From NCBI RefSeq assembly GCF_014279795.1, contig NZ_CP047945.1, positions 702,572-766,571 on the forward strand: DNA of 64,000 bases, in the 5' to 3' direction. Under the pieces are notes generated by a model. The model was not told the DNA's origin, did no database searches, and worked only from the letters and a program-made list of their open reading frames with translations. The DNA comes from Synechococcus sp. PROS-7-1 (GTDB lineage Bacteria; Cyanobacteriota; Cyanobacteriia; PCC-6307; Cyanobiaceae). Positions 1-64,000 of this stretch are shown piece by piece. Position 1 is the first letter of the stretch. Each line of letters opens with the position of its first letter. Position numbers and translations under genes: made by a program.

Positions 1-374
1 AGGGCCACCTTGCCTTCTTCGGCGTACTTGGAGGCCAGCTTGCAGAACTCCTTGCGACGCTCCTCAGTCAGCGGGGGAACGTTGATGCGGATCACCTTGC
101 CATCGTTGTTCGGGGTGAAACCCAGTTCACTCATGGCGATCGCTTTTTCGATCAATGCCAGAGCACTGATGTCAAACGGCTGAATCTGAATCGTCTGAGA
201 ATCCGGTGTGGAGAGGGTGGCCAGCGACTTCAGCGGTGTTTCGGCGCCGTAGTACTCCACGCTGATCCGATCCAGCAGGGAGGAGTTCGCCCTTCCGGTG
301 CGGATGGTGTTGAAGTTGCGCTGGGTGGCTTCCACCGACTTGCGCATGCTGGATTCGAGATCGGATTGAGACAT
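1..374 (-). CDS. frr: Ribosome recycling factor (3' part outside window)
   Basis: Releases mRNA and tRNA from the post-termination ribosome together with EF-G, in the cytoplasm. About 124 N-terminal codons are visible; the family is about 182 residues, so the C-terminal third lies beyond base 1. Family hallmarks are visible: the RTGRA motif near residue 26 in the first long helix, and the PPLTEERR stretch near residue 98. The ATG at 374 is 8 bases after the pyrH stop, so pyrH-frr form one transcription unit on the minus strand, the usual bacterial order. Confidence 0.95.
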
Positions 375-382
375 GACGATGA

Positions 383-1090
383 TTAGTTGCTGATGCGAGA
401 ACCGATGGGCTCACCTGCCACGGCACGGCCGATATTGCCGGCTTCGAACAGATTGAAGACCACGATGGGGATGTTGTTGTCTTTGCAGAGGGCGATGGCC
501 GTGCTGTCCATCACCGCCAATTCACCACTGAGAACCTGCTGGAAGGTCAGTGCGTCGTAGCGCACTGCATCAGCATGAATGTGGGGGTCTTTGTCGTAGA
601 CCCCATCCACCTTGGTGGCCTTGAAAACCACATCCGCTCCGATCTCTGCAGCCCTTAAGGCTGCGGTGGTATCGGTGGTGAAGAAGGGGTTCCCACACCC
701 TGCGCCGAAGACCACCACACGCCCTTTCTCGAGGTGTCGGATGGCTCGCCTGCGGATGTAGGGCTCAGCAACTTCTTGCATTTCGATGGCTGTCTGCACC
801 CTGGTGGGGATGCCAGCCCGCTCGAGGCCATCTTGCAAGGTGATGGCATTCATCACAGTGGCGAGCATCCCCACGTAATCCGCCGTGGCCCGATCCATCC
901 CCGCGGCTGACCCCTTCAGCCCTCGGAAAATGTTGCCACCACCTACAACGATTGCCAGCTGGGTGCCGCTGGCGACAACACCGGCCACGTCACGGGCGAT
1001 GGCCTGAACAATGGCTGGATCGATCCCGTAGCCCTGGTCTCCCATCAGCGCTTCCCCGCTGAGTTTCAGGAGTGCGCGCGCGTAGGCCAT
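383..1090 (-). CDS. pyrH: UMP kinase
   Basis: Phosphorylates UMP to UDP in pyrimidine nucleotide synthesis (bacterial hexameric amino-acid-kinase fold, not the eukaryotic UMP/CMP kinase fold). Length of 235 residues is normal. Visible motifs: KLSGEAL at residues 9-15, the GGGN phosphate loop near 50, the [10 protein letters not shown] substrate region near 137 and [10 protein letters not shown] near 160. ATG start at 1090. It precedes frr by 8 bases and is probably co-transcribed with it. Confidence 0.97.
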
Positions 1091-1192
1091 TCATCCACCT
1101 GATCCTGCTGACAGTAGCAAGCGAGATCGGACAGCCCCATCACTGGCGCCACAGGGCCTTAGCCGCTTGGATGGGGAAACGACAGGGATTCC

Positions 1193-1378
1193 ATGGCTGA
1201 GGAGAACGGCGCACGCAGTTCGGTGATGGCCCGTCTGACCCTTTCGGCCCTTGATCGGGCCAGCCAGGACCCTTCCTGCTGGCGTGACCCACTGGTTCAC
1301 CGTGCACTCCTGGTGAGTGGATTGTCAGTGCTGACAGCAGCGATGGGGCTGTTGCGCAGCGATCTCGACCGACAGTGA
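1193..1378 (+). CDS. Small hypothetical protein with C-terminal hydrophobic segment
   Basis: An open frame of 61 codons lies in the gap between pyrH and cobO, on the opposite strand to both. A second in-frame ATG at 1226 would give a 50-residue protein. The only recognisable trait is a hydrophobic stretch in the C-terminal third (about residues 38-54) that could be a membrane helix. A competing minus-strand frame (1091-1300) overlaps it and looks less protein-like. I do not recognise a family; whether it is expressed is uncertain. Confidence 0.4.
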   Translation: MAEENGARSSVMARLTLSALDRASQDPSCWRDPLVHRALLVSGLSVLTAAMGLLRSDLDRQ

Positions 1379-1381
1379 TCT

Positions 1382-2047
1382 CTAAAACTCAATGCCAGGC
1401 TGCGCTTTGACGCCCTGCTCGCGGAACGGGTGGTGAATCAGGGTCATTTCTGTGACCAGATCGGCTGCGTCCACAAGCTCTGTAGGCGCGCCGCGCCCCG
1501 TCACGGCCACGTGGGTCAGCGCGGGCCGTTCCCTCAACCCGTTAATCACGGTGTTTGCATCGATGTAGCCCAGCTTCAGAGCCACGTTCAATTCATCGAG
1601 CAGCACCAGCTTCACTGCTGCATCACGCAGATACTCCAGGGCTGTCTGCCAGGCCGTTTCCACCAGCTGCTGATCCCGTTCCCGGTCTTGGGTCTCCCAA
1701 GTGAAGCCCTCGCCTAGGGCATGCCAGCGCACCTGGTCGCCGAACGCTTTCAGCGCCCGTGCTTCTCCTGGTTCCCAGCCGCCCTTAATGAACTGCACGA
1801 TGGCCACTCGCTCACCATGACCGAGCGTGCGCAAGACGAGACCCAGTCCTGCCGTTGTTTTCCCTTTGCCCTGGCCTGTGAACACGAGAATCAGGCCCTT
1901 TTCCTTGTTGCGTTCTTCCACCCGCTGTTTTTGGACCTGCTGACGTCGCTCCATCCGTTTGCGATAACCGGCATCGTCTGATTCAGGGGCAAGCTTTCCG
2001 CCCATGCCCAGCTCCGCTGCCGATTGGTCGAGATCCTTCGTGCTCAT
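1382..2047 (-). CDS. cobO: Cob(I)yrinic acid a,c-diamide adenosyltransferase (CobO/BtuR)
   Basis: Transfers the adenosyl group of ATP to cobalt of reduced corrinoids during cobalamin synthesis. 221 residues. The P-loop GQGKGKTT is at residues 58-65, followed by the CobO-type FIKG and LDELN motifs (near 100 and 150). The first 50 residues are charged, as is usual for this family. Its ATG overlaps the stop of the upstream methyltransferase gene (ATGA), so the two are translationally coupled. De novo B12 synthesis is typical of marine Synechococcus. Confidence 0.93.
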   Translation of the reverse strand: MSTKDLDQSAAELGMGGKLAPESDDAGYRKRMERRQQVQKQRVEERNKEKGLILVFTGQGKGKTTAGLGLVLRTLGHGERVAIVQFIKGGWEPGEARALKAFGDQVRWHALGEGFTWETQDRERDQQLVETAWQTALEYLRDAAVKLVLLDELNVALKLGYIDANTVINGLRERPALTHVAVTGRGAPTELVDAADLVTEMTLIHHPFREQGVKAQPGIEF

Positions 2048-2691
2048 GGCTGTTCGGTTTGGATGGGACGCATCGCGGTGATCCGCTGCAGTGCCTGCCC
2101 TGCGAGAAGCTCCTGCTTCACAGATGTGAAACCAAGCTCTTGAAGTTCGGAGGGCAGATCGTCCTCCAGCATGGCGGTCGCGGTGTCCGTTTCAAACAGC
2201 TCACAGAAGATCTGCTGAGGCAGTCGCAGCCAGGGGCCGGCCGGGTGCAGGTCCACCAGCACGAGCCAACCGCCGGGTTGGAGCAGGCGGAGAGCACTGG
2301 CCAACACCATTGCCCTCTCACGGCGGGGAAATTCATGCAGGGCGACGCTCAGTTGGATGGCGGTGAAACTCTCGGAACGGAGTGGGGGCTCTTCGGCAAG
2401 GCCCTCCACGCGTTGCAGCATCGGGTGGCGAGTTGCGGCCAGCTGCAAGGCACGAGGGGAGACATCGAGACCCGTTACGGCAAAGCCCGCTGCGAGCCAG
2501 GGGGCGGCTGCTTCGCCGCTGCCACAACAGAGATCCAGCACGGCAGCTCCAGTTGGCAGATGCGGTTGCAGGGCTTCAAGGCCTAAGCCTCGGAGCTTCT
2601 CCACACCGCCCACGCTCAGGGATGACACTGCCGTGACCGCGTCGTAAATCCAGCGATAGCGATAGGCCAGGGGGCGCAGGAATGACGACAT
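2044..2691 (-). CDS. Class I SAM-dependent methyltransferase
   Basis: Predicted Rossmann-fold methyltransferase of 215 residues. Motif I (LDLCCGSGE) is at residues 52-60 and the acidic motif II (GLDVSPRA) near 73-80, followed by a motif close to LLQPGGWLVLVD in the C-terminal half. I chose the ATG at 2691 because the reading frame upstream overlaps the recombinase gene and does not look conserved. Substrate unknown. The gene ends in a 4-base overlap with cobO, but this need not mean a role in cobalamin synthesis. Confidence 0.8.
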   Translation of the reverse strand: MSSFLRPLAYRYRWIYDAVTAVSSLSVGGVEKLRGLGLEALQPHLPTGAAVLDLCCGSGEAAAPWLAAGFAVTGLDVSPRALQLAATRHPMLQRVEGLAEEPPLRSESFTAIQLSVALHEFPRRERAMVLASALRLLQPGGWLVLVDLHPAGPWLRLPQQIFCELFETDTATAMLEDDLPSELQELGFTSVKQELLAGQALQRITAMRPIQTEQP

Positions 2692-2704
2692 CAGGGAAGG
2701 GGAG

Positions 2705-3859
2705 TCAGGCTCGATGACGGGCCAAGGCCGCATCCACCGCCTGCTGCTGATCACGGCGGGTGATCCAGTGGTGATAGGTGCGCGTGTGAATCGCCACCGA
2801 GTGGCCCATCATCCTGGCGGCAACGGTGTCCGGTAGGCCGATATGAATGGTGCGCACGGCCCAGGCATGACGCAGGTCGTAAGGGGTGATCGGCAGTGCG
2901 TAGCGGCGGAACTGCTCGCTCACCCGCCGCCCCACTTGCTGCAGGGTGGTCTTGCGCAGGTCGGTGCGGATTGCCGGCAGCGCTTTGGGGTTGTCGGCCA
3001 GCTCTTGAAGGCCGAAGCGCTCGACCCACTCGGGATGGAACGGCCAGCTCTGGTGCTCGCCTGTTTTTGTGGTGGGCAGGACTCTCAGCACGCGATCTCC
3101 GCCCTCGGCTAAGGCGGAACAATCGCAAAAGAACACTTCATGGTTGCGAAGTCCGTAGGTGGCCATCAGGCCATAGGCCAAGCGCCAGCTTGGATTCGGG
3201 ATGGTGAGTGCGGCTTCGAGGATTTGACGGTCTGTGGGTAGCTGGCGGAACCGGGCTCGGTGCAAGCCATAACCGCCGGCCTCTTCACGCCAGTCGTCAG
3301 GGAGCGGAATCTCCAGGAAGCGGGCCAGGGCCGCAAGCGCTGTGGCGCATTGCTGGCGACTGCGGCTGCCGTCTTCGTAGCTCATGAGAGTCTGCAGCAG
3401 CAGATCGGCGCTGATGGTGCCGCCATCGGACTGATGCGAGAGACGACGTAGGTAAGGAAGGTAGGCACCGCTCCAGGTTGTGCGACTGCCAGATGGAGAA
3501 CGGCGACGCCTGGGATCATTGAAAAAGGCTTTTTCGAAGCGCTTCAAGGCGGCGTCGACCGCCTGGGTGGGCTCCAGTGCGTTGGCGTCGCTTCGGCGGG
3601 ATGACCAGGCTGACCAGTCAAAGCATCCCTGATCGATCTGCAGTCGAACCAGGGATGCGGCATTGAGGGCATGGTCGAGCCCAGCGGGGTCGGCCATGAC
3701 GCCGAGGCTGATGCGCTGGAGCTTTGTCTGGTCTGGATTCAAACGCAACGGCAGCACGCCGCGCAGGTTCAAGCGGGAGCCGCGTTGCTCGATTCGCAGT
3801 TTCGATCCCTGCGCCGCCAAACGGGTATTGGCGGAATTCAGCGCCTTCTCGAACTCCAT
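2705..3859 (-). CDS. Tyrosine recombinase / phage-integrase family protein
   Basis: Site-specific recombinase of 384 residues from the ATG at 3859; a TTG at 3907 would add 16 residues. The C-terminal catalytic domain has Arg238 (GLRNHEV), a beta-hairpin Lys265, the box YDLRHAW with Arg330, His353 (MMGHS) and nucleophile Tyr362 (RTYHHW). The first His of the classical HxxR box is replaced by Tyr327, a change also known in some phage integrases. No phage genes, tRNA or direct repeats flank it, and it sits between housekeeping genes, which points to a resident recombinase and not an active island. It diverges from hemH with about 72 bases between starts. Confidence 0.85.
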
Positions 3860-3931
3860 AAATGTGTCGCCGACGCCAAGGATCGCGTTAATGGCCGCTA
3901 CGCTCAACCCCCTGAACCCGGTGTGATTGCT

Positions 3932-5107
3932 ATGTCCCGCGTCGGCGTCGTACTGCTGAATCTTGGTGGACCCGAGCGCATTCAGGACGTAGGCCCCTTC
4001 CTGTTCAACCTCTTCGCTGACCCGGAGATCATCCGGTTGCCCATCCCCGCGCTGCAGAAGCCCTTGGCTTGGTTGATCAGCACCCTGCGTAGCGGCAAGT
4101 CTCAGGAGGCCTACCGCTCGATTGGCGGAGGGTCACCGCTGCGGCGAATCACAGAGCAGCAGGCCAGAGAACTTCAGAGTGTGCTGCGTCAGCGCGGAAT
4201 TGATGCCACCAGCTACGTGGCCATGCGCTACTGGCATCCCTTCACTGAATCCGCCGTTGCCGACATCAAAGCGGATGGCATGGACGAGGTGGTGGTTCTG
4301 CCCCTTTATCCACATTTTTCCATCAGCACAAGTGGCTCCAGCTTTCGCGAGCTTCAAAGGCTGAGGCAGGGAGACGCGGCCTTCGAAAAGCTACCGATCC
4401 GATGCATCCGCAGTTGGTTTGATCATCCGGGTTATGTGCGGGCGATGGCCGAGTTGATCGCCGAGGACGTGCGTCAGAGCGATGACCCCACCAAGGCGCA
4501 TGTGTTTTTTAGCGCCCATGGTGTTCCCAAGAGTTACGTCGAGGAGGCCGGCGATCCTTACCAGAAGGAGATCGAAGCCTGCACGGATTTGATCATGAAG
4601 GCGTTAGGCGAGCTGATGGGTCATGAGAATCCTTTCACCCTCGCCTATCAAAGCCGGGTTGGCCCGGTGGAATGGCTCAAGCCTTACACCGAGGAGGCGC
4701 TCGAGGAACTTGGCAAAGCCAAGATCAACGACCTGGTTGTGGTGCCGATCAGCTTTGTTAGTGAGCACATCGAAACCCTGGAGGAGATCGATATTGAGTA
4801 CCGAGAGTTGGCTACTGAAGCTGGCGTGGTGAATTTCCGGCGTGTCCGCGCTCTGGATACCTATCCGCCGTTTATTGAAGGGTTGGCGGATCTCGTTACG
4901 ACCAGTTTGGAAGGTCCTGAAGTCAGTCTTGACGCTGCAGCAGAGCTGCCCACAAAGGTCAAGCTGTATCCCCAGGAGAAATGGGAATGGGGCTGGAACA
5001 ACAGCTCTGAAGTTTGGAATGGTCGCCTGGCAATGCTCGGATTCTCCGCGTTCCTGTTCGAGCTGATCAGCGGCCACGGACCGTTGCATGCTCTCGGTCT
5101 TCTCTAA
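3932..5107 (+). CDS. hemH: Ferrochelatase with C-terminal chlorophyll a/b-binding-like domain
   Basis: Inserts Fe2+ into protoporphyrin IX, the last step of heme synthesis. 391 residues from ATG 3932. The catalytic SAHGVP motif has His196, and the conserved acidic stretch [11 protein letters not shown] is at 277-287. After residue 345 there is a linker and a hydrophobic helix (about 361-382) with the [10 protein letters not shown] chlorophyll-binding motif, the tail typical of cyanobacterial and plastid ferrochelatases and thought to bind pigment and aid dimerisation. An upstream open extension of the frame overlaps the recombinase and is not used here. Confidence 0.96.
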
Positions 5108-5190
5108 GGCTTGCCACAGAGCACTTCCTCCATTGGGCAGGAAGGTCGGTTGAACCTTAATCTTGAAGATCAGTATGTCGTGATGCCGCT

Positions 5191-7044
5191 GTGACGCTGA
5201 CCTCCGCTCCCAAGGTCGATGCAGCGTCCGGACATGGGGATGGCTGCCGGATGACCGGTGCCCATGCCCTGATGGATGCGTTGCGTCGCCATGGAGTCGA
5301 CACAATCTTCGGCTATCCAGGCGGGGCCATCCTCCCCATCTATGACGCTCTTCATGTGGCGGAAAGCGAAGGGTGGCTGCGCCACGTGCTTGTTCGGCAT
5401 GAGCAGGGTGGAACCCATGCCGCCGATGCCTACGCGCGGGCAACCGGTCGTGTCGGCGTTTGTTTCGGTACCTCAGGACCGGGAGCTACCAACCTCGTCA
5501 CCGGCATCGCCACGGCGCAGATGGACTCCGTTCCGATGGTGGTGATCACCGGGCAGGTCCCCCGAACGGCGATCGGTACCGACGCCTTTCAAGAAACCGA
5601 CATCTTCGGAATCACCCTGCCGATCGTGAAGCATTCCTGGGTGGTTCGCGATCCTGCGGATCTTGCTTCGGTGGTCGCTCAGGCCTTTCACATCGCCGCC
5701 TCAGGGCGCCCAGGTCCAGTGCTGATCGATATTCCTAAGGATGTCGGACAGGAGGAGTTCGACTACCTGCCCGTCGAGCCGGGGACGGTCATTCCTGCTG
5801 GTTTTAGAGCCACACCCCCTCCGGATCTTGCTGCTGTTGCTGACGCACTTGCGTTGATCAAAACGGCCAACCGTCCCTTGTTGTACGTGGGTGGTGGGGC
5901 CGTCGCCGCTTCAGCCCACGACAGTCTGAGGGTGCTCGCTGAGCGCTATCAGCTCCCCGTGACCACAACACTCATGGGCAAGGGGGCCTTTGATGAGAAT
6001 CATCCCCTGGCGCTGGGCATGCTCGGCATGCACGGCACCGCTTACGCCAATTTCGCCGTCACCGATTGTGACCTGCTGATCGCGGTGGGAGCGCGTTTCG
6101 ATGACCGCGTGACCGGCAAACTCGACACCTTCGCCCCCCGGGCACGGGTGATCCACTTTGAGATCGACCCTGCTGAAATCGGCAAGAACAGGCGAGCGGA
6201 TGTGGCGGTTCTCGGGGACGTTGGCGCCAGCCTGGCGGCACTCGTTGAACTCAGCCTGCAACAGAGTCCTGAACTGCGCACCGCAGCCTGGCTGGAAAGG
6301 ATCAAGGACTGGAAACAGCGCTACCCCTTGACCATTCCCCCTTCTGAAGGACCGATCTACCCCCAAGAGGTGCTTCTGGCGGTCAGAGATCTGGCGTCCG
6401 ATGCCATCGTCACCACCGACGTAGGACAGCATCAGATGTGGGCTGCCCAGTACCTGCGTAACGGGCCTCGAGGTTGGATCAGCAGCGCTGGGCTGGGAAC
6501 GATGGGATTTGGCATGCCTGCGGCACTGGGTGCCCAGGTGGCTTGTCCCGATCGGAGAGTCGTGTGCATCGCAGGAGATGCCAGTGTTCTGATGAACATT
6601 CAGGAACTTGGGACCCTCGCGCAGTACGACCTGCCGGTGAAGGTGGTGATCGTGAACAATCACTGGCAGGGCATGGTCCGCCAGTGGCAGGAAAGCTTCT
6701 ATGAGGAGCGGTATTCAGCCTCAGACATGCTGAAAGGAATGCCGGATTTCGAGATGCTGGCGCGCTCCTTTGGCGTTGAGGGAATGAAGATTGTGGACCG
6801 TGCCGAGCTCAAGTCGGGACTGGCTGCAGCCCTTGCCTCGCCTCACCCCACCCTTGTGGATGTGCATGTCCGACGTGGAGAAAACTGTTATCCGATGGTG
6901 CCACCGGGTTGCAGCAATGCTCAGATGGTGGGTCTTCCTTCGCACCCTGAACTGGCCATGGATCCCAAACGCAACTGCCCGGCCTGCGGTGCCGTCACCT
7001 CCAGTGATCACCGCTTTTGCCCTTCTTGTGGCAGCGCTCTGTGA
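5191..7044 (+). CDS. ilvB: Acetolactate synthase large subunit with C-terminal zinc ribbon
   Basis: Thiamine-diphosphate enzyme that condenses pyruvate to acetolactate or acetohydroxybutyrate for branched-chain amino acids. 617 residues from a GTG start. N-terminal PYR domain has FGYPGGAILP (about 39-48) and GTSGPGATN (about 93-101); the C-terminal PP domain has the metal/ThDP motif GDASVLMNIQE through NNHWQGM (about 466-493). The protein then continues past the usual end into a 24-residue tail with Cys596, Cys599, Cys610 and Cys613 (two CxxC knuckles), a zinc-ribbon pattern I do not know as a normal part of this family. The small exported protein gene starts on the last base of its stop codon. 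Confidence 0.95.
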   Translation: MTLTSAPKVDAASGHGDGCRMTGAHALMDALRRHGVDTIFGYPGGAILPIYDALHVAESEGWLRHVLVRHEQGGTHAADAYARATGRVGVCFGTSGPGATNLVTGIATAQMDSVPMVVITGQVPRTAIGTDAFQETDIFGITLPIVKHSWVVRDPADLASVVAQAFHIAASGRPGPVLIDIPKDVGQEEFDYLPVEPGTVIPAGFRATPPPDLAAVADALALIKTANRPLLYVGGGAVAASAHDSLRVLAERYQLPVTTTLMGKGAFDENHPLALGMLGMHGTAYANFAVTDCDLLIAVGARFDDRVTGKLDTFAPRARVIHFEIDPAEIGKNRRADVAVLGDVGASLAALVELSLQQSPELRTAAWLERIKDWKQRYPLTIPPSEGPIYPQEVLLAVRDLASDAIVTTDVGQHQMWAAQYLRNGPRGWISSAGLGTMGFGMPAALGAQVACPDRRVVCIAGDASVLMNIQELGTLAQYDLPVKVVIVNNHWQGMVRQWQESFYEERYSASDMLKGMPDFEMLARSFGVEGMKIVDRAELKSGLAAALASPHPTLVDVHVRRGENCYPMVPPGCSNAQMVGLPSHPELAMDPKRNCPACGAVTSSDHRFCPSCGSAL

Positions 7045-7400
7045 TGGGGCGTCAAGTTTTGGGGGTTGCACTGGCGCTGATGCTGCTTGTGGTTCAACCC
7101 TTGCTGACCCAGGCTGCTGAGGTCCTTCAGGTTCGAGAAGCCACACTGCTTCAGGTTGGTGATCGCAACCGCAACTACAGCGTTCGTCTGGCCTGTATTG
7201 AGGTGTTGCCGGAGGACCAGCAACAGGCCGTCGATTGGTTGCGCCAGACCCTTCCCCGTCGCCGTCGCGTCAATCTTCGTCCGGAGGGAAGCGCCGATGG
7301 TCTCCTCCTTGCGCGCGTGACGCCGATCGGTGCTGACCAGGATCTGGGTGCTGCTCTGGTGAATGAGGGTCTGGCCCATACAACCTGTCCCCCCGCTTGA
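7044..7400 (+). CDS. Small exported protein, possibly nuclease-like (SNase fold)
   Basis: 118 residues from an ATG that overlaps the ilvB stop (TGATG). The N-terminus carries a signal peptide (hydrophobic core about residues 6-20, then TQAAEV), so it is exported. The mature part (YSVRLACIEVLP, LPRRRRVNLRP, LVNEGLAHTTCP) resembles the secondary-structure pattern of a short staphylococcal-nuclease/OB domain as seen in thermonuclease-like proteins, but the catalytic Arg/Glu set is not clearly complete. Treat the nuclease idea as a hint. Confidence 0.65.
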   Translation: MGRQVLGVALALMLLVVQPLLTQAAEVLQVREATLLQVGDRNRNYSVRLACIEVLPEDQQQAVDWLRQTLPRRRRVNLRPEGSADGLLLARVTPIGADQDLGAALVNEGLAHTTCPPA

Positions 7401-7401
7401 G

Positions 7402-7629
7402 ATGGCACAAAACCGAATCGCCTCAGGCATCGTGATGGTCCCGTGCTTCCTGCTCGGCTCTGCATTCTTCAGTACGGCGATCTGGGGTGACGCCGCCTCC
7501 GGCAATCGACCGCTTGCGGTGGGTATGGGAGCTCTGCTGGTTCTGGCAGGTGGTCTCGCTCTGCTGATTCAGGGGGATCCTCCAGAGACGCAGCAGGATC
7601 CTGTGACAAAACCCGACGACCCAGGCTGA
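7402..7629 (+). CDS. Small membrane protein, function unknown
   Basis: 75 residues starting at an ATG one base after the preceding stop. Two hydrophobic segments (about residues 6-27 and 37-54) suggest a two-helix inner or thylakoid membrane protein; the C-terminal 20 residues are polar and acidic/proline-rich. No family recognised. Its tight coupling to ilvB and the exported protein suggests one transcript. Confidence 0.6.
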   Translation: MAQNRIASGIVMVPCFLLGSAFFSTAIWGDAASGNRPLAVGMGALLVLAGGLALLIQGDPPETQQDPVTKPDDPG

Positions 7630-7663
7630 AATCTCTAGCTTCAGATCCTGGGGGCGTTTGGCC

Positions 7664-8920
7664 ATGACCCATTCTTCTGAAGCACCTTCAAAGGTCCCTG
7701 CATCGGATGAACCTCTTGCGGTGTCTCGACTTAAGGAGGGTATGGCTGGTCAGTCTCGTGTCCTCCGCTCTCTGCAATCCGGATTTGTTCTGCTTGCCAC
7801 GCTGATCGGTTGCCAGTCTCTGTCTGCCAGTGCCTCGTCGCGATCCACCGTGGTTGCCATTGCCCACGGTGACGGGGCCGGCGTGAGTGCTGAATTCATG
7901 GGCGGGTTTGCTCTTGGTCTGGATCAGGTCAGAGCTTGTGGCGTTGAACCTGCCTCTGTGGACTGGTTGTCCATTGCTCCAGGAGATGACCCATCGGCTC
8001 TTCTTGGTCAGCAGGTGTCTGTTTTGGTGGCTCCTTTTTCTGCTGATCTGGCCATCTATTCCCAGCTCGCCAGCCAGCGCAAACTTGGGGTTCTCCTCCC
8101 CTATCAGCGTGGAGAATCCCTCGAGAGCCTCGCTGAACTCGATCCTGAAGGACGTCTCCATCCGGTTGTTCCGCCTTATCAGCAGGATCTGAATCAACTG
8201 GCCGATGACCTTCTCGACCAAGGCATTCGACGGGTGATGCTGGTGGCCGATCCAACGGATCGGAGTGCCGATCAAGCTGAGCATTTTGTTTCCGCCTTTC
8301 AGGGGAAAGGCGGAATCGTGGACTCTTACGAACCATCCCTGGTACAGACGGTGAACCCAGGTGATACAGCTGCTCTGGAACAGTTGGTCAACGATGTGGC
8401 CTGGAAGGGACCTCAGGCCATCGTTTTGGCCGCAGCCCATGACAGTGCCTTGGCCGAGCAACTTGATCAGGCTCAGTCTTCAGGCCGTTTCGGACAAACA
8501 CCCGAGGCCCTGCTTCGGGTCTGGTTGCTGCCCCATCACCGCGTTCAGGATCTTTCCGAACGGTCTTGGCCGCAGTTGATTCTCGATCAGCCGGCCCATG
8601 GTCCTGGTTGGGTTGACTTCGCTTCCATCTATCGCCGTTCACGTGGAGAGCAGCCCACACTGCTGGCGGCGTCTGGATTTGATACGGCTCGGTTGATGGC
8701 CCTGTCCTCTCTGACACCCCCACCGGTCTCGACGGAGGGAACGAGGGATCCACTGGGTTGGCTGGACCCCGATCAAGAGCCGAAACCCCTTTGCCAAGCC
8801 ATTGAGGATCGTCTAAGCGGAAAACCTGTGCGTCTGATCGGCGCAGCGAGCGATCTGATGCAGCGTCCGGGCCAACCACCTTCTGGGCAGGCCACGACCC
8901 GTCGGATCCCCGGTCGGTAG
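7664..8920 (+). CDS. Periplasmic-binding-protein-like lipoprotein (LivK/LppC type)
   Basis: 418 residues from ATG 7664; an in-frame ATG at 7742 is preceded by AAGGAGGG and would place a signal peptide with a lipobox-like LIGC at the very N-terminus, so the shorter start (392 residues) is attractive. The mature part has the type-1 periplasmic-binding fold pattern: alternating hydrophobic strands, VLVAPFSADLA and a central GIRRVMLVADPTD segment. Such proteins bind amino acids in ABC uptake or, as LppC/LpoA, regulate peptidoglycan synthases. No permease or ATPase gene is adjacent, so the transport role is unproven. Confidence 0.65.
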   Translation: MTHSSEAPSKVPASDEPLAVSRLKEGMAGQSRVLRSLQSGFVLLATLIGCQSLSASASSRSTVVAIAHGDGAGVSAEFMGGFALGLDQVRACGVEPASVDWLSIAPGDDPSALLGQQVSVLVAPFSADLAIYSQLASQRKLGVLLPYQRGESLESLAELDPEGRLHPVVPPYQQDLNQLADDLLDQGIRRVMLVADPTDRSADQAEHFVSAFQGKGGIVDSYEPSLVQTVNPGDTAALEQLVNDVAWKGPQAIVLAAAHDSALAEQLDQAQSSGRFGQTPEALLRVWLLPHHRVQDLSERSWPQLILDQPAHGPGWVDFASIYRRSRGEQPTLLAASGFDTARLMALSSLTPPPVSTEGTRDPLGWLDPDQEPKPLCQAIEDRLSGKPVRLIGAASDLMQRPGQPPSGQATTRRIPGR

Positions 8921-8954
8921 GTTTTCAAGGGGGACGACCCGGGAGAGCGGACTT

Positions 8955-10622
8955 GTGCTGAGGCTGAGCGAGCTTCGTTTGGAGCTTGATCACACGGAGG
9001 AGGATCTGGAACGGGCCGTTCTTCGCTGCCTGAAAATTCCACGGGATCGCCTGCTCGAGCGCCATCTGGTGAAACGCAGCATCGATGCGCGTCGACGCGA
9101 TCGGATTCGCCTGATCTACAGCGTGGACGTGCAGGTGCGTGGAGAGGATGCTCTGCTGCGTCGGTGTGCCCAGGACCGTCGGGTTCGTCGCAGTCCCGAT
9201 GAGCGCTATCACTACGTCACTCAGGCTCCACCTTCCCAAGAAACCAGTGGGCAGCATCGACCTGTAGTGATCGGAGCTGGCCCATGCGGCTATTTCGCGG
9301 CCCTTCTGCTGGCTCAGATGGGCTTTCGGCCTCTGCTGCTGGAGCGGGGGCAGCCAGTGAAGCAGCGCAGTGCCGATACATTCGGATTCTGGCGAAGGAC
9401 CTCGGCGTTCCAGCCGGAATCCAACGCGCAGTTCGGCGAAGGAGGGGCTGGAACTTTCTCCGACGGAAAGCTTTACAGCCAGGTGAGTGATCCTGCCCAT
9501 TACGGCAGGAAGGTGCTGGAGGAACTCGTCGCCTGTGGTGCCAACCGTGAGATCCTCACGCTGCACCGACCCCATGTCGGTACTTTCAAGCTCGCCACAG
9601 TGGTGAGGGGATTGCGAGCGCGGATCGAAGCCCTGGGTGGTGAAGTGCGCTTCGGAAGCAGGGTGGATGCACTGGAGATCGAACCAGGATCACCCTCGGC
9701 AGAGAAACCGTTGAAGCTCTCCGGTGTGAGACTGTCTGATGGCACGCATCTGGCATGCGACCAATTGGTATTGGCGCCGGGACATTCGGCCAGAGACACC
9801 TTCGAGATGCTGGAGGGGGTTGGTGTTGCATTGGAACGCAAACCCTTTGCCATCGGCGTACGCATCGAACACCCTCAGGCACTGATCGATCGTGCTCGCT
9901 GGGGTGATTGTGCTGGTCATCCCCTGCTCGGTGCCGCCGAGTACAAGCTGGTGCATCACGCCGGTAACGGCCGCTGCGTCTACAGCTTCTGCATGTGCCC
10001 CGGCGGATTTGTGGTGGGAGCAACCTCTGAGCCAGGCCGTGTTGTGACGAACGGCATGAGCCAACATTCCCGCAATGAGCGCAACGCCAACAGTGGGCTC
10101 GTCATCCCGGTCTCGGATGATGACCTGGCTCCCCATGAACGTTTCCATGGGGATCCTCTGGCAGGCATGGCATTTCAACGCGCGCTTGAAGGTCGGGCCT
10201 TCGAGCTGGGAGGAGGTGATTACAGCGCCCCCATCCAGCGTTTGCAGGATCTGCTCGAGGGCCGTGCATCAACGGGAGTGGGCTCTGTTGCACCGTCGTA
10301 CCAGCCAGGTGTGCGTCCTGCCGACCTCGCTGACCTGCTGCCAGCGTCGATGATTGCTGCGCTTAGGGAGGCCCTGCCGGCCTTTGCGAAGCAACTCCCT
10401 GGATACGACCACCCCGATGCGGTGCTCACGGCTATCGAAACGCGAACATCGTCTCCACTGCGCATTCCGCGCGATCAAGCGTTGGAGTCGATCAACGTTC
10501 AGGGTTTGACTCCCGCCGGTGAAGGGGCTGGGTTCGCAGGGGGGATCCTGTCAGCTGCCATTGACGGAATTCGGGCGGCTGAAGCTGTGGCCTTGCGCCT
10601 CTCGGAGCGACCCTCGGAATGA
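8955..10622 (+). CDS. FAD-dependent oxidoreductase (COG2509 type)
   Basis: 555 residues from a GTG start. Residues 1-90 form a distinct basic N-terminal domain. A dinucleotide-binding motif (VVIGAGPCGYFAALLLA) starts near 104, followed by GEGGAGTFSDGK and by a C-terminal FAD contact (PAGEGAGFAGGI, about 519-530). This arrangement is that of the uncharacterised NAD(FAD)-utilising dehydrogenases of cyanobacteria and other bacteria. The physiological substrate is unknown. It follows the binding-protein-like gene by 34 bases on the same strand. Confidence 0.85.
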   Translation: MLRLSELRLELDHTEEDLERAVLRCLKIPRDRLLERHLVKRSIDARRRDRIRLIYSVDVQVRGEDALLRRCAQDRRVRRSPDERYHYVTQAPPSQETSGQHRPVVIGAGPCGYFAALLLAQMGFRPLLLERGQPVKQRSADTFGFWRRTSAFQPESNAQFGEGGAGTFSDGKLYSQVSDPAHYGRKVLEELVACGANREILTLHRPHVGTFKLATVVRGLRARIEALGGEVRFGSRVDALEIEPGSPSAEKPLKLSGVRLSDGTHLACDQLVLAPGHSARDTFEMLEGVGVALERKPFAIGVRIEHPQALIDRARWGDCAGHPLLGAAEYKLVHHAGNGRCVYSFCMCPGGFVVGATSEPGRVVTNGMSQHSRNERNANSGLVIPVSDDDLAPHERFHGDPLAGMAFQRALEGRAFELGGGDYSAPIQRLQDLLEGRASTGVGSVAPSYQPGVRPADLADLLPASMIAALREALPAFAKQLPGYDHPDAVLTAIETRTSSPLRIPRDQALESINVQGLTPAGEGAGFAGGILSAAIDGIRAAEAVALRLSERPSE

Positions 10623-10633
10623 TGGTGCCGGAA

Positions 10634-11428
10634 TCAGGCCGCGGCTTGAGCGACGATGCCACTCCACTGCACCGCCTTCACCTGATCCCGTCGCCAGGAG
10701 TGAAACAGGTCGGGTTCGCTGACTGTGCAGAGCGGGCACAGGCTGATCTTGTCAGCTTGTAGGCCGCAGTCCACCAGTTGGGAGAAGGCGGCCTTGCGGA
10801 TATCGAGGCGACAGCGACCGTCCTCGGGATCCTCACGAATGATTCCGCTCTGTTCCAGGACCTGGAAGGATGCCTGCCGACTCCCTAACGAGGCTCCAAT
10901 CTTCTCAGCCACAGTCTCTTCAACCTGATAAAGCTCTCCGCTTACGGCAGGGCCCATCGCAACCAGGAGGCGATCCCTTCGGGCACCCAGGGCTTCCAGT
11001 TGAGAGACCGCTCCCGGAAGAATCCGGCTGGCCACCCCTCGCCACCCGGCGTGACAGGCCGAGACGTGACCGCTGTCCGGATCGGCAATCAGTACAGGCG
11101 TGCAGTCAGCACCGCAGACCCAGAGACTTTGCCCGCCTTGATCGCTCACCAGCCCATCGGCCTCAGGCCAGGGGGATTCAGTTGCTTTCGATGCTGGCAG
11201 AACGACGTTGCCATGCACTTGCTGAGGACGATGCACACTGGCGCCTGCCGAGAGGTAACCGGCGAGCTCGTCAGGTCCCCGGCCTTGCCAGCGACGGGTG
11301 AAAAAACCATGCTCAAACCCCGCTGCGTGCAGGAGGTCAGAGGTGAGGTAGTACCCCCCATAACAGCCGACCCAGGTCCACTGCTCGAGAGCATTGAAGC
11401 AGCGGTCGTTGCTTTGGGTTGGATCCAC
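10634..11428 (-). CDS. pgeF: Purine nucleoside phosphorylase / multicopper-oxidase-like LACC1 (YfiH) family
   Basis: 264 residues from a GTG start. Family signature residues that bind zinc are visible: the VHGN histidine region, the Cys in CGADCTP and the His in CHAGWRG. Members were formerly annotated as polyphenol oxidase or laccase; enzymes of this family act on purine nucleosides (phosphorolysis/deamination). It begins 2 bases after the stop of the Tab2 homologue, so the two, and probably the S1 gene upstream, are co-transcribed on the minus strand. Confidence 0.9.
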   Translation of the reverse strand: MDPTQSNDRCFNALEQWTWVGCYGGYYLTSDLLHAAGFEHGFFTRRWQGRGPDELAGYLSAGASVHRPQQVHGNVVLPASKATESPWPEADGLVSDQGGQSLWVCGADCTPVLIADPDSGHVSACHAGWRGVASRILPGAVSQLEALGARRDRLLVAMGPAVSGELYQVEETVAEKIGASLGSRQASFQVLEQSGIIREDPEDGRCRLDIRKAAFSQLVDCGLQADKISLCPLCTVSEPDLFHSWRRDQVKAVQWSGIVAQAAA

Positions 11429-11430
11429 GC

Positions 11431-12345
11431 TTAGGCCTCGGGTTGATCCCTGAGCATCCAGAACCCGTCAAACCGCTGGCTGTCGGGAGTGGTCTGCACG
11501 GAGATGAACTGCAGGCCGCGGGACCTGCTGACGGAGTCCATCAGGGCATCACGGCACTGATCGGCCTCACCTTGGCCTAGATCGCTAACAAGCCAACTGT
11601 CATCCTGCCCGGCGTCAAGGATCAGTTGCTGGGCGTTCACGCGCAGCCGGACGGGCTCCAAGCCTCCCACCCAGCCGGCCAGAGCAAGGGCGCGGGTTTG
11701 GCTGAAGAGGCGCAAGCCTGGGACCGGCAGCTCAGGATCCATCGCCTCTGGAATCGGTAGAAGACCGTTGAATCCCATGGGCCATTCGCCGGCTTCACGC
11801 AGACTTCCCAGCGGCAGGGCTGCCCAACCCCAGGCGTCTCCCCGGACGGCCTCAGGCAAGGGCAATGGAGGCGTGGCGATCGGAGCGGGAGGTGGAGCGA
11901 GCGGGCCAGCCATGAATCCCTCATCGAGGGGATAGAGATCCCGTTCCCGTTCCTCCAACCAGTCGAGGAGTGCGTAGGTTCTTCGGCTTGGAATCATTTC
12001 CAGGCCGAGCTCGCTGGCAGCGCGTTGCACCATCGTGCGCATCGCGCTGCGCCATGTGCGCAAACGTCTTGGCGGCATCCACCCTTGTTCGTTGGCGGTG
12101 CCCAAGGCTTCGCGCAGAGCTGCAGCCAACCAGGTGGAGTTCACATCACCAGCTGGACAGCGTTTTTCAAACCGAAAACAGTCCGGAGCTGAAGGGGTGG
12201 GAGTGCTTGTGACCAGGAGTTCCCATCGCTTTTTGCCATCGGCTTCAAGAATGGGTCTCGAGTAGAAGTCGAGTTCCCAGTCAGCCTGTTTCGGCGCCGA
12301 GGATCGTTCTCCGTTATTACCGACTGTCTGTGGAGGGGTGATCAT
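11431..12345 (-). CDS. Tab2/Atab2 family RNA-binding protein
   Basis: 304 residues. The N-terminal WELDFYSRPI and later GWMPPRRLRTWR and ERERDLYP motifs mark the Tab2/Atab2 family (DUF1092), found in all oxygenic phototrophs. In Chlamydomonas and Arabidopsis the homologues bind the psaB mRNA leader and are needed for translation of photosystem I subunits; a similar role here is inference. A proline/leucine-rich linker lies near residues 165-180. The start ATG overlaps the stop of the S1-domain gene by 4 bases, which links two RNA-binding proteins in one unit. Confidence 0.87.
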   Translation of the reverse strand: MITPPQTVGNNGERSSAPKQADWELDFYSRPILEADGKKRWELLVTSTPTPSAPDCFRFEKRCPAGDVNSTWLAAALREALGTANEQGWMPPRRLRTWRSAMRTMVQRAASELGLEMIPSRRTYALLDWLEERERDLYPLDEGFMAGPLAPPPAPIATPPLPLPEAVRGDAWGWAALPLGSLREAGEWPMGFNGLLPIPEAMDPELPVPGLRLFSQTRALALAGWVGGLEPVRLRVNAQQLILDAGQDDSWLVSDLGQGEADQCRDALMDSVSRSRGLQFISVQTTPDSQRFDGFWMLRDQPEA

Positions 12346-13634
12346 CCAGCTGACTGTTCCTGCTGCCTGAGGACGTTACGAGCCCTGTTGGCACGTTCGG
12401 CAGCTTCGGCCATCACGGTGTCGCGATTGATCAAAAGCTCTCCGGGCTGCCCTTCCAGCATGGCGGTGTTGAGGGCAATCCGTCCCCGTCCAGGGTCGAG
12501 CTCGGTGATGAGCGCTTTGACGCTGTCGCCTTGGTCGAAGACCTCCCGAAGTGATCGCAGGCTGCCGCCGGTGATCATCGACTGGTGGAGAAGTCCGCTG
12601 ATGCCTCCGAGATCGATGAACAGTCCGTAGGGCTTAACAGCAGCCACATGGCCCTCCACCAGCTGGCCGACTTCCAGTTCGGCGAAACGGGCCGCCGTTG
12701 CGGCTTTTTTCTCCGAGAGCACAAGCTTTCGGGTTTCGGAATTGACCTCAAGGAAGGCAACACCAAGAGTCTTGCCAACGAGAGCTTCGTGGTTCTCGCC
12801 CTCTTGGAGCTGAGATCGGGGAATGAAGCCACGCAGGCCCTCGAGATCACAGGTGACGCCTCCGCGGTTGAAGCCACTCACCTTCACCTGCACCACCTTG
12901 CCCTCCTTCTCAAGCTGCTTCACCTTGTCCCAGCTTTTACGCAGTGCCAGGGCTCTGCAGCTGATGGTGACCATGCCGTCGGCATTTTGTTCCCGTGTCA
13001 CCAGGACTTCGATCTCTAAGCCTTTGGGAAAACGCTCCTTGAGGTTCGTGATCACGCCAAGGCCGCACTCACTTTTGGGCATGAAGCCAGGTGCTTTGCC
13101 GCCGATGTCGACATACACGCCATCGCTTTCCATCCCGATCACCGTTCCCGTAACCACATCGCCCGTGGTGCCGACGGGCTCGTTCTCGTCAAGGGCAGCC
13201 AGGAAGGCATCCTCATCAAAATCGAAATCATCCACACTGCGCTGAAGTCCTCCGGAGGCCTGCTGCATCTCTGCAGGCTTCCGACGCGACTCCGATCCAC
13301 CCATGAGATCGGCCATGGTCATCCCGCCGAAATCGTCATGGTCGGGGGATCGGCGCACCTCCGGCTCTGCGGCGCGGGGAGCCGCTGGAGCGGCGGCCTG
13401 GGGCGGAGGTGCAAGGGATGTGCCTGCCTCGAGGGCCGCCTGTTCGAGTTGTTCTGCCCTCGCTGCCGCAGCATCTGCCGCGGCTCTTGCTTCTTCGGCA
13501 TCACGGCGCAGACGGTCCTGCTCCTCTCGCTTACTGATATGCATGACCTGCAAGGGCTTTTTCGGCGGCTGCGCCGAGGGAGTCGCTGCCTTGCGGGGTT
13601 CTGAAGATGAATTCTGACGTTCTGTGCCGGCCAT
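12342..13634 (-). CDS. rps1b: S1-domain RNA-binding protein (ribosomal protein S1 homologue)
   Basis: 430 residues. The first 145 residues are low-complexity: basic, then an Arg/Ala/Glu-rich coiled-coil-like stretch (about 38-70), then Pro/Ala and acidic segments. Three S1 (OB-fold) repeats follow at about 155-225, 243-308 and 322-392; typical motifs are VTGTVIGMESDGVYVDIGG, and GHVAAVKPYGLFIDLGG in the third. The three-repeat form matches the second S1 protein of cyanobacteria, not the long E. coli S1. Likely roles are mRNA binding and ribosome association. ATG start at 13634, 4-base overlap with the next gene. Confidence 0.88.
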   Translation of the reverse strand: MAGTERQNSSSEPRKAATPSAQPPKKPLQVMHISKREEQDRLRRDAEEARAAADAAAARAEQLEQAALEAGTSLAPPPQAAAPAAPRAAEPEVRRSPDHDDFGGMTMADLMGGSESRRKPAEMQQASGGLQRSVDDFDFDEDAFLAALDENEPVGTTGDVVTGTVIGMESDGVYVDIGGKAPGFMPKSECGLGVITNLKERFPKGLEIEVLVTREQNADGMVTISCRALALRKSWDKVKQLEKEGKVVQVKVSGFNRGGVTCDLEGLRGFIPRSQLQEGENHEALVGKTLGVAFLEVNSETRKLVLSEKKAATAARFAELEVGQLVEGHVAAVKPYGLFIDLGGISGLLHQSMITGGSLRSLREVFDQGDSVKALITELDPGRGRIALNTAMLEGQPGELLINRDTVMAEAAERANRARNVLRQQEQSAG

Positions 13635-13685
13635 GGGACCCGTCGTCCTTGATCGGTCAGTTTGACAGGAGATGGTGAAGAGTCG

Positions 13686-14531
13686 ATGGAGTGCTCAGAC
13701 TCCCGCAGATCGCGACGCTTGGATCACCTGCATTGGCCTGATGCAGCGTCGCGGCTGCGCGACCCACGTTCAACGCTGGTCTGGCCATTCGGAGCGCTGG
13801 AACAGCACGGCCCTCAGCTGCCTCTCGCGACGGATGCTCTCTTCGCGGAGCGGATCCTTTCCCGTGTCTTGGAGACGCTCCCGGACGCGTGGCCGATCTG
13901 GGCGCTCCCCCCTCAGTCGATTGGTCTCTCTCCTGAACACCGAGGATTTCCTGGCACCTTGAGCCTGAGTGCCGATCTGTTGATTCGCCTTGTTGTTGAG
14001 GTGGGGGAGCAGCTGGCAGACCAGGGGGTGAAGCGACTAGTTCTTTTCAATGCCCATGGCGGGCAGATTGGATTGCTGCAGACCGCAGCCAGGGAGCTGG
14101 CGGCCCGAGCTCCATCGATGGCTGTGTTGCCCTGCTTTCTCTGGAGTGGTGTCGCGGGGCTCGAGGCCCTGATCCCCAGCCAGGAGCTACAGAACGGATT
14201 GCACGCAGGGCTGGCAGAAACCAGTCTGATGCTGGCCCTCGCCCCCGAACTTGTCGGACCGGAGCGTCCCTGCGACGGTCTCCAATCCGCCGTACCCCCG
14301 CCGGATGGGTGGAGCCTCGAGGGTGCTGCCCCTTATGCCTGGTTCACAGCCGACATCAGCAACAGCGGAGTTGTCGGAGACAGTCGCAAAGCCGACGCCT
14401 CGCTCGGGCACCGTCTGAACACCGCCCTCATAGACCATTGGAGCAGCCTTTTCAGCAGTTTGATGGTCTCTGATTGGCCCCCTACCGCCGATGCCAGGCG
14501 TGTGCGAGGACCATCAACCTTGCATCCATAA
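13686..14531 (+). CDS. Creatininase/creatinine amidohydrolase family protein
   Basis: 281 residues from ATG 13686 (a TTG at 13662 would add 8). Metal-binding signature residues are present: the ExHG and D of [17 protein letters not shown], the NAHGGQ motif in the middle and a Glu in GLAETSLM. Family members hydrolyse cyclic amides and related bonds (creatininase, formamide hydrolases in cofactor synthesis, MftE peptidase); the substrate here is unknown. It diverges from the S1 gene and ends 49 bases before ado. Confidence 0.85.
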
Positions 14532-14580
14532 CGGGTGGCTCTGGTTACAGTCGGTCGCATTGATTAATTCGGAAAGATCC

Positions 14581-15312
14581 ATGCCGACCCCTGTCACCTC
14601 CGAGGTCGCCGTTCTGGACGAGCAGGCTGGATCCACCCAGGCGCTCCCCGACTTCTCCAGCGAGGCCTACAAGGACGCGTATAGCCGTATCAACGCGATC
14701 GTGATCGAAGGCGAGCAAGAGGCGCATGACAACTACATCTCCCTCGGCACGCTGATCCCCGATCAGGCCGATGAACTGGCGCGACTGGCCAGGATGGAGA
14801 TGAAGCATATGAAGGGCTTCATGTCTTGCGGTCGCAACCTTGGCGTAGAGGCGGATATGCCCTTCGCGAAGGACTTTTTCGCGCCCCTTCACGGCAATTT
14901 TCAGACTGCTTTGAAAGAGGGAAAGGTGGTGACCTGTCTGCTGATTCAGGCGTTACTCATCGAGGCCTTTGCTATCTCCGCCTATCACATCTATATCCCT
15001 GTCGCTGACCCCTTTGCGCGCAAGATCACTGAGGGTGTGGTGAAAGATGAATACACCCATCTCAACTACGGACAGGAGTGGCTCAAAGCCAACCTCGAAG
15101 CGAGCCGCGAAGAATTGATGGAAGCCAACAAGGTCAATCTGCCCTTGATTCGCTCAATGCTCGAGCAAGTGGCAGCCGATGCCGCAGTTCTCAAGATGGA
15201 AAAGGAAGATCTCATCGAGGATTTCCTGATCGCTTATCAAGAGGCACTGGAACAGATTGGTTTCACTTCCAGGGACATTGCTCGGATGGCTGCTGCTGCC
15301 CTCGCGGTCTGA
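14581..15312 (+). CDS. ado: Aldehyde deformylating oxygenase (alkane synthesis)
   Basis: Converts fatty aldehydes to n-alkanes (one carbon shorter) plus formate, using O2 and reducing equivalents. 243 residues from ATG 14581. All di-iron ligands of the ferritin-like helix bundle are in place: Glu45, Glu73, His76, Glu128, Glu157 and His160. The start is supported by GGAAAGATCC directly upstream; the longer open frame overlaps the preceding gene. The aldehyde donor enzyme, aar, is the next gene, the universal order in cyanobacteria with this pathway. Confidence 0.97.
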
Positions 15313-15347
15313 AGCAAGACCCCTTGATCCGGTCCGGTTCGCTCACA

Positions 15348-15410
15348 GGCACGTTGTGCAGAACACGTGCCAACGTGGGACGATGATCGATCAGCGCACC
15401 GTCGGGTGCG
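15348..15410 (+). other. Two hairpins between ado and aar
   Basis: The 137-base gap between ado and aar holds two inverted repeats: GGCACGT at 15348-15354 pairing with ACGTGCC at 15365-15371, and CGCACC at 15395-15400 pairing with GGTGCG at 15405-15410. Neither is followed by a T-run on the plus strand, so a processing or attenuation element or a dyad in an aar promoter is more likely than a strong terminator. Confidence 0.4.
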
Positions 15411-15449
15411 GTTCTGTTCAATGCGTTTACACACGATCGTCGGCGGCAC

Positions 15450-16490
15450 ATGTTTGGTCTGATCGGACATTCCACAAGTTTTGAAGCTGCCAGGCGGAAG
15501 GCTTCCGAACTTGGGTTCGATCACATCGCTGAGGGTGACCTCGATGTGTGGTGCAGCGCCCCGCCTCAGCTTGTGGAGCACGTCGAGGTCACCAGCGCCA
15601 CAGGTCGGACCATTCAGGGTGCCTACATCGACTCCTGCTTCGTGCCGGAAATGTTGAGTCGTTTCAAAACGGCACGCCGCAAGGTGCTCAATGCCATGGA
15701 GCTCGCCCAGAAAAAGGGGATTGACATCACTGCGCTTGGCGGATTCACCTCGATCATCTTCGAGAACTTCAACCTGCTGCAGCACCAGCACGTGCGCAGC
15801 ACAACCCTGGCCTGGGAGCGCTTCACCACCGGCAATACCCATACGGCTTGGGTGATCTGCCGCCAAGTTGAAAACAATGCTCCCTCTCTGGGCATCGATC
15901 TCAAAAAGGCCACTGTGGCTGTGGTCGGAGCAACCGGGGATATCGGCAGTGCCGTTTGCCGCTGGCTCTCCTCCCGGACCGGGGTGGCTGAACTGTTGCT
16001 CGTGGCTCGGCAACAGAAACCGCTTGAAGATCTCCAGGAAGAGCTCGGCGGAGGTCGGATTCTTAGTCTCGAAGATGCGCTACCGGAAGCTGATGTCGTC
16101 GTTTGGGTCGCCAGCATGCCTCGCACCCTTGAGATCGACACGTCCAGGCTGAAAACTCCTTGTTTGATGATCGATGGCGGCTACCCCAAAAACCTTGATA
16201 CCCATGTGGCTGCCAAAGGGATTCACGTCTTGAAGGGCGGGATTGTTGAATTTTTCACAGACATCGGATGGTCGATGATGGAAATCGCCGAGATGGAAAA
16301 ACCTCAGCGTCAAATGTTTGCCTGCTTCGCCGAAGCGATGCTTCTCGAGTTTGAGTCGCATCACACCAACTTCAGCTGGGGACGGAACAACATCACGCTG
16401 GAGAAAATGGATTTCATTGGTGGGGCCTCCGTCCGCCATGGGTTCACCACCCTCAATCTGCAGGGCCTTCCTCAGGCTGCAGCTGCCTGA
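15450..16490 (+). CDS. aar: Long-chain acyl-ACP reductase (alkane synthesis)
   Basis: Reduces acyl-ACP to fatty aldehyde with NADPH, feeding ado. 346 residues. The N-terminal substrate domain has [12 protein letters not shown] (about 97-108); the NADPH Rossmann motif [12 protein letters not shown] is at 158-169; Cys292 in the QMFACFAEA segment corresponds to the acyl-thioester cysteine of the characterised cyanobacterial enzyme. The gene is followed 20 bases later by accA, so fatty acid synthesis and hydrocarbon production may share a transcript. Confidence 0.97.
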
Positions 16491-16510
16491 CCTCACTCTC
16501 TTGATTCGCC

Positions 16511-17500
16511 ATGCCACGCCGTCCGCTTCTCGAGTTTGAGAAACCCCTGGTCGAACTCGAGCAGCAGATTGAACAGATCCGCCAGCGCGCGCGCGACTCA
16601 GAGGTTGACGTCAGCCCTCAGCTCCACCAGCTCGAAACGCTGGCTGCACGCCGCCGTGAGGAGATTTTCAAATCGCTGACGCCAGCTCAAAAAATACAAG
16701 TGGCGCGTCATCCCCATCGCCCCAGCACTCTGGACTACATCCAGATGCTCTGCGATGACTGGGTCGAGCTTCATGGTGACCGGCGGGGCAGTGACGATCA
16801 GGCCCTGATCGGAGGTATTGGCCGCTTGGGCGATCGCGCCGTGATGCTGATCGGACATCAGAAGGGACGGGACACGAAAGAGAACGTGGCGCGGAACTTC
16901 GGGATGGCCACCCCGGGCGGCTATCGAAAGGCTCTTCGTCTGATGGATCATGCCAATCGTTTTGAACTTCCGATCCTTTCGTTCATTGACACTCCTGGTG
17001 CCTACGCCGGTCTGCTGGCCGAAGAGCAGGGGCAGGGGGAAGCGATCGCGGTGAATCTGCGTGAGATGTTCCGATTCAGGGTGCCCATCATTGCCACTGT
17101 GATTGGAGAAGGTGGCTCCGGCGGTGCTTTGGGAATCGGCGTCGCCGACAGGCTGCTGATGTTTGAGCACAGCGTTTACACAGTGGCGAGTCCCGAGGCC
17201 TGCGCATCCATCCTCTGGCGTGATGCAGGCAAAGCCTCCGAAGCGGCTTCGGCTCTCAAGATCACGGGCCCGGACCTGCTCAGCCTCGGTGTGGTGGATG
17301 AGGTGCTCCCTGAGCCAGTCGGCGGAAATAACTGGGCTCCACTGGAGGCTGGCGAGATCTTGAAGGAGGCTCTAACCCGCAATCTTGAGGTTCTTCTGAG
17401 GCTCTCCCAGGAGGATCTCAAAGAGCAGCGCTACGGCAAGTTCCGGGCCATGGGGCAATTTCTCGATGGCCTATCACCGGAAGCCCTTGCAGCTGAGTAG
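16511..17500 (+). CDS. accA: Acetyl-CoA carboxylase carboxyltransferase subunit alpha
   Basis: Together with AccD transfers CO2 from biotinyl-BCCP to acetyl-CoA, the committed step of fatty acid synthesis. 329 residues, a normal length. Recognisable motifs: [14 protein letters not shown] at the N-terminus, [20 protein letters not shown] and the oxyanion segment [15 protein letters not shown]. It lies 20 bases after aar, and the SDR gene starts 24 bases after it. Confidence 0.97.
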
Positions 17501-17524
17501 GGTACCTCGGCTCGCACGGATTCA

Positions 17525-18232
17525 TTGCCTTCCGTACTGATTACAGGTGCATCCCGCGGGATTGGTCAAGCTGCTGCCAAGGCCTTTGCATCAGCTGGAT
17601 GGGATCTTCTGCTTGTTTCTCGAAGTGAGGCAGCGCTTCAGTCCCTCAAGGCTGAGCTGTCGGCCAGCGGTTCCCGAGTTGTCTATCGAGCCATCGACCT
17701 CACCGATCCTTCCGTGATCGCTCCAGGTCTCGAGGAGCTCCTCAACCAGGGTCTTCGCCCGTCGGTTTTGATCAACAATGCGGGTGCTGCCTGGACGGGA
17801 GACTTGCTCGCCATGCCGCTTGATCGCTGGGAGTGGTTGATGCAGCTCAACCTCACCAGCGTTTTTCAGGTCTGTGCTGCAGTTGTTCCAGCCATGCGTC
17901 CCGCTGGCGGACTGGTCATCAATGTGAGCAGTCACGCGGCGCGAAACGCTTTTCCTGGTTGGGGGGCCTACTGCACGGTTAAAGCTGCTCTTGCCAGCTT
18001 CACCCGCTGCTTGGCTGAGGAGGAGCGAGGAAATGGGATCCGCGCCTGCACGCTCACGCTCGGAGCTGTGAATACGTCACTGTGGGACTCTCCTACGGTC
18101 GACAGCACTTTCGACCGCCGTGCCATGCTTCCCGTAAATCAGGCAGCTGCCGCACTCCTGCATCTTGCTCAGCAACCTGCCACTCAGGTCGTCGAAGACC
18201 TCACTCTGATGCCGGCCACCGGCGCTTTCTGA
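17525..18232 (+). CDS. Short-chain dehydrogenase/reductase
   Basis: 235 residues from a TTG start; the cofactor motif TGASRGIG begins at residue 7, so no room exists for a later start. Other family features: NNAG near 89, the catalytic Ser in NVSSHAA and the YxxxK pair in AYCTVKAAL. FabG-like by size and by position after accA, aar and ado, but not close enough by eye to assign beta-ketoacyl-ACP reductase. NAD(P)-dependent; substrate unknown. Confidence 0.85.
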   Translation: MPSVLITGASRGIGQAAAKAFASAGWDLLLVSRSEAALQSLKAELSASGSRVVYRAIDLTDPSVIAPGLEELLNQGLRPSVLINNAGAAWTGDLLAMPLDRWEWLMQLNLTSVFQVCAAVVPAMRPAGGLVINVSSHAARNAFPGWGAYCTVKAALASFTRCLAEEERGNGIRACTLTLGAVNTSLWDSPTVDSTFDRRAMLPVNQAAAALLHLAQQPATQVVEDLTLMPATGAF

Positions 18233-18244
18233 TCACTGCTCGAT

Positions 18245-19003
18245 ATGACTTCCACCCTTCCTGTCTCCACCAACGGCAACGGATCTGTATCTCAGAACGG
18301 AAAGCTCTCTGCGCTGGAGTCCCGAGTTTCTGAGCGTATCCGTGCGCGACTAAGGGAACGGGATGTGTCGTTCCTTGCCAATGACAATGTGGCAGATCAT
18401 CTGCTTCCCGGGGAACTCGATGCATTGCAGGTTGAGGTGGCGGACCGCGTCCGAGATCTTCTCAATGCTCTTGTGATCGACATCGAGAACGATCACAACA
18501 CGGCTGAAACAGCTGAGCGGGTGGCGAAGATGTATCTACACGAAGTCTTCAAAGGCCGTTATCACCAGCAGCCCAAAGTGGCCAGCTTCCCCAATGTGAA
18601 AAAGCTGGATGAAATTTATACGGTTGGACCTATCACTGTGCGTTCGGCTTGTTCACACCACTTGGTGCCCATCATGGGCAACTGCTGGATTGGTATCAAG
18701 CCTGGAGAGAGGGTGATTGGTCTTTCTAAGTTCACCCGTGTTGCTGACTGGGTGTTTTCAAGACCTCATATCCAGGAAGAGGCAGTGATGATTCTTGCTG
18801 ATGAAATTGAGCGACTTTGTAAGCCACAGGGGTTGGGAATCATCATCAAAGCCCAGCACTACTGCATGAAATGGCGGGGTGTGAAAGAACCGCAGACCAG
18901 CATGGTGAATTCAGTCGTCCGGGGCGATTTTCGTCATGATCCCAGCCTCAAGCAAGAGTTCTTCGAGCTCGTGCGACAGCAGGAAGCGCTCCTCAGTACT
19001 TGA
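18245..19003 (+). CDS. folE: GTP cyclohydrolase I
   Basis: Converts GTP to dihydroneopterin triphosphate, first step of folate and pterin synthesis. 252 residues. Zinc ligands Cys136, His139 and Cys207 are in the SACSHHLVP and AQHYCMKWRG motifs, and GLSKFTRVADW is intact. The first 40 residues are a polar extension, and the segment at 78-108 (DIENDHNTAETAERVAKMYL) departs from the EGLLDTPKRVA pattern of typical FolE, so it belongs to a divergent branch. It follows the SDR gene by 12 bases. Confidence 0.9.
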   Translation: MTSTLPVSTNGNGSVSQNGKLSALESRVSERIRARLRERDVSFLANDNVADHLLPGELDALQVEVADRVRDLLNALVIDIENDHNTAETAERVAKMYLHEVFKGRYHQQPKVASFPNVKKLDEIYTVGPITVRSACSHHLVPIMGNCWIGIKPGERVIGLSKFTRVADWVFSRPHIQEEAVMILADEIERLCKPQGLGIIIKAQHYCMKWRGVKEPQTSMVNSVVRGDFRHDPSLKQEFFELVRQQEALLST

Positions 19004-19034
19004 GAAACGCGTTGTAGCAACAGGCTTTCTTGGT

Positions 19035-19526
19035 TTAGTTGCTGACCGGTCCGAGCACATTGCTCGATATCCGTTGCACCTTCCCATCGGAGGTACGTAC
19101 AACGAGAACGGCCATTAACTGCTCTCCACGATCACTGGGACCTACGCGATAGGTGCTCTCGGTGACGTTATCGACCAACTGCCAATTGCCCTGGTTGTTT
19201 CGCCGATACCAATGGATGTGGACTTCCTCGAAGCCTCCACCTTGAAGCATCAACTCAGCCTTGATCAACTGACCTTCTTTGGCTTCGCCGATCAGTTCGA
19301 AGCGTTTGAGTCCTTCAATGGCCTGCTCCAGGTGGCCTTCGGTCTGCACATCACGGTTGATCTGGCCTTCCAAAACCTGGATCTGCTGCTGGGGATCGGC
19401 GGTGAGTCCAGGAACGCACTGAAGGCTGCCGTTTTCGAGACGGCAACCAGGAAGCAGTCCCTGCGCTGACGTTCCCGCCGGTAGTCCTGCCATCAAGACC
19501 AAGAGCAGGGGTGACAGCCGAATCAT
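19035..19526 (-). CDS. Secreted conserved protein of unknown function
   Basis: 163 residues with a clear signal peptide (residues 1-21, ending GTSAQG). The mature N-terminus has two cysteines close together (about 28 and 37) that could form a disulfide. The rest alternates charged helix and beta-type segments and carries no motif I know. It converges with folE (31 bases between stops) and lies 26 bases after trpF on the minus strand, so may be its operon partner. Confidence 0.7.
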   Translation of the reverse strand: MIRLSPLLLVLMAGLPAGTSAQGLLPGCRLENGSLQCVPGLTADPQQQIQVLEGQINRDVQTEGHLEQAIEGLKRFELIGEAKEGQLIKAELMLQGGGFEEVHIHWYRRNNQGNWQLVDNVTESTYRVGPSDRGEQLMAVLVVRTSDGKVQRISSNVLGPVSN

Positions 19527-19552
19527 GAAGCTGCAGTGAAGAGAGATTCAAG

Positions 19553-20230
19553 CTATCCGAGCCTGAGAGTTCTGTCTTCAAGAGATTGCACAAGTGCTTG
19601 CACACGTTCGAGATCTTTCACTCCAGGGCTGATTTCCAACCGACTGGACGCATCAAGGCCGAAGGGATGAATCCTGTCGAGCTTCGGCACCCATTCCGCA
19701 CAGATTCCGCCAGCAAGCCACCAGGGAGCTCCCCCCGTGAGGTGCGTTTGCACGCGATCAAGCCAGATCGGGTTCAGCTGGTGCCCTGTTCCCCCTAGCT
19801 GATTGGAGCTCCAAGCATCAATGAGTAGCGCATCCACCTGATGGGAGTAGCAGTGAATCGCCTCGAGATCCGCATCATCACGGAGGCGCAGGGCCTTCCA
19901 CCAGCGGATGCTCGGATGTTTGGCGCGGAGTTCCGCGCAGCGTGCTGCCGATTCCTGGCCATGGAGCTGAACCACCGACGGCGTGCCCTGGCCGCTCAAT
20001 ACGTCATCAAGTTCATTGTCGGCGGGGTCAGCCGCCACCCAGACGCGCTCAACATCTGATTGCGAAGTCAGCTTGGCGTAAATCTCCCTGCGCTTCTCGG
20101 GAGCAACGCAGCGAGGGGTTCCCTCCACGCCGATCACGCCGATGGCCTGCACTCCCATCGAAGCGATGGCGCAAGCTTGCGTGCTGTCGGTCAGACCGCA
20201 GATCTTGAGGTGCAGGGCCTGGCCCACCAT
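19553..20230 (-). CDS. trpF: Phosphoribosylanthranilate isomerase
   Basis: Third step of tryptophan synthesis from anthranilate: an Amadori rearrangement in a TIM barrel. 225 residues from ATG 20230; a TTG at 20251 would add 7. The catalytic Cys is in LKICGLTD (Cys11), VQLHGQE is in the middle, the general-acid Asp is in LLIDAWSS, and the phosphate-binding end has LAGGI and GLDASSRLE. It diverges from the M50 protease gene with very little space between. Confidence 0.94.
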   Translation of the reverse strand: MVGQALHLKICGLTDSTQACAIASMGVQAIGVIGVEGTPRCVAPEKRREIYAKLTSQSDVERVWVAADPADNELDDVLSGQGTPSVVQLHGQESAARCAELRAKHPSIRWWKALRLRDDADLEAIHCYSHQVDALLIDAWSSNQLGGTGHQLNPIWLDRVQTHLTGGAPWWLAGGICAEWVPKLDRIHPFGLDASSRLEISPGVKDLERVQALVQSLEDRTLRLG

Positions 20231-20287
20231 GGCGAAAAGCGACGATCGCAATCCTTTCTAGGATCATGGAATTGATGGCGACCGGCT

Positions 20288-21553
20288 TTGCCGGCGAATC
20301 TCTTGGGTGATGGCTGGCAACTGATGCGTATCGGTGGCATCCCACTGCGGGTCCATCCCAGCTGGTTCATCATTTTGGTTCTGTTCACCCTGGCCTTCCA
20401 GAGTGAAGTGGCTCAGCTTCCTGAAGCGCAAGGGCTTGTTTGGGCCAGCTGGTTGACGGGTTTCCTGACCGCTCTTCTGCTGTTTGTTTCCGTTCTGTTG
20501 CATGAGCTGGGACATTCGGTGATGGCGATCCGCGAGGGCGTCAAGGTCAGCAGCATCACCCTGTTCCTGCTCGGGGGTGTGGCCAGAGTTGAAAAGGAAT
20601 GTCCCACGCCGATGGGAGCCTTGCGGGTCGCTGCGGCAGGTCCGGCTGTGAGTCTGCTTCTTGCTGCAGCTCTGCTGGCCAGCATGCAGGCAGCCGTACA
20701 GGTGAACCCGCTGCTGGGAAATCTGGTCGCAAAGCTCGGTTGGCTCAACCTGATCCTTGCTCTGTTCAACCTTCTGCCTGGTTTGCCTCTTGATGGTGGC
20801 TTGATCCTTAAGGCCCTTGTTTGGCAGTGGACCGGCAGTCAACGCAGAGGCATCCAGGTGGCAACGGCCAGCGGACGTTTCCTGTCGCTGTTGGCGATGG
20901 TGATTGGGTTTTGGTTGATCTTTAAAGGCGCCGTTTGGCCAGGCCTCTGGTTGGTGATGCTCGGCTGGTTTGGCATGGGTGCCTCCCGCAGCCAAACCCA
21001 AACCCTCGCTTTGCAGCAGGTTCTTCAAAACGAGACTGTCGGCAAGACGGCCTCCCGTCGTTTTCGTGTTGTTGAAGCCGATCAGCCCCTTCGCACGCTC
21101 AGTCAGATGAGGCTTGGGGCTGTGGAATCAGATGATCCCCGCCTTTCCGACTGGGTTCTGGTCTGCAGGAACGGTCGATGGGTCGGCTTCATCACCGATC
21201 AACCCCTGAGGGACCTCCCCGTACAGCAATGGGATCGTCAGACGATCAGCGATCATCTCCAGCCTTTGGAGCTCTTGCCGTCCATCCAACAGTCATCGCC
21301 TCTTTGGAAGGCGGTCCTCGCTTTGGAGCAGAGTGATCAGGGGCGTTTGCTTGTGCTTGGCCCTGCAGGACTCCCTGATGGCACCCTTGATCGCAGTGAG
21401 CTTGGTGAGGCCGTGCTTCGTGGATTGGCCGTGAAGCTTCCTGATGCCATGTTGGAAAGCTCGAGGCGCAATAACACCTACCCCCTTGGTCTGCCCCTGC
21501 TGCAAGTGGTCAACAGCATGCAGGCGTCAGGACTTCTCAAACGTCAGGCCTGA
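20288..21553 (+). CDS. M50 (site-2 protease) family zinc metalloprotease
   Basis: Intramembrane protease of 421 residues from a TTG start; TTG 20303 or ATG 20324 are other options. Several membrane helices cover residues 24-230. The active site has HELGH (His72, Glu73, His76) and the third ligand in NLLPGLPLDGG (Asp169). Residues about 255-410 form a soluble C-terminal part where CBS domains sit in this subfamily; here the CBS pattern is weak. Substrates are unknown; relatives cleave membrane-bound regulators. It diverges from trpF. Confidence 0.9.
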   Translation: MPANLLGDGWQLMRIGGIPLRVHPSWFIILVLFTLAFQSEVAQLPEAQGLVWASWLTGFLTALLLFVSVLLHELGHSVMAIREGVKVSSITLFLLGGVARVEKECPTPMGALRVAAAGPAVSLLLAAALLASMQAAVQVNPLLGNLVAKLGWLNLILALFNLLPGLPLDGGLILKALVWQWTGSQRRGIQVATASGRFLSLLAMVIGFWLIFKGAVWPGLWLVMLGWFGMGASRSQTQTLALQQVLQNETVGKTASRRFRVVEADQPLRTLSQMRLGAVESDDPRLSDWVLVCRNGRWVGFITDQPLRDLPVQQWDRQTISDHLQPLELLPSIQQSSPLWKAVLALEQSDQGRLLVLGPAGLPDGTLDRSELGEAVLRGLAVKLPDAMLESSRRNNTYPLGLPLLQVVNSMQASGLLKRQA

Positions 21554-22317
21554 TCTGGTTCAAGGCGGTAATCGGTTGTGAGCTTGTCCATCCGATGAAT
21601 CTCGTCTGGGGATAGTCCCTCGTCGCGCCAATTCAGACCTGGGTTGAGCTTTTGGAACGCCTGGTTCAGAGCGAGCTCAAGGCTTGCTGCCGAGGGTGCC
21701 GAGGGCGACCAACAGGGGGGAGAGGTCGCAAAAACAGCCTCCCAGAGGCCTTGAGGCGGATTCAGGGGGATTTCCCCGTGCTGCAGCAGGTGACCCCGTT
21801 TCCAGAATTGGGCACTACCGATGCGTTTGCTGCCAAAGGGGTCGACCAGATCGGCTGTTGTGGACTGGGCGAAACAGTCAGCAACGATCCTTTCTGACGG
21901 ATCTATCCCTGGTTGGAGATCGAGGCCCAGGGCCTGCAATCCCTCTTGAAGGCAGTGGTTCACCTGGGTATAAGCCTGCCGGCGTTGACGGGGAGGATCG
22001 GCCCAGACCAGGGCATAGGTGAGTCCGCCTGCATGCAGGACGGCGCCACCTCCGCTTGGGCGCCGTACCAAATCCAAGTCACCGGAGGCGGCAAGCTGTC
22101 GCCACTGGTCGGTTGGGGGACCCTGGTGGCGTCCTAAGGAGAGGGTGGGGCGACTCCATTGATAGAAACGCAGAATCAGGGCATCAGCAGCGCCGCTGCA
22201 GCTCTGCTCGAGAAGCAGGGTGTCGAGGGCCATCTGTTCAGCACCGCTGCGGATCTGGGTCGGCACAAGCCTGGCTGGGCGGCGTCCGCCGGACGGGCAA
22301 GATGCAGACAGCGTCAT
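21544..22317 (-). CDS. Lipoate/biotin protein ligase A family protein
   Basis: 257 residues from ATG 22317. Motifs of the LplA/LipM fold: RLVPTQIRSGAEQMALD near the N-terminus, RPTLSLGRHQ, RRPSGGGAVLHAGGLTYAL and GSKRIGSAQ with the conserved Lys. It attaches or transfers lipoyl (octanoyl) groups to enzyme subunits. The start is constrained: conserved sequence begins about 15 residues in, and the ATG shares two bases with the ATG of the divergent TauE gene (CATG at 22315-22318). Its 3' end overlaps the M50 gene by 10 bases. Confidence 0.87.
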   Translation of the reverse strand: MTLSASCPSGGRRPARLVPTQIRSGAEQMALDTLLLEQSCSGAADALILRFYQWSRPTLSLGRHQGPPTDQWRQLAASGDLDLVRRPSGGGAVLHAGGLTYALVWADPPRQRRQAYTQVNHCLQEGLQALGLDLQPGIDPSERIVADCFAQSTTADLVDPFGSKRIGSAQFWKRGHLLQHGEIPLNPPQGLWEAVFATSPPCWSPSAPSAASLELALNQAFQKLNPGLNWRDEGLSPDEIHRMDKLTTDYRLEPDQA

Positions 22318-23095
22318 GGCAGCGATGACATTGGCAGAAGGTCTAGTGGTTCTGCCGATGGGACTGCTCGCGGGAGCCCTGGCAGGCCTCCTGGGCATCG
22401 GCGGAGGCCTGATTTTCGCTCCTTTGCTGCTTTGGATGGGCCTCACTCCGCATCAGGCCCTGGCCACGAGCACCTTCGCCATTGTTCCCACCGCCATCGG
22501 CGGAAGTTTCACCCACTGGCGGAGCCGTTCCTTGCCGCTGAAGCCTGGCTTGGTGATTGGCTTGACGGCCTTCGCGACAGCGCTGATCTTCAGTCGTCTG
22601 GGGGGTGGGGTGGCCGGCTGGCACCTTTTGGCCCTGCAGGCTTTGTTGTATCTGGTGCTGGCCGGCTCCATCCGAGCCGATCGTGAGGAGGCTCCGCCGA
22701 GTGATGGTCAGGATCTATCTCTCTGGGGGTTGTCCGCAGTCGGTTCTGTGGCGGGTTTGGCCGGAGGACTGCTTGGTCTGGGGGGAGGGCTGTTGATGGT
22801 GCCCCTGATGGTGAGTGGACTGTCGATGCCCATCCGCCAAGCCATTCGACTGAGCACCTTGGCCGTGGCCTGTTCGGCCAGTGCAGCGTCGCTCCAGTTT
22901 CTGCAAGAGGGGCGAGGACTGGCTTCGATGGGGTTGCTGCTGGGAGGGGTCGCTGCTGTTTCGGCCCAGTGGACCGCATCCCGCTTGGATCGGGTCAGGC
23001 CAGGAACACTGGCCTGGCTTTTACGGCTTCTGGCCTTGGTGCTGGCCATCGACAGTGGCCGGCGAGCTATCGCCCTCGCGCTGCCTCTGAACTGA
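22316..23095 (+). CDS. TauE/SafE family membrane transporter
   Basis: 259 residues with about eight hydrophobic helices. Two inverted halves, each with a glycine-rich motif: GALAGLLGIGGGLIFAPLL near residues 17-35 and GLAGGLLGLGGGLLMVPLM near 143-161, the signature of this family (sulfite, sulfoacetate or other anion export; substrate not predictable). ATG 22316, or an ATG three codons later at 22325. It converges with the PiT-like gene with 2 bases between stops. Confidence 0.87.
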   Translation: MAAMTLAEGLVVLPMGLLAGALAGLLGIGGGLIFAPLLLWMGLTPHQALATSTFAIVPTAIGGSFTHWRSRSLPLKPGLVIGLTAFATALIFSRLGGGVAGWHLLALQALLYLVLAGSIRADREEAPPSDGQDLSLWGLSAVGSVAGLAGGLLGLGGGLLMVPLMVSGLSMPIRQAIRLSTLAVACSASAASLQFLQEGRGLASMGLLLGGVAAVSAQWTASRLDRVRPGTLAWLLRLLALVLAIDSGRRAIALALPLN

Positions 23096-23097
23096 AC

Positions 23098-24087
23098 TCA
23101 GCCCGCAGTCCATGCGATCAGTGGCTGCAGGCCAAGGGCGATGACCAGGCTGACAATCACGCCGATGAATGCTTTCCAGAGATCACTGCCGATGATCTTT
23201 CCGAGATTGCCTCCGGACCGATTGGTGAAGACGTATTCGAATTCCTGCTCTTTGATGCGCAGGGCGATCTCCCGACCACCCAGTAAACCCAGGAACACCC
23301 ACGTTGTGCTCAACGGGAAGGTGCTGAGAAACGCTTTATACAGCAGGCAAAGTCCGAACATGAAGTCGATCACCGTGGCCGAACGCAGATCGGCGGTGTT
23401 GGTTTTGCTGCGCAGCACACCCTGAATCGGACCACCTCCGATGGCGACGAGCACACAAAGTCCGATGCAGAGGATGGCGGTGCAGACCAACATCGGAAAT
23501 AACTCGAGCTTGCGGGGAAGGAAGACGAAGATGTTGGCGAGATCCTGCACCATCCACATGCTCCAGAGGAAGCCGGTGGAGAACCACTGCAGGCCGTACC
23601 ACACCTTGTTGAAATCCTTGCCTTCCTGAGTACGCCGGAACACCCAACGCTCCAGCAGCCACATGCCAAGACCCCAGGCAGCCAAACCGAGACAGAACGC
23701 TAGGAAGTAACCAGACAGAGAACTTTCGAGAAGTTTGGGGATGTTCTTGGGAACAAATGCGGAAAGCACCAGGAAAGATGTGCTGACAGGTGCGCCCCAG
23801 GCGGTAAGGCCCAGCACCGCAAGTGGCGGAATGATGTAAACCCAAGTGAAGGTTTCAGGAATCGGAAATTTTTCCAGCCTTCCCCAGGCCGGTTCGCCGC
23901 CGTTGATGGACCAGCCGAGCATCAACACGAAGATCGTGACGGAGCAGATGAAGATCATCTGCACCACTTTTGGGGTGCGTTTTTTGTTCGAAGAAATGTA
24001 TGTGCCAAGCGTCTGCAGCGAGTCGTTGGCCACTACTGAATAGGCTGCCAACAGGAAGCCGATGATCATCCAGATATTGGTGTCCAT
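23098..24087 (-). CDS. PiT-like (phosphate/sulfate permease family) membrane protein
   Basis: 329 residues from ATG 24087 (an ATG at 24105 adds 6). Around ten hydrophobic segments. Near the N-terminus the sequence ANDSLQTLGTYISSN resembles the GANDVANAxGT signature of sodium/proton-phosphate permeases, and the C-terminal half has a related STTWVFLGLLGGREIAL segment at the place where PiT proteins repeat the motif. The match is partial, so the substrate may not be phosphate. Monocistronic: 87 bases separate it from the lipoprotein gene upstream on the same strand, and those hold no recognisable gene. Confidence 0.6.
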   Translation of the reverse strand: MDTNIWMIIGFLLAAYSVVANDSLQTLGTYISSNKKRTPKVVQMIFICSVTIFVLMLGWSINGGEPAWGRLEKFPIPETFTWVYIIPPLAVLGLTAWGAPVSTSFLVLSAFVPKNIPKLLESSLSGYFLAFCLGLAAWGLGMWLLERWVFRRTQEGKDFNKVWYGLQWFSTGFLWSMWMVQDLANIFVFLPRKLELFPMLVCTAILCIGLCVLVAIGGGPIQGVLRSKTNTADLRSATVIDFMFGLCLLYKAFLSTFPLSTTWVFLGLLGGREIALRIKEQEFEYVFTNRSGGNLGKIIGSDLWKAFIGVIVSLVIALGLQPLIAWTAG

Positions 24088-24192
24088 TGATCCAAGGAAT
24101 TCCATCCGGTTTTAGAGACCGTCCTGCAGTGTTGGTGTGATGCTTACAACACATGGAATGTTTCCACGCTGCTTGCTGTCTTCTTTGGAGGG

Positions 24193-24804
24193 TTAATTCA
24201 ACACAGTGAGTGTCTGGATCTGGACCGTTTTGGCCCAGTTCGCAAGGGCCTCTAAGGAGGCGCGATCCGGGAGACAGACGCAGCCACTGCCGGGGTTGCA
24301 ACCATGAATACCCAATCCGGAGCGGGTCGTGTCGAAGCGCGGCGTCAGGGTGAACCAGATGTCGTCTCCCCAGGCTTCAGGCAGCCCCAGGGTGTACAGG
24401 CCTGGGGGCAGGGGAGCTCCGTTGCCTGGAGACCAGCGGCGATCGAGGGATTGGCTGGTGGTGAATCCGCTCACGGCCTCCCAGCGGGCCAGGAGTCGTT
24501 CGTCTTGATGAAGCTCCAGTGTCCAGAGGCGTTCTCCATCAAGACGTTTGCGCTCTGTGCGCTGAGCCGACAGGGACAGGGGCGCTGCGCTCAGACTGGC
24601 GAGGAGCTCTGGGTTTGGACCAAGTTGCCCCGGTGGCAGAGGTGTCTGCGGTTGGGTGTCTAAGGGACTATCCAGGCTGGTGGCTGCCGCCGATGCGGGG
24701 GATGTGAGGGCTTGCTCCGGTAGCGACTGCCTGAAGCAGCCCTGGAGAAGAACTGCTGCCAGCACGAGCCAGCACCAGGGAGTGTTGGTTGTTCTCAGGG
24801 TCAT
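24193..24804 (-). CDS. Lipoprotein with L,D-transpeptidase-like C-terminus
   Basis: 203 residues. The signal peptide ends in a lipobox (LLQGC, Cys23), then a low-complexity Ser/Pro/Thr linker to about residue 65. The C-terminal part contains GIHGCNPGSGCVCLPDRAS, which resembles a shortened form of the YkuD L,D-transpeptidase active site (His-Gly, then a SGC-hydrophobic-Arg-Leu box). Here the usual Arg is Cys and the spacing between His and Cys is very short, so enzymatic activity is uncertain. Its ATG overlaps the crr6 stop by 4 bases. Confidence 0.6.
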   Translation of the reverse strand: MTLRTTNTPWCWLVLAAVLLQGCFRQSLPEQALTSPASAAATSLDSPLDTQPQTPLPPGQLGPNPELLASLSAAPLSLSAQRTERKRLDGERLWTLELHQDERLLARWEAVSGFTTSQSLDRRWSPGNGAPLPPGLYTLGLPEAWGDDIWFTLTPRFDTTRSGLGIHGCNPGSGCVCLPDRASLEALANWAKTVQIQTLTVLN

Positions 24805-25301
24805 CGCGTCTGGTCCAGAAGTTCCCAGAAGCCCGCGTCGAGCTCGAAGCCGAGGCTTGCAGCCATTAGCGAGAGATTGCCGCGTTGATGTCCGGGAACC
24901 CCTGCGTCTGCCCCCAGCTGATCCAGAACCATCAACCGGTGCGTGATCCAGAGCTCGAGGGCTTGAGGATCGAAGCGGATTCCTTCGCTCGGGCGGAAAT
25001 CATGGGGAACGAGCATGGCCACATGCTGAATGAGGCATCCCTTCGAGCGATTCAACAGAAGGGGAAGCCAGGGATAGCGAGCGTCAGCTCTTAACGCCCA
25101 AAGTCTGGGTTCAGCGCATTCACTCAGTTCCCGAGGATCCTCCGCTGCTCGAGGCCACTCATAGTTCAGTTCAAGAACAGCTCCGTCGTTCAACAGCTTG
25201 GTTAGAGGCTGCTCCATCCAAGGAATGAGGGCCTTCAGATCCAGTCGCTGGATCGCTTCTGCGGTAATGGTCAGCGAAGACTGGTGGCATCCGGCTTCCA
25301 T
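24801..25301 (-). CDS. crr6: CRR6 family NDH-1 assembly factor
   Basis: 166 residues from ATG 25301. The family pattern (DUF1817) is visible: an N-terminal RLDL segment, EDPRELSE, LWALRADARYPWLPLLL, a MLVPHDF motif and EGIRFDPQALELWITHR. In Arabidopsis and Synechocystis CRR6 is needed for maturation of the NdhI subunit of the photosynthetic NDH complex, consistent with the NDH-1 genes further on in this window. A longer frame exists upstream but overlaps the psaM region and is not conserved-looking. Divergent from psaM, with 78 bases between. Confidence 0.8.
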   Translation of the reverse strand: MEAGCHQSSLTITAEAIQRLDLKALIPWMEQPLTKLLNDGAVLELNYEWPRAAEDPRELSECAEPRLWALRADARYPWLPLLLNRSKGCLIQHVAMLVPHDFRPSEGIRFDPQALELWITHRLMVLDQLGADAGVPGHQRGNLSLMAASLGFELDAGFWELLDQTR

Positions 25302-25379
25302 AAAGGTGTGACAGGCCTTTGCGAATGATGGCGTTTGGAGGGGGCTAGGCGGAAGAATGCAATGGTTTCGAGGTCCGAC

Positions 25380-25484
25380 ATGGTCAGCTCCATCACCCAG
25401 ACCGAAATCTTCATCGCTCTCGTGGTCGCTGCCCACGCAGGGGTGCTTGCGGTGCGTCTGTGCGTCAGCCTCTACCGCGCTTGA
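25380..25484 (+). CDS. psaM: Photosystem I reaction center subunit XII (PsaM)
   Basis: A 34-residue protein with one transmembrane helix (about residues 9-28). Reading from ATG 25380 gives a short polar start (MVSSITQTE), the hydrophobic FIALVVAAHAGVLAVRL and a basic end LYRA before TGA. This is the size, topology and sequence pattern of marine picocyanobacterial PsaM, which lies at the trimer interface of PSI. It is followed by a small membrane protein gene and por on the same strand. Confidence 0.85.
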   Translation: MVSSITQTEIFIALVVAAHAGVLAVRLCVSLYRA

Positions 25485-25547
25485 TCGGCATCAGGGTCTG
25501 AGCGGTCGTCCCCTTGGCAAGGAGTGTTCCCTGCGTTACAAGCGGGC

Positions 25548-25889
25548 ATGCAAAACGCCGTCACCAAGCCAGCTGACGCAGCATCTCTTGCTGCGCTTCT
25601 CCAGCATCAAAACGATCGCAGGGAGTTGTTGTGCAGCACGCTTGCGCTGACAGTGAAGCTCGGTCTCACCTTTCTTGGTGTCGTGAGTTTGGTTCGTCTG
25701 TCGATGGCCTATCAGGAACGACTCGATCGCCATGGTGAGATGGCCGCTGTTGTCGAGGTCGAAACATCCAAACTTCAGACTCTGCAACAGCGTTTCGACA
25801 CGTTGTTCACCCTTGGTGGTGATGAGCGTCTGATGGATGAGCAAGATCAATGGATTGCTCCGAACCGTCTGAGAGTGATTTGGCGCTGA
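25548..25889 (+). CDS. Single-pass membrane protein with coiled coil, function unknown
   Basis: 113 residues from ATG 25548 (GTG 25524 would add 8). A transmembrane helix at about 31-52 is followed by a heptad-type stretch (54-85) and a conserved-looking end (DQWIAPNRLRVIW). The order short cytoplasmic tail, one helix, coiled coil resembles FtsB/FtsL-type proteins in outline only. It sits 63 bases after psaM and 68 before por. I do not assign a function. Confidence 0.65.
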   Translation: MQNAVTKPADAASLAALLQHQNDRRELLCSTLALTVKLGLTFLGVVSLVRLSMAYQERLDRHGEMAAVVEVETSKLQTLQQRFDTLFTLGGDERLMDEQDQWIAPNRLRVIWR

Positions 25890-25924
25890 GTTTCGTGATC
25901 CTGCGGTGAGCGCTGCAGCACTGA

Positions 25925-27950
<2,026 letters not shown>

Positions 27951-29537
27951 TCATGCCTTGTAGTGGGCTTTGGCGTCATAGAGCGTTTCGCTGTTGATTT
28001 CCTTACAGCCCACCTCTCGGGCATACGACTCGGCATTGCGTCGAACTTTTCCACGCACGAAGAATGGGATCTTCTTCAGTTCTGCTTCGCCATCGACGGT
28101 CCAGACCAGCTGGCCTGATGGGGCCTCCTGCAGGGAGCCAGATTCATGCAGTCCCTCGTTGCCGTTGCCGGCACCCGCTCCCCCCGTATGACCCAGATGA
28201 CTCTGGTGTCCATCCACAAACTCGAAGTCATGGCGGAACATGCCGATCAGGTGCTCCTCAAGGCCCATCATCAATGGGTGGACCCAGGAGTCGAAGATCA
28301 CATTCGCGCCTTCCCAGCCCATCTGAGGGCTATGGCGGGCCGGAACATCCTGAACATGCATCGGCGTACTGATCACAGCGCAGGGAACCCCCAGTCGTTT
28401 GGCGCTGTGCCGCTCCATCTGCGTTCCCAGGACCAGTTCGGGAGCTGCCTCGGCCATGGCTGCTTCGACCGCTAGGTAGTCATCACAGATGAGGGCCTCA
28501 AGCCCCAGTTGTTTGGCTGCGGCGCGAACGGGTCTGGCCATTTCCCTGCTGTAAGACCCCAGCCCCACCACGGTGAATCCCAGCTCTTCGCTGCAGATCC
28601 TTGCTGCTGCAATGGCGTGGGTGCCATCCCCGAAGATGAACACCCGCTTGCCCGTGAGGTAGGTGGAATCCACGGATTCGGAATACCAGGGCATGCGGGA
28701 TCGCTGGTATCCCTCTGCGGCTTCTGGAGGGGACATCCCCAGCAGATCATGCACTTCCACAAGAAAATCGTGGGTAGCCCCCATTCCAATTGGCACCGTC
28801 TTGCTGAACGGGATGCCGAAGTTGCGTTCCAGCCAGCTGCAGCTGGATTCAGCCACTTCTGGATAAAGGCATACGTTCAAGTCCGCCTGGGGCAGCCGAA
28901 GGATGTCTTCCACACCCGCACCAAGCGGTGCGACAACGCCAACGTCGATGCCATGAAGTGACAGCAATCGCTGCACTTCAAGGACATCGTCTCGACAACG
29001 GAACCCCAACAGGGACGGTCCGAGCAGATTCACTCTTGGCCGACGACCTTCGTGCTTCCAAGCCTTCACATCGTGGTCCGGCTGTTGCGGCACGGTCTGT
29101 TTCAGCAGTCCACGCATCAGTTGGTAGAAGGTCTCTGCTGCTCCCCAGTTCTCCTTCTTGCTGTAGGCGGGTAGCTCCAGGGTGACGACGGGCATGGTTA
29201 GTCCCATACCCTGCGCCAGTGCACCGGGCTGATCCTGGATCAATTCGGCCGTGCAGCTCTCTCCCACAAGCAGAGCATCGGGTTGAAAGCGATCCGCTGC
29301 TTCTTGCACATGCCGCTTGACCAGTTCTGCGGTGTCGCCTCCCAGATCTCTGGCCTGAAAGGTGGTGTAAGTCACCGGTGGTCGCTGCCCGCGGCGTTCG
29401 ATCATCGTGAACAGAAGATCGGCATAGGTGTCGCCCTGGGGTGCATGAAGCACGTAGTGAACCCCATGCATTGAGGCGGCGATGCGCATGGCTCCCACAT
29501 GGGGGGGGCCTTCGTAAGTCCAGAGCGTTAGTTCCAT
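27951..29537 (-). CDS. chlB: Light-independent protochlorophyllide reductase subunit B
   Basis: Catalytic partner of ChlN; together they bind the [4Fe-4S] NB-cluster and protochlorophyllide. 528 residues, usual for ChlB. N-terminal [35 protein letters not shown] and [16 protein letters not shown] are typical, and the C-terminal domain ends in a DPOR-type [19 protein letters not shown] segment that is shared with other chlorophyll enzymes. A Gly/Gln-rich insert sits near residues 445-475. Begins 4 bases after chlN. Confidence 0.97.
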
Positions 29538-29541
29538 CGAT

Positions 29542-31472
<1,931 letters not shown>

Positions 31473-31486
31473 GCGCTGCCAGTTGT

Positions 31487-31894
31487 TCAGAGGCGCCGGC
31501 GGAAGCGCTCATCTGCAAAGCTTCCGCCCGATCTCCCCTCAGAATCATCGATCTTGGTGAGACGCCAGACATTGCGGCTTACACGCTTGGCGGAGAGCCC
31601 GCCGCGCTCAACCTGCTCTGTTCCAGGCCTTGCGCCAAGAAGAAAACCCACTTCGGCAGTGCTCAGCGGTGCACCCGTCTCGAGAGCCAGTGCTGTGAGC
31701 TCCAGCCGTTGCCTTAGCTGATGCAGATTCTGGGATTTGTCTTCGTTTTGGGATGGCAACCAAGGCAGTTCGACATGTCCCTCTCCAGCCAAGCGCTGCA
31801 TCAGGCCGTAGCTCACCAGTCCCAGTGCCTGTTCAGCATTCAGTTCAGTGGCTGAATTTCCTTCGTTTAGGCGGGGCTCCTGTGTCGAGGTCAT
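31487..31894 (-). CDS. Hypothetical protein next to csoS1D
   Basis: 135 residues from ATG 31894 (the frame is open to 31966). The middle part has a helical Leu-rich segment (LHQLRQRLELTALALETGAPLS) followed by TAEVGFLLGARPG, a pattern that could be a short helix-turn-helix, and a basic C-terminal stretch. This hints at a DNA-binding protein but is not enough to assign one. It diverges from csoS1D with 95 bases between starts. Confidence 0.6.
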   Translation of the reverse strand: MTSTQEPRLNEGNSATELNAEQALGLVSYGLMQRLAGEGHVELPWLPSQNEDKSQNLHQLRQRLELTALALETGAPLSTAEVGFLLGARPGTEQVERGGLSAKRVSRNVWRLTKIDDSEGRSGGSFADERFRRRL

Positions 31895-31989
31895 CGGTCC
31901 TGATGCATGTGAGCTGAAGGTATCGGCTGGCTTCAGTGACGCAAGCGCACGGCCCTTGCGCACCATCGGCTTCCGGTAAGATCCGCGCC

Positions 31990-32775
31990 ATGAATCGTTT
32001 CGCCGGCTTCGATGCCAGGGAGCGGCGCGTTGGCGGCAGCGCCCTCGTCACCGGTACGGAGGTTCAGTCCTCCGCCAGCGGAGCCAGCTGTGTCGTTACC
32101 ACTGACTCGGAATCGTCGCGCTTCACCCGGCGAAACAGCCATGTGCAGTCGATCGAACTGCGCACGCACGTGTTCATCGACTCTCTTCAGCCCCAGCTTG
32201 CGGCCTACATGGGGTCTGTCAGTCAGGGGTTTCTTCCGATTCCAGGGGATGCCTGTCTCTGGATGGAAGTGTCTCCTGGAATGGCCGTGCACCGTGTCAC
32301 TGATATCGCCTTGAAGGCCAGCAATGTGCGGCTCGGCCAGATGGTGGTGGAGCGGGCATTCGGCTCCATGGCTCTCTACCACCGTGATCAGAGCACAGTG
32401 CTCCACTCGGGAGATGTGGTTCTCGAAGCGATCGGCAGTTCGATCGACCAGCGCAGCCCGGCCGAGGTGAGTTGGACTGAGGTGATCCGCGCGATCACAC
32501 CTGACCATGCGGTGCTGATCAATCGACAGAACCGGCGGGGTTCGATGATCGAGGCGGGAATGAGCATGTTCATCCTCGAGACAGAACCGGCTGGTTATGT
32601 GCTGATTGCTGCAAACGAAGCCGAGAAGGCCTCCAACATCACATTGGTGGATGTGAAAGCGGTTGGTGCCTTCGGACGTCTCACCCTTGCCGGAAAAGAA
32701 GGTGATGTTGAAGAGGCCGCCGCCGCCGCCATGCGCGCCATCGATTTGGTGAATCGGCGTTCAACCCTGCGCTGA
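31990..32775 (+). CDS. csoS1D: Carboxysome shell protein CsoS1D (tandem BMC pseudohexamer)
   Basis: 261 residues from ATG 31990. Two permuted BMC domains form a trimer that acts as a pseudohexamer; in the Prochlorococcus protein stacked trimers form gated pores thought to pass RuBP and 3PGA. Sequence features: the first domain spans about residues 53-150 and the second about 155-255, each with a hydrophobic strand-helix pattern; the first 50 residues are polar. It lies 1.65 kb upstream of the main cso operon, with rdgB on the other strand between. Confidence 0.93.
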
Positions 32776-32776
32776 T

Positions 32777-33379
32777 TCAGTCCAGTTGAAGGCGTCGTCG
32801 CAGTCCTGGGGCCAAACTGCGTGCTGCTTTCCCGCGACTGCCCAGCCTCGAGAGCTGGGACGCGTTGAGTTGGCCATAACTGCAGCCTGCCTCACGCACC
32901 CAGAACAGGGATTCAATCCCTCCACCCGGATAGGCAGGAGCATGAAGCAGTTCACCCCAGCAGAACCCTTCGGACTCCTCGTCACAGTTCCCCTCAGGCG
33001 AGCAGAGCACCATGGCGCTGCGAAAGCATGCGCTGCGGTAGGGAATGTCGGCCATGGCAGCTTGAAGGCGTTCCAACTTGTCGTGGTCTGATGCGGCGAA
33101 TCGTGCAGTGAAGAGCCCTGGAGCACCATCAAGAGCGTCAACTTCCAGGCCTGAGTCATCAGCAAGGGCCCAGCACCCTGTTCGTTGGGCTGCAGCCACG
33201 GCTTTCAGTCGAGCGTTCTCGAGGTAGGTGCTGCCTGTTTCCTCCACATCGAGATCTGAAGGCTGGCGACAGACGTCCACATCGATCGGACCGAGCATGG
33301 CTTCAATCTCAGCAACCTTGTGTGGATTGCCGCTGGCGATGATCAGCCTGCGCAAGGCACCTCCCCGGAAGGGCTCCAT
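32777..33379 (-). CDS. rdgB: XTP/dITP diphosphatase (Ham1/RdgB family)
   Basis: Hydrolyses non-canonical purine nucleoside triphosphates (dITP, XTP) and so protects DNA. 200 residues. Motifs: IIASGNPHKVAEI (12-24), LADDSGLEVDAL with the catalytic acidic pair, GAPGLFTARFA. The C-terminal segment differs from E. coli RdgB but the length is normal. It converges with csoS1D (1 base between stops) and diverges from csoS1A across the 265-base carboxysome promoter region. Confidence 0.93.
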   Translation of the reverse strand: MEPFRGGALRRLIIASGNPHKVAEIEAMLGPIDVDVCRQPSDLDVEETGSTYLENARLKAVAAAQRTGCWALADDSGLEVDALDGAPGLFTARFAASDHDKLERLQAAMADIPYRSACFRSAMVLCSPEGNCDEESEGFCWGELLHAPAYPGGGIESLFWVREAGCSYGQLNASQLSRLGSRGKAARSLAPGLRRRLQLD

Positions 33380-33644
33380 TGTGTGGGATCAACGGCGCTG
33401 CCAACCAGCGGCGAGGGCATGTCTTTTTGTAAACAAAGGCTTTGGCCGGCGTTGGCAACCCAATGTGTTCGGGTGCTCACCGCAGGGCAAGCAGTTGATC
33501 ACATCAGTCGTGGACAGGCTCATCAGCTGAGCTTATGAAGTTCAGTATGGACAGTGATCTCGAGAGTTCTCTGGATCGCTTGACGGCCAGGCCTTCGCCA
33601 GAGCAATGTCAGCGGCGAACATCCTCCCCCTTTCCCGGTAGGCA
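33380..33644 (+). promoter_or_regulatory. Promoter region of the carboxysome operon
   Basis: The longest non-coding gap in the window, between divergent rdgB and csoS1A. It must hold the main cso/RuBisCO promoter. Visible: a perfect dyad TTTGT-AA-ACAAA at 33426-33437, a possible regulator site, and TTGACG at 33583-33588 with only a poor -10 match downstream. A short open frame from 33547 runs into csoS1A in another frame and looks spurious. I cannot fix a transcription start from sequence alone. Confidence 0.5.
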
Positions 33645-33956
33645 ATGGCTAACGAAACCATGGGCATCGCTCTCGGCATGATCGAGACCCGCGGCCTCGT
33701 CCCCGCGATCGAAGCTGCTGACGCCATGACCAAGGCTGCCGAAGTGCGCCTTATTGGTCGTGAGTTCGTCGGTGGCGGTTATGTCACCGTTCTGGTGCGC
33801 GGCGAGACCGGTGCAGTGAACGCTGCAGTGCGCGCTGGCGCTGATGCCTGCGAGCGCGTCGGCGACGGCCTCGTTGCCGCTCACATCATTGCCCGCCCCC
33901 ACCGCGAAGTGGAGCCTGCACTCGGCAATGGCAACTTCCTTGGTCAGAAGGACTGA
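33645..33956 (+). CDS. csoS1A: Major carboxysome shell hexamer protein CsoS1A
   Basis: 103-residue single BMC-domain protein that tiles the alpha-carboxysome facets as hexamers. The signature IALGMIETRGLVPAIEAADAM covers residues 8-28 and the pore-lining loop is in REFVGGGYVTV, with central FVGGG. High codon bias (mostly C/G third positions) fits very high expression, as for cbbL next to it. First gene of the operon. Confidence 0.97.
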   Translation: MANETMGIALGMIETRGLVPAIEAADAMTKAAEVRLIGREFVGGGYVTVLVRGETGAVNAAVRAGADACERVGDGLVAAHIIARPHREVEPALGNGNFLGQKD

Positions 33957-33964
33957 GATCAGCT

Positions 33965-33986
33965 GAGCCTCTGAAATGAGAGGTTC
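33965..33986 (+). other. Hairpin between csoS1A and cbbL
   Basis: GAGCCTCT (33965-33972) can pair with AGAGGTTC (33979-33986) over eight pairs including one G-U, with a 6-base loop. It follows the csoS1A stop and has no immediate T-run; it may stabilise the csoS1A 3' end or protect the cbbL leader after processing. Confidence 0.45.
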
Positions 33987-34028
33987 GACTGTTCATCACC
34001 CCCTTTACCGACTTAACGGAGTTTTCTC

Positions 34029-35444
34029 ATGAGCAAGAAGTACGACGCCGGGGTCAAGGAGTACAGAGACACTTACTGGACTCCTGATTACGTTCCCCTC
34101 GATACCGACCTGCTGGCCTGCTTCAAGTGCACTGGTCAGGACGGTGTGCCCAAGGAAGAAGTTGCCGCTGCTGTGGCTGCTGAATCCTCCACCGGCACCT
34201 GGTCCACTGTGTGGTCCGAGCTCCTTACCGACCTCGACTTCTACAAGGGCCGTTGCTACCGCATCGAAGACGTCCCTGGTGACAAGGAGTCGTTCTATGC
34301 CTTCATCGCTTACCCCCTCGATCTGTTCGAAGAGGGTTCGATCACCAACGTTCTGACCTCCCTGGTTGGCAACGTGTTCGGCTTCAAGGCCCTGCGCCAT
34401 CTGCGTCTGGAAGACATCCGCTTCCCGATGGCGTTCATCAAGAGCTGCTATGGCCCGCCGAATGGCATCCAGGTCGAGCGTGACCGGATGAACAAGTACG
34501 GCCGTCCCCTGCTGGGTTGCACCATCAAGCCGAAGCTCGGCCTGAGCGGCAAGAACTACGGCCGTGTTGTCTATGAGTGCCTGCGTGGTGGTCTGGACTT
34601 CACCAAGGACGACGAGAACATCAACTCCCAGCCTTTCCAGCGTTGGCAGAACCGCTTCGAGTTCGTTGCGGAAGCCATCAAGCTGTCTGAGCAGGAGACC
34701 GGCGAGCGCAAGGGTCACTACCTCAACGTGACCGCCAACACTCCCGAAGAGATGTACGAGCGCGCTGAGTTCGCCAAAGAACTCGGCATGCCGATCATCA
34801 TGCACGACTTCATTACCGGTGGCTTCACCGCTAACACCGGTCTGTCGAAGTGGTGCCGCAAGAACGGCATGCTCCTGCACATCCACCGCGCCATGCACGC
34901 GGTGATCGACCGTCACCCCAAGCACGGCATCCACTTCCGCGTTCTCGCCAAGTGTCTGCGACTGTCCGGTGGTGACCAGCTCCACACCGGCACCGTGGTC
35001 GGAAAGCTGGAAGGTGATCGTCAGACCACCCTCGGCTACATCGACCAGCTGCGCGAATCCTTCGTGCCTGAAGACCGCAGCCGCGGCAACTTCTTTGATC
35101 AGGACTGGGGTTCCATGCCTGGCGTGTTCGCCGTCGCTTCCGGCGGTATCCACGTGTGGCACATGCCTGCCCTGGTCACCATCTTCGGCGACGACTCCGT
35201 CCTGCAGTTCGGTGGTGGTACCCACGGTCACCCCTGGGGTTCCGCTGCAGGTGCTGCGGCCAACCGCGTGGCCCTCGAGGCCTGCGTCAAGGCTCGCAAC
35301 GCCGGCCGTCATCTCGAGAAAGAGAGCCGCGACATCCTCATGGAAGCCGGCAAGCACAGCCCTGAGCTGGCCATCGCCCTCGAGACCTGGAAGGAGATCA
35401 AGTTCGAGTTCGACACCGTCGACAAGCTCGACGTTCAGAACTGA
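34029..35444 (+). CDS. cbbL: RuBisCO large subunit, form IA
   Basis: Carboxylates RuBP; packed inside the carboxysome. 471 residues. Lys167 in TIKPKLG is the catalytic base, and Lys193 in [11 protein letters not shown] is the carbamylated magnesium ligand. The N-terminus ([17 protein letters not shown]) and overall length mark the proteobacterial/alpha-cyanobacterial form IA, not the form IB of beta-cyanobacteria. Strong synonymous C/G bias indicates top-level expression. Assembly partners acRAF and CbbX are encoded 12 kb downstream. Confidence 0.98.
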
Positions 35445-35454
35445 TCGTCTCTTT

Positions 35455-35475
35455 GGCCGGTTGATGCAACCGGCC
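35455..35475 (+). terminator. Hairpin between cbbL and cbbS
   Basis: GGCCGGTT (35455-35462) pairs perfectly with AACCGGCC (35468-35475) over 8 base pairs with a 5-base loop, 10 bases after the cbbL stop; CAACATTTTTCT follows. The late T-run suggests a weak terminator or an RNA-processing site that adjusts cbbL relative to cbbS. Confidence 0.55.
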
Positions 35476-35503
35476 CAACATTTTTCTAACTACCAGGATC
35501 CCC

Positions 35504-35845
35504 ATGCCTTTCCAGAGCACAGTGGGTGACTATCAAACAGTCGCCACCCTGGAGACCTTCGGCTTTCTTCCGCCGATGACCCAGGACGAGATCTACGACC
35601 AGATCGCGTACATCATTGCCCAGGGTTGGAGCCCGCTCGTCGAGCACGTCCATCCCAGCAATTCCATGGCCACGTATTGGTCCTATTGGAAGCTTCCCTT
35701 CTTTGGAGAGAAGGACCTCAACGTTGTTGTGAGTGAGCTCGAGGCCTGCCATCGCGCCTACCCCGACCACCACGTGCGCATCGTCGGTTACGACGCTTAC
35801 ACCCAGAGCCAGGGTGCCTGCTTCGTGGTTTTCGAAGGACGCTGA
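35504..35845 (+). CDS. cbbS: RuBisCO small subunit, form IA
   Basis: 113 residues, caps the L8 core of RuBisCO. Recognisable features: the N-terminal QSTVGDYQTVATLETFGFLPP, the conserved EHVHPSNSMATYWSYWKLPFFG region and the C-terminal VRIVGYDAYTQSQGACFVVFEG. Short form without the extra loop of plant proteins. 59 bases after cbbL, across a hairpin. Confidence 0.97.
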   Translation: MPFQSTVGDYQTVATLETFGFLPPMTQDEIYDQIAYIIAQGWSPLVEHVHPSNSMATYWSYWKLPFFGEKDLNVVVSELEACHRAYPDHHVRIVGYDAYTQSQGACFVVFEGR

Positions 35846-35865
35846 TCCTTCGGACCCTTGGTTCC

Positions 35866-35888
35866 GAGCCCTGACCCGTTCAGGGCTC
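35866..35888 (+). terminator. Hairpin with T-run between cbbS and csoS2
   Basis: GAGCCCTG (35866-35873) pairs with CAGGGCTC (35881-35888), 8 base pairs with a 7-base loop, followed after 3 bases by CTTTTT. This looks like a partial Rho-independent terminator that would reduce transcription into csoS2, matching the need for far more RuBisCO and CsoS1 than scaffold. A further small stem (GGGGC/GCCCC) lies at 35903-35916. Confidence 0.55.
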
Positions 35889-35946
35889 CAGCTTTTTCCG
35901 GAGGGGCAGGTGCCCCTTCACTTCACGACGACACCCTCGGGCGGAC

Positions 35947-38295
35947 ATGGCAAGACTTTCCAGTCGCGAACTCGCACTCGAGCGCCGCAAGGCGCTGACC
36001 ACCTCCGGTAAGAAGTCCTCTGTGGCTGCAGGAGATGGTGCCAATCGCGTGCGCACCGCCGCCGACGCACGTCCAACCCGCACGGATGCTGCCGCCGCTG
36101 TTGAGCCCACTGCTCCAGCCGTTGCTGCTCCGGTGAAACCCGCGGTGTCGTTCACACCAGCTTCCCCATCCCGCAGTTCTCAGGTGAAGCCCCAACGTCA
36201 TCCCAGCCGTGATCTGGTGCTGGCTCGCCGCGATGCACTGTCCCGCCGCGGCAAGATTGCTGATACCAGCCGCGATCGGAACCGCGCCGACGTTGCCCGT
36301 CAATCCCAGGTTTCGGCGCCAGCTGTTGAACAGACAAAGACCTGTGGCTGTGGTGGTCAGCGTGCTGCTGAACAAGCGCCGCTGAGTGCCCCTCCCACAA
36401 CTTTGAAGCCTCGCTCTGACCGCCGCAGTGCGACGCCCAAGCGTCGCGCCCTCGAGAATCCGAGCCGTGCCCTTGTGTTGGCTCGTCGCGATGCTATGTC
36501 GAAGCATGGCAAGACTGCCGGTAAGCAACCCACTAGCGCCGCCGCTGTGGCGCGACAGGCGAACCCAGATCTCACGAGCCGTGAGCTGGCTCAGCAAGTG
36601 CGTGAGCTCCGGGCGAAAGCCGGTGCCCGCAACAAGCAGAGCGCAGGTGTGACCCGTCCCTCCGGCCCTAATCGCCACGGCGCCAAGCAGGCTGCAGCAG
36701 CAGATGCCCATTGGAAGGTGGGTGAAAGCACGACCACTTCCGGCCAAACGGTCACGGGCACGCAAGCCAATCGTTCGGTGAAGACCACCGGCAACGAGGC
36801 CAGCACCTGCCGCTCCATCACCGGCACTGAATATCTAGGCGCTGAGGTGTTTCAGACGTTCTGCCAGCAGGCACCTGAGCCCACAACCCCCGCCAAAGTG
36901 CGCGTGTCCGCTACGAGCCATGGCAACCGGGTCACCGGCAACGAGGTTGGTCGCTCCGACAAGGTCACGGGTGATGAGCCCGGTACTTGCAAAAACGTAA
37001 CGGGTACTGAATACATCTCTGCCAACCAGTCCGCTGCCTATTGCGGTGGTGGCCAGGTCTCCCCACGCAAGGTTGGTCACAGCCTGACTCAGCAGGGTCG
37101 CCCCGTCAGTGGCGTGATGGTTGGCCGTTCGTCAAGCGTCACCGGAGATGAAGCCGGTGCTGGCCGCAGTCTCACTGGTGATCAATACCTTGGTTCTGAT
37201 CCCCTGCCCGAAGGTCGTCCTGCCCCCAAAGTCGGACTCTCGGGAACCCTCTCCGGCACGGGTGTCACCGGCACCATGGTGGGCCGGTCCTCCCAGGTGA
37301 CAGGCGATGAGTTCGGCTCATGTCATCGCGTCACCGGCGATCAATACATCAGTGCGGAACAGGTGAATTCCTTCTGCGGGGCCAAGCCCGAGCCCGAAGC
37401 TGCCAAAGTCGGCTTCAGCGTCACCAATCGCAACCAGGTGGTGAGCGGAACTCGCACTGGTCGCTCGGAGCGTGTCACCGGCGACGAGCCCGGCAGTTGT
37501 CAGGCCGTGACCGGTACGCCGTATGCAGGACTCGAGCAGGCCGGTCAGCACTGCGGTACTTCTGCTGTGCAGGCCATCCGCGAGCGCACCCCCGTGCGTC
37601 CTGGCACTCCTTCCGCTGCCATGACTGGAATCCAACCCGGCGTCGGCGGTGTGATGACCGGAGATCAGCGCGGTGCTTGCGAAGCGATCACTGGTACTCC
37701 TTATATGGGGGCAGATCAGCTCGCTCAGGCCTGCGGCAAGGATGCGCCAGCTGGTACCGACACCCATGGCCAAACCCCTGAAGGTGCGGCCTGGACACGG
37801 TTCAGTGTGATGTCTCCAGCGCGTGCCGCTCAGCAGCAGCGTGATGCCCAGGGTTCTGTCACTGGTACTTCCTATGAAGAGGGCAACCGCATCACCGGCC
37901 CTTTTGATATGGCCGGTGGCAAGGTCACCGGCACAGAGCAGTTCCGTTTCGATAACCGCGAATTCCAGCGTCGTCATTTTCAGGCCACACCCCCTGTGGC
38001 TGATGCACCGGTCACCATGGATGAAGATCAACATCCTGTTTCCCGTGTGACCGGCGAAGGTTCGGCCAGAAAAGTCACCGGTGACGACTGGGATCGTGGT
38101 GAGCACGTCACCGGTACAGAGGGTGCTTCGGCCCGTCGGCGCAATCCAAGTCGTACTGGACCGATGAGTGCCATGTCTCCCTTCGAGCGCAAGCGAAATG
38201 ATGCAATCGAATGGCCTGTTAGCCGCGTGACCGGTTCCAGCGGCAACACCGAGAAGGGTTCATTGATCACCGTCTCCGGCGGCGCGCGGGGCTGA
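35947..38295 (+). CDS. csoS2: Carboxysome scaffold protein CsoS2
   Basis: Intrinsically disordered scaffold that binds RuBisCO through its N-domain and the shell through its middle and C-domains. 782 residues. Four N-repeats of the type [SR]xxLxxRRxAxxxxGK lie at about 5-24, 86-104, 172-190 and 210-228. Middle repeats with V(T/S)G triads occur at about 258-306, 318-366, 376-420, 429-477, 488-536 and a degenerate 553-596; most have a Cys pair, but the third has none. The C-domain (615-782) ends with the conserved ITVSGGARG peptide. I see no clear -1 frameshift site of the kind that gives CsoS2A/B in Halothiobacillus. Confidence 0.96.
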   Translation: MARLSSRELALERRKALTTSGKKSSVAAGDGANRVRTAADARPTRTDAAAAVEPTAPAVAAPVKPAVSFTPASPSRSSQVKPQRHPSRDLVLARRDALSRRGKIADTSRDRNRADVARQSQVSAPAVEQTKTCGCGGQRAAEQAPLSAPPTTLKPRSDRRSATPKRRALENPSRALVLARRDAMSKHGKTAGKQPTSAAAVARQANPDLTSRELAQQVRELRAKAGARNKQSAGVTRPSGPNRHGAKQAAAADAHWKVGESTTTSGQTVTGTQANRSVKTTGNEASTCRSITGTEYLGAEVFQTFCQQAPEPTTPAKVRVSATSHGNRVTGNEVGRSDKVTGDEPGTCKNVTGTEYISANQSAAYCGGGQVSPRKVGHSLTQQGRPVSGVMVGRSSSVTGDEAGAGRSLTGDQYLGSDPLPEGRPAPKVGLSGTLSGTGVTGTMVGRSSQVTGDEFGSCHRVTGDQYISAEQVNSFCGAKPEPEAAKVGFSVTNRNQVVSGTRTGRSERVTGDEPGSCQAVTGTPYAGLEQAGQHCGTSAVQAIRERTPVRPGTPSAAMTGIQPGVGGVMTGDQRGACEAITGTPYMGADQLAQACGKDAPAGTDTHGQTPEGAAWTRFSVMSPARAAQQQRDAQGSVTGTSYEEGNRITGPFDMAGGKVTGTEQFRFDNREFQRRHFQATPPVADAPVTMDEDQHPVSRVTGEGSARKVTGDDWDRGEHVTGTEGASARRRNPSRTGPMSAMSPFERKRNDAIEWPVSRVTGSSGNTEKGSLITVSGGARG
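36718..37734 (+). repeat. CsoS2 middle-region protein repeats
   Basis: Six copies of a unit of about 50 codons. Each contains VGRS-xxVTGDE-like and (V/I)TG(T/D)xY(I/L/M)xA motifs. Cys pairs are at 288/306, 348/366, 459/477, 518/536 and 578/596; the third unit (376-420) lacks both. Confidence 0.85.
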
Positions 38296-38302
38296 TGGCC
38301 TG

Positions 38303-40051
38303 ATGGTTCGCTCCATGCCTTTTCGTGGCGGGCGACCTCAGGCGCCCACGGCTCCTACCCGGCGTCAGCTGTCCGCCCAGAACGGTCAACCGTCGACGTC
38401 CACCGGGGCTTCAATTCCATTAACCCGATCTGCCACACGATCTTCGGCGCTTCAACGCCGCCAAGCGTTGACAACTGCAGGCAAAGCGGCGGTTGTGAAT
38501 TCTGGATCCGTTACCGCCGGACGTGTTCGTACCCAGCAAGATCGTCCTCGTCGGTCGAACCAACAGCCTGGATGGGTTAAGAAGTCTTCTCAGCCATCGA
38601 AGTCGACTGTCAATCTCAGCCGCTCCTCTCTCCCTTGGGCTGTTGATCTCCATCCCCTCACGGATCAACAACAAAACACTCATCTCCAGGCTTACGAAAG
38701 CGAGGTGAAAGGCCGGTTTGATCGAATCGTTCCTGTCCTTAAGCAAGTGTCGGTCTTGCAGCATGAGCCCGATTTCATTGCGCAGGCGCAACGTCTGGCT
38801 CGGGCGGAACTGGGATTCGACTTGCCGGATCACATCCTCGAACAGTCCTGGGTTCGTCCCTTGGACATGCGAGCACTGTTTGCGTGGTGCGTTTTTCAAT
38901 CCCATCAAAAGTTCAGTGATCACTTCTTCCAGGAGGATCCGCTTCAAGGTGCAAACGGGGGTGCAGGTTCAGAGGCCTTTGAGGCTTTTCTTCTGGAGTG
39001 CGGATTCCATTTGCTGGATGTCACGCCTTGTGCTGACGGTCGATTGGCTCACACCATTGCCTACGCGTTGCGTATCCCTTTCAGTGCTGTTCGCCGTCGT
39101 TCCCATGCTGGCGCGATGTTTGATGTTGAAAACACGGTCAATCGCTGGGTGAAGACCGAACATCGACGGTTTCGTGAGCAGATTCCCAATGAAGCTCACG
39201 CCGCTACCCGTTATCTGAAAGTGGTGGCCTACCACTTCAGTTCAGTTGATCCTCTGCATCAAGGATGTGCAGCCCATGGAAGCGACGATTGTCTGGCGGC
39301 ATCCTCCGGACTGCGTCGCTTGCTTGATTTCAAGGAGGCCGTTGAAAACAGCTTTTGTTGCGGTGCGTCTGTTGATCTGCTTTTGATCGGTCTTGATACT
39401 GATACGGATGCCATTCGTGTTCATGTTCCCGATCAGAAGGGAGATATCCGTCTTGATCAATGGCTGTGTGGCAAAGCTCTGTACGACAGCACGGTGTCTC
39501 TGACACCACAGCAGGCGCACGAAGCGGTTGAAGCTGCTGTGAGTACTCATGTTGCATCGCCTCCCGACTCTGGGATGGTGCGCTTTATTTCTCGTTTGCT
39601 GATGAATAACTTCTCCCAGCAGGACTATGTCCTTTCCCAGCATCGAGGACCTTACCCCGATGCTGGGCATGCCGAACGATTTATTGGTGTTGGTATTGGA
39701 TTTAAGGAAGTACACCTCCGCAATCTCACGTATTTCGCCCATCTCGACACGGTTGAGCAGGGAGCTCCAGATCTGGATGTGGGAGTGAAAATCTTCAAGG
39801 GCCTGAATGTATCCCGCGATCTTCCGATCCCCGTTGTGGTGCGTTTCGACTACTCAGGAAAAGTTCCCGGTGCCCGTGACCGCGCGATTGCTGATTGCCA
39901 TCGCATCCAGTTGGCGATCAACGATCGTTATGCCCCTTTGGTGAGTGAGGGGCTTCTTCATACGCTGCTCACCATTCGCGACCGCGACCAGCCCCATTCC
40001 GCTGTTGTCGTTGGTTCAACCCTTGATCCAGTTCAACAGGAGGCTCACTGA
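38303..40051 (+). CDS. csoSCA: Carboxysomal carbonic anhydrase CsoSCA
   Basis: Dehydrates bicarbonate to CO2 inside the carboxysome. 582 residues; beta-carbonic-anhydrase-derived fold. Zinc ligands fit Cys243 (TPCADGR), His311 (AYHFSSVDP) and Cys322 (GCAAHGSDD), with the catalytic Asp245-Arg247 dyad. Residues 1-105 are basic and disordered-looking, and 44-86 (SALQRRQALTTAGK ... GRVRT) closely resemble the first N-repeat of CsoS2 including the downstream RVRT, which suggests direct RuBisCO docking. It starts 8 bases after csoS2. Confidence 0.95.
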   Translation: MVRSMPFRGGRPQAPTAPTRRQLSAQNGQPSTSTGASIPLTRSATRSSALQRRQALTTAGKAAVVNSGSVTAGRVRTQQDRPRRSNQQPGWVKKSSQPSKSTVNLSRSSLPWAVDLHPLTDQQQNTHLQAYESEVKGRFDRIVPVLKQVSVLQHEPDFIAQAQRLARAELGFDLPDHILEQSWVRPLDMRALFAWCVFQSHQKFSDHFFQEDPLQGANGGAGSEAFEAFLLECGFHLLDVTPCADGRLAHTIAYALRIPFSAVRRRSHAGAMFDVENTVNRWVKTEHRRFREQIPNEAHAATRYLKVVAYHFSSVDPLHQGCAAHGSDDCLAASSGLRRLLDFKEAVENSFCCGASVDLLLIGLDTDTDAIRVHVPDQKGDIRLDQWLCGKALYDSTVSLTPQQAHEAVEAAVSTHVASPPDSGMVRFISRLLMNNFSQQDYVLSQHRGPYPDAGHAERFIGVGIGFKEVHLRNLTYFAHLDTVEQGAPDLDVGVKIFKGLNVSRDLPIPVVVRFDYSGKVPGARDRAIADCHRIQLAINDRYAPLVSEGLLHTLLTIRDRDQPHSAVVVGSTLDPVQQEAH

Positions 40052-40053
40052 TC

Positions 40054-40398
40054 ATGTTGATCGTCAAGGTCATCAAGCCGCTCGTTTCCACCAACCGGAT
40101 TCCTGATTTCGAGCACAAACATCTTCAGGTTGTGCAAGACGGCAGCACGAAGAAGGTTGCGGTGGATGCTGTGGGCGCCAAACCAGGCGACTGGGTGATC
40201 TGCGTCAGCAGTTCGGCCGCTCGCGAAGCGGCAGGGAGCAAGTCTTATCCCAGTGATCTCACGATTGTGGGAATCATTGACCACTGGGAACCTGACCCTC
40301 CCAAGCCTCCGGCACCACCGTCTGCGCCGGCACCACCGTCTGCAGCTGCACCAACATCAACTCCACCAGCGAATCCTTCGGGAGGCGCGAGCTCCTAA
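40054..40398 (+). CDS. csoS4A: Carboxysome vertex pentamer protein CsoS4A with Pro/Ala-rich tail
   Basis: Bacterial microcompartment vertex (BMV) protein that caps icosahedral corners as a pentamer. Residues 1-79 form the EutN/CcmL fold (MLIVKVIKPLVST, VAVDAVGAKPGDWVI, DLTIVGIID). Residues 80-114 are an added tail made almost only of Pro, Ala and Ser, about a third of the protein; the paralogue csoS4B lacks it. It starts 2 bases after csoSCA and shares one base with csoS4B (TAATG). Confidence 0.94.
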   Translation: MLIVKVIKPLVSTNRIPDFEHKHLQVVQDGSTKKVAVDAVGAKPGDWVICVSSSAAREAAGSKSYPSDLTIVGIIDHWEPDPPKPPAPPSAPAPPSAAAPTSTPPANPSGGASS

Positions 40399-40649
40399 TG
40401 GAGATCATGCAGGTCATGGGAACCCTGGTATGCACCTTCCGCGTGGCCGGATTGGATCACATGCACTTGCGCGTCTTGCGCAATTCCAAGGGCAAACAAT
40501 TGGTGGCAGTGGATCCTGTGGGTGCCCGTGAGGGCAACTGGGTGTTCACTGCCAGTGGCTCCGCTGCCCGACATGCCTGCCCGGACAACAAGGTCCTCAC
40601 TGATCTCACGATCGGCGGCATCATCGATTTCTGGAATCCGGACGGATAG
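40398..40649 (+). CDS. csoS4B: Carboxysome vertex pentamer protein CsoS4B
   Basis: 83-residue BMV pentamer paralogue of CsoS4A, minimal length for the family. Visible fold pattern: VMGTLVCTFRVAGLDHMHLRVL, VAVDPVGAREGNWVFTASGSAAR and a final LTIGGIIDFW. Its ATG overlaps the csoS4A stop, consistent with coupled translation of two low-copy vertex proteins. Confidence 0.94.
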   Translation: MEIMQVMGTLVCTFRVAGLDHMHLRVLRNSKGKQLVAVDPVGAREGNWVFTASGSAARHACPDNKVLTDLTIGGIIDFWNPDG

Positions 40650-40702
40650 GGAGTTTTCCCCTCTCTCCTCCGTTTCCGTTCCGCTTCCAAACTGTTAACT
40701 CC

Positions 40703-41350
40703 ATGGCCACCTCTTCTTCTTCCCCTCGTCGCCGCACCACCCGCAGCAGTGCTGCAGCGAACAAGACTGTTGATGTGAAGCCTGTGGCGACTCCCGCTTC
40801 CACCTCTCCAGTTCCCGCTTCCACCTCTCCAGTTCCCGCTTCTAGCTCTCCAGCCCCGGCGGCCAGCTCCTCCCCAGCGGCATCGACTGGTTCGACAGCT
40901 GCCAGCTCAACCTCCACGCGTTCCAGCGCCAGTCGATCCACGTCGGGGACGACCCGTCGCTCCACGACCCGTCGAAGTGCAGCCACAGGTTCCGGAGGGA
41001 GAGGGAGCGTGGCAAAGCCCGCCCCGACATCCCCTGCACCTGCTGCTCAGCCCATTCAGGGGATCGCTCTGGGCATGATTGAGACCCGGGGCATGGTGCC
41101 TGCGATCGAGGCTGCTGATGCCATGACCAAGGCAGCAGAGGTTTGTCTGATTAGTCGTGAGTACGTCGGTGGCGGTTACGTGACCGTGATGGTGCGCGGA
41201 GAGACTGGCGCTGTGAATGCTGCGGTGCGTGCCGGGGCTGACGCCTGCGAGAGGGTTGGAGACGGCCTCGTTGCGGCTCACATCATCGCCAGGCCGCACC
41301 AGGAAGTGGAACCGGCCCTTATCGCGACCAATGTGCGACGACGTAGTTGA
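40703..41350 (+). CDS. csoS1E: BMC-domain shell protein with long low-complexity N-terminus (CsoS1E)
   Basis: 215 residues. The C-terminal ~97 residues (from QGIALGMIETRG, about 119) are a BMC hexamer domain almost identical to CsoS1A, with pore segment REYVGGGYVTV. Residues 1-118 are a disordered basic region rich in Ser, Thr, Ala, Pro and Arg, with near-perfect TSPVPAS repeats encoded by 21-base DNA repeats. The extension would project from a shell facet and may bind RuBisCO, nucleic acid or other shell layers; this is inference. Last gene of the shell set. Confidence 0.9.
   Translation: MATSSSSPRRRTTRSSAAANKTVDVKPVATPASTSPVPASTSPVPASSSPAPAASSSPAASTGSTAASSTSTRSSASRSTSGTTRRSTTRRSAATGSGGRGSVAKPAPTSPAPAAQPIQGIALGMIETRGMVPAIEAADAMTKAAEVCLISREYVGGGYVTVMVRGETGAVNAAVRAGADACERVGDGLVAAHIIARPHQEVEPALIATNVRRRS
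40793..40853 (+). repeat. 21-base tandem repeat in csoS1E
   Basis: Two exact copies of a 21-base unit at 40793-40813 and 40814-40834, and a degenerate third at 40835-40853. It encodes the PASTSPV repeat of the N-terminal extension, a likely site of length variation between strains. Confidence 0.85.
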
Positions 41351-41428
41351 TCGCGGATGCCAACTCTCGACTTTTCAGAGTAGATTCCCCGGCCAACACG
41401 CCATACGAAGACCCGGGTCTCGTTTCCT

Positions 41429-43273
41429 TTGACTTCAGCACTGACGCTGCCACTTCAGACCGCCTGGCTCATTCCCATCTACGGATTGGCCGGGATGATT
41501 GTGTCTCTTCCCTGGGCTTTTGGCTGGTTTCGTCGGGATGCCCATAAGCCCCCCGCCTATCTCAACATTCTTCTGACCCTGCTGGCGGTGGTGCACGGCA
41601 GCCTGGTGCTCAGAGACGTGATGCTCACCGGACCAGCGCTGATCCGAGTGCCCTGGCTCTCTGTGGCCGATCTCAACCTCGAAATCAGTTTCAGCCTCTC
41701 GCTCACAAATGTCTCCGCCCTTGAGCTGATCACTGGGTTGAGCCTTTTGTCCCAGATTTACTCCCTTGGGTACATGGACAAGGAATGGGCGCTTGCTCGG
41801 TTCTTTGCCCTATTGGGATTTTTTGAAGGGGCTATGTCAGGTGTTGTTCTGAGTGACTCACTGTTCCAGAGTTACTTCCTTCTGGAGATGCTGACCTTGT
41901 CGACCTATCTCTTGGTCGGCTTTTGGTATGCCCAGCCACTCGTTGTGACTGCAGCCCGAGATGCATTTTTGACCAAGCGGGTTGGCGATGTCTTGCTGCT
42001 GATGAGTGTTGTGGCAGTCACGGCATGGTCGGGTGTCACGAGCTTTGAAGATCTGTACAGCTGGTCTGCTCAGAAAACACTCCTCCCCCTTGCTGCAACA
42101 CTTCTCGGGCTTGGATTAATTGCTGGTCCCACAGGAAAGTGTGCCCAATTTCCCATGCACCTCTGGTTGGATGAAGCGATGGAAGGACCCAATCCAGCCT
42201 CGATTCTCCGCAATTCCGTGGTGGTCACTTGCGGTGCCATCGTGTTGTTGAAAGTGATGCCTCTCCTTCAAAACGCTCCGGTCACCTTGGTCGTTCTTCA
42301 AGTGATTGGTTCGATCAGTGCGATCGGCGGTTCATTGGTGTCGATCGCCCAGGTGGATATCAAGAGGACGCTTTCCTATTCAACAACGGCATATTTGGGT
42401 TTGGTCTTCATTGCGATCTCCCTTCAGGTTCCTGTGTTGGCCTTGCTTCTTCTTTATGCTCACGCGGTGTCGAAAGCGCTCCTCTCGATGAGCGTTGGAG
42501 GAGTCATTGCTTCAACCAATTGCCAAGACATTACCGAGCTAGGTGGCTTGGCCAGTCGCATGCCGGCGACAACAGGCTCTTTCCTGATTGGTGGTGCTGG
42601 ACTTGTCGGCCTGTTGCCCTTGGGTGGCTTCCTTTGCCTCGCTCAGGCAGTTGAACTGATTGGTGCTCGTGAGGCGATTTTTGTTCCTGTTTTCTTGGTG
42701 ACCAACGTTCTAACGGCTCTGAATCTCACCCGTGTCTTCAGGCAGGTGTTCCTTGGTGAGTCCCTCGCGAAGACCAGGCGAGCTGCTGAGGTGAACTGGT
42801 TGATGGCACTGCCGATGGTGGCCCTCTCGGTGATCGTGCTCCTGACACCCCTTCTGCTGATTCGGCTTGAATCTCTTGATGGCTTGCTGGCTTTCCCTCT
42901 TTGGGCAGCAGCGCTTGTCGTCATCAGTGGAATGATCGGTCTCTTGATCGGTGCTTTGATTCCGCTGAATAAGGCCTGGTCTCGATCTCTCAATCCTCTG
43001 TTGCGTTGGTGTCAGGATCTGTTTGAGAACGACTTCTACACCGAACGTTTTTACAGGGTTACGATTGTGAATGTTGTGGCGAGTTTTGCGCGATTAGCGG
43101 GTTGGTTTGATCGCAATGTCGTCGATGGGGTGCTTCATGGTCTGGCTCGACTTTCTCTTCAGTCTGCGGAAGGTCTCAAGCTCAGTATTAGTGGACAGAC
43201 TCAGTCTTATGTGCTCACGGTCATTGCTGCGATTGTGATCCTTCTTTCCTCACTGAGTTGGGTTTTGAACTGA
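41429..43273 (+). CDS. ndhF4: NDH-1 proton-pumping subunit NdhF of CO2-uptake type (NdhF4-like)
   Basis: 614 residues from a TTG start; about 15-16 membrane helices. Characteristic antiporter-like core: ITGLSLLSQIYSLGYM, a KxxxxxP-type helix AGPTGKCAQFPMHLWLDEAMEGPNP and VDIKRTLSYSTTAYLGL. Shorter than the respiratory NdhF1 and lying with ndhD and chpX beside an alpha-carboxysome, it fits the constitutive NDH-1 complex that hydrates CO2 at the thylakoid. Assignment to type 4 rests mainly on context. Confidence 0.87.
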   Translation: MTSALTLPLQTAWLIPIYGLAGMIVSLPWAFGWFRRDAHKPPAYLNILLTLLAVVHGSLVLRDVMLTGPALIRVPWLSVADLNLEISFSLSLTNVSALELITGLSLLSQIYSLGYMDKEWALARFFALLGFFEGAMSGVVLSDSLFQSYFLLEMLTLSTYLLVGFWYAQPLVVTAARDAFLTKRVGDVLLLMSVVAVTAWSGVTSFEDLYSWSAQKTLLPLAATLLGLGLIAGPTGKCAQFPMHLWLDEAMEGPNPASILRNSVVVTCGAIVLLKVMPLLQNAPVTLVVLQVIGSISAIGGSLVSIAQVDIKRTLSYSTTAYLGLVFIAISLQVPVLALLLLYAHAVSKALLSMSVGGVIASTNCQDITELGGLASRMPATTGSFLIGGAGLVGLLPLGGFLCLAQAVELIGAREAIFVPVFLVTNVLTALNLTRVFRQVFLGESLAKTRRAAEVNWLMALPMVALSVIVLLTPLLLIRLESLDGLLAFPLWAAALVVISGMIGLLIGALIPLNKAWSRSLNPLLRWCQDLFENDFYTERFYRVTIVNVVASFARLAGWFDRNVVDGVLHGLARLSLQSAEGLKLSISGQTQSYVLTVIAAIVILLSSLSWVLN

Positions 43274-43280
43274 GGTTGCC

Positions 43281-44780
43281 ATGCTTACGATTCTTCTTTT
43301 AATTCCCTTCCTCGGAGCACTGATGATCAGTGTTTTGCCTCCGGATGATTCCGGCAGGAATCGATCACTTGCCCTGGTCGTTCTTGCTGCTCAGTGTATT
43401 TACAGCTTTGCATTGTTAATCCCTTTCCGGTCATTAGATGCTGGACAGCAGCTTGTTGATAGTGTGCCTTGGCTTCCAGTTGTCGGCCTTGATTTCAGTC
43501 TCGGTGTGGACGGTTTGTCCCTTCCGCTTGTGCTGATGAATGCCGTCCTCTGTTTGGTTGCTGCTTTCGCCTCGCGTTCTGTTGATAATCGTTCCCGGCT
43601 TTACTTTTCACTGATCTTGGTGATCAGTGGGGCGGTAAATGGTGCTTTTCTGGCTCAGAACTTACTTCTATTTTTCATATTTTACGAGCTGGAGCTGATT
43701 CCCTTGTGGCTGCTGATCGCGATTTGGGGAGGCGCAAATCGAGCCTATGCGTCAACAAAGTTTTTGGTTATAACTGCAGTCTCGGGAATCCTTATTCTTG
43801 CTGCATTCCTAGGCATTGCTCTGATTACCGGTTCTGCAGATTTTGGGATTCGTCCAATTCTTGCTGGGCAGATGAGCTTACTAACCCAGTTGATTTTGAT
43901 GGGCGCTCTCCTCGTTGGATTCGGCATCAAAATTCCTTTGTTTCCATTCCATACCTGGTTGCCTGACGCCCATACAGAGGCTTCAACACCGGTCTCTGTG
44001 TTGCTTGCAGGTGTTCTCCTCAAGCTGGGTACTTATGGTCTGCTGCGTTTCTGCCTGGGGCTCTTCCCCGAGGCTTGGTCTGTTGCCGCGCCATGGCTGG
44101 CTGGATGGGCGGCGATTTCGGTGTTGTATGGATCTCTCGCTGCCATCGCGCAATCAGACATGAAGCGCATGGTTGCCTACAGCTCGGTTGGGCATATGGG
44201 ATATGTGTTGCTCGCGGCAGCTGCTGCAACGCCTTTGGCGATTATGGGTGCTCTCTTTCAGATGGTGAGCCATGGCCTGATCTCTGCAGTGCTGTTTCTG
44301 GCGGTTGGGGTCGTCTATGAACGAACGGGAACACGCGATCTCAATGTTCTCCGAGGATTGTTGAATCCTCAGCGAGGATTGCCTCTCACTGGGACACTCA
44401 TGATTATTGGCGTGATGGCCAGTGCGGGTATTCCAGGGATGGCGGGCTTCATCTCCGAGTTCTTGATCTTCAAGGGGAGTTTCGAGCCCTTTCCCCTTGC
44501 CACCCTGTTTTCGATGATTGGTTCTGGTCTGACGGCGGTGTATTTCCTTTTGCTGGTTAATCGTGCCTTTTTTGGTCGGCTTGCAACGGTCTCAGGCGCC
44601 ACTCCCAATCCGTCAATTCTCGGTAGGGTTCCGTTGGGTCAGCAGATTCCAGCATTGTCCATGTCTCTGCTGATCCTCATCCTTGGCTTGGCTCCCCACC
44701 TTTTGGTCGGACTCAGTCAGGCAGCTACGACACAGCTGAGTGAACTTGCCGCGCTGGTTCCAACAGGAGGTTTCGCATGA
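43281..44780 (+). CDS. ndhD4: NDH-1 subunit NdhD of CO2-uptake type (NdhD4-like)
   Basis: 499 residues, about 14 helices. Typical NuoM/NdhD pattern: GLSLPLVLMNAVL, YELELIPLWLLIAIWGG with the key Glu, FPFHTWLPDAHTEASTPVSVLLAG and SDMKRMVAYSSVGHMGYV. Proton-pumping partner of the NdhF above, 8 bases downstream of it. Its last codons overlap the start of chpX (ATGA). Confidence 0.9.
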   Translation: MLTILLLIPFLGALMISVLPPDDSGRNRSLALVVLAAQCIYSFALLIPFRSLDAGQQLVDSVPWLPVVGLDFSLGVDGLSLPLVLMNAVLCLVAAFASRSVDNRSRLYFSLILVISGAVNGAFLAQNLLLFFIFYELELIPLWLLIAIWGGANRAYASTKFLVITAVSGILILAAFLGIALITGSADFGIRPILAGQMSLLTQLILMGALLVGFGIKIPLFPFHTWLPDAHTEASTPVSVLLAGVLLKLGTYGLLRFCLGLFPEAWSVAAPWLAGWAAISVLYGSLAAIAQSDMKRMVAYSSVGHMGYVLLAAAAATPLAIMGALFQMVSHGLISAVLFLAVGVVYERTGTRDLNVLRGLLNPQRGLPLTGTLMIIGVMASAGIPGMAGFISEFLIFKGSFEPFPLATLFSMIGSGLTAVYFLLLVNRAFFGRLATVSGATPNPSILGRVPLGQQIPALSMSLLILILGLAPHLLVGLSQAATTQLSELAALVPTGGFA

Positions 44781-45922
44781 TCACCACACCTCAACCGCTG
44801 CTCCAAAACCCAGCACAGGGTCTGCCTGATCAGGATGAACTCATTCGGCGTCTGCTGTCCGATACTCCCCTCCTGGCTGATACCGCTGATCACCTGTTGC
44901 AGGTTGTCAATGTTCTTGAAAGCTATGGTCTCGTTCTCGATGCCTATAGTCGAAATCTGATTCATCAAGGTAAAACTCAACTTCTCAATCCTTTCCCCGC
45001 ATTCCGGTTTTTCCACGAAGGTTTTTCCATTGAACGTCTTTGGAATCATCTTCTTGGTGATCGTATCAATTTTGAATACGCTGAATACTGTCAGAAGGCG
45101 ATGTTTTGGCATGGTACCGGCGGTATGGATGCGTATTTCGATTCGGATGAATTCCAAACTGCCTGTCAGCAGGTGATTGGTTTGCGAAGCCGTCGTGATC
45201 CATTGCTGCGGCTTGTCAATGCTCTTTATCCAGGATTCGCTCCGGAAGCGATCCGCTCGATGACCACGATTTACGCCCTTGGCCTGTTTTGGCGGGTGAT
45301 GAGTGATGTGTTTATTGATCTTGCTCGTCGCTATCGAATCGGTGAAGTGGCTTGTGTTCTCGATGTCGTGCATCACATCCGTGATGGTCTTGTTGCTGCA
45401 GCTGCAAACCCAATCACTTACGAGGTGACTCTGGGGAAGGAGTCCGTGTGGCTGCTGCCGCCGCAGGCTGGGCTTACATTTCTTGTGGATGTGGCGGTTC
45501 CCTACGTGGAGGCTGTCTTCTTCCGTGGGATGCCATTCCTGGGCACGGTGTCATACAACGCTCAGGCCCGTCAGATCTCCCCTGATCAGAGTCAATTTAA
45601 ATATGGTGCGCTGTATGCCGATCCCGTGCCCAGCATGGGGGCTGGGATTCCTCCAAGTCTTTGCATGCAGGATATGTACCGGAATCTTCCAGAGGAGTTG
45701 AGTTCCTGGTATGAGTCCCATGGCCGCTCTGACGCTGATGTGCACGTGCAGATCTGTGTGAGCTTTCAGAAGTCAATGTTCTGCGTTACGAATGCCGCCA
45801 TTGCAGGCACCATGCCTCACCCCCTGGAGAGCTCGGATCCTGCTCATCAGGAGGCGAATCGCGCCTACGCTGGTGCTTGGGCTGGACGTCTGATGGGATG
45901 TCAACGAGGGGCTCTCCTCTAG
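44777..45922 (+). CDS. chpX: CO2 hydration protein ChpX (CupB)
   Basis: Subunit specific to the CO2-hydrating NDH-1 complexes; it converts CO2 to bicarbonate in a vectorial, energised reaction on the cytoplasmic face. 381 residues. Recognised by FPAFRFFHEGFS, the MFWHGTGGMDAYFDS segment, YPGFAPEAIRSMTTIYALGLFWRVMSD-type helix and VHHIRDGLVAAAANP. Overlap with ndhD implies coupled synthesis. Pairing with NdhF4/NdhD4 and not the low-CO2-induced type 3 is inferred from context. Confidence 0.9.
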   Translation: MITTPQPLLQNPAQGLPDQDELIRRLLSDTPLLADTADHLLQVVNVLESYGLVLDAYSRNLIHQGKTQLLNPFPAFRFFHEGFSIERLWNHLLGDRINFEYAEYCQKAMFWHGTGGMDAYFDSDEFQTACQQVIGLRSRRDPLLRLVNALYPGFAPEAIRSMTTIYALGLFWRVMSDVFIDLARRYRIGEVACVLDVVHHIRDGLVAAAANPITYEVTLGKESVWLLPPQAGLTFLVDVAVPYVEAVFFRGMPFLGTVSYNAQARQISPDQSQFKYGALYADPVPSMGAGIPPSLCMQDMYRNLPEELSSWYESHGRSDADVHVQICVSFQKSMFCVTNAAIAGTMPHPLESSDPAHQEANRAYAGAWAGRLMGCQRGALL

Positions 45923-45949
45923 CTTTCTTTCAGTTGGTCTGAAGCAGGA

Positions 45950-46201
45950 ATGGATCAGTGGAACGAGCGCAAGCGTCCGGTTTGTCTTGAAAAGCGCTTT
46001 GAATTCTCAACCTATGGGGAAACTCGCGATTTTCTTGATCGCCTTGGATGCTTGAGTGAAGCTCAAGACCGCTTCCCCGATCTCAGCTTTGGCAAGACTT
46101 ACGTCAACGTAACCCTGCGACCGTTGAGTGACGCTGAGGATGCAGCGTTGACAACCGACGACCACGCATTCGCCCAACGCATCGATGAGCTCGTTGATTG
46201 A
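45950..46201 (+). CDS. acRAF: alpha-carboxysome RuBisCO assembly factor (pterin dehydratase-like)
   Basis: 83 residues resembling pterin-4a-carbinolamine dehydratase (PCD) but without a convincing dehydratase active site; the segment [20 protein letters not shown] and [17 protein letters not shown] are typical of acRAF. The protein acts as a chaperone in form IA RuBisCO assembly. It starts 28 bases after chpX, and its last 17 bases overlap cbbX. Confidence 0.88.
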
Positions 46202-47108
46202 TCTCGCTTCTTCCTTCCACTCTTCCGGTGTTGCAGACGTTCTTCAGCAGCTTGATCAGGAGTTGATTGGTCTGCGTCCAGTTAAGACCCGCATTCGTGA
46301 GATTGCAGCCTTGTTGCTGGTTGATCAGGCACGGCGACAACTCGACCTGGTCAGTACTGCACCCAGTCTCCACATGTCCTTTACTGGTCAGCCTGGTACT
46401 GGGAAAACATCCGTGGCACTCCGCATGTCACTGATTCTGCATCGTTTGGGTTATCTCAGAAAAGGCCATGTCGTGACTGTTACGCGTGATGATTTAGTGG
46501 GGCAATACGTTGGCCATACAGCGCCTAAAACAAAAGAGATGATCAAGAGAGCCCATGGTGGAGTTCTTTTTATTGATGAAGCTTATTATCTTTACAAGCC
46601 TGGTAACGAACGTGATTATGGCGCTGAAGCGATTGAAATACTCTTGCAGGAGATGGAGTCACAGCGCAATGATCTTGTTGTGATTTTTGCTGGGTATAAA
46701 GATAAAATGAACGAGTTTTACCAATCCAATCCAGGCTTGTCCTCGCGCGTTGCTCATCATATTGATTTTCCGGACTATAATGAATCCGAATTATTGAAAA
46801 TTACCACCTTGTTGTTGCACCAGCAGCAATACGAATTCAGCGCCGATGCTGTTGATGCTTTTAAAGCCTATATATCCAGGCGACGCCAGCTTCCTTTTTT
46901 CGCCAATGCTCGCTCCATGCGTAACGCAGTGGATCGCCTTCGTCTGAGGCAGGCCAATCGGCTGTTTTCGCAAATGCACAGCCCTGTGGAACGCAATGAT
47001 TTGGTCACAATTGAGGCTGCCGATGTGCTGTCCAGTCGCGTGTTTCAGGGCGTTGTGGAGGGTGAGGATCCCTCCCTGCCTCTCACTGAGCCCCCGACTG
47101 TTGCTTGA
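46185..47108 (+). CDS. cbbX: AAA+ RuBisCO activase CbbX
   Basis: Remodels RuBisCO inhibited by tight-binding sugar phosphates. 307 residues. Walker [10 protein letters not shown] is at 68-76, the pore-loop [11 protein letters not shown] near 107, Walker [12 protein letters not shown] near 128, and sensor/arginine-finger region [14 protein letters not shown] near 184. Closest in pattern to the red-type CbbX family. It overlaps acRAF by 17 bases and closes the 13.5-kb carbon-fixation run; a different translational phase and AT-richer codon use suggest a lower expression level than cbbL. Confidence 0.93.
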
Positions 47109-47117
47109 GGTGCAGCG

Positions 47118-47345
47118 TCATGTAGGGCTGGCCTGCTCGAGGTCCCGCCGGATCAATGCCATCAGGTATGACGGCGCTTTGTAGCGTCCGGGTAGGCAGC
47201 GGTTGAGAGTCTCGAGGTGTCCCCAGCACACGGTTCTCTCGATCTCTTTGACCTCCCGCCCTTCCTTCAGGAGTCTTCGTAAAGCCTTGCAGTACAAGGG
47301 GTAACCCGCTTCCAGTTCGCCGATGGTCAGCTTGGCCTGGGGCAT
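47118..47345 (-). CDS. Small conserved picocyanobacterial protein (DUF3136-like)
   Basis: 75 residues from ATG 47345. The frame contains LTIGELEAGYPLYCKALRRL and VCWGHLETLNRCLP, with three cysteines, which I recall as typical of DUF3136 proteins of marine Synechococcus and Prochlorococcus. Function unknown. It converges with cbbX (9 bases). An overlapping larger minus-strand frame (47083-47364) is the wrong phase. Confidence 0.7.
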   Translation of the reverse strand: MPQAKLTIGELEAGYPLYCKALRRLLKEGREVKEIERTVCWGHLETLNRCLPGRYKAPSYLMALIRRDLEQASPT

Positions 47346-47387
47346 GAGGGTTGCTCGGGTGCAACTCTCAACCTATGAAACCGTCGG

Positions 47388-47882
47388 TCAGCTGTTGGGT
47401 CCAAGGCCTGCGAGGTGAAGGACCAATTGGCTGCTATGCGCTTTGGCGATCGCTTCGATGGTTTCAATCGGGTCCTGCAGCCAGCGAGCCACCTGAAGCA
47501 TGGCCTTGAGATCGAGCGGTTGTGCCATCGACTGTTCGCCAATTCCGCTCAACCGGCACAATGCCATCCGCTCGACGCCTTGTTCCTCGAGCCAGAGTCT
47601 CAAGGGGACGCTGAGCTGTCGGTTGCAGGCTTCGATCCATAGATCCCAGTCACCTCCAAGGCCCTCCCCATCGTCGATGGGAATTTGCAGGCTGATCTGC
47701 AGGCTTTCACTGGGATCAAGCAGGGTGACGCTGGCTCGATGGGGGGTGAGCGCTGAATAGAGACGCTGCCAGCCGTGATTCACAAGCGATTGCGTCGCTT
47801 CCTCTCGTGCATTCAGCCAGGGGACCAGCCCCTCTGACGCTTGTTGACCAGCCTGTCCAGAGGAATGGAGCAACGCGTCCAT
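47388..47882 (-). CDS. Conserved hypothetical cytoplasmic protein
   Basis: 164 residues, no signal peptide or membrane helix. Trp- and Leu-rich with a central acidic SLQIPIDDGEGLGGDWDLWIE segment and helical C-terminus. No motif recognised. 105 bases, including a strong hairpin, separate it from ridA upstream on the same strand. Confidence 0.6.
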   Translation of the reverse strand: MDALLHSSGQAGQQASEGLVPWLNAREEATQSLVNHGWQRLYSALTPHRASVTLLDPSESLQISLQIPIDDGEGLGGDWDLWIEACNRQLSVPLRLWLEEQGVERMALCRLSGIGEQSMAQPLDLKAMLQVARWLQDPIETIEAIAKAHSSQLVLHLAGLGPNS

Positions 47883-47938
47883 AGCCAGCTTGAGTGATTG
47901 CTAAGGCACTAAGGGATGGACGCGTTTCCATGGCGTTG

Positions 47939-47977
47939 GCCCCGACACTTCATGCTGAGATCCGCATGGGTCGGGGC
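47939..47977 (-). terminator. Two-tier hairpin downstream of ridA
   Basis: GCCCCGAC at 47939-47946 pairs with GTCGGGGC at 47970-47977, and inside it CATGC (47951-47955) pairs with GCATG (47964-47968). It begins 10 bases past the ridA stop. No T-run follows on the minus strand, so it is either a non-canonical terminator or an RNA-stabilising structure. Confidence 0.5.
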
Positions 47978-47987
47978 TCCTCGACGT

Positions 47988-48386
47988 TCAGCCCACGTAG
48001 GCAATGCAATCGATCTCGACTCGTGATCCCTTGGGCAATGCAGCCACCTGGACGCAGGCTCTGGCAGGACTGACCCCATCGCCGAATCGTTCGGCATAGA
48101 TCGCATTGACCGCTTGGAAATCGTTCAGATCCACCAGGTACACCGTTGTGCGCACGACTCGGGATGGATCGGTGCCTGCTGCTTTCAGCACAGCATCAAG
48201 GTTTTTCAGCACCTGGCGCGTTTCTGCTTCCACATCGCCTCCACCCACCATGTCTCCGCTGATGGGGTCGAGGGGAATCTGCCCGGAGCAGTACAGCCAA
48301 CCATTGGCTTGAACCGCCTGGTTATAAGGACCCACCGGAGCTGGAGCTTGGTCGGTGATCACGGCCTGAAGCGGCGCTGCGGACAT
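47988..48386 (-). CDS. ridA: Reactive intermediate/imine deaminase (RidA family)
   Basis: Hydrolyses reactive 2-aminoacrylate and related imines that arise from PLP enzymes. 132 residues. Typical RidA (YjgF/Rut) features: PVGPYNQAV, YCSGQIPLDP, ETRQVLKNLDAVL and a final ACVQVAALPKGSRVEIDCIA with the conserved Arg. The start ATG (48386) shares two bases with the ATG of the divergent ABC gene. Confidence 0.94.
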   Translation of the reverse strand: MSAAPLQAVITDQAPAPVGPYNQAVQANGWLYCSGQIPLDPISGDMVGGGDVEAETRQVLKNLDAVLKAAGTDPSRVVRTTVYLVDLNDFQAVNAIYAERFGDGVSPARACVQVAALPKGSRVEIDCIAYVG

Positions 48387-48429
48387 GGTCGAGCTTCACA
48401 ATGAAACTGCATCTTCGCGTTTCGTGCCG

Positions 48430-49515
48430 ATGGGGGCGTTGCCCGTTGAGATCGATGGCCTCTGGCATCGCTATGGCGGATCCGCTGATGATTGGACCCT
48501 TCAGGGGATTGATCTCAAGCTTCACAACGGGGAGTTGGTGGGCTTGTTGGGGCCGTCCGGCTGCGGGAAAACCACGTTGTTGCGGTTAATTGCCGGTTTT
48601 GAGACCCCCACCCGCGGGGTTGTGCGCCTCCACGGTCGCGATGTGGCGACCCCAGGGCGATCTCTGGCCCCAGAGCGGCGTGGTGTGGGCATGGTGTTTC
48701 AGGACTATGCGCTGTTCCCGCATCTCAATGCCTGGGACAACACCTGCTTTGGCCTGCGCCGCGGACAGGACTCAAGCCGGGCTACTTGGCTTTTGGAATT
48801 GCTCGGCCTTGAGCGGCTCCAGCAGCGCTATCCCCATGAACTGTCGGGTGGGCAGCGACAGCGCTTGGCCCTGGCACGTGCTCTGGCACCCGCCCCGTCG
48901 GTGGTGCTTCTGGATGAACCGTTCTCCAATCTTGATGTGGAGGTCAGGTTGCGGTTACGCAGTGAACTCCCCGCCGTGCTGAGTGCTTGTAATGCCAGCG
49001 GAGTGCTTGTCACCCACGACCCTGAAGAGGCATTGGCGATCTGTCATCGCGTGGCTGTTCTGCGCGATGGTTCCCTGCATCAGTGCGCCAGCCCAAGAGA
49101 GCTTGTGGAATCACCGGCCACTCCCTTTGTCGGTCGCTTTGTGTTGCAGAGCAATGTGCTGCCGGTTTGGGTTGAGCCTTCAGCGGGTTGTTTGCGTTGC
49201 CCTCTCGGCGATCTGGAAGATCCCGGAGGCCTTGGGGAAGGATCACTCCCCGCGAACGCCACCGTGCTCGTTGCTCCAGAAGCCATTGCGCTGCGCCCTG
49301 ATCCTTCAGGTGAGGACTGCGTGATGGGACGGGAATTCCTTGGCCATGGCTGGCTCTACAGAGTGCAGAGCGGAGAGCGTCAGCTTCGCCTTCTCAGACC
49401 GCTCACCGAAGATTACGGGCGAGGACTGCGCTGTCAGCTGCAGCTCCAACCGGGTATCACCGTGCTGCTGCACCCGCAACGCAAGACTCTCAGAAGCCTT
49501 TCCAATCATCTTTGA
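48430..49515 (+). CDS. futC: ABC transporter ATP-binding protein (iron(III)/FbpC-FutC type)
   Basis: 361 residues from ATG 48430; an upstream ATG at 48385 would add 15 residues but shares bases with the ridA start codon. Walker A GPSGCGKTT at 41-49, signature LSGGQRQR near 140, Walker B VVLLDEPFSNLD, H-loop VLVTHD. A C-terminal regulatory OB/TOBE-like domain follows (about 250-361), as in Fe(III), sulfate and spermidine importers. No permease or binding protein is adjacent, so the substrate assignment to iron is tentative. The 3' end overlaps gloB by 26 bases. Confidence 0.8.
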   Translation: MGALPVEIDGLWHRYGGSADDWTLQGIDLKLHNGELVGLLGPSGCGKTTLLRLIAGFETPTRGVVRLHGRDVATPGRSLAPERRGVGMVFQDYALFPHLNAWDNTCFGLRRGQDSSRATWLLELLGLERLQQRYPHELSGGQRQRLALARALAPAPSVVLLDEPFSNLDVEVRLRLRSELPAVLSACNASGVLVTHDPEEALAICHRVAVLRDGSLHQCASPRELVESPATPFVGRFVLQSNVLPVWVEPSAGCLRCPLGDLEDPGGLGEGSLPANATVLVAPEAIALRPDPSGEDCVMGREFLGHGWLYRVQSGERQLRLLRPLTEDYGRGLRCQLQLQPGITVLLHPQRKTLRSLSNHL

Positions 49516-50257
49516 GCTGCCGCAAACGACCGAGTTCTGTCGCTGATTGCGCTTGGAGGAAGAGGTTGGACCGACGTTCCTCAGCGATTGTGCTCGGGAC
49601 AGTGAGCTGCTTCTGACTCCTGAGCTCAACGACCTCTCTGAGTCGCGCTGTGATCGCTTGGTCTTCAGGTTTGAGTGCGTGCGCCCAGCGGAGATTGCCC
49701 TCTGTGTACTCATGGGCGCAGTACACACGTGTGGAATCAGGGAGTGCGGCGAATTTCTGTAAGGCCCTGTGCATCTCGTCGGGAGAGCCCTCAAACAGGC
49801 GGCCGCATCCTCCGCTGAACATGGTGTCGCCGCAGAAGAGCGCAGGGGTTTGTTCGGTTGCTGAACATCCCTCTGGAAGGAAAAAGGCGAGATGGGCGCT
49901 GGTATGGGCCCGCACATCGATGACGTCCACGGGCACGCCCAGTAACTGGATTTGTGCCCCGGCAGAGACAGGTTGCGTCTGGAAGGGAATTCGGCGTCGG
50001 TCCTGTTCTGAGGCGATCACAGCAGCGTTTGGCCAGTGATGAAGCAGGCCTGGGGTGCCACCAATGTGATCAGCGTGGTGATGGGTCTGAAGGACAGCGA
50101 TCAAGGTCAGCTGCTGCTCCTGCAGGGTCTGAATCACTGGCTCGGCAACGGCGGGATCCACGACAACGGCCTCCGATCCCCGTGACCAGATCCAGATGAT
50201 GTTGTCCTGCAGGACAGGTAGAGGCTGAATGGCTTCCCTCTCCAGCGTCAGGCTCAT
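49490..50257 (-). CDS. gloB: Hydroxyacylglutathione hydrolase (glyoxalase II)
   Basis: Metallo-beta-lactamase-fold thioesterase that releases D-lactate from S-lactoylglutathione. 255 residues. Metal-binding [10 protein letters not shown] motif near 58-67, [15 protein letters not shown] with the bridging Asp in the middle, and [14 protein letters not shown]-terminal helical domain that binds glutathione is present. Converges with and overlaps the ABC gene by 26 bases, and diverges from hisG with 14 bases between starts. Confidence 0.94.
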
Positions 50258-50271
50258 CGTTAAAGTCCGAG

Positions 50272-50940
50272 ATGTTGCTCACGTCCATGATCACCGTTGC
50301 ACTGGCCAAGGGCGCGCTGTTGCGGGATTCGGTTGAACGATTCCGAATGGCCGGTCTGGACTTTTCAGCGGTTCTTGATCCCGACAACCGTCAGTTGATG
50401 GTTCCCTCCACCTGCGGACGGGCTAGAGCTCTGCTTGTGCGCAACGGTGATGTGCCTGTTTATGTGGCTTACGGGCAAGCCCAGCTTGGAATTGTGGGCT
50501 ACGACGTGCTTCGTGAACACCAAATGCCTGTGGCCCATCTCGTGGATCTTGGCTTCGGAGGCTGCAGGATGTCTGTGGCTGTCAAGGACACCAGCGGTTA
50601 CACCAGAGCCACGGATCTCCCTCCGCATTGCAGGGTGGCCAGCAAGTTCACTCGATGCGCGCGTCAGTACTTTGATTCCATTGATCTTCCCGTTGAGCTT
50701 GTTCATCTCACGGGTTCTGTGGAACTAGGCCCGATCACTGGCATTGCTGAAGCCATCGTTGACCTTGTGGCCACCGGGCGCACATTGCGTGACAACGGTC
50801 TGGTGGCCATCGAGGATCTGTTTCATACGACCGCTCGGCTTGTCGGTCATCCGCTTGCTCTGCGACTGGATCAGGGAGAGCTTCAAGGCATCATCGACAC
50901 CATGCAGCGCTCTCCGCAAGATGCGGTGGGTGTGAGCTGA
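50272..50940 (+). CDS. hisG: ATP phosphoribosyltransferase, short form
   Basis: First step of histidine synthesis: ATP plus PRPP to phosphoribosyl-ATP. 222 residues, the short HisG form that lacks the C-terminal regulatory domain and needs HisZ, which must be encoded elsewhere. Motifs: [22 protein letters not shown] and the PRPP loop [18 protein letters not shown]. An internal ATG at 50287 is an alternative start. Its TGA shares a base with the ATG of the ABC exporter. Confidence 0.95.
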
Positions 50941-52769
50941 TGGCGGGATCAGATCTGCAACGAATCCGCCGGCTGGGCCGTTATCTCGGACGTGACCGAG
51001 GCCGTCTCCTGCTCACACTGACGTTGTTGGTGCCATTGGCTTTGGCTGGAGCCATCCAACCTCTCCTCGTCGGTCAGGCGATTTCAGTGCTTCGCACCGT
51101 GGCTGGTGCCACGAATGAGTCGGTTCTTCCGGCTCTTCAAGCGTTGGACAGCACGATGGCGATCCGCCTGATCATCGGCACGCTGTTGTTATCAGTGTTG
51201 CTGCGCCTCGCTCTGCAGGGGTACCAATCGTTCAATATTCAAACTGTGGGGCAGCGTCTGACGGCGCGGATCCGGCGTGATTTGTTTGCTCATGCCATGG
51301 ATTTATCGCTCCGATTCCATGACCGAATGCCAGTTGGAAAGCTTCTCACCAGGCTGACCAGTGACGTCGACGCTCTGGCTGAAGTGTTCGGCAGTGGTGC
51401 TGTGGGTGTGCTCGGAGATCTGGTGTCACTCACGGTGATCGCCATCTCCATGCTGCTGATTGAGTGGCGACTCGGATTGCTTCTCCTCGTCACACAAGTT
51501 CCGGTCACTCTTTTCATCCTCTGGCTTCAGCGTCGCTACCGCAAGGCGAATTACAGAGTGCGAGAAGAACTCTCCCAGCTGAATGCTGAATTTCAGGAAA
51601 ATCTTCAGGGGCTGGAAGTGGTGCAGATGTACAGGCGGGAAGCTTTCAATGGTGCCCGTTTTGAAACCACTGGTTTGGCGTACAGAAAGGCTGTGAATGG
51701 AACGATTTTTTACGACAGCAGCATTTCCGCATTTCTGGAATGGGTGTCGCTCGGCGCGGTCGCAATCGTTCTCGCTCTGGGGGGATGGATGGTCACAGCA
51801 GGGGCGATGGGGCTGGGCACGCTCACCACATTCATCCTCTACTCACAGCGTCTGTTCGATCCCCTTCGCCAGATGGCTGAACGTTTCACTCAGATCCAGG
51901 GTGGGCTGACGGCTGTGGAGCGCATCGGTGAGTTGCTCGAGGAGCCCCTCGAGATCCAGAAGCAACCAATCTCTGCGGATGGCGTTCAGCAATCCACCAA
52001 CACCAAGCCACTTCAACTCATCCAAGCGCAACGAGGGGAAGTGATTTTCGACAACGTGCATTTCGCTTATCGCCCTGACGAACCGATCCTTGAAGACCTC
52101 AGTTTCCGCATTGCACCCGGGGAGCATGTTGCGTTGGTCGGCCCAACCGGTTCCGGGAAGACGACGGTGATCCGTTTGCTTTGCCGTCTTTATGAACCCC
52201 AGCGGGGGAGGATCCTGCTGGATGGCGAAGACATCCGCAGCCTCTCTCTTTCCGATTTGCGTCATCAGCTCGGAGTGGTTCTGCAGGACACCTTTCTCTT
52301 CAGCGGCAGCATCGCCGACAACCTGCGGCTTGATCAGACCATCGACGATCAGAAGCTGGAGGACATCTGCAGGGATCTCGGTCTCACTGGTCTTCTCAAT
52401 CGCCTACCGGATGGACTCGACACAGAACTCCGGGAAAGGGGTGGAAATCTCAGCTCAGGAGAGAGGCAGCTCTTGGCAGTTGCACGGGTCGCCATTCGCA
52501 ATCCCACGGTGTTGGTGATGGATGAAGCCACTGCGTTTCTCGACCCTTCCACCGAAGCCACCCTGCAACGTGATCTGGATCGGCTTTTGGAACGACGAAC
52601 GGCTGTGGTGATCGCGCACCGTTTGGCCACTGTGGAAGCGGCAGACCGGATTCTGGTGTTACGCCGTGGTCGCCTGATCGAGCAGGGAAGCCATCTCCAG
52701 CTTCGAGCCCAAGGGGGGTTGTATGCCGAACTGGCCGATCTTCAGGAACGTGGTCTGGCCAGGCTCTGA
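50940..52769 (+). CDS. ABC exporter, fused transmembrane and ATPase domains (MsbA/MDR type)
   Basis: 609 residues. Six-helix membrane domain over about residues 18-320, linker, then ATPase domain: Walker A GPTGSGKTT near 401, Q-loop VVLQDTFLF, signature LSSGERQLL near 503, Walker B VLVMDEATAFLD near 525, and VIAHRLATV. Half-transporter, expected to dimerise; substrate may be lipid or a small hydrophobic compound. Starts within the hisG stop and overlaps the hydrolase gene by 28 bases at the 3' end. Confidence 0.93.
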   Translation: MAGSDLQRIRRLGRYLGRDRGRLLLTLTLLVPLALAGAIQPLLVGQAISVLRTVAGATNESVLPALQALDSTMAIRLIIGTLLLSVLLRLALQGYQSFNIQTVGQRLTARIRRDLFAHAMDLSLRFHDRMPVGKLLTRLTSDVDALAEVFGSGAVGVLGDLVSLTVIAISMLLIEWRLGLLLLVTQVPVTLFILWLQRRYRKANYRVREELSQLNAEFQENLQGLEVVQMYRREAFNGARFETTGLAYRKAVNGTIFYDSSISAFLEWVSLGAVAIVLALGGWMVTAGAMGLGTLTTFILYSQRLFDPLRQMAERFTQIQGGLTAVERIGELLEEPLEIQKQPISADGVQQSTNTKPLQLIQAQRGEVIFDNVHFAYRPDEPILEDLSFRIAPGEHVALVGPTGSGKTTVIRLLCRLYEPQRGRILLDGEDIRSLSLSDLRHQLGVVLQDTFLFSGSIADNLRLDQTIDDQKLEDICRDLGLTGLLNRLPDGLDTELRERGGNLSSGERQLLAVARVAIRNPTVLVMDEATAFLDPSTEATLQRDLDRLLERRTAVVIAHRLATVEAADRILVLRRGRLIEQGSHLQLRAQGGLYAELADLQERGLARL

Positions 52770-53497
52770 TCGACCAACCAAGTTTCGATCACAGTGCACA
52801 ACTCCTCGGGTTGCTCCTGCATCGGCAGATGCCCGCAGTTCGCAATCTCACGGTAGTCGTGACCAGGGCTGTACCCGGCCAGGTGGCGGACATAACCCGG
52901 CTCCATCACCTGATCACGCTCCCCACCGATCCAGAGGCTGTTCACTGAAAGCCGTGCCACCATCCCTGGTAGTTGGCGAACAGCTCCCCTGCTGGTGCTG
53001 TTCACAAGAAGCCCCCGGGCAGCGCGACTCTCGGCCCGTACCGGACCCAAGCGTCCCAAAGGAGGAGGCAGTCTCTTGAGCACGTCCGGTCGTAGGTCAA
53101 TCACGCGTCGTCCGATCGAGCGCAGTTGCCGGAACGGTTTGGGCTGATAAATGCCTCCCCCCGCTGCCACGCAAACGAGGCCACGCAAGCCTGGCTCGGC
53201 GTCCCTGCGCAGTGCGGCTTCCGCGTGCAGCACCACGCTCCCTCCAAGGGAATGACCCATGAGGATGAATGGCCGACCTGCTGCTCGCTCCAGAGCCTGA
53301 GCGGCCAACCAACGTCCATAGGCCGCCAGCGTGGGCAGAAGCGCCTTGAAGCGAACGCAGTCTCCAAATCCAGGCAGGTCCGGACACCACAAGCTGACAG
53401 GGATGCCCCGCTGTTCCCAGGTCTGCACAAATGGTTCCCAGACCTGTCGGCTCAGCATCCAGCCATGCACGGCGATCAGCAGGGGAGCGTCGTTCAT
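52742..53497 (-). CDS. Alpha/beta hydrolase
   Basis: 251 residues from ATG 53497 (longer frame to 53656 overlaps the acetyltransferase gene). Oxyanion motif AVHGWMLS, nucleophile elbow GHSLGGS with Ser83, acidic residue in IGGERDQVMEPG and catalytic His in NCGHLPMQEQP. Esterase, lipase or a dienelactone-type hydrolase; substrate unknown. Ends inside the convergent ABC exporter gene. Confidence 0.85.
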   Translation of the reverse strand: MNDAPLLIAVHGWMLSRQVWEPFVQTWEQRGIPVSLWCPDLPGFGDCVRFKALLPTLAAYGRWLAAQALERAAGRPFILMGHSLGGSVVLHAEAALRRDAEPGLRGLVCVAAGGGIYQPKPFRQLRSIGRRVIDLRPDVLKRLPPPLGRLGPVRAESRAARGLLVNSTSRGAVRQLPGMVARLSVNSLWIGGERDQVMEPGYVRHLAGYSPGHDYREIANCGHLPMQEQPEELCTVIETWLVDQSLARPRS

Positions 53498-53618
53498 CAG
53501 AGCGTCAAAGGCGAGACCAGCCTGCCGTCTTCTCGGCCTCCGGTGCGTCAAGATCACACCAAAGCAGCACTTGCAGGTGATCAGCGGTTCCTCCCTCACG
53601 CCAGAAACTCTGCAGGCC

Positions 53619-54080
53619 ATGTATGGCGAACAAGCCAAGCTGTGCACGTCTCCCAACGAGCAGCTGACTCTGGTGTTCAGTCAGCACCGGACTTTCGATC
53701 TCGTGGAGCTGGAGCAGCTTCTGGAAGCGGTGGGTTGGAGCCGTCGGCCTGTGCGCAGGGTTCGCAAGGCCCTTGATCACAGCCTTCTGCGGGTTGGTCT
53801 GTGGCGTCATGACGCGCGGATTCCCCGATTGATTGGATTTGCCCGCTGCACTGGTGATGGGGTGCTTGAGGCCACCATCTGGGATGTGGCCGTGCATCCC
53901 CTTTATCAGGGGGCAGGCCTCGGTAAGCAGCTCATGGATTACATCCTCGATTGCTTGCGCACGATGGGCACAGAGCGCGCCACCCTGTTCGCGGATCCAG
54001 GTGTGTTGCCGTTCTACCAACGGCTGGGCTGGGACCTGGAGCCCGGCGGTCATCGTTGTGGCTTTTGGTACGCCAACTAA
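53619..54080 (+). CDS. GNAT-family N-acetyltransferase
   Basis: 153 residues from ATG 53619; a GTG at 53577 would add 14. The acetyl-CoA loop is AVHPLYQGAGLGKQLMDY (about 91-108) with the QxxGxG pattern, and the end has GVLPFYQRLGWDLEP. Acceptor unknown. A long upstream frame overlaps the hydrolase and is ignored. It converges with the glycosyltransferase gene (4-base overlap). Confidence 0.85.
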   Translation: MYGEQAKLCTSPNEQLTLVFSQHRTFDLVELEQLLEAVGWSRRPVRRVRKALDHSLLRVGLWRHDARIPRLIGFARCTGDGVLEATIWDVAVHPLYQGAGLGKQLMDYILDCLRTMGTERATLFADPGVLPFYQRLGWDLEPGGHRCGFWYAN

Positions 54081-54778
54081 GACGCGTAGTAGTCGCGGGC
54101 CAGCGTTTCCAGGGAAACACCTTGTTTCCATCTCCGTTTGAGCTTGAAGTTCTGCAAGCTGCGCCGGAGCACACCACAGCGGTCCCAGCGACGGCCATCG
54201 GTGATCAAGGGGGTGTGCAGAGGACGCAAGCTTGCGATCTTGCTCAGTCGTTCCACCAGGTCGAGGTCTTCCATCAAGGGGACATCGGCGAACCCACCAG
54301 AGCGCGCGTAGAGGGTCTGGTGAAGCAGAAGTCCCTGGTCTCCATAAGGCCTTTGCAGCCACCGGCTACGAAGGGCGACAGCCTTGGCCAGTAGGTGCCT
54401 CATCGGGGTTCCAGGCTGGATCTGGAGATCGAAATACCAGGCGGATGCTGCTGCCTGCGGTGAGAGCAGAACCGAACGGATGCGTTCAGCCCAAGACTTC
54501 GGCAGACGACTGTCTGCATGGAGAAACAGCAACCATGTCCCGGATGCCTGGCGGGCGCCTGCGGCAAGCTGATGGCCTCTGCCGGCCGGTTCCACGGCGA
54601 TCACGTGGGCTCCGCTGAGTCGAGCGATCGCAAGACTGCCATCGATGCTGCCTCCATCAGCGATCACCAGTTCGTGATTGCTGGTTCCTTGCTGGAGATC
54701 CGCCAGCAACAACGGCAGTCTTTCGCTCTCATTCAGGCAAGGAATCACCACACTCAGGGATGGGATCGCCTGGGTCAT
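54077..54778 (-). CDS. Glycosyltransferase family 2 (TIGR04283 type)
   Basis: 233 residues from ATG 54778. GT-A fold: LSVVIPCLNESERLP near the start, the metal-binding segment VIADGGSIDGS, then GRGHQLAAGARQASGTWLLFLHAD. This small single-domain type usually occurs beside a DUF2064 gene, as it does here: the ATG overlaps the stop of the next feature's gene by 4 bases. Paired genes of this kind have been linked to arsenosugar or other sugar-lipid synthesis in some bacteria. Confidence 0.85.
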   Translation of the reverse strand: MTQAIPSLSVVIPCLNESERLPLLLADLQQGTSNHELVIADGGSIDGSLAIARLSGAHVIAVEPAGRGHQLAAGARQASGTWLLFLHADSRLPKSWAERIRSVLLSPQAAASAWYFDLQIQPGTPMRHLLAKAVALRSRWLQRPYGDQGLLLHQTLYARSGGFADVPLMEDLDLVERLSKIASLRPLHTPLITDGRRWDRCGVLRRSLQNFKLKRRWKQGVSLETLARDYYAS

Positions 54779-55415
54779 GCCAGCCAACCCTGAAGATCGC
54801 CGATCGTATCGATGTCGTTGCGCCAGCTCAGCAACTCCGGTGTGATCCCCCGCTGCTGTGCTCTTTCAACGGTCAGCGTGCAGACAGCATCCGTTCCCCA
54901 GGGGATGGAGTGAAAGGCCCAGTGAGGGTCCTGCTCCTCTGCAGCCAGCCCCAGAAGCCAGTAACCCCCATCCTGCGACGGTCCAAGCACCAAGGATGAA
55001 CGTTTCAGTTTGTCGATGGCGATCAGCAGGTCCTGCTGATGCAGATCCGGCAGATCGGTGCCGATCAGGATCACCGGGGTGGAGGAGCGGTGAGCTCGAG
55101 CCCTGAGCACTTCATGACAGAGACGGTTGCCCAAGCCGCCACGACTCTGGGCATGGATGGAAAGGCCTTGCTGCGAGGCAAGCCAACGCCGACAGGCTTT
55201 CTGGCCTGCTCCGCTCACAGCGATTCGAGCCTCGAGAACCCCTGATTGGGCGAGGGTTGCGGCCACGGCCACCGTATGACTGATCAAACGGGCCTGAATC
55301 CTTGCGGCAGATTCATCCCCAAGGGTTGCGGCCAGGCGTCGCTTGCAGCGCCCGCTGGCAGGCCAGCGGGTCATCACGACCAGCGTGGGCAGGCCAGCGG
55401 CTTCACCCTCAAGGA

Positions 55416-55419
<4 letters not shown>
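54775..55419 (-). CDS. DUF2064 / TIGR04282 family nucleotidyl-glycosyltransferase-like protein
   Basis: 214 residues. Motifs: TRWPASGRCKRRLA, GNRLCHEV, PVILIGTDLPDL and GPSQDGGYWLLGL, the family pattern of a GT-A-type sugar nucleotide enzyme related to CofC and MobA. Predicted cofactor or sugar transferase partner of the GT2 gene downstream. Starts in the 4-base overlap with the htrA stop. Confidence 0.83.
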
Positions 55420-58642
<3,223 letters not shown>

Positions 58643-58746
58643 CTCGAAAAGATCGTGGTCGCTGTCGTAATCAGGTATGGAGTCGTATTGAGGAAGTTGC
58701 AGGAAACCCCCTAACTCAGCAAAACCACCCTATGCGCAGCAATGGC

Positions 58747-59271
58747 TCAATTGGCGTTGAGGATATCCATTTGTACAACCCCGACAACTTGCGGGATGGG
58801 ATTCGGCCCGAAAGGAATCGCAGCCAGCGTGAAGGTGTAAAGGTCTGAAGGTGGATTGGTTCCAGCCTTGAAGGCAACGGTCACCGTGTTTCCTGGGGGG
58901 ACAGGTTCTTTGAATTGGACATTGACGGTGCGTGCTTGATTGCTGAATTCAGCAACGGCGGGAATGGCTTGGCCTTCTCGGCGCGGAGTGCCGATAAACG
59001 CTTTCACCGGGATCGCCCCGTAAAAGAAGGCGGGCTGAACGCCCCTGATCTGTTCAAGGCTGATACCACCAAGTCCAGCGTCGGCTCCTTCTGGAAAGTC
59101 GAGAACCACGTAGTAAATCGCACCCCCTTCAAAGGCGTACCACCTGTAATTCACTAATCGAGCCTTGGTCGGCACTGCGACGAAGCTTGTCTGGCCATTG
59201 ATTTCCAATGCGCTTGCGGGCAGGGGAGCCAGCATCAGCGTGGTCGCCAGAACGGAGGGAATCAGTCGCAT
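58747..59271 (-). CDS. DUF2808 secreted protein
   Basis: 174 residues with a signal peptide (1-21, ending SALE). The mature protein shows the DUF2808 pattern: ATYYFTLxxP-like GGAIYYVVLDFPEGADAGLGGISLEQI, followed by FEP/pro-rich turns and an extended VTVAFKAGTNPP. Exported; function unknown and almost restricted to cyanobacteria. Lies 6 bases after the small gene upstream. Confidence 0.85.
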   Translation of the reverse strand: MRLIPSVLATTLMLAPLPASALEINGQTSFVAVPTKARLVNYRWYAFEGGAIYYVVLDFPEGADAGLGGISLEQIRGVQPAFFYGAIPVKAFIGTPRREGQAIPAVAEFSNQARTVNVQFKEPVPPGNTVTVAFKAGTNPPSDLYTFTLAAIPFGPNPIPQVVGVVQMDILNAN

Positions 59272-59277
59272 CAGCGA

Positions 59278-59520
59278 TCAGCGCTCGGTTCTCCAGAGAT
59301 GGGGGGCGAAAAGCACTTCAGCTGGGCTGGAACTGCCTTGCCAGTCTCCAAGTTCGCGCATCAAGGCGAGACAGTCATCACGCTCACCCCCCCGAGCGAG
59401 TTCTTTGAGTCTCTGCTTCATGTCGTCTTTGGTGATGATCATGACCAATTCGCGGCGCTGATCAGCCTGCAGAGGAAAGCTGTCCGGGGGGTGGACTCTG
59501 CGAAAACGCTTCGAGCTCAT
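59278..59520 (-). CDS. Small conserved hypothetical protein
   Basis: 80 residues from ATG 59520. Basic and acidic residues alternate; helical KDDMKQRLKELARGG then an AEVLFAPHLWRTE end. No family recognised. Likely co-transcribed with the DUF2808 gene (6-base gap). Confidence 0.55.
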   Translation of the reverse strand: MSSKRFRRVHPPDSFPLQADQRRELVMIITKDDMKQRLKELARGGERDDCLALMRELGDWQGSSSPAEVLFAPHLWRTER

Positions 59521-59549
59521 GGTGTCTAGGGCAGATATGAAACAACCCT

Positions 59550-59581
59550 GGCTTGGGTCTTACTCAGACCATAATCAAGCC
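59550..59581. other. Nested hairpin upstream of gor
   Basis: GGCTTG (59550-59555) pairs with CAAGCC (59576-59581), and the inner GGTCT (59556-59560) with AGACC (59566-59570), leaving an ATAAT bulge on one side. It lies between the divergent small gene and gor, so may serve as a leader structure or overlapping dyad operators. Confidence 0.4.
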
Positions 59582-59669
59582 TTTACGTCCATGCCGTATT
59601 CCGGCGCACATCACTTCGTGGGGATCAAGGCGAGCACCCGATCAGAATGATCTGAGACGGAACGTGTTG

Positions 59670-61034
59670 ATGGACCAGGTTTTTGATCTCGTTGTGATCG
59701 GCGCCGGCTCAGGTGGTCTTGCCGCTGCCAAGCGAGCTTCGGCCCATGGTGCACGCGTCGCTCTTGTGGAGGGCGACAAAGTTGGGGGGACCTGTGTCAT
59801 CCGTGGGTGTGTGCCGAAGAAACTGCTTGTGTATGGCTCCAAAGTTTCAGAGCACTTAGCTGATGCACCGAGCTACGGCGTTGATGTGCCCCCAGCCACG
59901 ATCAACACCTCTGTGCTTCTTCAAGCGGTGCGGGCTGAGGTGGATCGATTAAATACTTTGCATGTGAGCCTCCTCGAGAAAGCGGGAGTGACCCTGGTTC
60001 AAGGCTGGGGTCGTTTTCAAGATGCTCACCGCATCGCTGTTTCCTCTAAGCCTGGAGGCGATGTCGAGCACTCTCTGACGGCAGGACGCGTTCTCATCGC
60101 TGTAGGAGGACGTCCCCTGCGCCCCTCGATCCCAGGGGCAGAGCTGGGCTGGGTGAGTGACGACATGTTCCTGCTTGAGCGCTTTCCCGAGCATGTTGTG
60201 GTGGTGGGTGCTGGTTTCATTGCCTGCGAGTTCGCCTGCATCCTCCGAGGACTTGGCATCGCCGTCACCCAGCTGGTGAGGAGAGATGGTCTGCTGCGTG
60301 GTTTCGATCGGGAACTCGCTGCAGCTGTGCAGGAGGGCATGGTGGAGAAGGGAGTGGATCTGCGTTTCTCCACCAGTCCTGCAGCCATTGAGGGCTCGCC
60401 CGGCGATCTGGTTCTGGTGACGGATCAAGGCGAGCGGATCCAGGCCGGAGGCGTGCTCCTGGCAACCGGGCGTCAGCCTTTTCTGCAGGGATTGAATCTT
60501 GAAGCCGCCGGACTCAGGAGTGAGGGCAGGAAGCTGACGGTGGACGCTGACCAGCGCACCAGTGTTTCCCATATTTTTGCTGTGGGCGATGTGACTGATC
60601 GCATCTGCCTCACCCCTGTGGCTGTGGATGAGGGCAGAGCCTTTGCTGATACACAGTTCGGTGGCCGGCCGCGCCAGGTGAATCATGACCTTGTGGCGAG
60701 TGCGGTGTTCAGTCAGCCCGAGCTGGCCACCGTCGGCCTTTCTGAAGAAGCCGCGATCAGCCGATTGGGCGCTGATGCTGTGGTGATCCACAGGGCGCGG
60801 TTCCGCTCCATGGACCAGGCACTTCCAAAGCGTGGTCCTCGAACTCTGCTCAAGCTGGTCATTGAGGCCGGCACGGACAAGGTGCTGGGCTGTCACATGG
60901 TGGGAGAGCATGCCGCTGAAATCATTCAGATGGCCGCGATTGCCGTGGGGATGGGAGCCACCAAAGCCGACTTTGATCGCACCATGGCTCTCCATCCCAC
61001 CGTGTCAGAGGAATTTGTCACCATGGCTTCGTGA
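59670..61034 (+). CDS. gor: Glutathione reductase
   Basis: Reduces glutathione disulfide with NAD(P)H using FAD. 454 residues from ATG 59670 (upstream in-frame codons from 59553 look non-coding). FAD motif VVIGAGSGGLAAA at 8-20; redox-active disulfide Cys42/Cys47 in GGTCVIRGCVPKK; second Rossmann motif VVVGAGFIACEFA near 172; C-terminal His in the HPTVSEEF motif. The first loop of the NAD(P) site (GAGFIACEFACILR) and downstream LVRRDGLLR resemble GR more than other disulfide reductases. Confidence 0.93.
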   Translation: MDQVFDLVVIGAGSGGLAAAKRASAHGARVALVEGDKVGGTCVIRGCVPKKLLVYGSKVSEHLADAPSYGVDVPPATINTSVLLQAVRAEVDRLNTLHVSLLEKAGVTLVQGWGRFQDAHRIAVSSKPGGDVEHSLTAGRVLIAVGGRPLRPSIPGAELGWVSDDMFLLERFPEHVVVVGAGFIACEFACILRGLGIAVTQLVRRDGLLRGFDRELAAAVQEGMVEKGVDLRFSTSPAAIEGSPGDLVLVTDQGERIQAGGVLLATGRQPFLQGLNLEAAGLRSEGRKLTVDADQRTSVSHIFAVGDVTDRICLTPVAVDEGRAFADTQFGGRPRQVNHDLVASAVFSQPELATVGLSEEAAISRLGADAVVIHRARFRSMDQALPKRGPRTLLKLVIEAGTDKVLGCHMVGEHAAEIIQMAAIAVGMGATKADFDRTMALHPTVSEEFVTMAS

Positions 61035-61120
61035 TCTTCAGGACATTGCTGTCAAGCTTCGGCGCCACTGCGGGGCCTCGGAAGACCCTTTAATTTGCGC
61101 AGAGTTCGTTGTGTCATGCG

Positions 61121-61642
61121 GTGCTGACTCTCGAGGCTCTGCGTCGTGGAGGCGTGCTGATCGTGCCTCTGATGCTGGTCTCCGTCGCTGTTGCATCGAT
61201 GGGAGTCGAGCGGTTGCGCTTCTGGTGGCAATGGGGCCGCGGCGATCGTGTCAACTCGGAGCATTCACTGCTTGAACTCGCGCAACTCAAGCCATCGGAA
61301 GCATCACTGCGTCAGCAGTTGCTTGTGGCGCGACTCGAGCGCCAGCTCTGTCGTTGGGATGGAGCATTGGAGCTTTGCATGGTTCTGGGGCCTCTCCTTG
61401 GGCTGCTGGCCTCGGTGATTGGCCTGATGCAGTTGCTCCAAGCGCTTGGCCCCGGACTCACGCTTCCCTCCCAGGGAGGAGACCTGATCGCCGGTTATGG
61501 CCAGGTGCTCATTGGCACAGTCCTCGGCCTTTTGATCGCGGTTTTGGCTCTTTTGGTGCAACGCCTCAATCGTCTGCGCGCCCAAGTGGTTCTCGATGCC
61601 TTTTCCGATCGTTGTCTGGAACGCCGTTCCGGCCAGATCTGA
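61121..61642 (+). CDS. MotA/TolQ/ExbB-family proton-channel-like membrane protein
   Basis: 173 residues from GTG 61121; TTG 61109 would add 4. Three hydrophobic segments: about 9-29, 88-110 and 125-146. The second and third have the family patterns (GPLLGLLASVIGLM, then GYGQVLIGTVLGLLIAVLALL), where TolQ/ExbB/MotA proteins line the proton path with ExbD. Shorter cytoplasmic loop than E. coli ExbB. First of four overlapping or abutting genes. Confidence 0.75.
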   Translation: MLTLEALRRGGVLIVPLMLVSVAVASMGVERLRFWWQWGRGDRVNSEHSLLELAQLKPSEASLRQQLLVARLERQLCRWDGALELCMVLGPLLGLLASVIGLMQLLQALGPGLTLPSQGGDLIAGYGQVLIGTVLGLLIAVLALLVQRLNRLRAQVVLDAFSDRCLERRSGQI

Positions 61643-62004
61643 TGCCTCTCGTTCTTTCGTTCGGTGCCGTTGTGCTGACTCTGATGACGTTCCTCGCATC
61701 CCTTCCTTTGGTTGTTCAGCAGACACCCCCAACAAGGCAGCGCAACATCTCAGGCGCTTCTGCGCGGACGCGTTGGCTGGTGGTTCGATCCCTTGGAGGC
61801 AGTTGGTACCTCAATGGACAACCCATGTCAGCTGCCTTGCTCAGCAGGCAGCTCGATCAGCGTGAAGGCGGACCGGATGAGCTGCTGTTACTTCCCTCCA
61901 GTGCCTTGCCGGCATCGGCAGTCGCCTCCGACCTTGCCTGGCTCAGACGCCAGTCCTCGATCCCGGTGCGTTTGCAGGCTGTTCCGGAAGTGATCGCCCC
62001 ATGA
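61642..62004 (+). CDS. ExbD-like small membrane protein, first copy
   Basis: 120 residues; its ATG shares a base with the stop of the channel-like gene. An N-terminal hydrophobic segment (about 2-24) is followed by a periplasmic domain with the ExbD/TolR order: a WYLNGQPMSAALLSRQL strand-helix and DELLLLPSSALPASAVASDLAWL. No Asp sits in the transmembrane segment where E. coli ExbD has its key Asp25, so it may not conduct protons itself. Confidence 0.55.
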   Translation: MPLVLSFGAVVLTLMTFLASLPLVVQQTPPTRQRNISGASARTRWLVVRSLGGSWYLNGQPMSAALLSRQLDQREGGPDELLLLPSSALPASAVASDLAWLRRQSSIPVRLQAVPEVIAP

Positions 62005-62360
62005 ATCTTCCTCTTGCCCAGCGTCGAGCTCTCGGCTGTTCCGTGGTCTCCTTTTGTCTCACCCTTGGTGCGACGGCGGTTTTGCTTCTCCCCCAGTGGA
62101 GGCAACAGCGGCCAGCCACTGAGGGCGTGATCGTGATCCACCTCGCTGCCGATGGTGGTCTGCGTCTATGGAACCAGCCGATTGAGCGATCGATGATCCC
62201 GGCTCTGCTCGCTCGCCTGAATCGTCTTGATCCGGACACGCGTCTCCGCCTCTCCCTGGCTCCTCAGGTTTCCTGGGGAGTGGTGCAGGACCTGATTCCG
62301 TTCTTCGACTCCAGCTCTCTCGATGTGGATCTTCAACTCCCTGCGGCGACACGCTCCTGA
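62001..62360 (+). CDS. ExbD-like small membrane protein, second copy
   Basis: 119 residues, 4-base overlap with the previous gene. A membrane helix near 13-31, then an ExbD/TolR-type periplasmic domain (GLRLWNQPIERSMIPALLARL, DTRLRLSLAPQVSWGVVQDLI). It shares topology and size with the first copy. The transmembrane part again lacks an evident acidic residue. Confidence 0.55.
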   Translation: MNLPLAQRRALGCSVVSFCLTLGATAVLLLPQWRQQRPATEGVIVIHLAADGGLRLWNQPIERSMIPALLARLNRLDPDTRLRLSLAPQVSWGVVQDLIPFFDSSSLDVDLQLPAATRS

Positions 62361-62967
62361 GAGGCTCGCCGTCGTTGCCCTGCCAGTGGCAATCGCGATC
62401 GCCGGTCATGCTGCCGTGATTGGAACCAGCACGGTGCTGGCAACGCGGACGACGGAGGAACCCAAGCCTCCAAAGGTTGTCGACAATTCCCGAGAACTTG
62501 TGCGTTTGAGTCGGCGCGTGGCACAGAGCCGCTCTGTGGCCGCGGTTGGCCTGAACCTAAGCAATACCCTGCCACCGCCTCCCGCTCCGGATCTTCTGGA
62601 TGACCTGTCCGAGGGGAAGAAGGATCCAGAGTGCCAACCAGGAAAGAAAGCCGATCAGGGTGATGGAGCGAATCGCCCCGATGGGCAACGTGGGGCGGCA
62701 CGCCAAAACACGGTGGCGGTGTTAGCACCTCTGGATGTTGAGCAGGTCAGTTCCTTATGGGAGACCGGTGATCCTGTGAACAGCTGGCCTGATGGGTTGG
62801 GTGCATTTCCTGATGACTCTGAGGTGCGAGAGGTGCCGCTCGAGGCCTTCAGCCCACGAACCACGTTGCAGTTGAACGCGCTTGTGATCACATCGGCAGA
62901 CACGCAGTTCCTGCTTCGCGCCAGTGATCAGGCGGTGTGGATCGTCCGTCGATCCTTAATTGAGTAG
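62323..62967 (+). CDS. Membrane-anchored protein in the TonB position
   Basis: 214 residues overlapping the previous gene by 38 bases in another frame. One transmembrane segment near 16-42 follows a basic N-terminus, as in TonB, then a linker with EEPKPPKVV and LPPPPAPDLLDDL. The C-terminal 60 residues are a soluble domain of mixed strands that I cannot match to a TonB fold with confidence. The name rests on order, topology and the Pro-rich linker. Confidence 0.45.
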   Translation: MWIFNSLRRHAPERLAVVALPVAIAIAGHAAVIGTSTVLATRTTEEPKPPKVVDNSRELVRLSRRVAQSRSVAAVGLNLSNTLPPPPAPDLLDDLSEGKKDPECQPGKKADQGDGANRPDGQRGAARQNTVAVLAPLDVEQVSSLWETGDPVNSWPDGLGAFPDDSEVREVPLEAFSPRTTLQLNALVITSADTQFLLRASDQAVWIVRRSLIE

Positions 62968-62977
62968 CAATTCCTAC

Positions 62978-63006
62978 TTGAGAACAGGGTTAAGACCCGT
63001 AAGAAT
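62978..63006 (+). promoter_or_regulatory. Possible sigma-70-type promoter before secreted HExxH gene
   Basis: TTGAGA (62978-62983) and AAGAAT (63001-63006) are separated by 17 bases and would start transcription near 63013, some 20 bases upstream of ATG 63033. The -10 matches 4 of 6 consensus bases, so this is a plausible but weak call. Confidence 0.35.
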
Positions 63007-63032
63007 GGCGGTTAAGAGATTGTTAATGATGG

Positions 63033-63503
63033 ATGCCGTTATTTGTGCTCGTGCTTCTCGCGTCGTTTGCAGGTGTCACCACAGTGCATGGGGGGGAAGG
63101 TTGTGAGGCCACAGCGCATTACCTAGGGAGCTTCGATCCGGATCGTCAGCAAGTGAGCCTCTGCCCTGATGTTGCGATGCAAGGGAAGCGGTCCCTAGGC
63201 GAAGTGGCCCGCCATGAGTTTTTTCATGCCATTCAGCACCGCTTCGGTTACGGGGGACAGGGATTTCTTCCTGATGCTTTGCTAACGCCACTGGTGCGCT
63301 ACGGCATGGATGATCGGGAAGTGATGACCGTGCTCAGCTTGTATTCGGAAGAGGAAGTGAATGGAGAGTTGGAAGCGCGCTTGGCATCAAGGATCATTCC
63401 CAATGCACTCATCGCAGGCGGCTTAATTACTGGTGCGGTGATCCATGACGACAATGCGAGCGGACCAATCGGCAAGATTCGGGCATTCTTGCTGCCCCGT
63501 TAG
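63033..63503 (+). CDS. Small secreted protein with HExxH zinc-protease motif
   Basis: 156 residues. A signal peptide spans 1-20. HEFFH is at residues 61-65 in a helix (RHEFFHAIQHRFG), with Glu-rich SEEEVNGELEA near 105-115 as a possible third zinc ligand of gluzincin type. Two cysteines at 24 and 44 could form a disulfide before the motif. The C-terminal half includes hydrophobic IIPNALIAGGLITGAVI, so it may re-associate with membrane. No family assigned. Convergent with the GMC gene by 4 bases. Confidence 0.6.
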   Translation: MPLFVLVLLASFAGVTTVHGGEGCEATAHYLGSFDPDRQQVSLCPDVAMQGKRSLGEVARHEFFHAIQHRFGYGGQGFLPDALLTPLVRYGMDDREVMTVLSLYSEEEVNGELEARLASRIIPNALIAGGLITGAVIHDDNASGPIGKIRAFLLPR

Positions 63504-64000
63504 CCATCGAAGCGTTGCTTGAGGGCTGCAGCCATGCGTAGTGCTAAGGCGATGGTGGTGAGTCCAGGGCCGACGCTTGGGCAGCTCGGAAACACGCTGG
63601 AATCAGCGATGTAGAGGTTGTCGAGCTCGTGGCAACGGCCATCGCCATCGACCACCGATGCAGCGGGATCTTCGCCCATGCGGCATGTACCGCAGGCGTA
63701 GCCCACCACGCTCAGTGGCGCTTCACCGCGGGGGTGTGTTGGAGCTTTGGTCACCACCTGGGTGATGGGATCGGATTCGACGGCCGTCAAGGTGTCAATC
63801 CATCGATAGACAAGGCGATCGTGGGCTTCGCGATTGTTATGCAAGTAATTAATGCGGATCTGATCATTGTTCAACCACACTTTGTTGTGGGGGTCGGGAA
63901 GCACTTCCGTCATGGCCCACCAGGCCACGGAACGGGATGCCAGGCGCTCCAAGCCGAAATCAGGGATCAATTTGCTCACAAGAGAGAGCACCGGTGGTGA
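63500..64000 (-). CDS. GMC-family oxidoreductase (5' part outside window)
   Basis: The C-terminal ~167 residues of a flavin GMC (glucose-methanol-choline) oxidoreductase. Signature of the C-domain: CGTCRMGEDP, HELDNLYIADSSVFPS and PGLTTIALALRMA, where the FAD-contacting end of the family lies. The upstream N-terminal FAD domain is beyond base 64000. Substrate unknown. The stop overlaps that of the HExxH gene. Confidence 0.88.
   Translation of the reverse strand, partial: SPPVLSLVSKLIPDFGLERLASRSVAWWAMTEVLPDPHNKVWLNNDQIRINYLHNNREAHDRLVYRWIDTLTAVESDPITQVVTKAPTHPRGEAPLSVVGYACGTCRMGEDPAASVVDGDGRCHELDNLYIADSSVFPSCPSVGPGLTTIALALRMAAALKQRFDG

Follow-up and report, generated by a model that had tools for sequence, protein, structure and literature searches.

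A CsoS2 N1-type repeat in the tail of marine Synechococcus CsoSCA as a candidate Rubisco hook

In the available text of Blikstad et al. (2023; PMC10614612), the N-terminal tail of the carbonic anhydrase CsoSCA from Halothiobacillus neapolitanus (Hn) is described as both needed and sufficient for encapsulation. The tail binds Rubisco, with a KD of 1.2 nM for a CsoSCA-MBP fusion, at the same site as the scaffold protein CsoS2 and in competition with it. According to the same text, structural knowledge of how carbonic anhydrase enters alpha-carboxysomes is confined to Halothiobacillus, the motif used there lacks conservation, and CsoSCA tails as a group yielded no consensus. CsoSCA is reported to be hexameric in Cyanobium and Halothiobacillus (available text of PMC11086599 and PMC12646314), and Pulsford et al. 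(PMC11086599, same part) expected a single binding motif per tail and described motif conservation as limited.

A CsoS2 motif in CsoSCA has been noted before. Blikstad et al. found it in 'a handful' of CsoSCA, which they assigned to Prochlorococcus, and suggested an evolutionary relationship. As far as their texts are available, this one sentence in PMC10614612 is the only report of it in the open-licence PMC literature (supplements excluded), and reviews from 2026 do not mention it; the N1 repeat and the RVR tail discussed below do not appear in the available part of PMC10614612. The presence of a CsoS2 motif in some CsoSCA is, then, already published; the clade-wide distribution, the N1 origin with its RVR tail, the selection and the natural deletions are new.

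The window, which is the whole 64,000-nucleotide stretch of Synechococcus sp. PROS-7-1 DNA that was analysed, carries the gene order cbbL-cbbS-csoS2-csoSCA in one cso operon (Table 1). As the first-pass annotation had stated, csoSCA lies directly behind csoS2, starting at 38303 where csoS2 ends at 38295. The identity of CsoSCA is clear from its three family domains, PF20687, PF20686 and PF08936 (CsoSCA_N/cat/C), all of which exceed the Pfam cut-offs, and from a TIGR02701 score of 674 bits (cut-off 241). Its tail comprises residues 1-116, the folded CsoSCA_N domain beginning at residue 117, and contains the general cyanobacterial motif PTAPx[R/K]R as PTAPTRR (residues 15-21). Downstream, at 40703-41350, a BMC-like frame carries a long N-terminal extension rich in Ser, Pro and Ala and may be csoS1E; it gave no match with the N1 profile described below.

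Table 1 Features of the cso locus, in window positions
Feature	Position	Strand	Detail
cbbL, form IA Rubisco large subunit, presumed binding partner	34029..35444	+	
cbbS, Rubisco small subunit, presumed binding partner	35504..35845	+	
csoS2, carboxysome scaffold	35947..38295	+	782 aa; NF050159 1265 bits, cut-off 1100
CsoS2 N1 repeat core RELALERRKALTTSGK, likely source type	35965..36012	+	residues 7-22
CsoS2 NRVRTAADARPTR behind N1	36043..36081	+	residues 33-45
CsoS2 N2 repeat core	36208..36255	+	residues 88-103
CsoS2 N3 repeat core	36466..36513	+	residues 174-189
csoSCA, carboxysome shell carbonic anhydrase	38303..40051	+	582 aa
CsoSCA PTAPTRRQL, general cyanobacterial PTAPx[R/K]R motif	38345..38371	+	residues 15-23; motif named in PMC10614612
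CsoSCA CsoS2-N1-type repeat core RSSALQRRQALTTAGK	38438..38485	+	residues 46-61
CsoSCA spacer	38486..38518	+	residues 62-72
CsoSCA RVR tail GRVRTQQDRPRR	38519..38554	+	residues 73-84; matches CsoS2 NRVRTAADARPTR
CsoSCA QPGWVKK, second clade-specific conserved stretch	38564..38584	+	residues 88-94

Residues 46-84 of CsoSCA (window 38438-38554) match the CsoS2 N1 repeat together with the RVRT stretch behind it. The alignment proposed in the first-pass annotation, CsoSCA 44-86 with CsoS2 5-45, proved correct in its coordinates as well, the genome profile match running from 38432 to 38542. In the core, R46 to K61 is paired with R7 to K22, with SSALQ before the RR pair and QALTTA before GK in CsoSCA where CsoS2 has ELALE and KALTTS, and the motif RxxxxxRRxxxxxxGK taken from PMC10614612 is matched exactly. 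Further on, G73 to R84 is paired with N33 to R45.

Profiles of the N1-N4 repeats were built from the CsoS2 proteins of 102 loci outside g1, the genus of the window, and g5, its sister genus, and 9,660 shuffled tails (161 x 60) provided the control. One locus, L183, was excluded from the N1-N4 and N1-tail profile searches and from the trees, and 112 tails from outside g1/g5 were searched. An N-repeat profile did hit the CsoSCA of the window above background, as the earlier reading would have it: the N1 profile gave 32.7 bits over model positions 5-40, against 13.0 bits for the best shuffle. The same threshold was exceeded by 46 of the 49 g1/g5 tails (median 35.8 bits) and by none of the other 112. 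With the N2 profile 46/49 tails again exceeded the best shuffle (9.8 bits), the median being only 15.1 bits and the match in the window confined to the core; with N3 the median was 8.7 bits and 7/49 tails exceeded its best shuffle, and with N4 none of the 49 rose above the shuffles.

The whole genome of the window was then searched with a profile of 20 N1 sequences from other genera. CsoS2 N1 ranked first (E 3.0e-21) and CsoSCA second (E 4.9e-7), ahead of CsoS2 N3 (E 1.0e-4) and N2 (E 4.2e-4). The first match outside the cso operon was one frame at E 0.37, below which no N-repeat protein besides CsoS2 and CsoSCA was found. NF050159, the NCBIfam model of cyanobacterial CsoS2, also matched CsoSCA (residues 42-102 on model positions 3-63, E 2.3e-5); at 23.4 bits against a cut-off of 1100, and covering positions 3-63 of 795, CsoSCA is not a full-length member of that family. 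At an E limit of 10, a phmmer search of 177,635 PDB sequences with a 46-residue CsoSCA peptide returned four matches; the best three were the CsoS2 proteins of 8wxb, 8b12 and 9ly8. Their whole-sequence E values of 0.00088, 0.0019 and 0.015 sum several repeats, and the best single stretches (13.5-15.5 bits, E 0.15-0.66) are not significant alone. The strict motif itself occurred in 2 of the 9,660 shuffled tails. A chance match is ruled out by the shuffles, the genome-wide search, the NF050159 match and this low frequency.

The claim that the match takes in both an N-repeat core and an extra RVRT segment held for the core throughout and for the segment in part of the set. When cores alone were compared, N1 was the top model in 46/46, with a mean of 30.0 bits versus 17.9 and 7.3, the repeats having been sorted into N2 and N3 by a rough rule of position and letters. 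When the core was removed and an N1-tail model used, 28/46 tails exceeded the 99% shuffle level and 13/46 the best of all shuffles; the RVR tail of the window scored 6.5 bits, between the 99% (5.1) and 99.9% (8.3) levels. Between GK and R[VIL]R lie the spacer and G73, exactly 12 residues in 45 of the 46 motif-bearing CsoSCA, and the 46th (L070) has RTR at the same distance. In CsoS2 N1 the gap to RVR is 11 residues in 128 and 10 in 15 of the 147 measured. These comparisons show a likeness specific to CsoS2 N1, beyond a general resemblance to N-repeats.

The resemblance has its limits. N-repeats have been reported to carry an acidic residue after the first basic one in all but one case (PMC4499774). 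In the window this residue is Ser47, and it is acidic in 4/46 CsoSCA. The missing acidic residue was not taken as excluding an N-repeat because the position varies in CsoS2 too, with Ala in 44/144 g1/g5 repeats and, outside these genera, in 85 of at least 308. The CsoSCA segment is filed as N1-derived and not as a full N-repeat. It shares with alpha-cyanobacterial CsoS2 N-repeats the RxxxxxRRxxxxxxGK core, a similar gap to an RVR[TS]xxD tail and the matches with the N1 profile and NF050159. It differs in having mostly lost the acidic neighbour of the first Arg, in its gap of 12 rather than 10-11 residues and in having no shell-binding part. CsoS2 usually holds three N-repeats within a scaffold (three strict copies in 133/150), whereas CsoSCA holds one within an enzyme.

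CsoSCA was found in 361 of 400 Cyanobiaceae genomes searched, and 162 loci were examined. Besides the window, these came from 27 of the remaining 28 g1 genomes with a match, 21 of 33 from g5, and 113 of 299 others picked to span 47 further genera. The strict motif was present in 46 of the 49 CsoSCA from g1/g5 and in none of the 113 from the other 47 genera, the sample being 162 of 361 genomes with exceptions possible among the remaining 199. The conservation across CsoSCA orthologues on which the earlier note had staked its reading is thus near-universal within g1/g5 and absent from the other genera sampled. All 46 motif-bearing tails start with M1-V2. Named Synechococcus with the motif are WH7803, UW105, UW140, AG-673-F03 and AG-679-A04, together with one MAG from an uncultured organism. 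In the Prochlorococcus MAG AG-894-F05 the motif is missing and the tail resembles those of g18, and it is partly from this tail type that g18 and similar small-genome genera are here read as Prochlorococcus. The 'handful' assigned to Prochlorococcus in the available text of PMC10614612 does not agree with the present sample, where 46/49 genomes of the marine Synechococcus type have the motif and the genera of the Prochlorococcus type are all without it. Judged by sequence, the CsoS2-N1 cassette is real, conserved and clade-defining; the class of mechanism is already known.

An apparent case outside the clade (L183, genome G149) turned out to be the csoS2 frame, the true csoSCA tail being without the motif. 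No match with CsoSCA was obtained in phage records, and the strict motif was absent from proteobacterial CsoSCA tails on two plasmids (Thiodictyon and Nitrobacter). Capture of other CsoS2 pieces in other genera was also considered and rejected: when each tail was compared with the N-region of its own CsoS2, 1/101 from outside g1/g5 beat all 100 shuffles, about as expected by chance. The comparison, which 42/48 g1/g5 tails pass, is less sensitive than the profiles. In two g10 tails (L152 and L153) a stretch RPSGPR resembles the RPSGPN behind the last CsoS2 N-repeat (N4 tail), with scores of 12.5 and 12.2 bits. The best shuffle reached 10.0, a level that only these 2 of the 112 others exceed. 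It is possibly another small borrowing from CsoS2, although the signal is too weak for a claim. A second stretch, of the pattern Q[PQ]xW[VIL][RK][RK] and represented by QPGWVKK in the window, lies behind the cassette in 42/49 g1/g5 tails and in 0/113 others; it persists in all three genomes that lack the core.

The cassette is kept by selection, its residues being invariant while their codons vary. R46, R52, R53, A55, L56, G60, K61, A63, R74 and R76 never change among the 46 motif-bearing tails, and all of these except A63 were seen to use 2-6 codons each across the 46 genomes, with six each for R52, R53 and R76. Values of pN/pS, computed over 67 close pairs, were 0.03 for PTAPTRRQL (the lowest of the tail), 0.11 for QPGWVRR, 0.12 for the core, 0.14 for the RVR tail, 0.18 for the spacer, 0.22 for both the leader and the distal part, and 0.47 for the linker before the core. 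The whole tail is therefore somewhat constrained and the core is clearly distinct only from the linker; its smaller contrast with the spacer, leader and distal part is counted against the explanation preferred below.

An origin from the start of csoS2, as suggested in the first-pass annotation, remains the best account, provided that the duplication is taken as old. Over the 48 bases (16 codons) of the core, CsoSCA and CsoS2 DNA are 0.626 identical within a genome and 0.633 between genomes (45 genomes). As cores from one genome are no closer than cores from different genomes, the copy must be old, with an independent evolution since, and neither a recent duplication within the cluster nor gene conversion is accepted. 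Mean DNA identity of the core is 0.66 among CsoSCA and 0.86 among CsoS2 N1, showing that the CsoSCA copy evolved faster.

In a concatenated tree (CsoSCA domain, CbbL and the middle and C-terminal parts of CsoS2; 50 rows, quick search) g1 and g5 form one clade with SH-aLRT support of 98. Motif-less g26 (L150) falls outside it and the Prochlorococcus-like genera lie beyond; on this tree a single gain and two losses of the motif, three changes in all, suffice. In a tree of the CsoSCA domain only (120 rows) g1 and g5 are not one clade, Prochlorococcus-like rows fall inside g1/g5 with unstarred support of 90-93, and four changes are needed. Since this tree nests those rows in g1/g5, the motif may instead have been gained in an older ancestor and lost again in Prochlorococcus. 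A single gain, and the direction from csoS2 to csoSCA, are suggested by parsimony and by the wider distribution of N1 in CsoS2.

The core has been lost from 3 of the 49 g1/g5 genomes in two deletion events, both in frame. In L061 and L063 PTAPTRRQLQ is joined directly to QPAW[VI]RR, while L081 has lost the core and kept GGGRVRS and QPGWVRR; PTAPTRRQL survives in all three. The best reading is one ancient copy of the csoS2 5' end, kept by selection and lost at least twice, with no gene conversion. Nearly every examined genome of one marine Synechococcus clade has a motif whose structure and partner are known, and the natural deletions are ready controls, so that CsoSCA recruitment in these organisms should be simple to test directly.

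It is probable that the CsoSCA tail holds a selection-kept copy of N1 which acts as a Rubisco hook beside PTAPxRR. The csoS2 5' end would have been copied once into the neighbouring csoSCA in the ancestor of the g1 plus g5 marine Synechococcus clade and then retained by selection, leaving a short linear motif in a disordered tail: a helical RxxxxxRRxxxxxxGK core, a 12-residue spacer and an RVRT tail. The core is predicted to fold onto L8S8 Rubisco at the CsoS2 site, and the carbonic anhydrase would be drawn into the Rubisco-CsoS2 condensate through the scaffold's own hook, with the six tails of a CsoSCA hexamer acting together to give avidity. If so, this is a case of an enzyme gaining the docking motif of a scaffold from the neighbouring gene. 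The arrangement would resemble that of the H. neapolitanus CsoSCA peptide in having an N-terminal tail ahead of the folded domain and, presumably, the same Rubisco site. In the available text of PMC10614612, however, the H. neapolitanus protein uses PRLDLIEQA, which lies deeper in the groove, and that string is absent from the tail in the window.

The cassette would add to the older PTAPxRR motif and not replace it, although the one binding motif per tail that Pulsford et al. (PMC11086599) expected speaks against two. Because CsoSCA also keeps this general motif, the N1 repeat is probably not the only tether; the core is most likely an alternative hook that adds to PTAPTRR, and its absence from three genomes fits an accessory or redundant role and means that it is not indispensable. 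On a different weighting, less likely than not, it is PTAPTRR that really tethers every alpha-cyanobacterial CsoSCA to Rubisco, and the cassette is an avidity-tuning accessory or a dying relic. P[TS]AP followed after one or two residues by R/K is present in 48/49 g1/g5 and 103/113 other tails, its pN/pS is the lowest in the tail and it outlasts the core in the three deletions. A dying relic is nevertheless hard to square with R52, R53, L56, G60 and K61 being kept in 46/46 genomes while using as many as six codons. In its accessory form this reading shares ground with the preferred explanation, and the odds given to the readings here do not sum to one.

It is unlikely that CsoSCA in marine Synechococcus serves both as an enzyme and as a second scaffold, with two Rubisco motifs per tail (PTAPTRR and the N1 cassette) and up to twelve sites per hexamer cross-linking Rubisco and competing with CsoS2 for the same pocket. 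If it did, carboxysomes of clades with the cassette deleted would be expected to differ in their size, their packing or the amount of carbonic anhydrase.

The Rubisco residues that the hook would meet were also compared. Of those named in PMC10614612, CbbL D99 is kept in 153 and CbbS Y96 in 158 alpha-cyanobacterial sequences. CbbL D26, F346 and D360 and CbbS D94, reportedly further contact residues (Oltrogge 2020), are kept wherever aligned, except for F346Y in 3. The exception, a conservative change, is the place of Hn CbbL Y72 (codon 71 of cbbL in the window), called conserved in alpha-carboxysome Rubisco in the available text of PMC10614612: all 153 alpha-cyanobacterial CbbL that have a residue at this place carry Phe, with 2 gaps. 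A Phe can still stack on arginine but lacks the hydroxyl needed for the bond made in the Hn CsoSCA mode. That Y72F favours a CsoS2-type motif in cyanobacteria is speculation, and the more so because the Hn R23A substitution changed the binding constants little (17 and 130 nM versus 33 and 80 nM; PMC10614612, Table 1, available part).

These residues also bear on the idea that the cassette binds a partner other than Rubisco, such as a shell protein, CsoS2 or CsoSCA itself, or that it regulates the enzyme. Hn CsoSCA is reported also to bind the shell protein CsoS1A (available text of PMC12646314), and the acidic residue of N1 is lost in 42/46 CsoSCA. The residues kept are nevertheless those of the Rubisco-binding motif RxxxxxRRxxxxxxGK as published in the available text of PMC10614612, and the Rubisco residues checked are all kept apart from Y72F, making a non-Rubisco role very unlikely.

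Convergence, with RR...GK arising independently by selection on a disordered tail and no csoS2 copy, is the least probable account: the core motifs are short, the two cores have a mean DNA identity of only 63% and an unrelated motif takes H. neapolitanus CsoSCA to the CsoS2 site on Rubisco (PMC10614612, available text), but the match is collinear over about 36 residues and far better with N1 than with N2-N4, the RVR tail follows at a constant spacing (12 residues for CsoSCA and 10-11 for 143/147 CsoS2), N1 is the top model for every core, a tail signal persists without the core in part of the set, and L150, from the sister group of g1 plus g5 in the concatenated tree, shows no partial motif.

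Two observations concern csoS2 itself. In L150 (genome G025, g26) the CsoS2 N-region contains a perfect head-to-tail copy of about 87 residues that holds an N-repeat; either an extra repeat was gained recently or the assembly is at fault. In three g9 loci (L183, L184 and L185) csoSCA lies in the csoS2 frame, its ATG separated from csoS2 by no more than one TGA and a TTC codon. Leaving L183 aside, csoS2 and csoSCA were in the same frame in 14 of 160 loci compared, and read-through of the stop would there give a fusion.
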